From Gaertneriomyces semiglobifer (Eukaryota > Chytridiomycota > Chytridiomycetes > Spizellomycetales > Spizellomycetaceae), in the NCBI GenBank assembly GCA_025558075.1, contig JAHLKF010000013.1, positions 310,001-374,000 on the forward strand: a stretch of 64,000 bases of DNA, in the 5' to 3' direction. The translations under genes were made by a program, and so were the position numbers. Numbering within the stretch: position 1 is the stretch's first letter; each line of letters starts with the position of its first letter. This document shows positions 1 to 64,000 of the stretch, piece by piece. The notes beneath the pieces were generated by a model, which saw nothing but the letters and a program-made list of their open reading frames with translations, ran no database searches and was not told the origin of the DNA.

Positions 1-1718
1 CTTGTATGTGCTGAGAGCGTTTGACGGACGTGTCGAAAGATTTTGTTCTCGTGACGTGATAGTAAGGCCATGTAAGGTCTTAGTGGGGGCGCCGCAGTGC
101 CATTCTGTGCATTCTCTTCGGGAGGGCGTTGCGCTTTCGCCTGCTCCCTTTCGCTGACGTGGAGGAGATCCTCAATGAACCTTGCGGTATCCCGCACAAT
201 ACCGCCAGGATCCGCTGCCCTATAAGCCTCTGCGAGTGGTTTGTATGTGATGGCGAGCAGATCCTTTGCAATGTGCACGACTACTTCGTTTTTCAATAGC
301 TCTTGAATCTGTCGCAATCGCCGTAACGTCCAATATATGTCCAGGATCTTCTCAGTTCCCTGAGCTTCCGGACTTTGCGGGTGCGGCTCATAGCCGAGTA
401 CCTCTGGCAGCAGATACTTGGCCGTCTCATCATCATAACCACCAGCAGGAGCATTCTCGACTATCAATCGGCACCTTTCCACTTGCTCAGGTGATAACCT
501 GATTGCATTGGCGAGGTAGTTAAGTTCTGCAAGTGTCGCGTTCATCTCATCCTGCACACCCCCTATCATCATACGTTGCAGCCAGCTGAGCCCTCCGAAA
601 GGCCTGGCCAGGAGAATATTCCCCAGCACTTTCACCACCATGACTGGGTTAGTCCCTCGCAGAATGGCGGCCCAGCTCCGGTAAGGCGCTCTCGAGTGAA
701 AGGTTTTCAGACGACGTAAATGATCGGGTGCCCGGGCGTCCTCCACAAAAGCGCGGTACAGCGCGGCAGCTGCACAGATCTTCCACCACTCAATCGAGAG
801 CTGGTAGTGTGATGGCAAATCCATAATCTCGGTCGCCTCCGTAATGGTTTTGACAGCATTCGGGATACCAGACGGATTGAGAAGTTCGTCTCTAAACATA
901 TCAAGTGCAACTTGTATTTCTTCTGCCCGCTTTCTGGCGGCCTCCGGGTCTGTGTCGTTATCAACTGGACTGCTTTGACCGAGGAAATCGCGCAGTGCGT
1001 TCGTGACAGGCTGCCTCGCTACTGAGTCCAAATAGGCTGTTAAGGTGTCCTTGGCTTCGATGGTAGGTAAAGGAGGCACTATCAGTTTTGGCTTGCGGAC
1101 CAATTGCTTATGCAGCGACTTGAATGCATGGAAATCTCGTTCCACCACGGCATGTCGGCCGTTCAGCTTTGATGAAATCTCATATTTAAGGGTCTCGCCG
1201 CTTCTGAACAGTCCCTTCTTCTTAATAGTTGTCGTCCGTTCAATACGGATATCTGATATCTTCCATTCCACCTCCTTCATGTATCCCTGGAATGCTTCCT
1301 GCTTGGTGACCCCTCCGTGCACAGGTGTAGGCTCTTCCTCGCACACCACGCTCTTGCCAAGCATGGCTGCCAACGCATCAACCAGTTTGTTCGCCAGCAC
1401 GTCTCGTCTGGCCATGGTGAGTGCAGTGCCACCAGAGTCCACTCTTTGTAGTAGCCCAAGAAACCGACCCACTGTGCCCCAGAATGCGAGAGGTCCTTTG
1501 TCCGCTGCACGGCATGGTGGGAAAGGTACGACTATTCGACAAAAGAGAGGGGAGAGCAAGGGAAATGCATCCCGGTTCGGAGATCCCGGCAAGAGCGAGC
1601 CTATTGACGTTTCCGAGGAAAGCAGCTGGGTGATTTCATAGCGCAGTTGTCGTGCGAGAAGATCTTTTTTGAGGAGGTGTACCTCCTCGCCGTTCAAGTG
1701 TGGGGTGGGCACGATCAT
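1..1718 (-). CDS. PX-domain protein with PX-associated flanking domains (3' end outside window)
   Basis: An uninterrupted reading frame starts at ATG 1718 and is still open at base 1, so 572 codons are visible and the C-terminus lies outside the window. The N-terminal ~130 residues (MIVPTPHLNGEEVHLLKKDL onward) look like the helical PX-associated domain found ahead of fungal PX domains. Residues ~155-245 resemble a PX phosphoinositide-binding domain: a basic-aromatic segment (VVERDFHAFKSLHKQL) is followed by the proline-rich loop PKLIVPPLP. The remainder, with LLARPFGGLSWLQRMM, matches the fungal domain of unknown function that follows PX in yeast Ypr097w-like proteins. Family knowledge suggests a peripheral membrane or lipid-handling role. 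No intron is needed in the visible part. The gene is divergent from the OTU protease gene, with 292 bp between start codons. Family assignment is fairly secure; molecular function is not known. Confidence 0.78.
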   Translation of the reverse strand, partial: MIVPTPHLNGEEVHLLKKDLLARQLRYEITQLLSSETSIGSLLPGSPNRDAFPLLSPLFCRIVVPFPPCRAADKGPLAFWGTVGRFLGLLQRVDSGGTALTMARRDVLANKLVDALAAMLGKSVVCEEEPTPVHGGVTKQEAFQGYMKEVEWKISDIRIERTTTIKKKGLFRSGETLKYEISSKLNGRHAVVERDFHAFKSLHKQLVRKPKLIVPPLPTIEAKDTLTAYLDSVARQPVTNALRDFLGQSSPVDNDTDPEAARKRAEEIQVALDMFRDELLNPSGIPNAVKTITEATEIMDLPSHYQLSIEWWKICAAAALYRAFVEDARAPDHLRRLKTFHSRAPYRSWAAILRGTNPVMVVKVLGNILLARPFGGLSWLQRMMIGGVQDEMNATLAELNYLANAIRLSPEQVERCRLIVENAPAGGYDDETAKYLLPEVLGYEPHPQSPEAQGTEKILDIYWTLRRLRQIQELLKNEVVVHIAKDLLAITYKPLAEAYRAADPGGIVRDTARFIEDLLHVSEREQAKAQRPPEENAQNGTAAPPLRPYMALLSRHENKIFRHVRQTLSAHT

Positions 1719-2010
1719 AGAAGCTTTGAAGTAATGGTGAGCGACACGAGTTCAACGAAGCGAGGAGAGAATGCGAGTCCCTATCAAACCCAAGGCAGCC
1801 GCGAACGGTCCTTCTGCCTCTGTTTTTCACTGGTTGCAGGCGAGTCTGCTGACACTTCAGCCCCGTTACTCATGTCCGTCGTGTGGAAGCTTGTCATCAT
1901 CGCACTAACGCGTTCTTCAACTCGGCCGTGCAACTTTTTTTCCGCCGAGCACTTTATTCAGGCATCACATTGAAATAGCGACTACTACCGCTCATCAAAG
2001 GAAGTCTCTC

Positions 2011-3078
2011 ATGTCAGCTGCAGAATCAGATCATACCTCAACGTCAACTGCACCGGCAGTGGAAACCGTTGAAGAAGTCCTCGCCCGCCATCGCAAAGAA
2101 ACTCGAGAACTGACAGAAAAAATCACCAAGCTCAAAAAGAGCGCTGGCGGATCAAAGCAAAAGGTACAGGAATCAGCACGTGCCTGTTTTTTAAGCATTG
2201 CTTTTAGTTTAACGCTACCTATTTAACAGAAGAAGGAGATTCAAAATCAAATCGCAGCATGGGAACGTAAGCTCGCCGAGAGACATTCAAAAGAACAGCA
2301 GGAAGCATTGGACAGAGAACCCACCACATCCGTCGTCGACTCCATATCTTTGTCTGAGCCTTCTGACCTCAATGAAACAAATGGCTCAGCGCATGTGGCA
2401 CCGGAGGAATCGGAACAACCAGATTCCATAGCACCATCGGAACGCAAAAGGAAACCCAACAAAGCTGCCCTTCGCAAAGCCCGCAAGCTTGAGGCTTTTG
2501 AAGAGCAGCGACGTCAAGCTGCTGAGGAAGCAAAACTACTACCAAACCAGCGTGAACAAGAGACCAACGCCTTGCGAGCAGTTTTGGAGGAAATGGCATT
2601 ATGTGTGAAGGAGATTGTACCGGATGGACACTGTATGTATAACGCAGTAGCCGATCAACTGTCAAACCGTATAAACGAGGCCAACGCGACAAAAGCCGAC
2701 GACAAGAGCTACACCTATAAAGAGTTACGGCAACTAGCAGCTGATTATATGCTTTCCCATTCATCCGACTTCCTTCCATTTCTCACGAGTCCTTCCGGTG
2801 ATCTCTACACTCCCACCGAATATGAAGCATATTGCGCTCGCGTTCGCGACACCGCCCTCTGGGGCGGCCAACTGGAGCTCCTTGCGCTTTCCAAAGCATT
2901 ACAACGAGAGATTCATGTCCTGCAAGCAAATACACCAGTCGTGAAAGTAGGGGAAGAGTTCAAAGGTCGTGGTGGCCCATTGATACTGAGCTATCATCGA
3001 CATGCGTATGGTCTGGGTGAACATTATAATAGTCTGAGACCGAAAAGTTCAGAGCCTGCTGAGAACAGTAATACTTAA
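2011..3078 (+). CDS. OTU2: OTU-family cysteine deubiquitinase (OTUD6/Otu2-like)
   Basis: Two exons, 2011-2163 and 2230-3078, give 333 residues; the 66-nt intron has GTACAG...ACAG ends. The N-terminal half is a charged coiled coil (HRKETRELTEKITKLKK), as in OTUD6B and yeast Otu2. The C-terminal OTU domain shows the catalytic Asp-Gly-x-Cys box (VPDGHCMYNAVADQL, near residue 200) and the His box near the end (GEHYNSLRP). Both catalytic residues are present, so the enzyme should cleave ubiquitin chains; human and yeast homologues act on ribosome-associated ubiquitin. The start is the first ATG after in-frame stops. The gene is divergent from the PX-domain gene and convergent with LST8, whose stop codon lies 130 bp beyond. 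Confidence 0.9.
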
Positions 3079-3208
3079 TGACTAACGCAAAATACACACG
3101 TTCGTGCCTGATAGGCATGGTGCGCAAACCCGGGCCCGCAGTGCGCAGTGTGCAGAATAGAATCGGCATATGTACATGCACGGTATATTGCTCGGAAGAT
3201 TCATTTAT

Positions 3209-4684
3209 TTACATGCTCACGTCATGCAATGCAACGCAGACGACTGCTTTCTGATGTCCATTGTAATGACGGATGGTTTCCCCCGTCGCGAGATCCCAAA
3301 GCCGCGCCGAGTGATCCGACGAACCTGCAAATCGATTTGTTAGTGAATGTTACGACAAAGAAATGCGACGTACTCTTCAGAGCCGACGCACTCTGAATGG
3401 TAACAAAATAGCTTACCACTAACAAGGTACGCCGAATCCGCACTAAAGGCGCAATCCCAAGCCCACTTTTGATGACCTTTTAATGTTTTCTCCAGTCGGA
3501 ATCCAACATCTTTGGAGAACAACTTGTCATTTTCCTCATCCTCCAACTCATCTTTTTTGTCTTTTCCAATCAAACGCAGCGTTTCCCGGTGTCTCAGTTC
3601 AGCTCTCTCATCCGTTTTCTGCTTGGTCGCATTCTCCTCATGTGAGTCTGTCCCGTTGTTGACTACATGCCCGTCCTTGTGCGACCCATTGTAGTTGAGC
3701 GGCTCACCTCGCCGCGTAGGTTGGTGGCTGTTCTGATTGGGTTGTGTTGACCAAATTTTTATGGTTGAGTCTGCGGAGCAAGTTGCGAGGAGTTTGGTAT
3801 CAGGGGAAAGTAGACATTTGGTGATATATTTGGAGTGAGCTTTGGTTTTGTAGGCGGGCGTAAGGGAGGAGAGGTCGGCAGAGTTGGCGGTACGGTAAGA
3901 GAAGATATTGCCTCTGTTGTTGGCGGCACACAGGAACGTTCCGTCGGCGGCAATGGTGAGTGATCGGATGGGCACGTCATCTTGTGGACTCTATGGATCA
4001 TTCACAAACGTCAGCAATAATGGGGGTACTAATGAAGCAGAAACATTTTCACGTACGAATTCATGGGTGCAAGCATTTTCACCCAGATCCCAGACTTTGA
4101 TCATGCCACTCTGATCACAGCTGACGAGTTCTCCTTGATTCGGATGTATGATGACATCGTTTACAGGACACTTCAGTTCATAGTTTCTCTTTATTCCTGG
4201 TGCTCGTACATCCCAAATTTTGATTGTCCCGTCCTCGCTCGACGTGACCAGCCATCGAGCAGCAGACTGGAACGCAATGGATGTAACATTCGCGGTGTGG
4301 CCATCAAAGGAGGTGATTGGGTTGGCATTGGAAGTTTGCACTTCGTAGAGTCGAACATGCGGATTGCCAGCAGCAGCTAGATAACGTTTGTCAGGCGATA
4401 TGCAAAGTTTGTTCACTTGCTGTTGAATCAAAGTGACACGGAGTGTTAGAAGGGTCTGGAGCAAACAACATAAGCGATAGACAAAGCAGACGACAAGTTA
4501 CCGAATCAGGGTGCTGTATGGTTCGTAGGCATATTCCCGAAAGTGCTTCCCAAAAGCGGATAGTGTGGTCATATCCCGCAGTGGCGAGGACAACCTCAGT
4601 GACTGCCTGTTGTTGCTGTTGAGCACCTGGCGCCGTTCCTGCAACCCCAACAGCATTCGCTTGTTGCGGTAGCTGCTCTGGCAT
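3209..4684 (-). CDS. LST8: LST8, WD40 subunit of TOR complexes, with an internal insertion
   Basis: Four exons on the minus strand, 4684-4502, 4419-4057, 3990-3417 and 3324-3209, encode 411 residues. WD40 repeats are read in order: [66 protein letters not shown], then [11 protein letters not shown] after the last intron. These match LST8/GbetaL, which binds the TOR kinase domain in TORC1 and TORC2. An oddity is a hydrophilic, highly charged stretch of roughly 80 residues (about residues 266-347) between repeats where orthologues carry a much shorter linker; it is read within one exon and contains no stop. The protein starts with a short Gln-rich segment before repeat 1. Splice phases agree at all three introns. 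Confidence 0.93.
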
Positions 4685-5370
4685 GATCTATTCAATAAGT
4701 TCGTGGTACACCTATCGCCAATTGCTCCTTACTGGCGTTGTTCAAAGCGGGAAACTCAACCGACGCGCCGAACGCAACCCTAATTAGATTACCGTCACGT
4801 GACGAGCTCCGTGATGCTGCAGCTTCCATCGTTGGTTGAAGGTTGTGTTTGTAAACCGACAATGGAAAGCCATCGCGAGAGGTTGTCGCTGAGAGAATTT
4901 CACTTATTTCAGTAAGTGGTATGCATATGTAAGAGGCCTATCCGCCTGCCAGCGATGTGCAGCGGCGATTCTCGTAAGTCACAGTGCGTTCAATGATGAC
5001 AGCCCCGTCGAACCATTCATCGCTTCATTCACCAGCGTGAGCATGCTACCCATCCGGTCCATACGTCTGATGAATGAAGTACGGCGGCACCAACTCGGTT
5101 TTCTCACCTCAGAAGCATGAGCAGTGTTTTTATATTTAACAGATGCAAACTGTATTATTGATAAGCCCAGGCCGTCAAACTGTTATTGGTCACAAAACTT
5201 GACACGTCTCGCTGCGCACCCTGTTCCTGTTCTTCCTCCAGCCAAACAGTTGCTTGCTTTCCATTCCATTTTCTGACACACCTTTTGAAAGATTCCTCGT
5301 ATTTGCACAATTGTCTGAGCCGATTTTACATTCTCGAGTCGCAAAGAACTGAGTAGCAAGTGGCGACACC
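4685..5370. promoter_or_regulatory. Divergent intergenic region between LST8 and the next gene
   Basis: This 686-bp stretch separates two divergently transcribed genes and must hold both promoters. I see no convincing reading frame on either strand and no long repeat. An AT-rich patch near 5130-5165 could contribute to the promoter of the plus-strand gene, but no specific site can be assigned. Confidence 0.4.
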
Positions 5371-6194
5371 ATGTCCACGCATTCAAGTCTTCCTCCACAC
5401 GCCGAACTACACTTTTCAACACCACAAAAACAGTTGCTTCCAGACAGTATATCGGACGAAGAACAAGACATTGTCTCACAGGGAATACCAAACTACGATG
5501 CTGACTGGGATACCGACCGTCAATCACTTGCGCCGGCCGCAGAAGCACCTAGCGCACCCCTTCATACCAAACGACAACAGCAGCCAAAACCTATACCGGG
5601 TCCGGTAACATATTCTCACCTTCCATTGAATGGGGGTTTGAATGACGAGGAAGACGACGATGGGCATCATGGGGACAGTGACAGCGACCATTTTATCATT
5701 CATTCGAAATCCGACTTGCATCCCTCAGTTGATGACGCGGATCATTGGGACGCACAAAGGAGAACGAACCCGACGTCTCCGGAACACAAGAGTCTTCTAG
5801 GGAGCACGTTTCTGTATAGAAAGTGGACGGATATGTTACAGTTGCTTTGCATGGCCGGAACTTGCGATTGGTCCTCGGATGGAGAGCCTGGAGAGAGGAG
5901 ACCGCCGGCAGGTTCCAGGTAGTCGCTCAAGCTCATCCCCAAACCCGTTACCGATGAATGGTTACCAGTCTAATATTCAATTTTTGTTACCTGTACATGT
6001 ACAATTTGGTTCAATCAGATTCTGCGAATGCCTTTCAGCATTTGGAACGTGCTTTGTCAATAACAAAAACGTGTGCTTATCTCAGCACCAATCAGAGCGT
6101 GTCACAGATGACCGACTCTCTTCAGACATTCCTCTGTTCAGCAAAAAGGATCATCATCAAACTTGCTGGAAATGGAGGCAGTGAAACTAACTAG
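5371..6194 (+). CDS. Unknown acidic, partly disordered protein
   Basis: The first exon starts at ATG 5371 and encodes a Ser/Asp/His-rich, probably disordered segment with an acidic run (NDEEDDDGHHGDSDSDH), followed by a more hydrophobic piece (KWTDMLQLLCMAGT). Read without splicing it stops at 5922. A better model joins exon 5371-5918 through a 50-nt intron (CAG|GTAGTC...TTACCAG) to exon 5969-6194. That gives 257 residues and adds a helical C-terminus (FQHLERALSITKTC, MTDSLQTFLCSAKRII). I do not recognise the family. The stop is only 17 bp before the start codon of the ArsJ gene on the same strand, unusually close for independent fungal genes. The second exon is inferred from frame and splice phase only. 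Confidence 0.5.
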
Positions 6195-6211
6195 AATTAT
6201 ACTGGCCGTAG

Positions 6212-7984
6212 ATGGCGAGCACTTTTGACATAGAGCAGGTGGAGCCGCACAGCTCCCAGCAGGCGTTTGTGGAAGGTATGTTTGTTCCTCCGTGCCTTGA
6301 AATGTTGGGCGTCTGACTTTGATCAACAAAGAAGTAATCATTCTGTTTCTACGACAGAAACTCCACTCTCTGATATAACAAAATGTGAGCCAGGGTCAAG
6401 ACCAGTACCAGTAGCTTCATCGCCTGCCGCGGCGATGAAGAACTTCTACATCATGTACGGCTTCTACGCTCTCGTTAGACCCGTCGAAAAACACCCCCAC
6501 TGACGGTATAGATACTAGCGCGAGCGGTTACCTGGTGTTTACTTTTACCGATTCGGCCTTACGTATGATCGTGTTATTCGAGTTATATCAACGACAGTAT
6601 GAGGTGCGGAGGGGCGCGTATATCATGAATGCTCTTTTTCCTTGCAGCTCACGTACACTTGTTTCGCTCCCAGCCGTTCCAAATAGCACTCATGTTCACG
6701 TCTTACGAGGCGCTGGGAGTTGTCACGAACCTAGTTGGCGGCATCCTAGGCTCGCGGTGGGGCCTGCGTTTGTGTATCTTGTTTGGACTCTTCTTTCAGC
6801 TGGTCGGCATCAGCATGTTATTTGCCCTCCTCGGCTCCGCCTCCTGGTCCAAAGCTGGCGTAATTGGATATGTGATTGTATGTCAATCGTTTTCGGGAGT
6901 CGCCAAAGATCTGGTAAAACTGGCCGGCAAAAGCGTGACCAAGCTCGTCGCCAAAGGAGATCAAGCTACGCATTCGCCACTCTTTCGGCTCGTGGCATGG
7001 TTGACAGGCGCCAAGAACTCGGTGAAAGGTCTCGGCTTTTTTGCAGGGGCTGCGCTTCTGAATTACGCTGGATTGTGGCCGTCGTTGCTGGTGATCGCCG
7101 TCTTGTGCGCACTCATACTTCCCATGTGTTTTCGATTGGAGGCTACGCTGGGCGTATCAAAGACTCAACAGAAATTGACGCTTCGCCAGATCTTTGATAA
7201 GGGATACAGTGTCAATGTGCTCTCTTTGGCCAGGATTTTCTTGTTTGGATCGCGCGATCTATGGTTTGAAGTCGTACTCCCTATCTACTTACGAGCAATG
7301 TTCGGTTGGAGCTTCATAGCTAGTGGGTCGTTCCTGGCTGGATGGATCATTGTGTACGGCGCTGTACAAACAATCACTCCACACTGGATTCTCAAGCCGC
7401 TCGGAATGTACCCTGTCAAACGGTTAGTTCACGTCCTGTTTATCGTTCCCTCAAGAGCGCTACGGCTGACTTTGCATACGTGCTCCTCATTCAGTGGTAG
7501 AGTACTCCTTCCGTGGACTTTCGTACTCTTCCTCGTTACAGTCGCACTTGCCATAGTGTTGACAGTCTATCGCGACACACCTTACGGCAGTGGTCCCGGA
7601 AAGCTTCTTGCAGGCGTGATCGTCACACTCTTCCTGTTTGCGTTCTTCTTCGCGGTCAACTCTTCTGTCCACTCGTACCTGATCGTCGCCTTCGCCGGGA
7701 AAGACAAGGTTGCCATAAACGTGGGCTTTTATTGTAAGTGGCTGCTTCGTACTCTGATACACATTCATTCGACGAAAACTTGAAAGCACAATCCCCTGCG
7801 TCCGAACTTATGCTTTCTCTTTTTAGATTGCGCAAATGCAATTGGCCGACTCACAGGGACCGTGCTGAGTGGCTGGTTGTATCAGTATTACGGGATATGG
7901 GTTTGTTTATGGACATCCGCGGGGTTCTTGGTGATATGTGGCATTGTCAGTGCGTTCTTGCCAGATATCAAGATGGAGGATTGA
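6212..7984 (+). CDS. arsJ: ArsJ-type major facilitator, organoarsenical efflux permease homologue
   Basis: Six exons, 6212-6275, 6358-6454, 6519-6603, 6674-7422, 7495-7733 and 7827-7984, give 463 residues with phases that fit at all five introns. The protein is very hydrophobic with about twelve membrane segments. It follows bacterial ArsJ closely through its characteristic blocks: FTFTDSALRMIVLFELY, EALGVVTNLVGGILGSRWGL, QSFSGVAKDLVKL, GAKNSVKGLGFFAGAALL, LARIFLFGSRDLWFEVVLP and ANAIGRLTGTVLSGWLYQ. In bacteria ArsJ exports 1-arseno-3-phosphoglycerate made from arsenate by a neighbouring glyceraldehyde-3-phosphate dehydrogenase. No such enzyme is encoded nearby here, and the cellular enzyme could supply the substrate. 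The first ~45 residues are a soluble extension absent from bacterial proteins. Five introns argue against bacterial contamination and suggest an old acquisition. Family assignment is strong; transport of arsenic compounds here is inferred. Confidence 0.88.
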
Positions 7985-8593
7985 TAACTGTCGACACGTA
8001 TTGTGGTTGATATGACTTCTGGTCAAACGTTGAAACCAGGGAAAAGCGCACCGTACTGCTCACGCTTACAGGGGCGTATTCATCATATACAGATGTATAG
8101 GTTTGACCCAAATGTACTTTTCACCAAACCCGTATCAGATCCACTTCTCCAAATGAGGTCCTCCGATTTAAGCTTTCTTCCTATACTGGAATTAGGGGTG
8201 AACAAGAAGTCGTCATCGACTTGAGACCTACAGATCACCACGCGTGAAAACTTCTTCCGAGGTTCTGCCTCGGTATCTAGCGGTATAACAATCCATCAAG
8301 GGCAAAGCTTCACATTATCACAAGTTTATTTTGCCTTAATGCAAAATGGTTCATTGATACCACAAAAGAAGAGAAAGGACCTTGTGGTCAACTTGTAATT
8401 CGTATTGTTGGTCGCTGTGCTATGGGAAGGCGCAAGTTCTAGAAGAGCAAACGCGCCCGTGAAATTTGCAAGGAACTGGAGCACACACACAACATCAATA
8501 TCAAATATCTGGAAATCCTAGGCCACCTCCCCACCCACGACGTTCCGAAACGCCTTATAGTAACTCGGATACGATAGAAACCGCAAATACACC
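7985..8593. other. Intergenic region, nothing recognised
   Basis: About 610 bp between the ArsJ stop and the transgelin start. Short open frames (for example 8003-8224) show no domain, no splice continuity and no codon pattern that sets them apart. It should contain the ArsJ 3' UTR and the transgelin promoter; no specific element was identified. Confidence 0.4.
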
Positions 8594-9533
8594 ATGTCTG
8601 ACATTCCGTTGTACGGTCTGGATAAAGAGTTAGGTACGCCGCCGCTGATCGTTCAATTTGAACTCGAGACTGTTTGGCTTGCAGTGACGGCCACTACAGT
8701 CACAAATCCCTCAACGCAGACTAACTTTTCCCCGTCTTTTTCTATTAGCTGAAAGACAAGCTGCAAAGTACGATCCACAACGAGAAAAGCAAGCGCGAGA
8801 ATGGATTGAAGAAGTCGTCGGCGAGAAGTTCCCGTCGGATGACTTTCAGGAGAGTTTGAAGAACGGTGTGCTCCTCTGCAAGTAAGTTTTTCCTTTCCTT
8901 CTGCAACCCCGCCGCTACGAGGCTTGGTCCCTCCTGTCACGAAAACGTTGATTCCAGAAACAATCGAACTGACCTTTGTAAACTTGTCTTTTTGAACACC
9001 CATTTTTGGTTATTAGACTTATCAAAAAACTGTCGCCGGATCTCACCATCAAATGGAACGAATCCAAAATGCCATTCAAACAAATGGAGAACATCAACAC
9101 CTTTCTCACGGTCCTAACGCAACACTTTAACGTTCCCAAAAACGATCAGTTCCAAACCATCGATCTTTACGAGGACAAGAACCGGAACCAAGTTGTAGAC
9201 ACGGTGTTTGCCCTATCGCGACACGCCGTACAACGAGGGTTCGACGGACCGCTATTGGGACCCCGGTTGGCGGAGAAACGAGAGGTGCAGTTCACCGAGG
9301 AGCAATTAAAGGAAGGCCGGAATGTGATTGGGTTGCAGATGGGGTTTAGTGGTGGGGCAAATGCGAGTGGGTTGAATTATGGAGTGCGGAGACAGATTTA
9401 TGATCCGACGATTGGTGCGGGGGCTGCGGATGGTGTTAGTCAGCAGATGGGGTTTAGTGGAGGAGCGAATGCTAGTGGAGTCACGTATGGGACACGAAGA
9501 GATATTGGTGGGGCTGATCCTGGTAAAAAGTAG
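8594..9533 (+). CDS. SCP1: Transgelin/calponin-like actin-bundling protein (SCP1 family)
   Basis: Three exons, 8594-8633, 8749-8881 and 9017-9533, give 229 residues. The N-terminal calponin-homology domain spans roughly residues 15-145 (REKQAREWIEEVVGEKFPSD, LKNGVLLCKLIKKL, PFKQMENINTFL). Two calponin-type repeats follow, each built on QMGFSGGANASG (near residues 167 and 203). Yeast Scp1 and vertebrate transgelin carry a single such repeat, so the doubled tail is a modest difference. The family bundles and stabilises actin filaments in cortical patches. The short first exon encodes MSDIPLYGLDKEL, a typical transgelin-like N-terminus, which supports the chosen start. Confidence 0.93.
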
Positions 9534-9917
9534 AAATCGCGAACTGTTGCGAAATGTGTGTGGTATCTTAATGTTTTCATCCGTTTAAATCAATCATTGT
9601 AAAGTAGTCATTAGAGGTTTTGACGAACTTGCTTCATTGCCTCATACGCATGTGTACGGATCACTAAGGCAGTGGGGAAAGAGCTCTGCCCAAACCTTAA
9701 AGACGTTCCATAACCCAAAGTCTTTTTGATCACTGGCTCAAGACAAGATCAAGTTGCACTTTCGCGTCGCAGGACCAGTGGCACAGTTCAGATGACATAA
9801 TCACCACCGACCTGCGTTTCCCAAAAAGTTACTCACACACACATTTTACAAAACCATCACCGTACACACAAAGAGTTGTCGCCAAAAAACCACACACTGA
9901 TACCGAACACACCAACG
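9534..9917. other. Intergenic region, nothing recognised
   Basis: A 384-bp gap between the transgelin and FYV7 genes. The frame of the next gene is open upstream of its ATG to about 9876, but only from a non-ATG codon, so it is treated as 5' UTR. No repeat or RNA gene was seen. Confidence 0.35.
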
Positions 9918-10661
9918 ATGCCACCACCACACCACACCGGCGGTCCCTCCAAATCCCACCTCTCCCACCACAAGAAATTCAAACCCTACTCCCGTCCCCA
10001 CAAAACCACCCTCGACATCAAAAAATCCGAACGCAAGACAGAAGCCATTCGTCGCACACGTATTAAGAGAGATTATTACAAGTTGTTGGAGAAGGAAGGG
10101 GGTGGGGATGTGGATTGGGAGGAGGAGATGAAGGAACGGGTTTTGGTGGGTGTGGCGGTTGGGGAGGATCAAGAGGGGATAAACGATGAAAAGGAGATAC
10201 CTAATGAGAAGGAAGAGGAAGAGGGAGGGAAAGTGGGTGGGAGGGAAGAACCGTCGCGACCCGGTGGGGCGGTAGGAAGAAGGAGTGGGAAGGCACGAGA
10301 GGAGAATGCGAATCTGGGGAAGAAACGTGCGAATGGACGGTATGTCTTTTCTTTTCATTTGTCCCGCTCTGTTGAAAAAATGGAGGAGAAATTAACGCAT
10401 ACTTTTTATTTATTTTGTTGTAGACCCGTCAAACCCAACCCGTTTGCGAAACAAGTTGCGATCGCTGCAGAACGCAAGGCTGCCCGTGAAGCCGCGATCG
10501 CCGAAGCCGCACGGTTACGTGCCGAACAACAGCGCGGTCGACAAGAGTATTACAAGCAACGGAATGCAGTCAAGAGCAAGATGGTGCGGAAAACGAAAAA
10601 GGGACAGCCTGTCATGGCGAGTCAGATTGAGCTGCTGTTGGGAAAGATCAAACAGGGATGA
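9918..10661 (+). CDS. FYV7: rRNA-processing protein FYV7-like (CCDC59 family)
   Basis: Two exons, 9918-10339 and 10424-10661, encode 219 residues. The N-terminal part (HHKKFKPYSRPHKTTLDIKK, then SERKTEAIRRTRIKRDYYKL) and the extreme C-terminus (RKTKKGQPVMASQIELLLGK) match the conserved ends of the FYV7/CCDC59 family. An acidic, low-complexity centre and a long basic helix lie between them. Yeast Fyv7 is a small nucleolar protein needed for 35S pre-rRNA processing and 18S rRNA production. The 84-nt intron has no in-frame stop and a length divisible by three, so it could be read through, but GTATGT...TTGTAG ends and its translation (low-quality, Phe-rich) favour splicing. It is convergent with GUF1; stop codons are about 255 bp apart. 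Confidence 0.85.
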   Translation: MPPPHHTGGPSKSHLSHHKKFKPYSRPHKTTLDIKKSERKTEAIRRTRIKRDYYKLLEKEGGGDVDWEEEMKERVLVGVAVGEDQEGINDEKEIPNEKEEEEGGKVGGREEPSRPGGAVGRRSGKAREENANLGKKRANGRYVFSFHLSRSVEKMEEKLTHTFYLFCCRPVKPNPFAKQVAIAAERKAAREAAIAEAARLRAEQQRGRQEYYKQRNAVKSKMVRKTKKGQPVMASQIELLLGKIKQG

Positions 10662-10915
10662 AAACTGATGGTGTGTTGGGCCAAGCAGATATTTTTGACG
10701 TGTAGATATGGTAGCTATGTGTAGTTATCAGTGCGGGGGCTATTTTGGTTACGATTTGTTAATTTATTTAAAGTCTGATGCCACTCATGCTAAATATCTA
10801 TCTCCTGTTCTACGCTATACACGAATTTCTAATATGTGATCAACAACCCAAAACATTCGACATAACTTAATTTTGTACGAACCCGCCCCTATCTAAATTC
10901 GCACACACGTTGGCC

Positions 10916-13180
10916 TTAATCTTTGCCTTTCTTCCCCTTTGCGGCGTCCTCCCCTTTCATCAAAGTCAAAAACGCCTCCTGCGGAAGCTGTATACCACCC
11001 GCAACAGTCTTGAGTTTCTTCTTGCCCGCCTTTTGCCGTTCAAGGAGTTTCATTTTCCGCGTGATATCACCGCCGTAGCATTTGGCCGTCACGTCTTTGC
11101 GTAGGGCGGAGATGGTTTCGCGGCAAACAAACTTGTTGTTAACCGACGCTTGAATAACGATTTCAAAGAGTTGTCTTAGTTTAAAAAGAAATAATCAAAG
11201 CATATTAGTAACACGTTGGTGCTCAAAATCCACAAAAAATAATGGTGTCTGGTTTTACTTACTTGCTCATAACCCCCTTCAACCTCCTCGTCCACTCCTT
11301 GGCGACTTTCTCCGCCGTTGAGCGGTGCACGATGGTCGCCAGGGCATCCACAGGTTTCCCATTCAACAAAATATTCACCTTGACAATATCCGATTTCTGA
11401 TATCCGATTTCCTCATAATCGAAACTGGCATACCCACTACTCCGACTCTTTAACTGGTCATAAAAGTCCGTCAGGATCTCGGAGAGCGGTAACGTGTATT
11501 TCATAATAACGCGTGTATCATCCAAATAGGTGTATTCCTGTTGTTCACCGCGGTGCGAGCCGCACAGGTCCATCATACTCCCCAAGTATTCCGCGGGAAA
11601 GATGAGTGTACCATGTACCATGGGTTCGAGAAACGCCTTGATTTTGGGATGTTCTTCGATGTCCGGGAACTCGGCGGGGTTTCGGATGGATTTCTCGGTT
11701 CCGTTATGGTATTGAATGAGGTATGGGACGGTTGGGTTGGTGTTGATGACGGACGCGTCGTATTCTTCTTCCAACCGTTCCCGGAACACGTCCATATGGA
11801 GGGTCCCGAGGAACCCCAGACGGAACCCTTGTCCCAGTGCGTTACTGGATTCTTTGGCAACCGTCACACTTGCGTCGTTGAGGGTGAGTCTATCCAATGC
11901 GTCGTTGAGTTTGGTGTAGTCGTTGCTATCGACGGGGTAAAGACCGGCAAACACCATGGATTTGGCGGGTTGGAACCCGGGAAAGGACTCAACTGGGTGG
12001 CCTTCGCGGTAGAATGTATCTCCAATATGCGCGTCTCGCGTGGTTTTCATGCCGAGAATGGCGTATCCTACTTGTCCCGCATGGAGGGAGGTGGTCGTGC
12101 GTTGTTCGGGGTACATGATCCCAAGGTCTGTCACTTCATATGTGATCTTTGTGTGTGCCGATACCAAACGGTCACCTTTTTTCAGTGTCCCGTCGCGGAT
12201 GGCAAACAGACATACCACACCGAGATACTTGTCGTACCAGTTATCGAACAAGAGAGCTCGGAACGGGGCACTGCGGTCCGCTACAGGCGGTGGTACTTTT
12301 TCAATCACACACGGTAACACATCGGAACAGCCTAACCCCGTCTTTGCCGATACAGCCAGGATATCGGCCGTTTCAAGTTCAAACGCGGCTTCGATTTGGT
12401 TCGCCACGCGGGCCGGATCTGCAGACGGAAGGTCGACCTTGTTGACGACGGGTATAATAGCCAAATCCTCTCCAAATGCCAAGAAAAAGTTGGCAACTGT
12501 CTGTGCTTGAATCCCTTGACATGCATCCACGAGTAATAACGTCCCTTGACACGCAGCCAACGATCGCGATACTTCATAACTAAAGTCGACGTGACCCGGC
12601 GTATCGATCAAGTTCAACAGATACTCCTCGCCGTTATGCGTGTAAAACATGGAAGCTGTCTGTGCTTTGACAGTGATGCCTCGTTCCCGTTCGACTTTGA
12701 GTTTATCCAAGAACTGCTTGTTTTGCGAGTCTTTGGAAATGGTGCCAGTCATCTCCAGGAGTCGGTCTGCCAAAGTGCTTTTTCCATGATCGATGTGGGC
12801 GATGATACTAAAGTTGCGTATTCGTTCCGGTGGGAAGGAAGAGATGTCAAGGATGTCGGGTTTCTGTTACTGGCAGCATTAGTTGCCTGTGATCCCCACA
12901 TGAGTGATCAGCGACAAGGAAAACAGCTAAGTCAACGTACGGATGCATATCCACGGCGGTGTGGCGAGAGGGAACCCAAGCACGATGGCAGGGAATTTCG
13001 TTGTATTGGTTGCTTGCATTGTTGAGTAATGATCCCGCGATTGGACTGGGGTATTGGCAGCTGTGATGACGGTTGTTGGCAGAAAGGTCTCCTGTGGAGC
13101 CTATAAGACTGTCCAGCGCCAGGTGTTATGCTAGGGAACCAAATCCGCCTCAGATTCCTATGGACTTTGGACATGTCCAT
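10916..13180 (-). CDS. GUF1: GUF1, mitochondrial LepA/EF4-type elongation factor GTPase
   Basis: Three exons on the minus strand, 13180-12941, 12863-11263 and 11174-10916, give 699 residues. The first exon is an Arg-rich, acid-poor mitochondrial presequence ([17 protein letters not shown] ... HRRGYAS). GTPase motifs follow: P-loop [14 protein letters not shown], switch II DTPGHVD, and NKVDLP. EF-G-like domains II, III and V come next, then the LepA-specific C-terminal domain ([20 protein letters not shown]), supplied by the last exon. The factor promotes accurate mitochondrial translation by back-translocation or remodelling of ribosomes. The start chosen is the first in-frame ATG; a second Met lies two codons later. 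The last exon is needed to complete the family's C-terminal domain. Confidence 0.94.
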
Positions 13181-13760
13181 TGAAGGTGCACGACCGAACT
13201 TGAAGAAGTCCCACAATCGCCGACTTTCAGGAAAACCTTTGAAGCGAACATTTGTTAATATCAATAACGCACGTTAAACGCGGTCCGGTCAAAAGTTTCC
13301 CACAGCATCGATAAACAAGTGAGAAAAAACATGGGTAGAGGCGTCTGTGAATGACCTACGCATCTTGCGGTGGTTCGTATTGCTTTATAAGAGGTAAGGT
13401 TTTCTTCTTTGCTCTGGGCTTTGGCACGCGGATGTGCCATGTCATGTCTTTCAACCAACGCGTTCGCACATAAGCCTTCGCGTTCTGATGCGACCAAGGG
13501 TGTTCGGTGACAAACCGACAGGAGTCTCGTTACGATAGTGACTGCATAACAGGGCTTGGACCGTAGCGTTCTCGAACGATGCATTATGAACCTCATGTAA
13601 CGCACAAAAACCGTATAAAGCCGGACAGTGGATGGTCTCTACATGTTCCACGAACTAAAGGCCATCAGAAGTGTAGATCAGTAAGCGTACGCTCTCTTAG
13701 ACCCATTTCTCAGTTATTGGCACCAGTCATCCAGCAGCATTCACTGGCCATATCGCTCCC
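13181..13760. other. Intergenic region, nothing recognised
   Basis: A 580-bp gap upstream of both GUF1 (minus) and the small gene at 13761 (plus). Open frames on both strands here (for example 13261-13605 minus and 13579-13824 plus) have no recognisable motif and compete with one another, so none is called. Confidence 0.35.
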
Positions 13761-14124
13761 ATGCCGGGTGTTAAGAGACAACGTGTGGTACGTTTCCCAA
13801 AGCGTTTTTTCCGCTGCCGATTAGAATATACTTATCAACAACCTTTTTTTGCATGTGCAGGGTTCAGCATCTCCAGAGTTGGAGGGTGACAAGAGCAAAG
13901 GAAAAGGTCGTCGACGAGGATTCCAATTCATAGAAGAGGTGCACTACCCATTCATCGCTCACCTCGCTAATGAGCAGCGCTCGCAACCTCAGTTCAGACA
14001 GCTGCAATGGCAGCCGATTGCGAATGAGTTCAATAAAGAGTTTGGCGTGGATCGGGATTTGTTGAAAGGGTGGTTTTTCCGAATGGAGAAGAAACATGGC
14101 GCTGGCCGAGGGAATGTAGTTTAG
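13761..14124 (+). CDS. Small basic protein with a Myb/SANT-like C-terminal helix bundle
   Basis: Two exons are proposed: 13761-13787 (MPGVKRQRV) and 13861-14124, joined in phase 0 across a 73-nt intron (GTG|GTACGT...GTGCAG). The product is 96 residues. A basic linker (KSKGKGRRRG) precedes a ~60-residue segment whose end, WQPIANEFNKEFGVDRDLLK then GWFFRMEKKHG, resembles the Trp-spaced helices of Myb/SANT-like DNA-binding domains such as those accompanying Harbinger-type transposons. That resemblance is by eye only. The stop lies 12 bp before a copy of a dispersed repeat (14136-14226), so the gene may be part of, or captured by, a decayed element. It could also be an ordinary small nuclear protein. 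Confidence 0.5.
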
Positions 14125-14135
14125 TGTGTTTTTTT

Positions 14136-14226
14136 GCATGTCATTTGTTCTTTTTGGGGTTCAAATTCATTTACCACAATGTGTCACTCTGGGTTCTGGG
14201 TAAATCCCGGCGACATTGTGTTCAAC
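14136..14226 (+). repeat. Dispersed direct repeat, copy A
   Basis: The stretch beginning gcatgtcatttgttcttttt and ending gggtaaatcccggcgacatt plus a few bases recurs downstream at 15768-15885. The first ~48 bases and the last ~25 bases align well; copy A lacks about 23 bases in the middle. It may be a terminal or internal piece of an old mobile element, but no coding partner is recognised. Confidence 0.6.
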
Positions 14227-15767
14227 CTTTACCTGGGATCGAATCAGATCATACGAAATGGAGCTGCTGGGCGTCGATCAACGACCGGATACGCTCGTAG
14301 ATTACCGGTTTACGCGCGCCTGCTCCCTCTCTAGATCTCCACCTACCTCTCTGTCTGTCTACATCCCCTTTTTAGTCTCGAGAAGCAGCCAGATGGCAGA
14401 CTATGCAAGAAAAGGTGATATACCTGCCCTTGTTTGTTTGCGCGACGCCATTATCAGAAGAGAGTCTTCTAGCCTGTAGTGCTCCCCGCTCCTCACGGAG
14501 ATGTGGTCCTTGATAAGCAAAGGGTCTGAAGTCAATTGTGGATTTTAGGAAAGGGGCGACCCGTTCCGGGCAGTGTAAGCATTTTCGTATCAAACCGAAT
14601 TCAACCATCTGATCGAACTTGTCACCAGAACTTTGGCCTGGCGGTTTATTGCTGTCGAAAAGAAATACCCCCCGCCTACGAGAAATAGATCGATGATGCA
14701 GACTGAGGGTAACGACGTAACCGCTGGAGACGCTTTCTGGAAAGATATCGCGAATGCCTATTGCTGACCCAATATCATTGGGCCTGGCGCGCGAGCTGGA
14801 ACTGGGCATGCCGATCTGGCCTGCATCATCGATATATTCCTCGTAGGCGAAAATCAACCGGAAAGTGGGATAATCTATCTGTTGAGTGATCACTACGTTT
14901 CTAACTGCTGTAGCTTTTCCCCGCTTAGGAATGCAAGTTACCCACAAACGAACATGAAGCGTTCATACAACTGCCAAATGCGTCTTGGCCCCACTTTCAA
15001 CACGTGTCCTAAACAGGGACAACACGACGATGGTCGATCGTACGCGACGGGATATCACCGTTAAGGCGCGCGCATCAGCGGGTGCTTCTGACGGCAGGAG
15101 TTGAAGTTTCCCATTTGTAACATTTGCTGAAACGAAAACTGGAGATGCGATTTGAAAAAGCGAAATCAATACCTATCATTTGGGGCTCGAACTCTCCAGA
15201 ACATCTATCACAGCGATCGCCCTAGGTATGCGGCTTCTCATAGATCCTCGAACTTTCATCCATCGTAACGCAATTTTGGGAATACTAGATGGTATCACTC
15301 TTCCACCGTTTACAAAATACAACTGCAGAAGTCGCTCTACATGTTTGCCGAACTCGGCGTACCTCCCCATCACCAACGTCTGTGTATACCACAGCTAATT
15401 TCGCGAAAGCTCTGACCGTCTGACCGTCTGACCGGTGCTGTATATGTACCTCAAGAGTATTCACATTTCTAATTTCATTCTTGGGGGGCAATCAAGGCCG
15501 TTAGAACACAATTTGCAGCAGAAGGGCCCTCCTAAAAACGCGTACTGGCCAGCTGCGAAAGTTGCGTCAGGTTTTCCCCACAGGCTGTATCACCGACGTT
15601 GCGAACAAGAAGGCTACCAGCACCAGAAAATGGGGCCCAAAGAGGAGTTTGCCACAGACGAGCTGGATATTGCCACGTCGCCCCGTTCCCGCCGCGTACC
15701 ATGTATAGTTTTCGTTCGCAGTTCATCAGAAACGCAGGAAACACCTTAGCCCAAGATAATAGATTTC
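14227..15767. other. Gene-poor segment between the two direct repeats
   Basis: About 1.5 kb without a supportable gene. The longest frame is on the minus strand at 14372-14947 (about 190 codons), followed upstream by two more minus-strand frames (14963-15169 and 15176-15376). Splice phases between them do not connect cleanly and no domain is recognised. A decayed multi-exon gene or element on the minus strand is possible. Confidence 0.35.
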
Positions 15768-15885
15768 GCATGTCATTTGTTCTTTTTGGGGGTTCAACTT
15801 CATTTTCCAAAATGTGCAACCTACGGATTCTTGAGGGCCAACATCACTCTTTGGGTAAATCCTGGCGACATTACGTTCTGAATTG
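15768..15885 (+). repeat. Dispersed direct repeat, copy B
   Basis: The second copy of the repeat at 14136-14226, in the same orientation about 1.6 kb away. It starts with the same 20 bases (gcatgtcatttgttcttttt) and ends with gggtaaatcctggcgacatt. The segment between the copies, 14227-15767, has fragmentary open frames on both strands and no confident gene. Confidence 0.6.
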
Positions 15886-18491
15886 ACAGCATGCATGGAT
15901 TAATGGACATGCGAGGACCCCGGATCCCGACTGCACCATCGAGCGACTTGCGCAAGTGGGATGGGAGGCGAGAGAGCAAGTGCGCGCGGGCATGATTTTA
16001 TGACGCGAGACGATGATGATCGCTGAGATCGACACGGCAGCGACAAACGCTCCGAATTGGAGGAGGCTCGACGTCATTTATTCGAATTGTGCACACCCTT
16101 CCCTAATCGCAACCCGGGTGGTACTCACTCGGTTGGCAGCATTCAATAATACTTGTATATAGGTACACCAGGATCCTCCACCACCTGCCTGCCCAAAGTA
16201 GGTGGACGATCACCAGGGGATGCACCGCCATGACGGTGATCATTTACTGATCAGGATGATCCCACCGGGCGATAAACACTGATAAACGCGTCCACCCACC
16301 GCGCGTGTGAATATATTTTTTGCGGATTTTTGGATCCTTTTACGTCATCGTATCCCGGAAAATCTACACGAAAGTGGTGTGAATTCCTGCTGAAAGTGGA
16401 TCTGGACAGCATCTTCACATATGCCAATTCTGACATCCCGACACGGCTGCCAGCGCAAACCTTTTTGTCTGCGCGCGCGGTGGGTTATTCAAATTCATAT
16501 CCTCTGTTCCTATTGGCCGGGTTCCAACTCGGATCCTAGGAAAGAAAGAGGCGGACCATGGCATACCTACCATAAATCCTCATATCGCTTGTCCATTTTC
16601 CATTTTTTTCCTATATTTTCTTTCCTGCATTTTCATTCAACAAGAGTCCACTCGAGCAATGAATGGGGCAATCATAAAATAAAGAAGGTAAGAATTAGAA
16701 GAGATCACCAGAGAGATCTTGAATTGAAGCAATGCCAAATGCCCAAATGGCCGCACAGACCAGAAACAAATGACACATGCACACACTCCAAACAAAACAA
16801 ACAAAACCCAACAAGAGCGTGGATCGGACACATCCACCCCCGTTTTGATAATGCGGTGCGTGGGACAAGGGCATGAAACATGGGCAAAAAAAGGGGGGGG
16901 AGAGGGTTGTACCTGTAATAACCGAATCCGCGGTGTGGGAAATTTACACATTTGACTTGGTCGATCTTGACTCCAAGTGACCGACTTGCTTGGGTTGTTT
17001 TGTTTGCCTTTTGGTGTTGGGGGGAATTGGTTGCTTTCGTTGTGCGTATGTATGGCAAGGAGGATTTCGTATTCCAAATTGCATGCATGTACATGTAGGA
17101 ATCAGGAGCGGTAATTGCAAGAACCAGAGTACGTAGATCAGAATACGAAGAATGAGAGAAATTAGAAGAAGGCCATGTGTGTTCATGAGGATAATAAGTA
17201 AAACTTTGTGCGTGTTATAGAATACTGGATAGAGCAGCATATCTGCAATTGCAAAAACGCACACGCAGGCCAGGCAGAAAGCAATTGGCAATTGCAAAAG
17301 GGAAACAAAGCAGTATCTGCATTCTGGCAATTCTGGCAGATGGACGTTCGCAGGCGAGAGTATGTATATGTAGTCCGCGGGTCAACGCAACGTTTAACCC
17401 ATATTCAAGCTTACCCCTCTACGCAATAATACGTATTCTCCCTTCCCTCGCTCGCACCTTGGCCTGTTGCATGCCATTGCAACTTGCACACGCCAGAAAC
17501 ATTAACACTCCAACCAACAACGTCTCTCCTTTGTCTCGGCACATCCCCCCCTTTCCTACTCGAAATTGAACACACACACACACATTACTTCCTACCCTAT
17601 ATATATATATATATATATTCACACACACACACAGGCAACACACACTATCTCCTACTTTTACATAGATTGTATTATTGTTCATAGACGCATTGCCCCCCCC
17701 CCCCCCCCCCGTGCAGTTGCCCAATTCCCACGGAAATTCATTCGGCGTTCGGCAGGAAGCGTAACGCCTCGGAACGCCGGCTGTCGAAATCATCAACATC
17801 GCACTTTGCTACATAAGACCGTGTGTGCACCTTCAGGACGCCAGAATATGCTCGTATGGGCCTAAACGGTGAGTAGCTATTACATGTACATAGCTATCAT
17901 AGCAGAAGAGAAGAGATAGCTGTCTGTCGTCAGAGTGTCGCCAAAAGCAGTGAATTTCTTCGCGGAGTTCAAGGGTTTTGTTTGCACAAACGGGCGCCCC
18001 GCGGCTGAAAAACGCCCGCATACAAAATACTTTTGGCTGTTGCCCAACTTGCTTTCACCGGCTGGAGCTACACACGAAAGGGAACTGCTTTCGAACAGCG
18101 ACTTGGAGATCAAAGGCAGCAGTAGATCAGAAACCAAAACGCCGGCTGCTGTCAAGTGGCGTACTGGCGTTCCAAAATCGATGCCACCCGGGCGTGTGGG
18201 GCACCTGCGGGATTTCACACCTCCACTTCTTGACGTTGGAAGAAACAGTTAAAAGCTGACCCTTTCCAAACTTTCTTTCCCTTCTGATAGTCTACACCGA
18301 ATTGCTATCCTCTGAACGTCTGCCCCCCTTTTGCCTACGGTTCTTGACTTTATTTAATCGTTCTCCTCCCCCACCCCGACCTTCACTCACATCAAAGACG
18401 GCTGGCCGTCTTGGGACCCTGTTCGGACTCTTTCATTATAGTATCTTTAATCACATAGAAGGGTGATACCACCGGTGTCGATTTCGCACCA
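15886..18491. other. Long region upstream of the zinc-finger gene, rich in simple repeats
   Basis: About 2.6 kb without a confident gene. It holds CA and TA dinucleotide runs (about 17572-17634), a run of about 20 C (17692-17710) and a pyrimidine-rich tract just before the next start codon. Open frames near 17880-18252 exist on both strands at once and are not convincing. A likely 5' UTR splice donor (ACG|GTGAGT) is seen near 17868, so part of this may be spliced leader sequence of the zinc-finger gene. Confidence 0.4.
17570..17712. repeat. Cluster of simple repeats: (CA)n, (TA)n and poly-C
   Basis: A (CA)n run at about 17571-17584 is followed by an (AT)n run at about 17600-17620, a second (CA)n run at about 17621-17634, and an uninterrupted C tract at about 17692-17710. 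These are simple-sequence repeats in the presumed upstream region of the zinc-finger gene. Confidence 0.85.
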
Positions 18492-20518
18492 ATGGAGCCA
18501 TACGCATACTCCACGATGCCGCCTTCCGCCACCGTATTCCCAGAACAATCAGAGCCGACAGCCATGTTGGACTTGGACAGCTTGCTGAGCGAGCTCGACC
18601 AAAGTGCGCAACCGAATCAGCAGCAACAAGCTCAACTCTCCCCACAACAGCATCAACAACTGCAGCAGCAGCAGGCTCAACAGCAACAACAATTATACCA
18701 GCAGCCCATTTCAACAAATGGAATGGGCGATATGTCCATGGGCCCAATATCCCCGCTCTCGGATTCAATGGCCATGAGCCCAAACCAGTCGATGCAGATG
18801 CATCCAGCAGATCCTGGAGACGTCATATCCCCGTGGGGCAGTTTACCCTCCGAACCCAACGTCATGCGGGTCTCCCGGCACCGTCGAGTATCGTCCATAG
18901 GCTCGGGATCAGCAGTCGAGAGACCGGGCCATCGTCGAGCAGCATCGTTTCACACGGGTGTTCATCCACCACGGACTCAACAAGGCCATATGGTCACAAT
19001 GCCACATCCTAACGGATATTCGTCTTGTCCGCCTTCAGGTCATCCATCTGCCATGCACCTCTCTTCCAATGGCACACCGCCTGGGATGTGGCTGCAGCAG
19101 AACCCGGCGCTACAACAACCTGCGACAACCCACCTTCGATCGCCCACACGGTGCTCGCTTCCCGACATCTCGGCAAGTATGATGCAGGCAGGTGTCCCAC
19201 CGAATCGAGTGAATATGACAGGTCACCGTCGGGGATACAGCATCCATACCTTTGCGCCCGAACACCAGCAAAGCTCACCCACCCTCATTGAACCGCCTGG
19301 ATATCGCATGCACAGACATCATTCCTCAGATGACTGGTCCGAGCAGCAAGCGCACGGTCACGTTCGCCATTTGAGCGCTGGCAATCCACGTCGAGGGTCG
19401 GCCCTCCATCACCAAGCATTCCACGTACGACAACCCTCTGCAGGTCACGTCTCGCCACCCAACCTGCGACAGTACGGTCACAGCCGAAGTGAGAGTTTGA
19501 GCTCACAAGCCAGTGGTATCAGTGTGTCACCCGGTATCCAGCAGGACGTCGACTCTAACATGCTAGAGGAGTTTCTCAAAATGGACGTCAATGGGGCCGA
19601 TTTTTTCAGCATGTCGAACCCCATGTTGAATGGTCTACAAGACTTTAGCGCCGCACCGATGGGAGGTGCCATGGTCACCACGCCGGTGCCCGACATGTCC
19701 TCTCACGCGTTGAATGATGTTGTCCCAGCCGTACCAGCATCGCAGAAATCCGACAGTGCTCTGCGAGAATCCGCATCGCCTCAAGCGGACGATGAAGAAG
19801 ACACACCCGATTCCGAAGGCGACGAAGCCGACTCGGATACGGAAAACGTTGGGGATACCGAAGAGGAGCCGCAATCGCACGTATGTCAATGGCAAGGGTG
19901 CGGTGGTGTCTTTCAGGATATACCGTCCCTGGTGGCTCATATTTCCGAACTGCATATCGGGTCGGGCAAAGCGACATACCAGTGTTTGTGGGAAGGCTGT
20001 ACACGCGAACAGCGGCCGTTTACAAAGCGACACAAGATACATAATCATTTGAGGATACATACTGGTGAGCGACCGTTTGTTTGTCCGGCGGAAGGATGTG
20101 GAAAGCGGTTTTCCAGACAAGATGGGTTGAATACGCATATCAAAGTGAGTGTCTGACCATCCATATCATTCTGCATATATTATACACCCGTTGTTTTCTT
20201 ACACATGTTTTATTAAAGACACACTCCAATATCAAGCCGTACGTGTGCCATTGCGGGAAAGCATACTACCACGCCCGGTCCCTCCGCAAACACGAGAAAT
20301 CGCACTACGCCATTCCCCAGAACACGGTGCCGGCGTCGTATCTGACTGCGGCATATCCGATGCAGGCGTTTGGGGAGGTGTCGTATGTCAATATGATGAA
20401 TGGGATGGGGATGGTGCAACCGGTTGTGCCGAGCCATGGACATGCAGGACATATGAATGGGAATATGATGATGATTGGGGCAATGGAGGGGTACCCGAGG
20501 GCTGGGCCTTTGGGTTAG
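18492..20518 (+). CDS. C2H2 zinc-finger transcription factor, GLI/ZIC-like finger array
   Basis: Two exons, 18492-20144 and 20219-20518, encode 650 residues. The first ~110 residues include a long Gln-rich tract, typical of activation regions, and the middle is Ser/His/Pro-rich and disordered. Four C2H2 fingers lie near residues 463-585: CQWQGC...HISELH, CLWEGC...HLRIH, CPAEGC...HIKTH and CHCGKAYYHARSLRKHEKSH. The linker HTGERPF is canonical. Two large first fingers followed by canonical ones resemble GLI/ZIC/PacC-type proteins, so sequence-specific DNA binding in the nucleus is likely; the target genes are unknown. The intron falls inside the His spacer of finger 3 in phase 0. An acidic patch (ADDEEDTPDSEGDEADSDTE) precedes the fingers. 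Confidence 0.88.
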
Positions 20519-21805
20519 GAGGGGATCTTTTTGTTTTTTTTTTTAGATATAACCTGTTCCCCGTTGTTGGTTGTTTTTTTATCGACGATCTTACTTTTCT
20601 TGTTTTGGCTGTCTTTTTGTGTGGTCTGGTGTTTTTTTGCTTGATGGTTTCTGGGTTCTTTGCCATGCACCTTTCCCTCCTTCCAGAGGAGACTGCGCCC
20701 CTTTTCCTCCTGTAATGATGGGATCGGTGAAGATCAAGCCGCTAGCTTGAAATTTGTGTGTGCTTATACCATGCCTAGCAAGACTCGGATCTGTAAAATG
20801 TAAACGTCTGGTTTTTTAACTGGACGCATTTTCCAAAGCGTGTGTGGGTCATTTCTACCAAAACTTGCCTCAGTGAAAAAGCACCACATTTGATGTGGAT
20901 CGTATATATTATAGCTTTCGTATGGCTCCAAAAAGGGCACGCATTGGTACAATGTGCCTGTACGAAACTTTGGTTCAAGACGATCGGAGACGAAGAGACG
21001 CGTGGTGGTTTTCGCAGTTTTCCAGCACCACTTTTTGTCACCTTTTCGAATTCACGGTATCCCCACTGTTTTTCAACCACTTTTTATTCAGGTTTTCATG
21101 TATAATTAGAAGACCAGTCAAGGTTTTGGTGTCCAAAAAACAGCAGGGTGGATGTTAGAATAACACTGTTTCCTACTTTTTTTTGGTGGTGTCTTCCCTC
21201 CCAACGCCTTTGTTGTGATGTGAACAGGCTATTTATAGTAGGTGGTCGTGTAATACACGTGTCGTTGGTGTGTTGAGAGGGGAACGCAAACCAGGTTGAG
21301 GGTTTGCGAGGGCCTGCTTTGGATTAGAGGTTGTTCTTGAAGTTTGCGTGTACTGTGTGTGTGTGTGTAGAAAGCGGTTAGTGGAATTTGGGAAGTTGAG
21401 TGGGGGATGTGAATTGGCGGATATCGGTCTTTGAGACAGGATTTTTACTTTTTGACGAGGGTTTTTGGAACGGGTCTACCCAACTACCGCACTTTTTCTC
21501 TCGCCTTACGTTCTTTCAACCAAAGTGGGATCGTCGCTTGTCGGACGCTGATTACATTTTTGTGTCTTTGGGACGACGGACGAGTACGTTTGTACCGCCG
21601 CTTTGTGCCTGTGTGTGGGAGGGAGGGCGAGCGGGAGATATTTCTGTATATGACGGAAACCTCCTCGAGTTTACCGCTACCCGGGAGCGTTAGTAGTGAG
21701 AAACCCCAAATCAATTTGGAGACAAGCGCTCTCTCTCTATCTCTCTCTCTTGCTCGCTCTCGCTAGCTCGCTCGATCTATCTCGCTCGATCGCTCGCTCG
21801 CCCCC
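20519..21805. other. Intergenic and leader region before the RhoGAP gene
   Basis: About 1.3 kb with no confident gene. It contains T-rich runs just after the zinc-finger gene (its 3' UTR), a (GT)n run near 21352-21368, and a tract of CTCT/GCTC repeats from about 21728 to 21804 directly abutting the RhoGAP start codon. Pyrimidine-rich tracts immediately upstream of genes are common in fungal promoters. Confidence 0.45.
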
Positions 21806-24436
21806 ATGTCACTCATCGATACCTCGTATTACCTCTCTACCCCTCAACGTGGGTCTACCGCCACCACCGCGTCCACTACCACAACCTCCGATTGTGAACA
21901 GGTCAATCCATTGAGTTATCACGCGTTACGGCCCACGACTGGTACGGGTACGGGTACGGGTGTGGGTCATGAACCGGAATTTGTGTATGGTAAAGAGGAA
22001 GAAGAAGGTGGTGTTGCATTGAGCAAGCGGATTGGGATGTTAGTCCAAGGGAGTAAAAAGCGGAGACCCAAGTCGGGGTCTGAGCGGGGAAGTGGGAAAC
22101 GGGACAGTCGGGACGGGATGACGGTGAATGTTGTCGAGTCGACATCCCCGTCAGATGGAGGAGGAGGAGGTGGAGGTGTGGGAATATCTCCCGTGTCGGT
22201 TGCGTCGTCGATGACGAGTGTGGGGACGTCCTCTTCGGCTTCGCCGGTGCGGCAGTCGTATAGTCATGGACAGATAAGGGCGGCGACGTTACCGCTTGGT
22301 ATGTCGCCTTCTGCCGTGTCACCGATGTATACGCAGGAAAAGACGGTGGTGACGCTTCCCCGTCGGATGTCCGAGGCCCATCATACCTCTGCTGCGTTGC
22401 AGGAAAAGTTCTATACGCATCTGTCGACAGACGAGATCCGAGCGTTAAATGATGCAGCTCTGAAACGGTTGAACGCCATCTTTCGACAATATAAATTGAA
22501 AGCTGTTAGCACGGAACAACTCGCCAAGATCCAAGCTCTTCATTTGGGAACCGAAGGGGGCAAACGAAAGTGGTGGAACAAGGTCATGTGGAAAAAGGGG
22601 AAAGGTGGTGGAGATAAAGACAAAGACCGGGATAAAGACCGTGATGCGAAAACCTCCATGATTGGAGTGGACTCGATTGACGATAGTGCAAGTTTGAATT
22701 CGAATATGAGTGTTAGCCCACAACAGCAACAAACACCGTCCCCACTACAATTACCCCTTCCACAGTCGTTACTGGTTACGTCGGTGGCGATACACCCTGC
22801 CCTCCCACATCAGCGTATTCCCACGCTGATTTATACGTGTACGCAGTATTTGCTGAATCATGGGATGCAGACCGTGGGTGTTTTTCGCGTCAATGGCTCT
22901 GAAAGACGGATTTCGGCGCTCACAAAGGTGTTTGAGACGCCACCGTATGGAATCGACGCAGATCTGACCGGATACAGCGTGTATGATATCGCAGACATGT
23001 TAAAGCGATATCTACGAGGACTAGGCGAACCCCTCTTAACGGGAGAGTTGTACCGCGAATTTCTAAAATGTTTGGAAATCCCCGAAGACGAGTTCTCGAC
23101 GCGCGTAAGAGCCGTGAGACTGTTGTTATTGTTGTTGCCACCGCCGTTTCTGCTTGTGTTGACGACGTTGATGGATTTGTTTAATGCGATTATTGGACAT
23201 CCGGAAACGCAGATGAATGCGCATGCGTTGGGAAGGATTTTCTCGCCTGTGTTGTTGAGGCCGAGAGTTGGGGGGAAGGGACAGACGCAGCAGCAGGGAC
23301 AGGCGCAGTTGGGGGAGATGGAAAAAGGGAGTGCGGTGTTGGAGTGGATGGTGGGTGAGTGGCGATCAATGGGTGTAGGTGTTTGGTGTCGGCCGTGGAG
23401 GGTGTTGGATGTGGGAAGTGTGAGTGAGTTGGGTGAAGAGGAGGATATGGGTGTGAGTGGGATGCCGGAAACGTCGAGTCCGGTATCTGCGGATGGGTCG
23501 GGATCGTTGGAACTGTCGCAGTCGGGTGGGTTGGTGGAGAGCCCGGCCTTTGTTTCGGGGTCGGATGAGGCGCGGAGCTGTGAGCGTGCCTCTCCGGAGG
23601 CAATGGATGTACCTGAGATGCGGGCTGCGGGTGCGGGTACTGGCGCGGAGATGAGACGACCATCCGTGGACAACGGCGGTGCTACGCGGTCTTCAGACTC
23701 GTCTTCAAAGGAAGCGGTCTTTTCGTTTATCACTGGACAAGAGGACGAGCTACGACATGTTGTTAACGTGGTTCCTTCGGTAGTTGAGAATGCCAGAGCC
23801 ACCATTCCAGAGTCCAATGAGGAGGAGGAAGATGTTCAGAATGGGGAAAGGGAGTTAAGCGTGGATAAGTTGGCCGTGGTGGGTGGGTTGGAACGAAAGA
23901 ACCACACCAGACGACCAAAGAGTACGGGAGACTCGCAAAGTGCTAGTGATCAAAGCACAACGACTGTTCCGTTTATCAAAGCGAACCCCAACTTCAAAGA
24001 GGAGAGTACGAGCGAGTCACCCGCCAGTCCACCCACGTCCCCACAATCGCAACCCACTCTCCCACCTATCCGCACCCTTCCCACCACCAGTAAAATCGCA
24101 TCAACACACAAGCATCACACGCCCATCCCGCCCAGTAAACCTCCCACCAGCATGCACACCAGTCCTAAAGCCAGCATCCGCCCCCACCGCACCCGTCACG
24201 CCATCACACCACCCACGCCGCTCACACCCACCCATCTCGCGCTCAACTCTCAACTCAAAGCCGGTGTTCGCCTTCGTCCACCTGCGGCGTCCAATGCACC
24301 TACGCGGCAGAGTACGATGAATGAGGTCACCGCTACTGCTATTCCCGGCCCGTATGAGAGCGAGGAAGGTGGGGGCGGACGCGTGAGAGCCTATGTCAAA
24401 CGCTTGGAGATGATGTACAATCAGGACCAAGCGTGA
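21806..24436 (+). CDS. Rho GTPase-activating protein (RhoGAP domain)
   Basis: A single exon of 876 residues starting at ATG 21806. The RhoGAP domain spans roughly residues 320-490. It opens with PTLIYTCTQYLLNHG, carries the arginine finger in GVFRVNGSERRI (near residue 357), and has the conserved helices LKRYLRGLGEPLLTGELY and NAHALGRIFSPVLLR. The flanks are low-complexity: a Thr/Gly/Ser-rich N-terminus, a Lys/Asp-rich segment (KDKDRDKDRDAK) and a Pro/Thr/Ser-rich C-terminus. The enzyme should accelerate GTP hydrolysis by Rho, Rac or Cdc42-type GTPases, controlling polarity and actin. Which GTPase it uses cannot be told. No other signalling domain is recognised. Confidence 0.92.
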   Translation: MSLIDTSYYLSTPQRGSTATTASTTTTSDCEQVNPLSYHALRPTTGTGTGTGVGHEPEFVYGKEEEEGGVALSKRIGMLVQGSKKRRPKSGSERGSGKRDSRDGMTVNVVESTSPSDGGGGGGGVGISPVSVASSMTSVGTSSSASPVRQSYSHGQIRAATLPLGMSPSAVSPMYTQEKTVVTLPRRMSEAHHTSAALQEKFYTHLSTDEIRALNDAALKRLNAIFRQYKLKAVSTEQLAKIQALHLGTEGGKRKWWNKVMWKKGKGGGDKDKDRDKDRDAKTSMIGVDSIDDSASLNSNMSVSPQQQQTPSPLQLPLPQSLLVTSVAIHPALPHQRIPTLIYTCTQYLLNHGMQTVGVFRVNGSERRISALTKVFETPPYGIDADLTGYSVYDIADMLKRYLRGLGEPLLTGELYREFLKCLEIPEDEFSTRVRAVRLLLLLLPPPFLLVLTTLMDLFNAIIGHPETQMNAHALGRIFSPVLLRPRVGGKGQTQQQGQAQLGEMEKGSAVLEWMVGEWRSMGVGVWCRPWRVLDVGSVSELGEEEDMGVSGMPETSSPVSADGSGSLELSQSGGLVESPAFVSGSDEARSCERASPEAMDVPEMRAAGAGTGAEMRRPSVDNGGATRSSDSSSKEAVFSFITGQEDELRHVVNVVPSVVENARATIPESNEEEEDVQNGERELSVDKLAVVGGLERKNHTRRPKSTGDSQSASDQSTTTVPFIKANPNFKEESTSESPASPPTSPQSQPTLPPIRTLPTTSKIASTHKHHTPIPPSKPPTSMHTSPKASIRPHRTRHAITPPTPLTPTHLALNSQLKAGVRLRPPAASNAPTRQSTMNEVTATAIPGPYESEEGGGGRVRAYVKRLEMMYNQDQA

Positions 24437-24999
24437 TTGAGCGGCTGTGAATGGGAGATACAAACGTGCGTTTTGCAGGTTGTGCGTGCCCGCTTTTTTA
24501 TGCTTTCTTTGTTGGTTTCTTTGGGTTGGGAAAGGGCGGGTTTACTTCTTCTCTTTATCATCCCTCGCCCACTCCCTTTCTCCATCCCCTCCCCGTCGCG
24601 CACTCGTTGGTTTCTTTTTTATGATACCGATATATACCTTTAGGAATTTGTTTTTTTTAGCCGTACGCTCTCTGAACCGTAATTATCTAATGGAAATACA
24701 TAAGGGCTTTTCTGGCTTTTCGTAGTCGCCGTGCAGGATTCGGATCTTGCTTTAAATTTGTCGCCGTGCATCGTCCAGCTGTCGCCCGTCCAACAAGTTT
24801 GTTGTGGACAGTTTTGACACGAACGATGTTAAGTCGCGTTATCGTTGATCAAAACGGACCGTGTTCTGCGAGTGTGATATTTCTTGGAGAACAAACAGGG
24901 ACACATTTTGACATTCAACCCACCGGCAGGAGGATTTGGGAAGGAGTGGTGGGGAGGAGTGAGAAGTCTGACGATCATTGTGTAGGGTTTACATGCACG
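24437..24999. other. Intergenic region before nicastrin
   Basis: A 563-bp gap. The nicastrin reading frame is open upstream of its ATG to about 24766, but that part lacks secretion-signal character and only the ATG at 25000 places a signal peptide correctly. Nothing else was recognised. Confidence 0.35.
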
Positions 25000-27649
25000 A
25001 TGCAACCGCGGCAAAGTTCGCCGGGGTCAACGACACGAAGGATGTATCATTATGTGGCACTCCTTTGCATATTATGCACCTTGACATGTAAGTTCCAGCA
25101 TCCTGTTATTCAGGGATGTGCGTCTCCATATATGAGAATAGTAGTTAATGCTTAACATGTACGGTTAGGTGTGCAAGCGCAACGGTATTTTCTGGAATCG
25201 AACATGTATCAAGGCGTGCCCACTAAAGGATGTTTCCGATTGCTGAATGCAAAGGGGGCGGTAGGATGTCAAGGTAAAACCAGAAACCATTGAAGCGAGA
25301 GAAAAAAGGGAACCCTTCTTGGAATCGCCCGTTCTGAACTCCAACCCGTTTTTCTTGAAAATTCTTAGCCAAACGCGGGACAACAGGCATCCTCTACCAA
25401 ATCTCCACACCTTCTGATATCACCACCTTTCTCACATCCGCTCCCCCTGACCAAAACTATGCCGTCATCATTCCCTATTCTCTGTTCACGCGAGAAACGG
25501 TTTCCACTCTGCAATCCTCCAATAAGCTAGCGGGAATCTTACTGGCCAAGGACGGGTTCGGCTACCCGCGACCCACGGAATGGTCCATTGAGACAACGTG
25601 TCCGAACTGCGAATATGGGCTGTATGCGAATGAAAAGGACAAGTGGCATCAATGGAATCCGAAGGGGAATGGGTTGGCGTATGAGAATTTCGGAGTTCCG
25701 ATATATGGCGTGGCGGCGGATCAGAACAATGCTAGGAGTGCTGTGCCAATAAAAGAGGTACGATTGGGTATCGGATATCGATTTTTTCAGTTTTGCATAA
25801 GGCTTACTTGGACGTTTTTTCTTTTATGAAGGCTGTGGCGAGTAATGCGGCGAAACGGTATGTTGAGTATCCGCTATATGCGGTTGAGTTTGATGCCCAT
25901 ATGTGGGCGGCTCGGGATGCGCAGACGTGTCTGCGACGAGGTAGGGGACCCACAGTCGGTTCGCGTTTAAGACCGTGGCGTGTCACTTATCTCTCCCGTG
26001 GGTTGATAGAGTGGTGTGACCCTCTCGGGGGAGTGACGGTCTGGTCCACATTTTCCGAAATTGGGGATCTGCGAACAGAGAAGCAGATCATTGTGGTTTC
26101 CGCCAAGATGGACAGTAAATCATTCATTTACGATAGTCCGGGTGTGGATGCGCCAGTGTTTAGCGTCGGCGCGGAGTCGGCCAAAACAGGGCTCGTCACC
26201 GCTTTAGCAGTGGCTCAGGCATTGGGAAAGGTGTGTTCCGAATTGCTTGAGGGACTGCTTTACACGCGCTAACCGTATCCTCACAAGGTGATCCGTGGAC
26301 CTAACCCGCCCGCACTGACAAAACACATCCTTTTCACCTTCTTTGACGGAGAGAGCTGGGGATTCGCGGGCTCGCAACGGTTTGTCCGCGATATTAGTAC
26401 CCCGTTTACTTGTCACGAAGCCTCGAGCAGCGCCACGCCGTCGTGCCCCTTTACAGAGGCCAACTGCACCACTCCGTGTTTCACAGATACCGAGTTTACC
26501 AATATCGATTTTGAGCGCATTGAGAGTATCGTAGAGTTCGATTCCGTGGGTCATTTGTGGAGTGGGGATACTCTGGGTGATGGGACGATTTGGATGCACG
26601 TGGATCAAATGGACGAAGCCAACGTTGCATGGATGAATCGGTTTGTGGGAAGCGACCTTTTACCGCCTGTCAACAATACACCGGTGACAGGACGCATCAC
26701 ACTTGCGCCTGCTGCAACAGCGGAATTCAACCCGCGTCTCCCACCCTCATCTTCCATGTCGTTTCTCAAAAAGCGAGCCATCCCTGCAGTCGTGTTTGGA
26801 GATTACAGAACGGAATTTAGTAATCGATATTATCAGTCAGAGTTTGATGACGGGTCGTTGTGGGACGATCGTCATGTGAGTTTGATGTGTGCGTTGGCGA
26901 ATGTGACTGCGAGAGCCGTGTTTGCGGATGCAAGTGGCAATGCGGTGGTGCCGGACACGCTGAATGCGGATTGTGGGTTCGTAAAGGAACTGATGGAATG
27001 CTTTACCCGGAATATCAGTTGCACATTAGCAGGGATGTTTTGGCCACCACGTAAGTAATTTCAAACCGATCTTGAAACCCAAGGGCTTAAAAAAAAAGGA
27101 TTACCCTATTTCAACTCTCACTCATGCCCCGGTTCTATTTTTTTTTAAATAGTGAAAGGATCAGCAACTCTCCACGATTCGGCCGCGTCGGGAGTCTTCA
27201 ATTACGGCACAAATATTAGCCCGTATATTGTCAGCCAACTACTCACCAACATCACCGCAACCGATCGTGTTGGCACGTGCAGCGTCAACGAAGACTGTCC
27301 CAACGAACACGTTTGCTCCCTCTACACCAGCCAACACGCGAACGGTACCGCGATCGGCACCTGTATCCGCGGGTTCACCCGCTTTCACTGGGCGTACGGC
27401 ACGGGGATCGAGAAGAATTACCAGACGAACAAGTGGGAGGTAGTGGATCCCGAGCTTGGGACGTGGACGAGGAGTCGCACGGATAGTGCTGATCGACGAG
27501 ATAATTTCGTGAGATTGCGGATTTTCCAGACTGCTAGTCCCGGATATGAGGCTGTTCAGTTGGGAGTGGGGATATGTGTGACTGCAGCGACGGTGGTGGT
27601 GGCGTGGTTTGGGAGAAAATGGGCGGGACGGAATCTGAAAGGAGATTAG
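25000..27649 (+). CDS. NCSTN: Nicastrin, gamma-secretase subunit
   Basis: Six exons, 25000-25087, 25169-25273, 25369-25757, 25832-26230, 26288-27050 and 27153-27649, encode 746 resid­ues with agreeing phases. The N-terminus has a signal peptide core (HYVALLCILCTLT). The ectodomain follows nicastrin through GCFRLLNAKGAVGCQ, HQWNPKGNGLAYENFGVPIY, VVSAKMDSKSFIYDSPGVDA (peptidase-like DAP/DYIGS-type region), ILFTFFDGESWGFAGSQRFV and the tail SPGYEAVQLGVGICVTAATV, which is the single C-terminal membrane helix. A cysteine-rich segment (TCSVNEDCPNEHVCSLY) precedes the tail. Nicastrin is the substrate-gating subunit of gamma-secretase, with presenilin, APH-1 and PEN-2, in endomembranes. Most yeasts and filamentous fungi lack it. 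None of the other subunits is in this window. Confidence 0.93.
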
Positions 27650-27842
27650 TAGCGTTTGATTGTGGGGTTGGCATTTTGTAGGTAGGCCCCCTTCTTCCCG
27701 CCCCCTGCAATTCCTGCGCATATGTATGTATATAGACATCTTTGATAGAAAACAATGGTATCGTATTATTGTACGTTTTCCGCGCCACCCACACTGGAGT
27801 CTGTGGCTCGTTCTGTTAGGGGTTATTTCATGCAGGTGGCTT

Positions 27843-28554
27843 CTAATAGTTGAGAGCGGTGTTTCGGTACGGGCCAGCCTGATTCAAGTGCTGCATCCAA
27901 ATGGAAAGAATTAATTTCACACTGCGCTTCCTTTTTTTGTGTGATGTTCTGCGGCGTTTTACCTTGGAGAATTTATCACTCAACCCGTGGAACTGATCAG
28001 GCATTTCGTGTATCGACGGCGGTATGTGTCCGTACTGATTCGCGGTAGTGATGTAGAGGGGATGTGGTGTGTGAGATGGGGCGGGGTAGTTCCATTCCTC
28101 TGGGAAGGCGTGAAAATCGCCAAAGAAGTGAGAAGCGAGATAACAAATGAGTAATAAGGTTCGCACACAGTCCAACACATCCGATACCATGACTACTCTC
28201 AATCAAGGCCCGATCTCTTAAGAAAGAGGAAACTCCTCATGGCAAAAGAGGTGTATTTGAGCGGACATACGTACCAGGATGCTTGAAGCGCTTCGGCACC
28301 CCAGACTTTTCCAACTCCCTCTTCTCCTCTTCCTCTCTCGTACTCTCCTTTTCCTTCTGCACGCATTCCTCCAGTTTCTGAACCTTGCTTTTTTGGCGTT
28401 CGATGGCGGCTTTTTTGTCTTCCAAGGATTTTTCGAGGGCGGAGAGTTCTTTGGCGATTTGGTGGGTACGTAGGATGTTGGTGCGTGGTGGTGGGAGGGG
28501 AGCTAGTGGTGGAGGTGTGGAGATGGGGATGGTGAGGGTGATGGTATGGGACAT
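27843..28554 (-). CDS. Small coiled-coil protein of unknown function
   Basis: Three exons on the minus strand, 28554-28275, 28192-27963 and 27890-27843, give 185 residues with consistent phases and intron lengths (82 and 72 nt). A Pro-rich N-terminus is followed by a strong coiled coil of about 55 residues (AKELSALEKSLEDKKAAIER, QKSKVQKLEECVQKEKES). The C-terminal part has a hydrophobic helix (VLDCVRTLLLICYLASHFF) and an aromatic, Pro/His-rich tail. Its layout of coiled coil, hydrophobic helix and short tail recalls adaptor subunits, but no family is recognised. The gene is convergent with nicastrin, with stops about 190 bp apart. Confidence 0.6.
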
Positions 28555-29305
28555 GTTGGTTTGAGAAAGACGGTGGGTGTTGCACCAGGAAAGGTTTTGA
28601 AAGTGCGTTCCACTCAATCACCGGGGCTTCTCAGGTTCGTCGACTGCTTGTTATCTTTCCACTCCAACACCAAAACGACTCAACTCTGCAAATCGCAAGA
28701 CTGCACAAACGAATGAACCACCAACCACCGTTTGCTAAAAGTTCCTATTAAAAAAAACACTCCGAATTCAAAAAGATCTTCTCCCCCAGAATAGCACGGA
28801 AACACTTTTTAACGCGAACACTTTCTGCCAATTTCGACTGACACAACTCCGACGTGTGTTACGTAATAAGTGTGGCACAGCACTCGCCAACTCGGGAGGG
28901 GTTTTCCCGCTGGGATTATATTTCGAATTATATACTTCAGAGCGGATAGCATCTACTTAGCCGGTTGTCAAACTGCGGTTCCTGGGCGTACATCATTAGG
29001 AGGTGGTGTTGAATGAGCATTTGAGGACGTTGGCTGAAAACTAGTTGTGCATTGTCGAAAGCCTGTCGTAGCGATTTGAAACGTAAAAACGTCAAGATCG
29101 GATAGTGTGATCAGATCCTAAAAGCATTCAGAGAAAACAGACCCTTAGCATTTGAAGGTCGGCAAAAAGGCTTTGTCATTGTTCAGTTCAACTCGACCTC
29201 ACACATCATACCAGGCCCCTGCTTCTTCTGAGTTTCGCTGTCTGCCATCTTTGCGAGCGCCACCTTATATATATATCATCTTCCACCACCAAGCCCGTTG
29301 CAAAG
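28555..29305. promoter_or_regulatory. Divergent intergenic region before UBC12
   Basis: About 750 bp between two divergent genes. The plus-strand frame beginning 29152 is open only by virtue of the UBC12 exon read in another frame. No RNA gene or repeat was recognised; both promoters must lie here. Confidence 0.4.
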
Positions 29306-30247
29306 ATGCTCAACATCATGTCCCTCAAAAAGAAAAAGGCCGAAGGCGGCGGAACAGACGCCGCAGCAGCAGGCAAGAAACCGAAAACCACCGCTGCTCA
29401 GATTCGGTTACAAAAAGGTGTGTAAAAAAACGCAGCCCCCCATCAAAAAGTGTCCAACCGCCCCGTTCTTTCCCGTTCGTGCGAACTTTCCTTACTTATA
29501 TGTATGTCCCCGCCCTGTTTTTGTCTTTGTCTTTTGTTCTAGATTTGGGTGATATGGACCGGTTACCTTCTACCATGACCTTGACCTTTCCTGACCCCAA
29601 CGACGTGTTTCAATTCGAATTGACCATCAAACCGGATGAAGGCTTTTACAAGGGCGGTCTCTTTCGATTTACATTCAAGGTCAACAGCAATTACCCACAC
29701 GAACCGCCAAAAGTACTTTGCACGCAAAAGGTAAAACAAAATTGAAAAAAACAAAATTACTCCAAAAGAGCTTTTGGTTAGCAAGGCTTTGGAGGGGGGG
29801 GGGGGGGGGGGGTTTCGTGATTTTTAGTTCTGATGATTCAAAAACTCAGTGTTTGCTCATGCATTTTTCTCTCGTTTCTTTTTGGGGTTTCGTCAGATTT
29901 ATCACCCGAATATTGACCTTGCCGGAAACGTCTGTCTCAACATCCTGCGTGAAGACTGGAAACCCGTGCTGAACATTCAAGCCGTGATGGTCGGGTTACA
30001 ATATCTCTTCCTAGAACCGAATGCAGATGATCCACTCAACAAAGGTAAATGAAACCAACGAAAAACCAAAAAAAAACAGACATACTTTTCTGTTAAAAAA
30101 TGCATGTGGTATTGATTTTTTTTTTTTGGATTTTTAGATGCGGCAGAAGTGTTACGCGCCAACCGACGACTCTTTGAACAGAACGTGTCCCGATCGATGA
30201 AAGGTGGTTTTGTGGACGGTGAAACGTACGACCCGGTGTCAAGATGA
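29306..30247 (+). CDS. UBC12: UBC12, NEDD8-conjugating E2 enzyme
   Basis: Four exons, 29306-29417, 29543-29730, 29897-30044 and 30138-30247, encode 185 residues, the family's usual length. The N-terminal basic extension ([11 protein letters not shown] ... AAQIRLQKD) is the UBE2M/Ubc12 docking peptide for the NEDD8 E1. The E2 fold includes [20 protein letters not shown], and the catalytic cysteine lies in [16 protein letters not shown]. It accepts NEDD8/Rub1 from the E1 and transfers it to cullins. A second Met lies four codons after the start; either could be used. A G-run of about 18 bases sits inside the second intron (about 29793-29812). Confidence 0.96.
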
Positions 30248-30799
30248 TACAAACCACACAAAAAAATGAGAACTTTTTTTTCCGACCACCCCCCCAAACC
30301 ATTCTCTCCTCCCCACGAAATATATTCGACCTGAAATGGAAACGAAAAACATGGTTGTTGCATATGATTTTTTAACCGTCCAAAGTGGTCCGTGGGGCGT
30401 GAACGGCAAAATGGGGTTGAAATGTTCGTTTTTTTTCCTTCTTTTATCTACTAGTTAGGTAGTTGCATTTTTTGTACGGCGTGACATGAACGCGCGCGGA
30501 AGGGGAGTTAGGAAGGTAGCTGGGCTAATAACAGGGGTGTTTGTGGAGTTGGTTGTATATACACGTCCACGCAGGGGTGAGGAGGAAGATACATAAATTC
30601 AGCACGGAAAGGAAATGAAACATATATAAGAGCATTGCGGGGAAACGTTTATGCGTTTGTGCGGTTGCGCGAGGAGGTGATACAGCATTTTTACAAATAC
30701 CGAAGCTCTTAAAGGTCATCCCACACTCAAATTGATGTTTCACTACCATTATATTGATGATGATGATGATGATGATGATAATTATAATGATGTCTTTTT
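30248..30799. other. Convergent 3' region with a (GAT)n microsatellite
   Basis: About 550 bp between the convergent UBC12 gene and the disordered-protein gene. It contains T-rich 3' UTR sequence and a (GAT)n run at about 30754-30780 just downstream of the minus-strand stop. No gene is seen. Confidence 0.45.
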
Positions 30800-32665
30800 T
30801 TATTTGGTGCCACCGGGTTTCCAAACGGGAATGACTTCGTAATCGATATCCCCGTCGTCGTCTGCCCAGGATCCGGTGACGAGGGAGGCCCATGGTTTCT
30901 GGGGAGACTTCGAGGGTTCGTGGGTATGGCTATTGCCTGCTGGAGAGACCTCGTCGAGGGCGACAGTCTGTGGTTGTGGTTGTGGTGAGTCAGCGTTTTG
31001 TAACGGTTTAGTATGTGACGAATCGGTATGTGACGAATTGGTATGTGACGGTTGTTTGTGTTGAGACGCGTCAGTTCGAAGTGGACTTGTTGCGAGACTA
31101 GAAGGCGAGGGCGGCGTTGCGGGTGGAGTGGTATGTGCCGACGACGAATGGTCGGTCTTTGAATAGGAGGGTTCGGATACGGATATGGATATGGGGATGT
31201 GGATGTCTTGTGGTACTGCAAGGTGTTTGTTATTCTTGCTATTCTTGTTGGTGTTGTTGTTGTGATTGTTGGTGTGATTGTTGTTGTTGGTGAGAGAGTG
31301 CGATGAAGAGGGTGTCCAGCTGTGTGGTGAGAGGGACCGCGTGGAGGGTGTGTGTCGTGGTGGAGTTTGTGAGTGTCGTGGCGGAGTGTATGAGTTTCGT
31401 GGTGGGGTGTATGAGTTTCGTGGTGGAGTATGTGCGTATCTGTGTGGCGAAGATGCGGAACCCGGACGCCGGGACGACCCCTGCTGCTGTTGGTGGTGAT
31501 GCTGGTGATGATGACGCGACGGGATTGGGAGGTACGGGTTCAAGATCTCTCCCGCTTCCGAACCCTGTTCGGTCTGTTCCTCCTTTTCGTCCTCTTTCGC
31601 GTTCGTTCGTGTTCTTTCAGAGGTTGGGGTATCACGTCCTTGTCCAAACTGCGTAGTATGTTTCCTGGTGTCTCCTCTCTGTTGTTTTTGTTCTTGTTGG
31701 TGTTGTTTTTGGTTGTGGGGCCGTGGTGTGAAGAAATCGTCGATCTCTAAATCATCGTCAACCCCAGATCCAGAGTCGACCCCCTGATTTGTGTGGTTCT
31801 GACTGTCCCATTCCTGTTTCGCAGTCGGAAACCGGATGGGTTGCCGTGCTCCCGACGCAGGAGTACAACGGCTCCCCGCCTTTGTCGTTGTCGTCTCCAC
31901 CACACGCGGCCGATCACTCGTACTTGGATTAGCACCTCTACTGCGCGTGTCCTTTCCAGGTTCACGCGTGTCGATTACGGTTCTACGCGTGGTGTTGGTC
32001 CCGTTGTGCGGCGCAACCAGATTGTCGCTGTCGATCTCGGTGGACAACGTATCACGTACCGACGGGTGATCTCCCACATTAGACGGCGTCACACGATGAG
32101 GATCAGGAGACGTACGCGTTGTCGTCCCGGTCTTCACCTTATTGTTGTTGTTCTGGTTAGCAGGGGTAGACCGACGTTGCTGGGTCGTCCCATGACCAGC
32201 ACCATTCACGTTCCTAGCCCTACTACTCATCACACCCAAATTGTTTCTCACATTCACTCGGTCATCACCGGATGGATGTCCGTTCTTCCGATCAGCTGAC
32301 TTCATCGTCGTGGTTGCGGTTGTGGGAGACGTCCGATCGGCCACTTCAACAACTTCCCACGCATGGACGATTCTCGGTTTCGACCCACCCGTGTTCGAAA
32401 TTCCTTTTGCGGTGGTGGTACTCGTCATTGCAGCCACGGGTGTAGACGTACCCGTGGGTATATTCCCACCCGACGCTTTCCCACGTCCTACCGTCGTCTT
32501 CACCCCACCTGTTTCTTTCTCACCACCCGTGCCAACACTGGTTTCCCACGCGTGAGGAGACGGTGGGTGGGTTTGAGTGGTGGTGGGTGGTACGGGTGGG
32601 GTATCTCCAGAAGACACACGCGATCGGTGGGGGGCGGTGTACATACGTTGTTCGGGACGTGGCAT
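30800..32665 (-). CDS. Low-complexity, intrinsically disordered protein of unknown function
   Basis: A single 621-residue frame starting at ATG 32665. The composition is almost entirely Ser, Thr, Pro, Asn, His, Arg and Gly, with tandem short repeats near the middle (units of TPPRNSY and TPPRHSQ). Three conserved-looking Trp motifs stand out against this background: SPHAWETS near residue 38, IVHAWEVVE near residue 98, and KPWASLVTGSWADDDGD close to the C-terminus. Such short Trp motifs suggest linear binding peptides, perhaps for an RNA- or translation-related partner, but this is inference. No folded domain is recognised. The length and absence of stops in a repeat-rich frame support a real gene. 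Confidence 0.65.
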   Translation of the reverse strand: MPRPEQRMYTAPHRSRVSSGDTPPVPPTTTQTHPPSPHAWETSVGTGGEKETGGVKTTVGRGKASGGNIPTGTSTPVAAMTSTTTAKGISNTGGSKPRIVHAWEVVEVADRTSPTTATTTMKSADRKNGHPSGDDRVNVRNNLGVMSSRARNVNGAGHGTTQQRRSTPANQNNNNKVKTGTTTRTSPDPHRVTPSNVGDHPSVRDTLSTEIDSDNLVAPHNGTNTTRRTVIDTREPGKDTRSRGANPSTSDRPRVVETTTTKAGSRCTPASGARQPIRFPTAKQEWDSQNHTNQGVDSGSGVDDDLEIDDFFTPRPHNQKQHQQEQKQQRGDTRKHTTQFGQGRDTPTSERTRTNAKEDEKEEQTEQGSEAGEILNPYLPIPSRHHHQHHHQQQQGSSRRPGSASSPHRYAHTPPRNSYTPPRNSYTPPRHSQTPPRHTPSTRSLSPHSWTPSSSHSLTNNNNHTNNHNNNTNKNSKNNKHLAVPQDIHIPISISVSEPSYSKTDHSSSAHTTPPATPPSPSSLATSPLRTDASQHKQPSHTNSSHTDSSHTKPLQNADSPQPQPQTVALDEVSPAGNSHTHEPSKSPQKPWASLVTGSWADDDGDIDYEVIPVWKPGGTK

Positions 32666-33951
32666 TTCCTGTTATGTACGTGTGTGCGTGCGTGTATGTG
32701 TGGGTGTGCTTTGCTTTGTTTTGACCGTCTTGCTTGCTTGATGGCTTCTTCTTTTGTTCTCTTTCACCTCTTTGGTTTTCCAAACCACCTTTCAAAGTAG
32801 GTCGTGTCTCGGTTCCTCGTCTTGGACTCTCTCAACTCGCTTTCCTCTATATTCTCTCTCCGCGCTCTCGCTTTGACGCGGTTGTAGATGCAGGTTGCGT
32901 TTATCACAACCCCCCCCCTTGATTCTTTGGACAAACACACACACACACACACACCCTCCACGTTTTCGAGTCACTAAACCATAAAAAAATCCATAAATAA
33001 ATACGAACCTCACAACCACTACGATTTCATTTATACAATAAAACTTACATTATACGTCAGATTCAAAACCCTTATATCTTTACACACAAACTTTTGGGTG
33101 TGGCGCGCGCGTTAAAACGGAACTTTTTTGTCTACCGTCCCAAAAGTAAACGTTCTGAAGTGTTAAAAGCGTAGTACGTATGTGCGCGTGCGTGTGCAAT
33201 TTTGGGATAGCAAGCTTGATATAATCTCCGATCTATATATATAATAATTACTATTTCCAGATCCAGGATCAGTAGCGTACCCTGGCGCCAAAACCCGCAG
33301 TGTATTATAGTGTATATATAGTTCCTTTCCTCATTGCGCCTTACACGCGAACGCGTAAGTGAACAGGACGCGAAATGGAAAGGGCGGTGTCGGGTGCGTA
33401 CGTGGTGAGGTTAGATCCAGCATTAAACTGAACGCACCCATTGTACAGTCAGGTTTATGGCGGTGTGCAGCGCTATTTGGATCTGGATAGGTTTTGCTTT
33501 TGTGAGGTCATATTGACGCGTTTACGCAATGGTGAGGAAGACCACGTCTATAAAGTCGTGTTTAGGTTTTTGGCCGCGCCGCCCGGTTTACAACAAAACG
33601 ATCGACAAGGGGAGCCGACGATCATTTGTGAATTATGCGAATCGTGTCACAGCTGTTCACACATTTTTCCAGCACCCTATAGTCTTGAACACTCGATGAA
33701 CTTTTTTTTTTTTTTTGGCGGTTTTCCAAAAACGTTTTATTAAAAGTGACAATCAAAACCCAAATTCCAATAATAAAAAAAAAAGCCCACGTAAAAAAGA
33801 AAACAAAGGAATGCAGTCTTTCTTGTCTATCAAAATGGAGTGTTGTCCTTTCTTGTTTCGGATCAACACACGCACGCACAAATCTCTATATCCATCAACA
33901 AAAACACAACGTGTCCATCAACAAAAAGAACGGGGGCGACGCAACACACAT
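32666..33951. other. Intergenic region with simple repeats
   Basis: About 1.3 kb. A (CA)n run lies near 32936-32954, and AT-rich sequence extends to about 33260. A plus-strand frame at 33441-33743 encodes a Cys-containing peptide (ICELCESCHSCSH) but has no ATG and no supported splice partner, and it ends in a T-run. It is left uncalled. The part after 33740 is the 3' UTR of the cystathionine gamma-lyase gene. Confidence 0.4.
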
Positions 33952-35203
33952 CTAGTTGACAACACTCAGTTTCTCAACAGCCTCCAGTCCTCTTCTCACA
34001 TCCGCGACCAAATCCGCCTCATCCTCAACACCCACACTCAAACGGATCAATCCCTCCGTGACACCCACCTCGCGTCTGGCCTCGGGCGTCAGACTGGCAT
34101 GTGTCATGACAGCAGGTAACTCGGCCAAACTCTCAACGCCGCCCAGACTCTCTGCCAATGCAAAGATGCGGAGAGCGCTCAAAAACGCGTTGCTGTGGTC
34201 GAGGGTGGCGTCCTTGATGTAGAACGTGACCATGCCTCCGAATCCGCGGGCCTGCTTCAAAGCGAGCGCGTGTTGGGGGTGGGATGGAAGACCGGGGTAA
34301 ATGACACGTTCGACGAGCGGGTGGGATTCGAGGTAGGAAGCGATGGAGAGGGCGTTGCGTTGGTGGGCTTGCATGCGAAGGTGGAGGGTCTTGAGACCGC
34401 GGTTGGCGAGGAAACAATCGAATGCAGAGGGGACACCGCCGATCGAGTTTTGGAGAAAGGCGAGACGCTGGTAGAGGGTATCCGAGTTGGTGACGGCGGC
34501 GCCCATGACAACGTCCGAGTGGCCGTTGATGTATTTTGTGACCGAGTGGACGACAATGTCTGCGCCGAGGAGGAGCGGGTTTTGAAAGTAAGGGGACATG
34601 AATGTGTTGTCGACGACGAGGATGGTCTCTGGAGAGTGGGCGTGGACAATATCTGCGATGGCGCGGATGTCGCAGAGACGGAGGGTAGGGTTGGTGGGGG
34701 TTTCGAGCCAGACCATTCTGGTGTTGGGCTTGAGGACGGTCTTGAGGTTGTTAGGGTCAAAGAGGTCGACAAAGTCGACGAGGACACCATTATTCTTGGC
34801 TACATTCGTAAAGTAGCGGTAGGTACCGCCGTAGGTGTCGTTGACAGAGACAATGTGACCACCGGTAGGGACGAGGTTGGCGACGGAGGCGGTGGTGACG
34901 GAACCGGAGGAGAAAGCGAGAGCGTACTTGCCGTGTTCGAGGGCGGCGATAGCGACTTCGAGGGCGTTACGGGTGGGGTTCCCTGACCGAGAGTAGTCGA
35001 AACCCTTGTGAACACCGGCCTTGGATTGAGCAAACGTGGTAGACAGCGATAGTGGTGGAATGACAGCACCTGTGACGGGGTCTATGTAACGTAGTGATGT
35101 GAGTATAAATGAACAGTGGTGGCTGTCGAGATTCATCCTTACCTGGATCCTGGCCAGCATGGACTGCCAGAGTAGCAAACTTGAAATCCTTGTTCTCAAC
35201 CAT
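33952..35203 (-). CDS. CYS3: Cystathionine gamma-lyase
   Basis: Two exons, 35203-35143 and 35081-33952, encode 396 residues, the usual length of the Cys/Met metabolism PLP-dependent family. The N-terminus (KFATLAVHAGQDPDP) is completed by the short first exon. Motifs include YSRSGNPTRNALEVAIAALE, the PLP phosphate region AFSSGSVTTASVANL, the Asp of VVDNTFMSPYFQNPLLLGAD, and the Schiff-base Lys in HSVTKYINGHSD. The tail (VESLAELPAVMTHASL) contains the Ser-Leu-x-Glu element typical of cystathionine gamma-lyase/synthase. It converts cystathionine to cysteine, ammonia and 2-oxobutyrate in reverse transsulfuration. Cystathionine gamma-synthase or beta-lyase cannot be fully excluded by eye, but eukaryotic CGL fits best. 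Confidence 0.92.
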
Positions 35204-36397
35204 TTTCTTGCAGTGTTATGTGTTTAATGTATGAGTGTATGAGCGAGTGTGTGTAGTATCAGTGTCAATGAGAGAGAGTGTGCAAGTTGTATCCCCCCTT
35301 CTCTTTTATATACTTGTTCTTATCACCTTTGTCTTGACTAATGTATTCAAGTGTGAAATTTAAAAAAAGGTGCGTTCGGACGCTTTGGCGCGCGCGCTTT
35401 TGTTTTTCCAACTTGCGCGCGTTTGGGTTTTGTTATGTGTTGGGTACACTATTGATGCAAATGGTGGGTGGGTCTTGGGCAGAATGCTATTGGTTAGTTA
35501 TGAGGGGGAGGTCTTGGTTTGTTACTTTACTTTACTTGGTTACTTTTTACGAATTGCAATTGGTTACTTTTTCCACAACTATGTAAGGTTACAGGGCATA
35601 GTAAATCAAAGATCAATTCCATCCCAATCCCACAAAAGTTACTATGATATTTTACTATTGGGTGTGAGTGAGTTATTATTAATAATACTAATGACTGGTG
35701 TTCCCCCCAATTAATTAATAGCAGCCAGCAGCAGCTATGAATTTTTAAATATGAAACGAACACGAATGGCGCAATCAGCGGCGAGTCAGCGCGTGGCGTG
35801 TGGGGTTAGCATTAGTAAGCACACCAATAGCAGTTGGCACAGTCACGCTCGTGAATGTACATTTGCATTCGCATCACATCAAAGGTTACTTACTCTATCA
35901 CGTCAAAGCATTAAATATTAATTATCGCACCCTCCCTCACCAGCAACAACAACAACAACAATTAACAACAACTGGCAACCATGTTCCGGGGTTTGTCCGA
36001 GATAAAACCCATTACAAGACCCTCTCTACCACAACAAGGCAGTTGCCAGTTGCGGGATCCTTTTCATCTTAATCAACAACAACAGCAGCAAGTGCAACAT
36101 GAGCTTGAAGAAAAACCGGTGCCGGTCGTTGACATATCACCACAACCATCTCCACAATTGAAACAAAAAGAAGAAAAACCTACAACGTCTCAATAAAAAT
36201 GCACTCTCCGTCGAGATCGACATCGAGTAGACGTTCGGTTGTCTTGTAAAATATAAATATCTTGCTGTCGCGCACGGTCATTGCTGAGGTAATACTCTCC
36301 GCTACGCGCGTTGGTCTCCACATATCTTGCCAAAAAATCGAGAGTAAGGTTAATATCAACGTTCAGATCTTTTGCAAATTATTACTTTCCCCTCGTA
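35204..36397. other. Divergent intergenic region with one small open frame
   Basis: About 1.2 kb between two divergent genes. A 71-codon frame at 35981-36196 begins with a reasonable ATG context and encodes a Gln/Pro-rich peptide without any domain. It could be a small gene, an upstream exon, or chance. Much of the rest is AT-rich. Both promoters must lie here. Confidence 0.35.
35981..36196 (+). CDS. Possible small Gln/Pro-rich protein
   Basis: A 71-residue frame starting at ATG 35981 and ending TAA 36196. It has a run of six Gln (LNQQQQQQVQ) and a Pro/Lys-rich tail, with no recognisable domain. It lies 200 bp upstream of the start of a coiled-coil protein gene on the same strand. No splice link between them was found, because the stop is in frame. 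Chance occurrence is quite possible. Confidence 0.25.
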   Translation: MFRGLSEIKPITRPSLPQQGSCQLRDPFHLNQQQQQQVQHELEEKPVPVVDISPQPSPQLKQKEEKPTTSQ

Positions 36398-39300
36398 ATG
36401 GAAGATCCGCCATCGAAAAAAGCCAGCGATGAACAAAGTTATCATAGGGGCAGCCTGACACAGGCTGCCATTCCTGGGCGGCGCATGAGTCTGGCCGCCG
36501 TGCTCGCCATGCAACGTAACAGAAGACCCACGAATCCAACGACCTCCTCGGTCATGACGACGACGCTAGGCAATGTGATCGAAAAGGGTGGCGACAGTCG
36601 GAATAGTATGCTAAGAAGCCTACAGAGTCTACCACAACAGAGTGGAGAAAGCGGTTAGGGTCGTCCTTGACACAAAGTTTTACACTCCGCTCCCACAAGT
36701 CGTATTAACACGTAGGATGACCGACAAATAAATAGGGATACACCTACAAGCCAACAACCGCTTCGACGCCATCACTGCCCTCAGGCGTCTCAACCGTCTC
36801 GACAACCCGCAAAGCATCCACGCCAGTCTCCCCGGATTCCACAGAGACAAAGACTCCTCAATGGGATCCCTCACCCACCGATCCACTTCTAACAACCAAT
36901 CGCGCGGGTCGCTCTGGAACAACAGTGCTCCCACTGTGGCAGACGACCCAGACCAGCTCCGGACCCTCTCGTCCCAGATCCCCCATCCGGCCATGCGTCT
37001 CAACCTCATCCCCTCCGACCCCGCTACGCAATCCATCTTTCACACCCTGTGCAACGATTTGCTCATCCGACTCGGCGATGTCGAGACCGCCATTGAAGAG
37101 CTTATTCGGTGGAAAGACGCGTTTCTGACACAGACTGTGCCGAGCAGTGTGAAATTGGATTTGGGCCTGTTGTTTGCGAGGGTCGTGCGTGCGAAAACTG
37201 AGCTGCATGAACCGTTGTTTGAGCTGGTGAAGCAGGTTAGAGTGTATGGCAGTGATTGGAGGGTGAGAAAGGACGTGTTGGTAGAGTTGGAAAGAGATTT
37301 TTTGAGGTGAGGTTTTTTTTGTTAGTCCTCCATTTGGATTGTTTATTACACCCTTCCATTTTTGTGTGGTGAGGAAGGGCAAGAGAGTGTGAGAAAATAT
37401 TAATGAAAGTGTTTTATGGCGTAGATAGACAGAATCATATCATTGACATCGCGATTCTGAAAATGGAACATTTGGAAATCCAAGTGGAACAAGCTAAAAG
37501 CGCCAAACGGGTGGCCGTATGGGAGAGATTGACGAAGCGACTCATGGTACGTGAATGTATGGGTTCTTCCCACGACAGCGATTTCTTCTTTTGCGCGTAT
37601 GAGCGGTAAACAGTGTACGGATGAGACTTATCATTCCATTCCTTTGCGTTTCCTTTTTTTTTGTGGGCACACATAGGATATGTTTCCGGATGTCATTGGA
37701 GATCAGTATCTTGATGCACCTCCTGAAACGTACGTTGTTGCCCTCACAAAGCGTGTTTCTTTCTTTTTTTGTTGTTTGGTTCATGTAAAAACCCATGGCC
37801 CGCAAAAACCGTTGTTCTCATGGTCGCATCCCATTTTTTCTTTTTCCTCTTTTAGACAGCAAGACCAAGCAGAGGAAACGGCGTCGTCGTCATCGGGGTC
37901 GGAGATGTCGTCAGAGTATTTGGTGGAAACTCCTTCGAGATATGGGTCGATGATGTCTTCGGCTGTATCATTGGGACCAAGGAGTCGGGTGTCGAGTCAT
38001 GTCAGTACCGCGCCGTCTGTACACGAAGAACAACAACAACCACCAGCAGTACCAGCACCACCAGCAGTACTGAATGAAGAACCTCTACGTGTGTCAAAAT
38101 CTGCCATTCGAGGTGAGATATTTGCGAAAAGTATACGCAAACGAAAAAAAAAAAAAAAAACCTAATAGTACGTATGGGATAATTTTTTTGGTGTTTTCTA
38201 GAGAGCCTCCAACAATCAACACCCATGTACAAACACACTCCCATGCGACTCTTCAACCGTTTCCGAACGCTACTTCGCGCGCATCACCCCGACCTCGCCC
38301 TCCGTCTGTCCCTTCAACACCGCCACCCCTTCCGCCCACCCCGGCCCCTCTACCTCTCCCTCACGACACGCACCGTCGCGTATCCCACACCCAACAAGAG
38401 TCTACGACGGGGATGGAGCGCGTGTGATTTGGATAAGGGGTATGCGGAGACAAAGCGGTTGGTGAGGAGTAATAGTGATGGAGCGCTGGAGGTGGTGCGG
38501 GGTGGGAAGGTGTTGAAGAGGGGTGAGAGGGCGTTGATGCCGAGGTTTGGGACTGTGTGGCCGGTTTCTTCGGCGGGTGAGGGTGAGGATGAGGATGAAG
38601 ATGAGGTGGAGTGGGTTGGAGAGGAGTTGGAGTATGAAGCGTGGGATGAACATTTTAGTGTGAGTGTCTCCCTTTTCTTTTCTATGCTTTTTGTACGTTC
38701 TTTCGAAGGACAGTGGGGATTTATTGGTGAAGGTTACGAATACCGAATACTAAGGAAACGCTTCCCGGGTTGAAACGACCCAATACGGACATTGAGACTA
38801 ACGAACGTCCTATTTTTTCTTGTCCTTTCTGTGTCGTTTTGTTTTTTTTAGCTTTTGCAATCTGCCGGCACGGATTTGAGCGACACCGTCAACCGCTTTA
38901 TGGAGACCACACCCATGCTCAAACGCGACACGACCTCTCCCCAAACACCACACCTCCCCACAGACAAATCCTCCTTCACCCTCGAAGACCTCATGGAACT
39001 GACACTCCTCCACGCGCAACAAATGCAGCTCCTCCAAACGGAATACAACGAACGGATAGCAGCGCTCGAACAGCAGATTGAAGCGAGTCAAGTGCGACAG
39101 AGTGGGGAGAGAGAGGAGTATGAGCAGAGGATTGAGCAGTTGCAGGAACGTACCAAGCGGTTGGCGGCAGAGTTTATGAAACAGGCGAGGGAGAGTGAGA
39201 GCCGGGAAGGAAGGGGACGAAGGGAGGAGGATGAGGAGGAGGAGGAGGCGGAGTTGAGTGCGATTGGAGAGGCGTTGAGGAATCGAAGTGGGAGGAGTGG

Positions 39301-40106
39301 GAGGAGACGAGGGAAGAGTCGTGGCGCGGATAGGAGTAAGACTCCTGTACATTTGGTTCAGAAGATATTAGCGGTATGTGTTGGGATTGGATATTCGCTG
39401 TTTGGACTTTTTTGTTTACAGCGAAAAAGTGCGTGTATGGGCTATTTGGTTAACCACCTACCGTTTTTCTTTTTGCTTTTTGGCCCTTCTTTTTTATTTT
39501 CTTTTTGGGGGTGAAACGAACACAGCCACGGGAAACACCAGTTTTTACTTCCGCCCCATTCCAAATGTCGTTCCTCTCACGTCTTCGCCATTACACTGCA
39601 GAACGCCTCGCCCATCACGAAGCCCTCGCACAAAAAATCAATGCCATGGAACAAAAAGAGGTTGAAGAAAAACTTGGCCAATATAATCTGTTGGATGATA
39701 AGACTTTGACGCATCAGACAAAGAAGGAGGATGCCAAGTGGTTGGCACGGTTCATGCCTATGCCTGGCGAGGTTCCGAAACGACGGAAAGCCCCGGGTGA
39801 AGAACAGGGTGGGTATATGCGGAACGAAGTGATGAATTTTCGAAAGGTTGTTGTTGACCCGGTATCTGTTTGTTCAGGTTTGGTGCCGCCATGGGGAGGG
39901 AAATTTGCCATCACCAAAAAGAGTGACGATGACGCGGTATGTAATACGTTTGCAGAGCCGTTATTTGCATCGAAGTGGAACTCACAGAAAGGACATCTCG
40001 TACTTTGTAGGACATGAATATCCTCAACCTGTTTGATGTCGCTATGCGCATGACACCCGGCTTACCAAAAGCATCACGTATAGTCTCTGTTCCCCATAGT
40101 ACATAA
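36398..40106 (+). CDS. Large coiled-coil protein of unknown function, nine exons
   Basis: Nine exons fit in phase: 36398-36653, 36736-37306, 37429-37546, 37677-37729, 37856-38112, 38202-38659, 38852-39373, 39526-39936 and 40011-40106, giving 913 residues. The N-terminal third is helical (NDLLIRLGDVETAIEELIRW, IIDIAILKMEHLEIQVEQAK). The middle is Ser/Gln-rich and disordered, then an acidic stretch (EGEDEDEDEVEWVGEELEYE). A long coiled coil follows (ERIAALEQQIEASQVRQSGE, REEYEQRIEQLQERTKRLAA). The last two exons encode a conserved-looking module starting MSFLSRLRHYTAERLAHHEA and could be a separate small gene from ATG 39571. No family is recognised. It ends 92 bp from the convergent DRC11 stop codon, and a flagellar or centrosomal role is a guess from its architecture only. 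Confidence 0.6.
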
Positions 40107-40198
40107 CACAAAACAAATAACCGACTGTATGCATAAACTTTGTTTTCCATTGAAAGCAAGATAATGTGAATCAAACGTTTCTACCGGTTTTTTTTTTT

Positions 40199-43100
40199 TT
40201 ACTTCTTCTTTTTCCCAGCTGTTCCCGGTTTCTTCTTATCCTTCTTCTTTCCATCATCTTCTGCTGGCGTTAAGAGAACGGTGCGTTTCTTCATCATGGG
40301 AGTTTTCTCGTAAAAGTCCCAGAGGGGTTTATCCTCGTCTTTGCTAAATGGCATCATATCTAACACTTGTTCGAGTAATTCGGGGGTCGCCAGCGGCCGA
40401 TGACGGATCTACGTGGGAAAGGTCAAACAAATTGCGATCCATTGTACAAACATGAATCTTGAGCAAAAAGAGAACACGCACCAACTTGAGTCGTCTAGCA
40501 GTCAACGCCCTATCCACCGCCAACCGAATCTGTCCCACCGTCAACCCCTGACTGATCCTCGCCAACATCCCCAAATTCAGATCCTCCGTCGCCACCCCCT
40601 TTTCACGCACAAACGTCTGCCACGACTTCCACCTTTCCGCATAACTGGGACACGGCACAGGTAAGATCTTTGCCCAAATCGGTAGGAAGGCTTTTTGTTC
40701 CGCGTCCCATGGTTTGGAGGAACACCCTACCACCATCACCCTGTCTACGGGTTTCAACCCCTTCATGAATTTCGTAAGGTCTTTCTTGATACGCTTGGGA
40801 TCGGATGTGTCGTCTTTGGGTACTTTTTTCATGAATATGGTTTCGGCGTTGTCGAGGTAGATGATGGCGGGCGGGTGGGCGCGGGCGACTTTGAATACCA
40901 TGTGGAGCATGCGGGTTGTGGCGGACTTGCCGGTGTAGTGCCCGACTGTGTTGGAGGGTGTGATGTTGAAGACTGTGGCGGAGAGGTGGGTGGCGAGTGT
41001 TCGTAGGAGATGTGTTTTTCCTGACCCTGTACAGAAGATACGATCCCCGGTTTTAGTGAACAGGCTTATCTTGGTGCTTTCCTTGTGGCTTTTTGGGAAG
41101 TGCGTTTGTTTACCTTTGAGACCGCAGAGCAGGACACTGGATATGTTTCCGACACTCAATGCGTCGAGAATTCCCAGTGGCAGTACGCTGTATTCGGTGA
41201 ATACTCGCAGGACATCTGCCAAGTTCGGGTAAACAATCGGGCTGGGCGCAGTCTTCTCCTTCTCCTTGTCTTTAGGGTCCAGTACCGTTGGTACCGCCAC
41301 GTTTGTTTCAGTGATGAACTCTCGTGCATTCGTGATAGGATACTTTGTGAAAGTTAAGGCAAGAGCATTGGATGATCATTTAGAGCATTGTGTGCCAACC
41401 TTTTGTAGTATGCCTTCTTTGATGAGTTCTTCCACCAGTGATTCCATTGTTCGGTTTGCGGTCAAGTCCTTATCCTTCTTTCCCTTTTTCCCCTGTTCCA
41501 TTCTCACGTTAGGACAAAGCTTGCCTGCTTATTCAAAATTGTCATCACTGACCTTGCCCTTTCCGCCCTTCTTACCCTTCTTCCCCTTCCCTTTCTTTCC
41601 CTTCTTTCCTTTCTTCCCCTTCCCGCCCTTTTCGCGGTCAACCGCCATCCGCAAATTCTGCAGCTCCTCTTTCAGGATCTCCATCACTTGGGCTTTCACC
41701 TCTGTCTGCACTTCTCGTCGTTTATCGTTCTTAACAATGTCTTGATCGTGCTTCTGGACAAGGTTGTCCCGCTCATCTTTCTTGGCCCACGCTTCTTCGT
41801 ACAGGTTGGTTTCTTTTGTAATGGTCGTGAGAAACTCGGAGTTATCAAACTTGAATTGGTTGGGATCTTCGTCCGGCTACATCAAAAAAAAAAAAACGCG
41901 GATTATGCTCTCACGTTTAGAATACTCGCATTGGTGTGTTTTTTTTCAAACTGACCTCCTTCCCGCCTTTTTTACCGGGCTTCGCAGGCGCTTTCTTGGC
42001 ATCTTTCTTCTTATCCTCTTTTTTCCCCGCACTCTTTTTCCTGCCTGTTTCTTGGGGCTGGGCTTTTTCGTCTGTAGGCAGAACCGGCATCTCACCCTGA
42101 AGTGCGTCAAAGTTGAATGCAGGCTCTTGCCAGATTTTCTCAGGCGGAAAATCGGGAAACTTGTTGTTCTTTCGTTTGTACTCCATGTACCACTGGCGGA
42201 ACGAGTCTTGTAGTGATTCTTTCATGTCCGGGCCTTCCACTTTGAGAATTCTTTTGTAGAGAAGAGAAAAGGAGGGTTTAGGAGAAGAAACGGAGATGAT
42301 GATTATTTGGTAACTATATATGACTCTCACTTTTCTTTTGTGTTGACTAGTGCTTGCTGATACTCGTCCTCGTGCTGGTTCTGCACTATTTTACGACGAT
42401 CACGATTAGCCTCGGCCTCGGTCACTGGGTTATGCTTGGGATCCGGGGTTGTGAGTGTCATGTCTAACCAAAATAAGTGGTCATAAGCTCATTGTTGCTC
42501 ATGAAGCGGGCTTCCCCTACGCCCAAGCAACTTGAACGTTACCGAGAAACCGCAATTCTTCTTGCAAAAGCTTCTTGAACTGCTCCCGAGCCTTATAACC
42601 ACGGTATCTAACAGTAACAATCGAACGGAACAGTGAGCATCTCAGAAAGAATATGAGAGTCTGCCTTTGTCACTAACATCCTTTGTATCTGAACCGCCGC
42701 CGAATTCACCTCCATCTCTTCCTCATTATGATCCAACTCCTTTTCTCGTTGCGCCTGAAGCCTTTGCACAAGAAACAAATAAGTCTTCAAATCCAAGCCG
42801 TTCAGAAGAAGGGTTTCAGATTCACGTACTTGATATCTCGCATGTACTTGGCGCGCATTCGTCCCTGCCTTGCACGTTCATTGATCTGGATCACCCGTAT
42901 CGCCTCAGACACCGTAAGCGGGGGAAACGCCGGCAAGTCTTCTCCAAAATTAACAGGTTTGGCGTTCAACGAATCCTTTTTTTTAAAAAATGTGGGGTTT
43001 TCAATAACTAGAAATCAGTCGTCAAACGTTCCTTTGACATACAAACGACTCCGCCCGCCCACTGTTGTTTCATTTTACCTACCATTAACAACCGAAGTTC

Positions 43101-43684
43101 TTTATGTGTTTTCTCACGCTCTTCGACGTAGAAGTGTGGTATTGGGATTCGCAAATCGTCGGGAGTCAGTTTCAAATCCAGTAGTACATCGTCAAAGTTG
43201 TGAAAGTCTGTTAACTCCAATTCAACCATTTTCTATCCGGAAAAAAAGAATTTCGGAAACAAAACAACGTTAGGTCCCACCACAAAAGAATAGGATATAC
43301 TCCAACAAATAAACCAATTGGCAGTCTTACTTACATGTTTGATCTCTAGTAACCTGCCAATCGTCGCTATGAGAACCTCTCTCAACAGTCGCCGTTTCTG
43401 AGGATGTACCATTTGATCATATGCGCTCTGTACACAAAAAAACAGACAGAAAACAAAATTTAGTTTCCCTGAAGAAAAAGACAGGTGTACACATGACGGT
43501 TTTTCCACACCTCCAGTTTCCGCAAGATCTGGATGTATCTCACATAGAGAAGGGAGAGATGCTGGACGGACGTTTCCCGGTCTTTGGGCGCAATGGTCGG
43601 ATCTTTGGGCGACTCATATTCTAGGAGCGTTGCAAGATCCTTATTGGCAGAGCTCCAACTGGTATTACATGTTGCATTCGACAT
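40199..43684 (-). CDS. DRC11: DRC11/IQCA1, nexin-dynein regulatory complex subunit with IQ motif and AAA ATPase domain
   Basis: Thirteen exons on the minus strand encode 846 residues, close to human IQCA1: 43684-43511, 43427-43335, 43232-43083, 42975-42830, 42761-42678, 42607-42543, 42463-42331, 42250-41956, 41876-41553, 41492-41400, 41342-41114, 41026-40482 and 40408-40199. The N-terminus matches DRC11 ([46 protein letters not shown]). An IQ motif (VQIQRIYRGYKAR) lies near residue 230. Lys-rich segments follow, then the AAA domain with Walker [22 protein letters not shown] as Walker B region, and a Lys-rich C-terminus. DRC11 is part of the axonemal nexin-dynein regulatory complex, so this organism should make motile flagella. 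Phases agree at all twelve junctions. Confidence 0.94.
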
Positions 43685-43925
43685 TTGTGAGATGATGTGG
43701 CAGTTTGCCTCACTTTTGTGAAGGAAATAATGGTCAAAAACTCGGGAAGACTGGAATGTGGGCGACACGCGTAACTCCGCTTTTACGTGATTTTACTGGC
43801 AGGTTGCTTTACACAGGTAAAAAGCAGGATATATATCTTATACATTATGTACAATTCAGGATAGAGGTTGTGTGATACCACAATCCTTTAAGCTGATAAA
43901 AGAAAATCTGGATCTGGAGCACTCA

Positions 43926-45981
43926 CTACCTTTTCCTGCTTATGTGACGAGCAGGAGGACTCGTTCTTGCCTTTGGTAGTGATTGCAAGTGAGCTCCCAC
44001 TTGGATAAGAGGATCCTCTTCATCTTCAACAATATCTTCACCATCGGAGCCGAGCTCAGAGTCCTCCTTGTGCGTTTCTTCCTCACTCATATCTACAGCC
44101 ACGTCCTCGTCTTTAGCGAGCACACGTCCACCCTGTTCGCGGTCCGCCCGCAAGTACGCCTCTGTTCGTCTCTCAATCTCTGCACGCACCACCGGCGGAT
44201 CTCTATACCGAGGGTCCTCGTGCACAACTGGGTAATTATAGTCCCCGAACGGCAGCCTCCTCGCATCATCGTACGCTGCTTCGGAGTCAGGATCTATCCT
44301 GAACTCTATGCTAATGACAGATTGCGCGTCCTGGTTCTCAAACGGGCTAGAGTCAAAGTCAGTTGATTCATCCGCCCAAATGTCATGGCTCTCTTCATGT
44401 CGTTGAACTGAACCGTAACTGTTGAAAATGCCATAACGGTTGAGCGGTCGAGTAGTCTCAACGTGGAATTGGCTGACGCCCGCCGGCCATCCACCCCGAG
44501 ACGATCGAAATGTGGTACCGTGAAACGTGTGATAAGAATCTTGAATGATGTCTTGGATACCCAATGCGTCGCGGGCAGCTGCGGGAAATAGTAGCCGTGA
44601 TGATAACCTGGAAAGCCCGTCAGGAAGCACTATGAAAATTGATGCCAGGCTTTGCCGTACCGTTTGTCATCGTAATCTGTCCAAGGAAATGCGTACCAGT
44701 GTAGCATAGCAAGAAACGGCATTTCCAAGCATATGAGGAAATCTTGAACCGCCAGTGCTTGGTCTGCCGCCGAGTAATCGTCCTCTGGTAATGGTGCACC
44801 GTTAGTCAGGAAGCGCACACAATGACAAACTAAGTGATCTAACACTTGCTTTCTTGTATGGCACCAATCCTCGTCAAAAAGGCGATGCCCAACCCCTGGT
44901 ACCAGGTCAGAAATACGATTGCCTTCACACAAATGAACTTCGGAACTGGCCTTCAACAACACAAAAATCATCGGCTTGTGAATGGAAATATGCCCTGATG
45001 ATTGAGCGTACCTGTATGGCTTCAGGTCCCTTGAGCATTGGACGTAAAACAGAACCAGACAATAAAGCGACCAGCAGACAGAGCAGTTGTAGAGAAGAGA
45101 AAGCCACATATATGTGCTGGTCCAGCTGATGTGGCCTTCGTGGTAGTTATCAGTGAGCTTGAGTATCATGGTAAAGATACTGAGGACGGGTTTCAAGACG
45201 ACAAATTGCAGAACACCACGTCGCACAAAGAGAAACGTGTCGGGGTCGCTCATCTGCCTTGTTACGATGTTAGTCTCGGCAAACGAGATCATAAGCGAAA
45301 GCCGATCGTGAAAACATACGTCCATTGGGGCGAAACAGTAGTTGAAGGGCCACAAATGGTGTGTACGCATTCGTTCGTCCAGCATTGCCAGAAGCGCCCG
45401 TTCCCCACCTAGGTAATCGATGCACCTAACGATACAGTCAACACACGAACGCATAGGACTACAATCAGCATAACTCACAGCAGGAAAAACGAGTATATCA
45501 CGAACGCCTAGTCGTAGCGGGGTAAGTGGAAGTGCGCTGTCACCCAAATCACGTCGCAGGAACACACCTCATATATGTCGCGAATGAGGTCAATATACTC
45601 CGACGCCGTTTTGGATGATAAACTTGTCAATGATGCTATTGCATATATGGGGACCCTTTTGGAGCGATCATTAAGATGCTGAACCGCCCGAACATGGTCG
45701 GGCCTGATGCCGTGTGATCGGAAGATGTCCAAAGACTCACATTAACAATATTCGAATCGTCAACCTCTATAAGCCGGTATAATGAGCTTTTTGCAAAGAG
45801 TTGTCCATCAGGAACAAGCTGTACCCACCTGCACGCTCGGTCGTCGGTAGTTTTTTAGATGCTCAAAGATGGTCCAAAAGGAAATCCCACATCCGGCCAA
45901 CGTGCCAATCACCGCAAAAAAGAAGGCCACACTACCAACTTTGTCACTGGCATCGGTCATAGTTTCATGTAGATCCTGCAT
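43926..45981 (-). CDS. TMEM184: TMEM184/OST-alpha-like seven-transmembrane protein
   Basis: Eight exons on the minus strand, 45981-45829, 45678-45568, 45507-45479, 45425-45320, 45253-45012, 44950-44850, 44784-44661 and 44607-43926, give 515 residues. Family blocks appear in order: IFEHLKNYRRP, VPIYAIASLTSL, IRDIYEAFVIYSFFLL, CIDYLGGERALLAML, DTFLFVRRGVLQFVVLKPVL, LKPYRPVPKFICVKAIVFLT, AVQDFLICLEMPFLAMLHWY and AARDALGIQDIIQDS. About seven membrane helices are followed by an acidic cytoplasmic tail. The third exon is only 29 nt. The sixth intron appears to use a GC donor (A|GCAAGT). The acceptor of the first intron is the least certain junction. The family is found in fungal vacuole or Golgi membranes and in animals; its transport role is poorly known. 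Confidence 0.88.
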
Positions 45982-46238
45982 GGCTGCAGGGTGTGATATT
46001 TCGTAGTGTTCAGACAAACGTTCAAGGTTCCTGTTTGTCACGGGCCTCCCACTTTCATGTTATCAATCAGTCCTGTTAACGCCCAGCCTTCGTCACAGCA
46101 CACTCAACGCGTTGTGGATTCACACCCTCGCATCAATCGACACTACGTATGCCTCATCACTGGAAGCAGCATGAAGCGCTTGATAATAGAGCTAGCACAA
46201 GCGACGGGCTATTGCTGTTCCTCAGAAAGACCTAGAGT

Positions 46239-47462
46239 ATGACTATATACCGATCACTGGCTTGCAGTAGGATTTGTTCACGACAATACCAGTCACTTAT
46301 ACTCAGATCCGCCTGCCCACGTTTTCCTCTGTTGACGCCTTTGCGCAAATCTTTGTTAGCTCAAACCTCTCCATCTAGTATCCAGCTTTTCCAACAAGAC
46401 CGTCGCATATCGACCATGCCAGAAACAACGGAAGGTGTGTCACTGGCGCTCGAAGGCTACTAGCGTCTGGCCATTAACAGCCGTGCAGAGGTGCAGAAGC
46501 AGATGGGAAAGGCTCGAAAACATACGGGTGCACCTTTGAGCAATCTTGTCGGTGACCAAGGTGATGGTGAAGAAGGTCTGTTGCTAAATGGCTCATTCAA
46601 GCACTTCAATTTTTTGTACTGATCTGTATCCTCGATCGCAAAGGCCTCGGGGTGGGAATCGCTCTCCTACTGGTCGATGTAATAAACGACATTGACTTTG
46701 AAGGAAATGAGTACATGGTTGCCGAGGCGAAGAAAATGGCGCCAAAGATCAGAGATCTCACTAACCGGTGTCGGGAGCTCAACGTACCAGTCATATATTG
46801 CAACGACAACTTTGGAAAGTGGAGATCGAACCTGGAGCAGATTTACGAGAAGGTTACTAGTTCTGACGACGTGCCGGGAAAGCCAGTTGTTGAAATGCTG
46901 AAACCACAAAAGGTACGCTAGCGCTTCCCTCTGAATTTCCTCGCCATTTGCTAACGCGCGCTGATGAGGCAGGATGATTACTTCGTTTTGAAACCAAAGC
47001 ACTCTGCGTTCTATGCAACGGCCCTAGATTCCCTCTTGACATACTTACAGGTAAATGTCACTGATCATAGAATGAATTTCATTGTGTACGCTGACTCGAC
47101 CATGTTAGGTCAAGTCATTGATTATGGTGGGGATGGCGGGCAATGTTTGCATCCTCTTTACAGCAAACGATGCCTACATGCGCGACTTTGCAACATTTGT
47201 TCCCCGGGATTGCATCGCAAGCTCATCGCCGGAAGAGCACTCGGCCGCATTGCTGTTGATGGAGAGGGTGTTGAGAACCAGTACATTGTCATCAGACGAA
47301 CTGGATCTCTGCGAGCTTGTCGAGGCACACAAACAGAGAGGTTTAGGTGCGCCGAAATCAGATGCTTGTGAAAAGAAGGGTGACCAGAGCGAAGGAGGTC
47401 CTATGCACAAAACATCGGATGGCATGTCAGGCAATACCACCAAAGACGGCTTCAAACTTTGA
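46239..47462 (+). CDS. Isochorismatase-like cysteine hydrolase with probable mitochondrial presequence
   Basis: Five exons, 46239-46434, 46489-46575, 46644-46912, 46973-47050 and 47109-47462, encode 327 residues in consistent phases. The catalytic core starts GIALLLVDVINDIDFEGNEY (catalytic Asp), continues VPVIYCNDNFGKWRSNLEQI and DDYFVLKPKHSAFYAT (catalytic Lys region), and ends VGMAGNVCILFTANDAYMRD with the nucleophilic Cys. It is most like bacterial cysteine hydrolases of the isochorismatase superfamily, whose substrates vary (amides, nicotinamide, unknown). The first 60 residues are rich in Arg, Ser and Leu with no acidic residue until late, as in a mitochondrial presequence. A shorter start at ATG 46415 would drop it. 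The ~45-residue C-terminal tail is a hydrophilic extension. Confidence 0.87.
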
Positions 47463-47754
47463 GCCGTTAAATATAAAGTTATCATCTATTGCAATAAGAA
47501 ATGCTTTTGGTAGCATCTGAACTATGGGCATCGTGTTTGTTTCTGAGTGTGATTTAAAAAGTAACTCAAGCAAGGCCGTCTAATTCAATCTTTATCGATA
47601 AACACTGACTGAGCGGCAGTTCCGTGACAGTTTGGTGACAATTCGAGGCTACATTCGAGCGCTGAGCGAGGAGGATGGCGCACGACCACAATTCGTCTCC
47701 AGCGGCGCCGTGAGAGAGCCAGTACCAGTGTATATGTAGTCGGGCAGCAGCAAC

Positions 47755-48986
47755 ATGACCAGTATTAATTACGCACCACTATCGCCCCTGCTTGAACAGT
47801 TTGTGGAGAGGGAACTGGGACCCAGGACTCGGGCAGCTAAAGAGCAAGCATCCGGCATCCTTCGTAGGATTAAAGCCGTCGCTAATGAAGCACTTGGCTG
47901 TACGGCTGATGTCGACCTCCGCGGATCTTTTGCGAAAGGCACAAATGGACCGCATAGCGACTTGGATATGGTGGTCAAAGCTCCCATGGAAGTTACCAGG
48001 AGCCTTCGCGCCGCGTTTGCCGCCGGGTTTGAAGAGAAGTATGGTGTTCCGATTCAAATCTCCACAAAGTAGGACTTCGATTGCGCACGATGTGACCTTG
48101 TCATTGACGCTTATATCTTTAAATCGCTAGTGCTGTTACGATCCAATTCGACAATGGGATGGAGGTGGATGTCACTTTCGAAAGAACCACCTATGGTGCC
48201 GGTATCATTCCCTACAAGCCTAGTACATATAAGGTTTTTCAAGATGTTGCGCCTTTCAGAATTGCCGTTCAAGCAATAAAGCTCTTGGGGGAGTACCGGA
48301 ATTTGCCGAACATTAAAGGGCGCTTCTGGGAACAGCTAGTTTTGCATGCTGGAAGCCGCGGTCAGTCTTCGCTGCGTATTTTTGTTGCAGCGCTGACAAC
48401 CCTCGCAGAGGAACGCTCATGTTCTGAGCTGATCCATAAACTTGAGAGGTCGAACTACTCAGAGGGAGCGCTCGGCCTAGCAATGAGCGAAGGAGCGAAA
48501 CGGAGCTGGGCAGATGCTGGTAGGCGCTTGGTGAAGGCACTGGAGAGATCAGAAATTGCATCGGCGTCCGACTTCAAGAGGGTGTTTGAGGATCCTGTAG
48601 CCCTTCCGTATAAAGCGGTTACCCCCTCCTCCGTTGCCGGAGAACGCAAAGTACATCAATGTCAGACATGCAAGAAGGGCAAATATTCTAGCGTAGAGGC
48701 TTTGCGGCAGCATCATTCAGATTCCCATCGTGCGAACTCGGGGTTGTCTGGTGCGCCTCTTCGGGTACCGACACCGCCCAAGCCAGCTTCTGAGTGTTGC
48801 AACATCTGCCCATTCTGCCCAAGACAGTTTCGAAATAAGCAGGCGCAGCAACAGCACATTGCTGCGAGCCATCCACGATACCTTGGTTGCGGATCTTGCA
48901 ACAGGCTGTTCAAGAGTGCTGATGCGCTCCTGGATCATCGAAGGGACAGGCACATTAAAGCCGCTGGTCCGCTTGCGGTGCTCTGA
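47755..48986 (+). CDS. OAS-like nucleotidyltransferase fused to three C2H2 zinc fingers
   Basis: Two exons, 47755-48068 and 48131-48986, give 389 residues; the 62-nt intron is phase 2. The N-terminal half is a polymerase-beta-type nucleotidyltransferase. The GS motif with two catalytic aspartates reads LRGSFAKGTNGPHSDLDMVV (G57-S58, D69, D71) and the third aspartate is D118 in NGMEVDVTF. This order and spacing resemble 2'-5'-oligoadenylate synthetase (GS...GKGT...SD.D..V) and its helical partner domain: a Lys/Arg-bearing helix (FRIAVQAIKLLGEYRN), then LPNIKGRFWEQLVLHAG. The C-terminal 110 residues carry three C2H2 fingers (C282/C285, C331/C334 and C358/C361 with paired His). OAS and cGAS relatives make oligonucleotide second messengers when they bind nucleic acid. 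A TUTase-like RNA-tailing enzyme is the main alternative. All three metal-binding residues are present, so it is likely active. Confidence 0.85.
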
Positions 48987-49898
48987 GGCTCTGTCATGGA
49001 GTGAGTTGTCACCGACGGTCGGGCGAACGTCAGGCGAACAGATGGAAGCAAATGGGGACTAAAGTCCGTTTTTCACATTGTAAACATGTCCTGCTGTTAT
49101 GAATATATGGTGGATTTGCTTGCTGCTACAATCTTCTAGTCTGTGCACGCGGGGAAAGTGGTTGAAAACTGTTAAGCATTCTTATCAGCAAGTGCGACCA
49201 GTAAGCGGTTGCCTGTGATGGCTTTCGCTTCAGCGGAACGTATCAAGAGTACTAATGTTTCAAGCCCCTTCCCGAACGAAAGTAAAGCGTGAAAGATTGG
49301 GAAGTTGATCAATAAATCATCAGCCGGCGGCAAATTGATGAGAAAGTTCAATATCCAAAGATCTGCATGTGCTCACTCCAATATGCATGGCATCACGTCT
49401 CATAACTGCAAGCCTAGGAGGGACATTCACACATGTGGGAGGCCGTAACTGGGTGATTATCTTGCAATCGAAGCTAATCAATGAACCCTCTCAGCAAAGT
49501 ACCGCCGTGTTGGAACACCGACGGGGCATAGACTGTTGTCCATCAAGCACCACGGAGGAAGGTGAGTCTGCGGCGTGCCTCTTATGCACTTGTCATACTC
49601 CTGAAGTGAGGACTTTTGGGACGGAACTGTTGCGTGAGAAAATTCCCACGCGTATGTGCGAAATAAAACTCGCATGGCCCCAACGGTTTATATAATATAA
49701 TAGTTCATTGGAGGAGAGTCGCCTAAAAAAAAAAAAAAAAAAAAAAAGGCGCCCTGATGGAGGTCTTAACGAGGGCCATGGAACCGATAGCGGACCAAGA
49801 GTGGTCACTCTGCCTCAACTATGCGCAAGCTTCAAGGGTAAAAGAATATATACTTGATGATACAGTTCCAGTACAGGAAAAAAGCACTACAGATTCAG
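48987..49898. other. Convergent intergenic region with a poly-A tract
   Basis: About 900 bp between the nucleotidyltransferase and the convergent membrane-protein gene. A plus-strand frame at 49369-49695 shows no domain. An A tract of about 24 bases at 49724-49747 is flanked by gtcgcct and aggcgcc, a short inverted match. It may mark a retroposed sequence or be a simple terminator-like hairpin in 3' UTR DNA. No gene is called. Confidence 0.4.
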
Positions 49899-51617
49899 TC
49901 AGGAAACACTGCGGTCCGGGAGGCTACATAGAATTGCCCTATTCTGCAGTTTTGCCAAACCCGACTGCAACACTTTCTCATTTGCCCTATTCCTCATTGA
50001 AGCTTTCCGTCCCGGTCCAAGCTGTGCTCGCCAGCATTTGCGTAGCCCAAACTCCAAGTCATGGGAATACAGCGGTAACCCGGCTATCGCGAACATGAAG
50101 ACGAAGTTCAACAATGCCAGCGACAGAACTTCGCTCTTCATACACAGTGGGATGTTCACGCCACAATATAAAATAGAAAATATGAAAGTGAATGTCACTG
50201 AATTAAGCGTTGTGATGAGTGGTGATGTCAGCGTCACAGCTGTAAGGAACATGTAATGCATCGGCCATCCGCTGGATAGAGAGTCTGGCGTAAACGTGAA
50301 GTAAAGGAAGCGCATGTGAAACACCGTGATAGCAAGGGCGTAGATCGACACTATCCACTGGAGCAAGTTGGGCCGATGGCGACTGAAATAGGTTGCAGCC
50401 GCGGAAACCAAGGACACAATTGTCACGTATATCATCTGCACGATGTGGTACATTAAGACAAGAGCAAGCACCACATATTGAACGACTACCTGCTTACCAC
50501 TGTGACCATATTCATCTTACTATTCGCATCTCCAGTTGACGGAACGGTGCCGGATAAATGCCAAAGTGTACCCGTAAAATCCGTAGCGACCATATTCATC
50601 AGAAGGTCCACAAGGAACGAAGCAAAGTATTTCTTGGTGCGATAACGTTGAAACTCCTTCTCAATGGCATTTCCCATGAACTTCGGCATAACGTGACCCA
50701 TCACACCTTTTCGTAGCTCGTATTCCTCCACTTTGCTGGCCGCAGGCGCGGTACTCAAATCAATACTGCTTGCTACTGCTTCTGTGGTCTCTGCGCTTTC
50801 CAGAAGCCGTTCGCGCCACATCCGTCGCAGTACGCGTTCTCGCTCTTGCGCCATCTGCCTGCCGTAGCCGACCATTGCCAACGTTGAGATCACGGATGCT
50901 GCATACGACAGGCTAATTGCGTGGGCAGGAGCCAACGACAGAAACATGATGGTGTGAATGGTCAAGCATACGAGCGACGTATAAAATATGTACTGCATTG
51001 GCAGTGGGAACGTCGCTGCAGCGCAGGCCACCGAGAGAATGGTAATGGGCACATTTGGAAGAGTGACCACTACCGTTCGGGCATCGTACTTGATGCCATC
51101 CCAGAATCCAAATTCTCGCGAATAAAGCAGGTATGTGGAGGGTATGAAAATGACGGAGTATGATAGCCAAAATATCAGCACAAAATGTAGCCCATATCGG
51201 ATGAACCTTTTCCATTTCGCAACGGAATAGCATGCTGCGACGGCAAGCGAACTTTACGCAAGAGAGTTAACTTTCACCTGCGAATCATGCAAATACTGTC
51301 ACATACCTAATTGCTCCGAGTCCAGAGACGCACGTTCGCACCAACGTTCCTGGGGTACCCCATCCCAAACTGATCGCGGTGAGGGAATCGGTGACAACAA
51401 GCAAAAGGAAGAAGCCCGCTAGCAGGACCATGGAAAATGCAGTATGGCGTCGCATGTGATGGATATATGCTTGCTGAAAGGACTTTTCGTCCGCTGGGGA
51501 TGGGAACCGGAGCGACTGGCGGACATATTGGCGGACGAAGCCCCTCCGTAACCGCTCAACCCAATCATGGCTCCAAACTCCTTTTCTTCCGGAATCAGAT
51601 TCGACCCCGCTGGACAT
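49899..51617 (-). CDS. Multi-pass membrane protein with two similar halves, unknown function
   Basis: Three coding blocks on the minus strand, 51617-51307, 51251-50521 and 50485-49899, give 542 residues. The first intron (56 nt) fits in phase. The second junction needs either a 35-nt intron (A|GTAAGA...GGTAG), shorter than any other here, or a frameshift. Each half begins with a basic amphipathic segment followed by membrane helices: EKSFQQAYIHHMRRHTAFSM in the first and EKEFQRYRTKKYFASFLVDL in the second. About twelve hydrophobic segments are seen in total (for example VLLAGFFLLLVVTDSL, VLALVLMYHIVQMIYVTIVS). A ~60-residue basic tail follows. The layout is reminiscent of six-helix membrane modules that precede class III cyclase domains in zoosporic organisms, but no catalytic domain is present. 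Confidence 0.55.
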
Positions 51618-51774
51618 TTACCAGTTTTGGTCGTCCTCACGCGTAGGGCATTCGGAGCCTGCGCGTAGTTTTAAGTACCTATGTTCTAGCATTCTCCTTA
51701 TCAGCATGACCGAAGGAATGCAATCGTAAAACTGGCGAATGAATGCCCACATCCATGAACTAATAAGGAATACT

Positions 51775-52482
51775 TTATTTGTCCGCCTTATGTCTCATTA
51801 TAGCCTCAAAGTCGCGATAGCCCATTCTGCCATCTGAATCCGCGTCAAGTTTATCAAAAGCATTCACAAAGGCCGACCGTCGTACAGATGGAGCTATTTT
51901 TTGAAATACTCGAATGATGTCCTTTAGAGTAATGAATCCTTTACCTGCAGAGTAGCAGCAGTTGGCGTTACTAACATACACAGTGGAGATTGGTGGTAGT
52001 AACACAGGACACCCACATTCAGTATCGATCGCCAGGAACGTGCGCCGAATCTCATCGTCCAAGTCCTGTATCGCGCGATTTGACGATAAAAGCTTCAAGA
52101 AGACCTCTAATGTCAGCTCTGTAGCCAAATTAGACCGGCCCGATTCTTTCGTAATCAGTCTATCACCAGGGTTGCACCTTTCTTGTCAAAATCAATAGTT
52201 CTGGCAGTACGCTCAAGTTCAAACTGTTAAACCAAAGGCGAACTATCCGTCAGCCTTGAATTTTCCATTCATCGCATTGACTGAGGTCACCTTGGTGGGC
52301 TTGTATCCCAACACAGCGACTAAGGCCACTTTGTAGTCGTCGCGTGTCAAGAATCCTTTGCAATCTGAATCCGCTCTATGGAAGACCTCTGTCAGCCAGG
52401 CCTTGGTGTCATTAGCAACTCCATCTTGCTCTATTGAGCGCCTGCTCGTGTATGGAAGCAAAAGGTGTGGTACGGTAGCCAT
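51775..52482 (-). CDS. EFCAB11: EFCAB11-like EF-hand protein
   Basis: Four exons on the minus strand, 52482-52291, 52223-52178, 52118-52017 and 51944-51775, give 169 residues with consistent phases, the same size as animal EFCAB11. The first EF-hand region reads VFHRADSDCKGFLTRDDYKV followed by the family signature GYKPTK. The second half has a degenerate hand (IDTECKGFITLKDI) and a canonical one, FDKLDADSDGRMGYRDFEAI, with Asp at positions 1, 3 and 5 of the loop. It probably binds one or two calcium ions. Function is unknown, and presence in flagellated lineages fits this organism. The promoter lies in the ~290 bp shared with the upstream kinase gene's 3' end. Confidence 0.85.
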
Positions 52483-52775
52483 GATGAATGTGGTTTGTCA
52501 AGACATGCTCAGAACGATATCAACATGGTTTTGCAAGCCGGAGGTTGAAGTAAGATAACCTTGTGAAAGGAAGAACGCGAACGCACCAACGCATTGGCCA
52601 TAGCCGATACCGCGGAGCTGTAGGACACATAGGAGGGAACCTTGTGCAATGGGTAATAGAATCACCATGATACCCTTTGGGAGCAAACATTCGAAGCGTT
52701 TCAAACGAACGAGTATTAATTAATGATTACTACCGGGTATATAAGTACGAAAGCAATCACTGCGGCATCAGCACC

Positions 52776-54234
52776 TCAACCTGATGCATACGTCAAGTTC
52801 TCCACCTGATTTCCCACTCGGAGTACAACATAAACATCAGTGCCGAACTCCTCCATACTGACGGCCTCCACATCTCCACCCCAGTAATTCGCGTACACCT
52901 TGCTCATTGGCAGCCCCAATCCCAAGCGCATGCCCATGGGTCGCATCCTGTGCTCCAGCTCGCTCTCCTCAATCTTGGCTGCTAAACGAGGAACGTGTAC
53001 AAAGTTGAGGAATTTTCGCTTGGAAGGGTGCGAGTATGACCATATATGTTGGAGAATGGAAGATGGGATGCCACCTCCCCTATCGGAAATACGGAAAGTC
53101 AACAGGTTTGGCGCTGAGGCTATTGTCGCACGGATGGGCGGCAGACTGGATGTTACATAGTTGGACGTCGCTTCTGAGTCACCGGAACTAGCGGGTGCAT
53201 CTGCGTCCGATGGTACCATGTGGTCATCCGGCAACTGCGCTGATTTCAAAACGGAACTGACATCCCATGCTTCTCCGAATCGCCTTTGTGGTGGTGTCTC
53301 GGCTAGGGTAATACCTTCGGCTGGCTGCGGTGTCTTGTCCAGTTTTGTTTGTCCGTGTTTCTCAACCGTGGCCCACATGCTGTTCTTCAGCAGCTCAAAG
53401 ATGATGTATTCTATTTGGTCGGGAATATACGTGAAGGTCGCTTCGGTATGTCCGTCAATTATGACTTCCGGTACTTGTACACCAAATGCTTCATGCATGA
53501 CTTCAGATGCCAATCCGATACACTTCTTGACGACATCCAGCGCTCGACATCGAGTGTTGACTATACCAATATATCCATCCTCCTGGTGCTCCCGTCCATC
53601 AAAGACTGCGCTCAACATGATGTGTTGTTCCGCCAGGACTCGTCTCCCTATTCGTGACCGCAACATGTCATTCATGAATCTGTCAGCTTCTTTCGGTGCG
53701 ACGTGCATGGCAGCTTCTGTGATCCCCATGGCTAGACGCGGGATAGCGACGAGATGAGCATCTAACATGTGCTCCACCGTATCACAGAATTCACGGTTTT
53801 CCTCAAGGTTTGTAATGGGGGGAATGCTTCGGAATAACTCAAAGGCTTCCCAGTATAGTTGATATATGTGCTCTATGTGAGGATTGGTACCCACGATGAA
53901 CGGCAGGTGTTGAAAATCGCTAGACTCAAGATGGTCAGTTGCGCCTGTGAAGCCTGCACGAATATTGCACTCACAAGATCCGGTGGGCCAGCCTGACTGG
54001 TAGTTCTGCTCTAACATAATTTGCACTTTTGATGAGCTTGTCCTCTGTTAACGTTCGTCCAAATACAGTGAGCTGTCGTAGGGTCACCCGTTTCGTTTCT
54101 TGCGCAGCATACTGTTCAAGGACACGATTCTGGTAGAAGGATGGCTTGCCGTTATAGGCTCGTACTTGACAATGCGATTGCAAGCACTGCCGGCATATAC
54201 TTCGTAGACGTAGTCGGCGCGTTATGACGGTCAT
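52776..54234 (-). CDS. Mitochondrial protein kinase of the BCKDK/PDK family
   Basis: Two exons on the minus strand, 54234-53975 and 53919-52776, encode 467 residues. The N-terminus is a basic presequence (MTVITRRLRLRSICRQC). The helical regulatory domain follows, with LIKSANYVRAELPVRLAHRI and LPFIVGTNPHIEHIYQLY. The GHKL ATPase domain has N box FELLKNSMWATVE, G1 box FRISDRGGGIP and the tail GLGLPMSKVYANYWGGDVEA. These match the atypical mitochondrial kinases that phosphorylate branched-chain ketoacid or pyruvate dehydrogenase E1. Between N and G1 boxes there is a Ser/Pro/Asp-rich insertion of roughly 90 residues, longer than in relatives. The N-terminal match favours the branched-chain kinase, but the substrate cannot be settled by eye. 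Confidence 0.9.
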
Positions 54235-54526
54235 CGTGCAGCTTTGGTATGTGATCGAATCTTGCGCCTTGTCGTTTCTTTTGTTCAGGTATCTTTCAGG
54301 GAGGGTTTTCGTGAGGTTCTCTAGCAAAATTAACTCTGTTTTAATGGCCTGGAATGAGGGTATGAGGAATCCGAATCATTGAACTGTCATAGTTGCTGTG
54401 GCAGACGAACACGAACATGGAAAAACAGCCAAGCCGCGTGTTTTGTTGAGATCAGATCAACGAAATCATAAAATCGTAACACTCATCATCGGATAAGAAC
54501 ATCATTGGATCTAGACGACAGGATAT

Positions 54527-55255
54527 ATGATTACACCGCAAATGATGACGGTGGATGCCCAGAGGATCATTCTGGACGTCGTCTCCGAGCCGATATCAAT
54601 GGTGAACTTGATGAAGAAAGTGGATCTGGACAAAGTGACAGTGAGGCGAACAGTACAGGAACTGATCGAGCTACAAGCACTGTGAGTACTATCGCTTTCA
54701 AATAACCCAGGTTTCATAAAGAATCAGACTTTTTTGATAGTGCATCGGAAACGAGGGAAGACACCGAGTTTATCTCTCCCGTTGCCACAATGCGCTCCGA
54801 CACAAACGTACCTTCGGAACCTCCAGCCTCTTCCTCTTCATTGAAGATCAAGGTTATTCACAGATGCCACTGGTCATGAATCCAGATGATACTCACTTTA
54901 CGAAGCAGACCGAGCTCGTTACGTCCATTACCGGTTTACGAGCAACCCTTTCTGGTTTAGAAGAATCCAACAGGTCCCTTTGCGAAGCTTTAAACATACC
55001 GCCTGAAACTGATTTGAAGAGCATCGAGGCAACGCTGCAAAAGCATATTAAGCGACTGCACGACTATAACGAGACAAAAGATATTGGGTATGTCTGACGA
55101 TTGCTTTGTCTAAGCAAACCAATTTGCGCCGATTTGTGATCCGGGACACTTCTAACGTTGGGCGTAGGCAAATGCTGATAGGCAAGTGTGCCGAGAGGGA
55201 GGGAACGACGACACGGTCCATGTACAGCGAATTCGGTTTGGACTTGGATGACTAG
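54527..55255 (+). CDS. SWI5: SWI5 recombination mediator with an N-terminal winged-helix-like segment
   Basis: Four exons, 54527-54681, 54741-54852, 54906-55087 and 55168-55255, encode 178 residues with matching phases. The C-terminal ~90 residues match SWI5: coiled coil (ITGLRATLSGLEESNRSLCE), then HIKRLHDYNETKDIGQMLIG and TRSMYSEFGLDLDD, the conserved end. SWI5 pairs with SFR1 to stimulate Rad51 and Dmc1 strand exchange. The N-terminal ~50 residues (QRIILDVVSEPISMVNLMKK, TVRRTVQELIELQAL) look like a small winged-helix fold, which is not part of the usual SWI5. An overlapping frame in exon 1 is also open, but only this frame gives correct phase into exon 2. The 53-nt third-exon boundary (GAAG|CAG) is the least certain junction. 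Confidence 0.85.
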
Positions 55256-55265
55256 TAGCATCCGG

Positions 55266-55520
55266 CTACACATGCGGCACGGTACCCAGCCGGCGCATCA
55301 ACTTATTAACACTCACAACTTCATCCATATTTGATATGTCGGTGTCGTGCATCATGCAATACATCTCAGAGGTATGCGCATACAACTTTGACATCCTCGG
55401 GATTATGTTAAAGAGTTTTGATAGGAGGCACTTCATCAAATTCACCGTGCTCAATCGCTTGGTGCCGAATGCCTGGGTAGTTGGCAAACATCTACAATCC
55501 CGTGCCATAAAGAAGACTGG
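55266..55520 (-). pseudogene. Decayed copy of the 3' end of an F-box gene
   Basis: Reading the minus strand from about 55490, the tail of the frame ends IEHGEFDEVPPIKTL and a stop near 55412. It mirrors the end of the intact F-box protein at 57379 (LEHGDFDSVSPIKTV). Flanking non-coding sequence is also similar between the two places, for example cttcatccat, catcatgcaatacat and ggtatgcgcatac. Upstream the frame breaks, so only the C-terminal part survives. It lies directly downstream of, and convergent with, SWI5. Confidence 0.65.
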
Positions 55521-55742
55521 ATGCTCGTTGTTTGGCTGGAATGGTGTCTCTTGCTTCTCGAACCGCCTTGCCAACGTCCTTCCCATTCTTGAGCCTCCAC
55601 CTGAATGGCATCACCAGTGAGTCCACTACGAAGCAGTGCCCTAATACAGGGCCGGGTGACTGACCTCTTGAAGCACCTTCCTTCGGGCGGCACACCTGAG
55701 CATCTGACATCTGTATTGGTAATGCGGTTTGCAAATGATCAA

Positions 55743-56107
55743 CTACATCGTTATCTCTTCCTCCTTCGGACTGTCAGGCGGGATAGCATCATCCTGCTCC
55801 CGCCTTTCCTGCTTGTCCTCACTTGAACCTGCCAAGCCATCGGCATGTTGTAACTGCTGCTCCCTACTCAGACGTGCCGTACTATCAAGCTGTGGTTTGT
55901 TGACATCAGACAACCATTCCAGTATCGGCCAGTCAGGAGTCTGCAAATAATCATGTGCACAGAAACCTGGATGGCACCCAATCAAGACTTTGGGGTACCT
56001 GTCGGTTGACTTGTTGCGTTCCAAGCTGATCATGATCCCCCTCTAGCTCTGCATCACTGATCGGAAATTCGGCTTCGACTTCCTGATTCTCCGCGTTCAC
56101 ATGTTCT
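55743..56107 (-). CDS. Unknown acidic protein, 5' end unresolved
   Basis: Two minus-strand exons join cleanly: about 56107-55999 and 55940-55743, through a 58-nt intron (CAG|GTACCC...TTTGCAG) in phase 0. The encoded tail contains EVEAEFPISDAELEGDHDQL, TPDWPILEWLSDVNKPQLD and a charged Gln/Glu-rich end (PPDSPKEEEITM). The upstream exon has no in-frame ATG before a stop at about 56145, so another 5' exon is missing or the gene is broken. No domain is recognised. It lies inside the region of local duplication, so it may itself be a remnant. Confidence 0.4.
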
Positions 56108-57189
56108 TTCGTTAAGGCTGTTACTTTTTTCGCGCGACCGCATTAACTCATGTGAGAAACAGAATGAATGGCTAGAGTCTGTTTTGAACGAATAGAAGCC
56201 CACCCAGAGAGGACCACACGAACCACGAAAAGCTGGCGTGGTCCCCTAGACCAAAATCTCGCGAAGCTAACTAACAGACATGAAGTCCAATAAAAGCGCC
56301 CGGCGTAGGATGTTGCACGCCTACTTCACCAAGCTTTCTGCAATGTTCATCAAAAGAATTGACCTTGATGATGCGACCAATGTTGTTTAGACGGGCTTTG
56401 TGAGTTTTGCCAAGTTCGAGACCCGCTCAGGTCTACTGTTCACGTATGCTTTGCATATGAGATTGGTGTCCATAAGTGAGGACTGGCAAAATCACAAACC
56501 CCTGAAACGTTATGATGGTGTTAGTATTTGCAAAACTAAGTTTAAGGAAGAGCCAAGTCTGGCCTACCCACCTGGAACACTCTAAAAATAAGCGGTAGTT
56601 CTCATCGCTTTCCGGCAATTCGATGAGAACTACCGCCTATTTTTAAGAGGTGGAAGAGCCGATGGTCTTCGCTCGTTTGGAGGAGCTCTGAGAAGGACAA
56701 GACGAGGCTTCAGTTGCCGATCGTTTTGAGGACATGGTGGGCAGTATGTTGCTGAGGAAGAAGCAGAACGTCGCGCCAACGTGTTGAATCTTGAAATTGA
56801 GTCTTGATCTTGATCACGGTGGAAATATCATAACAGCGTCATGCCCATAATTATATATGTGAGCCCTGTTACCAAGACCTGCTCACCCTTCGGATTTGAG
56901 GACCTTGTCTCGGCCGCGTGCAGAAGAGTACAACCAGCATAGATATACCGAGAGGTGACAAATGTTATTGGTTGCCAATGAACCCATGAAATAGGTTTAA
57001 GATGGTTGTATGGTGGCCAGAGGCCGCCAACGGAGGAAAAAGGTGAATTCGCTGGATCTGAGTTTGGGAGAGTGATATCCATCAATATCGATCAAGGCAT
57101 CCTACATATATACATATTCACTACGTCCACCCTCCCTGGATGTTTCTGCATCTTGTTGAACTCTTTTCCAAGGGCACGGCAAAGGATTT
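56108..57189. other. Gene-poor segment inside the duplicated region
   Basis: Short frames occur on both strands, such as 56280-56390 plus (MKSNKSARRRMLHAYF...), 56400-56585 plus and 56828-57085 minus, but none has a domain or splice support. A strong inverted repeat is listed separately at 56583-56645. Fragments of old genes are likely. Confidence 0.35.
56583..56645 (-). repeat. Near-perfect inverted repeat, 25-nt arms with 13-nt loop
   Basis: The left arm (56583-56607, taaaaataagcggtagttct and five more bases) is the reverse complement of the right arm (56621-56645) at 24 of 25 positions. The loop is ctttccggcaatt. On the minus strand the single mismatch becomes a G-U pair, so RNA from that strand would fold into an unbroken stem. 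The arms are AT-rich at their outer ends. It could be the remnant of a miniature inverted-repeat element, a transcription-end hairpin, or a precursor of a small RNA. Confidence 0.75.
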
Positions 57190-57204
57190 CCAGAACCTGA
57201 CGTT

Positions 57205-57275
57205 CCTCAATGTTGGGCGTAGGCAGATGCTGATAGGCAAGTGCGCCGAGAGGGAGGGAACGACGCGAACTTGCC
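57205..57275 (+). pseudogene. Isolated copy of the last SWI5 exon
   Basis: The sequence gttgggcgtaggcagatgct and what follows closely repeats the acceptor and start of SWI5 exon 4 (55159-55215). The translation begins QMLIGKCAEREGTT, as in the intact gene, then departs. No other SWI5 exon is found upstream of it, so it cannot be expressed as SWI5. It sits just beyond the 3' end of the intact F-box gene. Confidence 0.75.
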
Positions 57276-57378
57276 ACTAACAACTTCATCCATCGATCCT
57301 GTCGGTGTCGTCCATCATGCAATACATTTTTCAATTATAGGTATGCGCATATGGCTTGGACATCTTTGGAATTATATG

Positions 57379-58491
57379 TTAAACCGTTTTTATAGGAGAC
57401 ACTGAATCAAAATCACCGTGCTCAAGCGCTTGTTGCCGAATGAACTCCAGCCTGTCACTGTGACGTTCGGGGCCTGTAACATGAAAGATTCCGCCACCTG
57501 GGTAGTTGTCAAACTCGGCCTGCAGCTGTAAAGTGGACTGACGTGTCACAGATCGAAGAGACGCACCGGGCCATGGTGTTAAAATGAATGATACTCGCCG
57601 GTCGGAGGTCTTCTGGCTCCATTGGGGAAGATACAAATCCATCCCATAGGTGTTCCACTCTAGTACGTGCTCGGGAACTCTTGCCCGCGCCCATGATACT
57701 GTCCACAATGCGTGTACATCTATCCTTCTCAACCGAGGGAAGTCCTCAAATTTTACAGGAAGCTGAATACAGTCCTTCTCTCGTATGCTGGTACCATCAA
57801 CAATTTCAAGCGATACAATCTTGGCACTATAGAAGTGTAGAAGCTTTGTGAACAAGCGTAGGGCGGGTCTGTCACCCCGAGGCAGCACGCCTTCAATGGT
57901 GCATGATACCTCTTCTGGTTTCTGGAGCCTACGCACTGAAATTACAAGTTCCGGCGGAGAATGCCGCGGCGCGGCAGGAGTAGTCGGGAAGTTCCAGTAA
58001 TCAAACAGCCTTTGTCGCGCTGGATCAGAACGCTTGGGCTCTCCAAAAGCGACCGAGATCTGCACGCCATCCAGCGCTCGTGCGTACTCGGACATCAAAA
58101 ATGAGATCAGCTGATTTCGATTGGCGCTGTCCGTGTACCAATCCGGGTCATTGATGAAGATTCGCAAACTGCGCGAATAACAAATGCGCCGCCCAAGCAA
58201 AGAGATGATGCCCCAAAAGGCTTCCAGATTTCTATGATGCTTCAATTCGACGTCTAGATACAGCAGAGGGCGCAACATCTCATGCCACGTACGGCATGTC
58301 TGAACCAAACTGTACTTGTCGGCTAGCGTGAGATCCCGCAGAATGAGTTCGAACACTTCCACAGGCCAGTAGCGATCCTGTGGTCGCTGGGCGGTGATTT
58401 GGAAGGTCGCTGCTGCCGTCATTTGTTTGTTGTAGAGAGCCTCTACGGGTATTGTAAGTTGCGGTGTGTGATGCTTTTGTTTGGCCGTCAT
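57379..58491 (-). CDS. F-box-like protein
   Basis: A single exon of 370 residues from ATG 58491 (the frame is open 21 codons further upstream, but only from a non-ATG codon). An F-box-like motif lies near residues 38-80: WPVEVFELILRDLTLADKYS, then LVQTCRTWHEMLRPLLY. The rest has mixed alpha/beta character with scattered Leu/Ile and no clear repeat, as in many fungal F-box proteins whose substrate-binding part diverges quickly. It would recruit a target to an SCF ubiquitin ligase through Skp1. A partial second copy of its C-terminus is present at 55266-55520. Confidence 0.65.
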   Translation of the reverse strand: MTAKQKHHTPQLTIPVEALYNKQMTAAATFQITAQRPQDRYWPVEVFELILRDLTLADKYSLVQTCRTWHEMLRPLLYLDVELKHHRNLEAFWGIISLLGRRICYSRSLRIFINDPDWYTDSANRNQLISFLMSEYARALDGVQISVAFGEPKRSDPARQRLFDYWNFPTTPAAPRHSPPELVISVRRLQKPEEVSCTIEGVLPRGDRPALRLFTKLLHFYSAKIVSLEIVDGTSIREKDCIQLPVKFEDFPRLRRIDVHALWTVSWARARVPEHVLEWNTYGMDLYLPQWSQKTSDRRVSFILTPWPGASLRSVTRQSTLQLQAEFDNYPGGGIFHVTGPERHSDRLEFIRQQALEHGDFDSVSPIKTV

Positions 58492-59036
58492 CACTGCACG
58501 CACGCGTAACTGGTGCGTTGATCGATAACCAAAACCAGTTTCGGGGAAAACCAATCTCCGAAAATTTGTTTATCCTGAAATCATGAAAGAAATAACTTCT
58601 ATGTCAGGAACCTGAATGCGGCGTAAAACATGAGAATCTTCCTTAACTCCCTTTGTTTTGGCAATGACCAGCAGCCGGAAATTTTCTGCATGACCTTCAA
58701 AATTTTAATAGTAGGTTGGGGGTTCCCGTTTCTTTCAGTTGTTCGTCCGAAGGACGGCTTCTTTCTATTTTCGACGTAGGTCTCAATAAGCCTGCCCCAA
58801 AGTTGTACGCCGATGAGACACTTATAGCAGATGGATGCGGGTCCAAGCATCCATGGAGTAGGTTCAACGAAGCCAGTGTTACGCGCAAATGTGTATGTTT
58901 AGCAATCACCCTCGAACTCCATAACTTGTTGAATCTCAAACATGAAGTATGGTTCGAGGCACGGCCTTTATAAAGGAGACGGTCTGCCACTCAGTGCCCG
59001 ACCACCTCTCGAGTATCACTCCATCAAATCATCAGC
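58492..59036. other. Divergent intergenic region before the GDSL hydrolase gene
   Basis: About 545 bp between divergent genes. Small frames on both strands (58599-58990) are not supported. No repeat or RNA gene was recognised. Confidence 0.35.
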
Positions 59037-59903
59037 ATGCAGTTCACACTAGTGCTCCAGTTTCTCGCGTTAGTGTCGTATGCTACCGCATACCCTGCGA
59101 CAGCAAGGTTCAACCCTCGCACCGTTGTTGCCTTTGGTGACTCTCTCAGCGACACAGGAAATTCTTTCAAAGGAACCCAAGGCGCTGACCCACCGGCACC
59201 GCTATACTTTCAGGGTCGTTACTCAAATGGTCCCGTATGGGTAGAGCATTTCGCCAAGACCTTAGGCTTGCGCTTGGACTCCCGCGCATTCGGCGGTAGC
59301 GGGGTCGACAGCATCATGGCCCCGACTGAGGCCCCCTTTGGCGAGAAACGTCCCGCCCTTCCTGGTTTACTCCAACAAGTGGCGTCTTTCCTTGGTCGCC
59401 CACTAGGAGCAGTCCCTCCTAACACCCTCATCACTGTTTGGTCCGGAAGCAACGACTATTTCCGGCAACGCGCAGATATAACACCCCAAATGGTGGTCGA
59501 TAGGACCGCCGCTAGTTTGGCAATGCTCATCGCCCGCGGTTACAACAACTTGGTCGTGTGGAATCTCCCAGCCTCGCCTGCCATTCCTGACGCCGAGCAC
59601 AACGCGTTGCTTGCAAAAGCTGTTGCCTCCCTTCGCGCCGCGAACCGGAACGTGAAGATTCTAGAGATGGACGCCAACAAGGTCTTGGCGGATGCCGTTG
59701 CCGCACGGTTCGCCGCTACAGGTGGTAACATTAACCTCGACGTCACGGCTGGTTGTGTCGACAAATTCGCCAACCCACCGAAGACGTGCGATGACCCCGC
59801 CAAGTTCATCACCTTTGATGGTATCCACCCGGAGGCGAAGGTACATGAGCTTATTGGCGCTGCCCCAGTGGCAGCTGCTAAAGCGTTGTTTGGCTTAAGA
59901 TAA
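59037..59903 (+). CDS. Secreted GDSL-family esterase/lipase
   Basis: A single exon of 288 residues. The N-terminus is a classical signal peptide (MQFTLVLQFLALVSYATAYP), so the enzyme should be secreted. SGNH/GDSL blocks are present: block I VVAFGDSLSDTGNSF with the nucleophilic Ser, the Gly in block II (RAFGGSGVD), block III Asn in TVWSGSNDYF, and block V FDGIHPEAKVH with the catalytic Asp-x-x-His. This arrangement is that of plant- and fungal-type GDSL lipases and of thermolabile hemolysin/phospholipase relatives. Likely substrates are acyl or acetyl esters, including plant cell-wall acetyl groups, but the actual one is unknown. It is intron-free, unlike most neighbours. Confidence 0.92.
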   Translation: MQFTLVLQFLALVSYATAYPATARFNPRTVVAFGDSLSDTGNSFKGTQGADPPAPLYFQGRYSNGPVWVEHFAKTLGLRLDSRAFGGSGVDSIMAPTEAPFGEKRPALPGLLQQVASFLGRPLGAVPPNTLITVWSGSNDYFRQRADITPQMVVDRTAASLAMLIARGYNNLVVWNLPASPAIPDAEHNALLAKAVASLRAANRNVKILEMDANKVLADAVAARFAATGGNINLDVTAGCVDKFANPPKTCDDPAKFITFDGIHPEAKVHELIGAAPVAAAKALFGLR

Positions 59904-60399
59904 GCTTGGCCATCCTCCTTATGCGATTTGGAAAACGGCTATTTTCTGATACTTGGTTAGCGATTTGGAAGACGGCGTTTTGGATATGTAGCCGGTAGAA
60001 TAGCATGCTAGACATGCGAAAACATAGAAGAAGTAGATGTAGCTTTTATAGATTTGAAGTAAAGTCAGAATAGACTACGATACCAAATCATAAAACCTTT
60101 CAAACACTGGTTATTTCATGTAGAAGCGAATGTCTCTCTTTCGTCGAGTTCGTACTGTTGAACTGCTTTCGCACCGCATGATCAGCTGGTACTGCAACAT
60201 GATTGGGAGAACATGACAGTCACATCGCTGGGAGTACTGCGAATTGATCCCCATGTAAAATCGTGCTCATTGTGATTGTGGCCCACACCACGTCAGGCCT
60301 AGATAATGTGGCTTACCAGTAAGCACCCCCTTACGATAAATTATCCACAAGTAGGAGAGTATTTGGCTTGTGTGGCTGCGCGTAACGTTGGCTCGCTCA
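59904..60399. other. Convergent intergenic region, nothing recognised
   Basis: About 500 bp between two convergent genes, presumably 3' UTR and terminator DNA of both. Near 59921-59975 two short phrases (gcgatttggaaaacggc and gcgatttggaagacggc) repeat in tandem, possibly part of the 3' UTR. No gene is seen. Confidence 0.4.
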
Positions 60400-62956
60400 T
60401 CATCCAGTTCCCAAAGCCCTAGAAGGGGTATATGACCTAGCAAAATCCAACACTAGCTCGCATCCTAGCCCAGGGTACACCTCCGACAAGTCTGCTTCCA
60501 ATTCGGAGAGGTCCGCTCGCCCCGGTCCTACAACGGGGAAGGTTGGTGCCGACTGCCCGCTATGGTCCTCATCTACATAAGGCTCGCCTCGTTCTCCAAC
60601 GAAGGCCAGTACGCGCTCTTCGAGAGTTTGACACCGGGTTCTCTGCGCCCCATACCTCATTTCAACGATCTCGCTTCCGTAAGGTTTATATGTTGACAAC
60701 CAAATATTATCACGGTGGTATCGCCATAACGCATCCACTGCTTTTCGTAATTCACGGATAGGGCCACGTGCCAGCTGATAGAGCTGCGCTTTGGGATTGT
60801 CGGATTTATAAGCTTGTTGTAAGTATTGTCGTAAATTTGCTTTGAGACTCAGCACTCTTGCAATCTTCGCAGGGAACTGTAGCCGAGAATTCAAAGGGTA
60901 TAATGCCAATTCCTGAGTCGAGGCTGCGTCGAGCGTTTTTGCAAGCTCACTATATACACTTTCCAAATCAATGTTGAGGTTCTGATATTGCGGTCCGAGA
61001 AAACCGTAGAGAGGATCATTCCATAATAGCCATTTAGACACATTGGGAGGAAATCTCGTCCTGTCCATCGACTCGAGCGGTACATCGATTTTAGATGCAT
61101 AAACAAAATGTTCCAAATTACCACCACACACGGCGGCAAAGGCGCGTCGAATCATGTTCCAGTCAACATCGAGTGATGAGGTGTATCCATGTTCGGCGTA
61201 GTAAACGAACCCAGGTAACGCGGACATGACATCGCATTCGTTGCCGTCATCGCCCCACTGCGTCACAAAGACGTTTCGAACATTGTTTTGTTTGCATGCT
61301 TTCAGACATGCATCCGATGCAGCAAATGTAAATGGTAAGGCAGAATAGAATCGGTTCCATGACCATATCCCACCAGCAACCCAGGGGTCTCGTCCAATAA
61401 TGTTACGATGCTGCTCGATTTTCCGGGTATACGCTTCTGGCTGGGTATGATAGTAATCCCAATAAATGTAATCAGTATCGGATGGCACTTTGTGCTTCAT
61501 TTCTTGAGGCAAATCAGATGTATCGTAGTAACTTTGCAGAGAGGAATTCTTCGCAGCTAGTGTAAACAGCATGTCGGACCAAACCATGGGAACCAATCCT
61601 CTGTCTAGACAGATTTGCTTGACTCGTCGTACGTGTGCTAAAAAGACCTGAGAGCTGTCCTTGTCTCCAAAAAGTTGCCGATATCTGCCTTCTCCAACTC
61701 CATGAGCTTCGTCCATTCCTATATGGATTCTTTTCGATCGAAGAGGTCGAGAAGCTGATTCAATCATTTTCTCTATCAGTTGGTATGTCTCTTCAGAATT
61801 CGCAAGTAGAACCTCGTGTGTATCACGAACACTAGCAAATCGGGGCCACTGCAGAATCTGACCAAGATGCCCGAGGGTTTGTATGCACGCGATGACCTCA
61901 ATTCCAAAAGCGGCGGCATATTGATCAATGAGCGACATCTCGACCTGCGTAAATCCGCCACGAAGATATCCGAAGAACGGTTCATTGGGAATTTCATATG
62001 TGTCTTCGGTGTACAGTTGGAAGGTGTTCAGGCCAAGTAAGGCGCATGTACGTAGTAAGAACAAGACAGCCTCCGTCGTTAGTGTGGCGCTTCGACTATT
62101 ATCTGTCATTGCCCTAAAATGACGCTTAGGCTCAGGCACACAGCACCTCTAGCAGAATGGCACTAACCCGAGACTCTCAAATTGTGCAGTTTCATCCCAA
62201 GTCATCATGGCAGATAGATCTTCAACGTCCTCTATGTCAAACAATACACCTAACATCCTGCCAACCGCTCTGAATGCTGAACAAAAGTCAGTAGGCGGAG
62301 AAAGAAAAGTCCCTGAAGTGCTGCTGTCTCGTACCTTCCGTCTGCCTTCGATATGAGACATGGACCGCATACTTTTCATCAGATGGTACATCTCTCAAGC
62401 TGTAGTGTGAAGGTCGCACACTGACAGATCGTTCCGGTAATTGTTCATCGTAATGAAACTTGACAGCAATCCGTTCCATGTTCTCCTCGTCCAGCATCAT
62501 CATTGATTCGATCGTTCTGAAATTCTTGTGAAGGCAGTGTCTGGCAATCTCCTGCAGCCCAGCTACAAGATCTTGTGGACACTCCTCCACAACAAGCAGG
62601 AGTGGAAGTAGACTTCGTTGTCCTGTACCGTTGAGCCCCAGGCTGTCTGCGGCTTTGTCGCTGTCCATCCGGTCCAAAGCATCGGTCGACATGTTGGTTA
62701 TCTGCTCAAAGTTAAGTGATGGTACCACCACCTCTGGAGTGTGACCGCAGTGCTCACTGCCCACAACAGTTCCGGTCGTGAGAAGAGGGTTGCTTAACGC
62801 ATGCGCATCAGAGGCGAGCTCAAGCTCTGTAGGCATGCTATCAGGTTCGTCCAGTTGGGCACTTGGGATGCTAATGGACATTCTGTCGGATGATTCTTCA
62901 CGTTCCTTTGGCCGCTCCGGAAACAAAAGTGAGTTGATGGTCGGTTGATCCACCAT
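60400..62956 (-). CDS. GH20 beta-N-acetylhexosaminidase, bacterial/HEXDC-like type
   Basis: Three exons on the minus strand, 62956-62335, 62276-62168 and 62113-60400, encode 814 residues with consistent phases. The first ~150 residues are hydrophilic and unlike the family. A beta-rich N-domain ends in VHVSYRRQTEAFRAVGRMLG. The GH20 barrel follows: TLTTEAVLFLLRTCALLGLN, FQLYTEDTYEIPNEPFFGYL, IEVIACIQTLGHLGQILQWP and the catalytic Asp-Glu pair in RIHIGMDEAHGVGEGRYRQL. It lacks a signal peptide, so it probably acts inside the cell, removing terminal GlcNAc or GalNAc. The sequence resembles Paenibacillus-type GH20 and HEXDC enzymes rather than secreted fungal chitobiases. Correct exon joining restores the family phrase around FESLGAMTDNSRSATL. 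Confidence 0.9.
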
Positions 62957-64000
62957 TGACGTGATACGGCGTTTTCGATTTCAACGGCTGAAGTTCGCTG
63001 CGTAATGTTTCTGCTCGCTAATGTGGCGCCAAACCAGTGCAGCGGGGGATGCTTGTGGTGCGGAGCTTTTATGAAGAGATTCCACGTCGTAGTTTGCTGC
63101 AGTGGCTGGCACGCTGAAGTGTGGAGATGAGTGGAGGATCATCGGCTGTGCACAACCGCGGTAACACACGTGTAAAGAATCAACGAGGCGCTTTGTAGAA
63201 CTGCAGCGAAACGTTCTACTTTGGCAGCGGAGTAGATCTACGCTGTCGGGAGCCACTGTAAAAGAGATGCGGCCATTGGCCTATCTGATGTGTGATGCAC
63301 TGACACCATACTGCGGTAGAACGGATGCTATACTGCTAAAGAAGGTTTGGAACTGCGCCACTTCAGGTCGTCATAAAAATGGCAGCACGACGAATATTAA
63401 ATTCATAACCAAGAGCTAACGGTGCTCGCCGCATTCGTCAAGTGAAGGAGCGGTTACGTAAAGTACTGGTCATGGTTCTCTGAGATCCTCAAAACCCACA
63501 AGCCCATCAAACAGGCCGTTCTTCCATGCCCAAGGGTAGTCTTCCGAAATGTCAGGCGGTCGTTTCGTGGACAAGTAAGACTAAGGAAGATGCAGGTGAG
63601 CCATTTGCCTTCGATATTCTCCAACGAACAGCAGTTCTCGCGCGCAGCAGGAACCCGATTTCCAATTTTTTATTGTTACACCAGGTAACCAGCTTCGGAT
63701 TGTGCCTTCCTCAAAGCCAGCAAGATTTTGCCACATCTTCCATAGCAATGTCGGTAGGCCGTGTGATTGCTCTCGATTGCATTTGAGCTGACGGTTGGAT
63801 TCGTCAAACGTATCTCATATGTTGCAACTAACGTCGTTCATATCGGCTATGAGGTTCATCGCGCCTAGACGTACGCACTGAGCTATGTGACAAGATCATC
63901 AGGCGCTTGCTAGTCCGTTGAGAGGGTCAGGATATCGAGTGATGTGCTTGACGCAATATCCTAGAGAAACTGTGGCAATTCCGCTGACGCTTTCACCGCC
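62957..64000. other. Right-end region with no confident gene
   Basis: About 1 kb. A minus-strand frame at 62981-63256 and a plus-strand frame at 63526-63786 (starting MPKGSLPKCQAVVSWTSKTK, with a possible GTGAGC donor at 63595) have ATG starts but no domain. The latter could be the first exon of a gene continuing beyond the window. It also holds the GH20 promoter. Confidence 0.3.

Follow-up and report, generated by a model that had tools for sequence, protein, structure and literature searches.

A chytrid nucleotidyltransferase with three C2H2 zinc fingers and a possibly CD-NTase-like core

The soil chytrid Gaertneriomyces semiglobifer (Spizellomycetales; genome 20.9 Mb) carries a two-exon gene whose 389-residue product joins a nucleotidyltransferase palm with intact catalytic motifs to a middle domain and three C-terminal C2H2 zinc fingers. 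In profile comparisons the core leans toward CD-NTases, bacterial enzymes that produce antiviral signals, and the mechanism that we favor, with a rough probability of 0.38, is that the protein is a CD-NTase-like enzyme that would make oligonucleotides without a primer under the control of its fingers. The gene lies in a window (the whole 64,000-nucleotide stretch analysed) of contig JAHLKF010000013.1, for which a first-pass annotation made from the DNA letters had proposed an OAS-like enzyme, perhaps a sensor activated by nucleic acid, in a zoosporic fungus; the host has proved to be such a fungus. We found no description of the domain arrangement in the open-licence literature examined, nor any paper on a zinc-finger-bearing OAS or CD-NTase from a fungus, and the gene is previously unstudied.

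Gene structure, catalytic motifs and domains

The two-exon gene is real, and its public name is merely 'hypothetical'. Splicing was first predicted from the GT-AG boundaries and is confirmed by the public record, because the spliced product is identical to the 389-residue NCBI entry 'hypothetical protein BC832DRAFT_621919 [Gaertneriomyces semiglobifer]'. The GSFAKGT, SDLDMVV, and MEVDV motifs share one spliced frame, as had been annotated for 47755..48986, but that span is not continuous, being broken by a 62-bp intron that contains an in-frame TAG.

Features of the studied gene and its surroundings (window coordinates)
Feature	Position	Strand	Residues	Remarks
Exon 1	47755..48068	+	1-104, plus two bases of codon 105	N-terminal helices, most of palm
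Intron	48069..48130	+		62 bp, GT-AG, TAG at its start
Exon 2	48131..48986	+		palm end with third Asp, middle domain, fingers 1-3, stop codon
GSFAKGT	47923..47943	+	57-63	direct reading; inside NTP_transf_2 match 38-105
SDLD	47956..47967	+	68-71	presumed catalytic D69, D71; direct reading; both kept in JEL0708
MEVDV	48159..48173	+	115-119	D118 presumed third catalytic acid; direct reading
Middle domain	48189..48590	+	125-258	eight predicted helices; AF2 secondary structure, pLDDT under 50
C2H2 finger 1	48660..48728	+	282-304	C-x2-C-x13-H-x4-H; ligands C282/C285/H299/H304
C2H2 finger 2	48807..48872	+	331-352	C-x2-C-x12-H-x4-H; ligands C331/C334/H347/H352
C2H2 finger 3	48888..48953	+	358-379	C-x2-C-x12-H-x4-H; ligands C358/C361/H374/H379
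Ost-alpha-type organic solute transporter gene	44633-45568	-		other side of studied gene
Isochorismatase-family gene	about 46571-47462	+		directly upstream; nearly identical in JEL0708, pieces compared
Multi-membrane-span protein frames	49902-51617	-		no Pfam match at E 0.01
EF-hand protein and branched-chain alpha-ketoacid dehydrogenase kinase-like (mitochondrial) gene	51778-54047	-		

The annotated nucleotidyltransferase core held up. No element of the catalytic signature is missing (G57-S58, D69, D71, D118), and D118 aligns with the third acid of bacterial CD-NTases. In a scan of residues 1-260 the Pfam model NTP_transf_2 matched residues 38-105 at E 4.4e-6, with 27.4 bits where the cut-off is 21. 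The GS motif and three acids within an NTP_transf_2 palm place the protein in the Pol-beta-like nucleotidyltransferase superfamily. Judged by these motifs it is a nucleotidyltransferase, and at 389 residues with further domains it is not a single-domain palm of about 100-120 residues. Blocks of the palm model had pLDDT values of 71-84 at residues 31-50 and 71-120 and just 47-58 at residues 51-70.

The ligands of all three annotated fingers could likewise be read at residues 282-379, and zf-C2H2_4 gave 34.9 bits against a cut-off of 27 (E 1.7e-8), which identifies C2H2 zinc fingers. The double-stranded-RNA-type model zf-C2H2_jaz reached 27.4 bits (cut-off 22.6), a label that taken alone is no demonstration of RNA binding. 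Finger 2 (block pLDDT 55-69) was the best stretch for both models; it and finger 3 (77-83) have canonical spacing with H-x4-H, and finger 1 (81-83 at residues 281-300) is longer by one residue.

The description of the middle domain as an OAS1-C-like helical domain did not survive. OAS1_C (PF10421) had no match in the chytrid protein up to E 10, a limit to be read against the E of just 0.035 that the yardstick CdnC itself obtained; the helices are predicted at pLDDT under 50 only; and shuffle tests of residues 120-262 alone revealed no clear likeness to OAS, CD-NTase, or TUTase sequences. Library profile scans and alignments of residues 120-262 yielded no good fit to any family, and against CD-NTase profiles the middle domain alone scored at chance level. 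CdnC was the best of the OAS, CD-NTase, and TUTase sequences for this region, with a score reached by 23 of 500 shuffles, and was beaten by the chytrid's own poly(A) polymerase (PAP), whose score 11 of 500 shuffles reached. By eye, KGRFWEQLV could be aligned well with the CD-NTase helix SFxxEL, but this pairing failed shuffling tests and was dropped.

Placement of the core within the superfamily

We compared the core with profiles of four or five sequences each for PAPs, TUTases, OAS, CD-NTases, and minimal nucleotidyltransferases (MNTs), leaving controls out of their own profile. The chytrid core scored 95.6% for MNT (residues 47-116), 87.1% for CD-NTase (residues 26-182), 33.9% for TUT, 19.7% for PAP, and 2.9% for OAS, and residues 1-125 alone gave a similar order of families. 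For exon 1 of the related Gaertneriomyces sp. JEL0708, the values were 95.1 (MNT), 53.6 (CD-NTase), 28.0 (OAS), 21.3 (PAP), and 8.5 (TUT). Controls behaved as follows. First, the CD-NTase profile came out on top for all seven bacterial sequences treated as CD-NTases; two of these, L093 and L095, had originally matched CdnC at just E 0.09 and 0.4, and L093 also gave TUT 72.3%. Second, three of three OAS domains ranked OAS first and CD-NTase second (91.9-98.0%). Third, four of four TUTases and two of two PAPs ranked their own class first, with CD-NTase at 3.5% or less in all six. Finally, the single MNT control ranked MNT first, with TUT at 85.5% and CD-NTase at 59.0%, and two viral frames of no set class also ranked MNT first.

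The top MNT score fits an enzyme whose palm is MNT-like and whose helical part is specific to the lineage; it would not make a second messenger but would modify a protein, tRNA, or small molecule chosen by the fingers. PADLOC likewise matched the chytrid protein to PDC-S09 (2.3e-5), the family to which a Rhodococcus plasmid MNT belongs (3e-21). We give the MNT score less weight, however, because the profile is short, is unspecific (the TUTase URT1 scores 92.2% on it), and has three of its four members from a pattern based on the chytrid protein's own motif; the MNTs compared are also only about 115 residues long and lack a second domain. We therefore regard an MNT-like modifying enzyme as unlikely.

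The CD-NTase-like assignment toward which we lean drew on further profiles. With the query and the JEL0708 exon combined, three CD-NTase sets gave 92.0% (z 13.2 versus 40 shuffles), 80.6%, and 55.1%, against 25.1 for PAP, 23.3 for TUT, and 16.4 for OAS. Larger or uneven profile sets gave 72.9-92.7% for CD-NTase, 95.7% for MNT, 63.2% for a second viral nucleotidyltransferase group, 16.4% for OAS, 10.4% for Trf4, 2.3% for PAP, and 0.6% for the chytrid's own Cid1-like frame; we set these aside and drew conclusions from the more even sets. Curated models point weakly in the same direction as the profile comparison, with matches to CBASS_cyclase_b (5.1e-5; no match from the chytrid's own PAP or Trf4), an archaeal CCA enzyme (0.0021), and MntA (0.017). 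The PADLOC Cyclase model PDLC00803 matched at 1e-4; as Cyclase controls, human OAS1 reached 8.4e-10, the chytrid's Trf4 at best 1.5e-3, and its PAP gave none. A short-CD-NTase HMM built from 120 returned sequences (P0003-P0122) gave the chytrid protein 10.5 bits, compared with 5.6 for OAS1, 1.5 for the chytrid's PAP, and 3.2 for the best of 200 shuffles; two MNT-like viral frames reached 13.2 and 10.3 bits. Single CD-NTase sequences were uneven, and most matched the chytrid protein no better than PAP or Trf4 did. SMODS (PF18144) had no match in the chytrid protein at a cut-off that is insensitive, since verified CdnC itself scores 25.8 against 26.5; the cGLR marker Mab-21 (PF03281) and DZF (PF07528) had no match in it either.

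A close rival, to which we allow a substantial minority chance, is that the protein is a diverged TUTase/PAP-like terminal RNA nucleotidyltransferase brought to RNA by its fingers, a role that fingers probably play in some TUTases. Several observations favor such an RNA-tailing enzyme. First, the top Foldseek matches of the palm model were yeast PAP and Trf4, and the top VIA rows were Cid1, CutA, MEAT1, and TUT7. Second, the best PDB sequence match of residues 1-136 was yeast PAP, at a non-significant E of 1.2. Third, the middle-domain helix FRIAVQAIKLL resembles FRIALRCIKLW in the chytrid's own PAP, a score that 11 of 500 shuffles reached (z 4.9 over 40 shuffles). Fourth, some terminal nucleotidyltransferases carry fingers as the chytrid protein does: in PMC6232586, TUT4/7 are described with C2H2 and CCHC fingers and TENT1/TUT1 with a putative finger. 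Against this, the TUT and PAP profile values fall well below the CD-NTase value. Moreover, PAP_central, PAP_assoc, and PAP_RNA-bind had no match in the chytrid protein, whereas the chytrid's own PAP matched PAP_central and PAP_RNA-bind over cut-off and its own Trf4 gave PAP_assoc 21 bits, just under the cut-off of 22.6. PAP and TUT central domains carry a Gly-rich motif, and we did not see this motif in the chytrid protein.

The structure search ranked PAP and TUTase folds first for the palm, slightly better than CD-NTases, which came close behind; it leaves a placement among the tailing enzymes plausible but not firm. The matched rows span residues 18-130, and the middle-domain models are poor (pLDDT under 50). 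The NF90-NF45 complex was among the matches, and the absence of OAS from the 50 rows compared excludes nothing. An AF2 model built with 41 aligned sequences was not used for classification because its palm was worse and its fold searches led to fingers and helical noise. According to PMC11646218, PAPs, TUTases, OAS, and CD-NTases form one structural clade whose links are visible only by structure comparison, which may be why sequence alone does not settle the class.

Likeness to OAS appeared mainly in one pair. Human OAS1 aligned with residues 13-136 at z 7.1, a score reached by none of 500 shuffles, but pig OAS1 gave z 2.8 and domain 1 of OAS2 z 0.6, and these comparisons amount to few independent tests because OAS sequences are closely related to each other. 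The pre-palm helix LLEQFVERELGPRT resembles the OAS helix LDKFIEDYLLPDT; its scores against three OAS domains were reached by 37, 20, and 10 of 1000 shuffles, and those of the JEL0708 helix by 11, 2, and 8, so that three of four OAS domains match in both Gaertneriomyces species. The fourth, OAS2 domain 1, gave no match, and bacterial L095 did as well as the OAS domains (9 of 1000); we treat this helix as a lead only. OAS as nearest family was considered and rejected, having rested on the single human sequence, which the remaining OAS domains did not equal. The unmatched OAS1_C and the OAS profile value of 2.9% also speak against a true member of the OAS superfamily that descends from early eukaryotes, and we consider this origin improbable; OAS membership is not supported by the sequence comparisons. 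The interpretation given in the first-pass annotation thus stands in part: the core leans toward CD-NTases relative to TUTases and PAPs, but OAS is not closest, and the likeness to it consists of the human OAS1 pair and a weak helix match.

Relatives and genomic setting

We searched 5.8 billion proteins by shared 5-residue words, an approach that may miss remoter relatives. Of the 5821 candidates, two reached E<=0.001, namely the studied gene's own product and a JEL0708 protein. Residues 26-175 as query returned the same two among 295 candidates at E<=10 and nothing further, and exon 2 found no relative in this search, JEL0708 included. In exon 1, 83 of 104 residues (79.8%) are identical in JEL0708 and 21 of the 104 aligned positions differ, with GS, KGT, D69, and D71 all kept. 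For the neighboring isochorismatase, 87 of 91, 26 of 29, and 79 of 79 residues are identical in the pieces compared, which share a three-residue overlap and have a few mismatches at their ends. The nucleotidyltransferase gene therefore changes faster than its neighbor. This rate, and the lack of further relatives in word-based searches, would suit a gene that is decaying or that has lost catalysis and any set function. Its frames are open, however, its intron is spliceable, and its catalytic residues and finger ligands are intact, and we judge this the least probable explanation, and a very unlikely one.

The JEL0708 record (P0002, HDU85_003297) joins isochorismatase to exon 1 of the nucleotidyltransferase. 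We rejected a fused gene in that strain; the record is probably a gene-model error, because the stretch between the two parts is similar to the 5' flank seen here and the model stops at the TAG of the intron.

Six NTP_transf_2 matches were found in the G. semiglobifer genome, one being the studied gene; four of the others look like a canonical poly(A) polymerase (L004), two Trf4/5-like frames (L005 and L007), and a Cid1-like frame (L008), and the fifth is L009, the labels of L007 and L008 being readings of their motifs. No second copy of the gene was found in this genome. Back-translated patterns matched in viral and genome contigs, none of the matches being confirmed by tblastn; a strict GSFAKGT-SDLDM DNA pattern had 0 matches in genome contigs, and two further DNA patterns had 0 in viral contigs. 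A looser viral pattern found 71 stretches (L011-L081), none CD-NTase-like by motif and length. GSYAYGT occurs in 56 of these 71, 45 of the 56 lying in frames of 320-382 residues, a common viral nucleotidyltransferase-like family. By tblastn the core matched nothing in phages and, in plasmids, one Rhodococcus minimal nucleotidyltransferase at E 1. In an alignment search, 975 of 7996 scored candidates matched; among the 120 matches listed, all organism-named ones were bacterial, and the chytrid protein (P0001) was not among them.

The gene sits between the isochorismatase gene and the frames of the multi-membrane-span protein, and the flanks inspected gave no indication of a defence cluster. A run of 23 A lies at 49725-49747 between short CGCC/GGCG flanks. 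Genome searches gave no match for SMODS (a control gave signal) or for STING, SAVED, prok_STING, Mab-21, and OAS1_C (no control gave signal). Ribonuc_2-5A had one genome match (L096), which follows a protein kinase domain in the manner of IRE1, and no RNase L-like second copy was seen in the genome.

Proposed mechanism and comparison with known systems

In the CD-NTase-like, finger-regulated mechanism that we favor, the C-terminal fingers would bind nucleic acid, either RNA or DNA; the bound nucleic acid would switch on or place the nucleotidyltransferase; and the activated enzyme would join NTPs into a short oligonucleotide, primer-free. The CD-NTase-like core is read from sequence; nucleic-acid activation, this product, and any antiviral role are putative. 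The wider proposal, that the protein is a C2H2-finger sensor of foreign nucleic acid that makes an oligonucleotide second messenger, is doubtful; such a sensor would be a fungal counterpart of OAS, cGAS, or CBASS cyclases, perhaps at genus level, whose sensor part arose independently and which works through a novel receptor.

The chytrid protein shares with bacterial CBASS CD-NTases (PDLC00803 short type, CdnC type) a GS-x-AKGT ... D-x-D palm, a third Asp after a beta strand, and a further domain behind it. Identity is about 20%, however, and the middle domain alone is not alignable above chance by profile; the chytrid protein has fingers, with none noted in the bacterial proteins used, and its gene is eukaryotic and stands without a defence cluster. 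OAS proteins have the palm motifs in common with it, and their helix before the palm follows a similar L-x2-F-V/I-E-x2-L-x-P pattern, but the chytrid protein has no OAS1_C and a smaller middle domain, and OAS proteins are not known to carry C2H2 fingers. Terminal nucleotidyltransferases (TUT4/7, TUT1, Cid1, Trf4, PAP) share the palm fold, from which the chytrid protein departs in its unmatched PAP_central and PAP_assoc and its CD-NTase-leaning profile. MntA-type minimal nucleotidyltransferases, which work with a HEPN partner, give the palm its highest profile score but have no helical domain or fingers. ZFR combines C2H2-type fingers with a nucleotidyltransferase fold in the reverse order of parts, and this combination is common to the DZF proteins ZFR, NF90, and NF45 and the chytrid protein. 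The catalytic aspartates are present in the chytrid protein, whereas NF90 and NF45 lack them (PMC11646218).

PMC10732462 reports that 8 of 12 eukaryotic supergroups have OAS-like proteins, uses OAS1_C (PF10421) as the marker of the OAS superfamily, and describes eukaryotic CD-NTases, STING, and viperin as lacking in many genomes of plants, fungi, and amoebozoans that are well assembled. According to PMC12424679, fungal STING is fused to a phosphorylase (PNP-STING) and cGLR genes are undetectable in fungal genomes. Because fungi are thus reported without cGLR-type enzymes, a CD-NTase-like identity would matter if true; with fingers that likely bind nucleic acid built into it, such an enzyme would open the question of fungal nucleotide second-messenger immunity to a direct test with one purified protein. 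Were the protein instead an RNA-tailing enzyme, its domain arrangement would still be unusual among terminal nucleotidyltransferases.

Among the bacterial sequences, the CD-NTase-type genes L088, L089, L091, and L092, on Agrobacterium, Rhizobium, and Cupriavidus plasmids, each have a DUF6602 gene immediately after them, and the two may form a CBASS-like pair. L087 follows a gene for an S-4TM effector, and L095 follows one with a SLATT domain.
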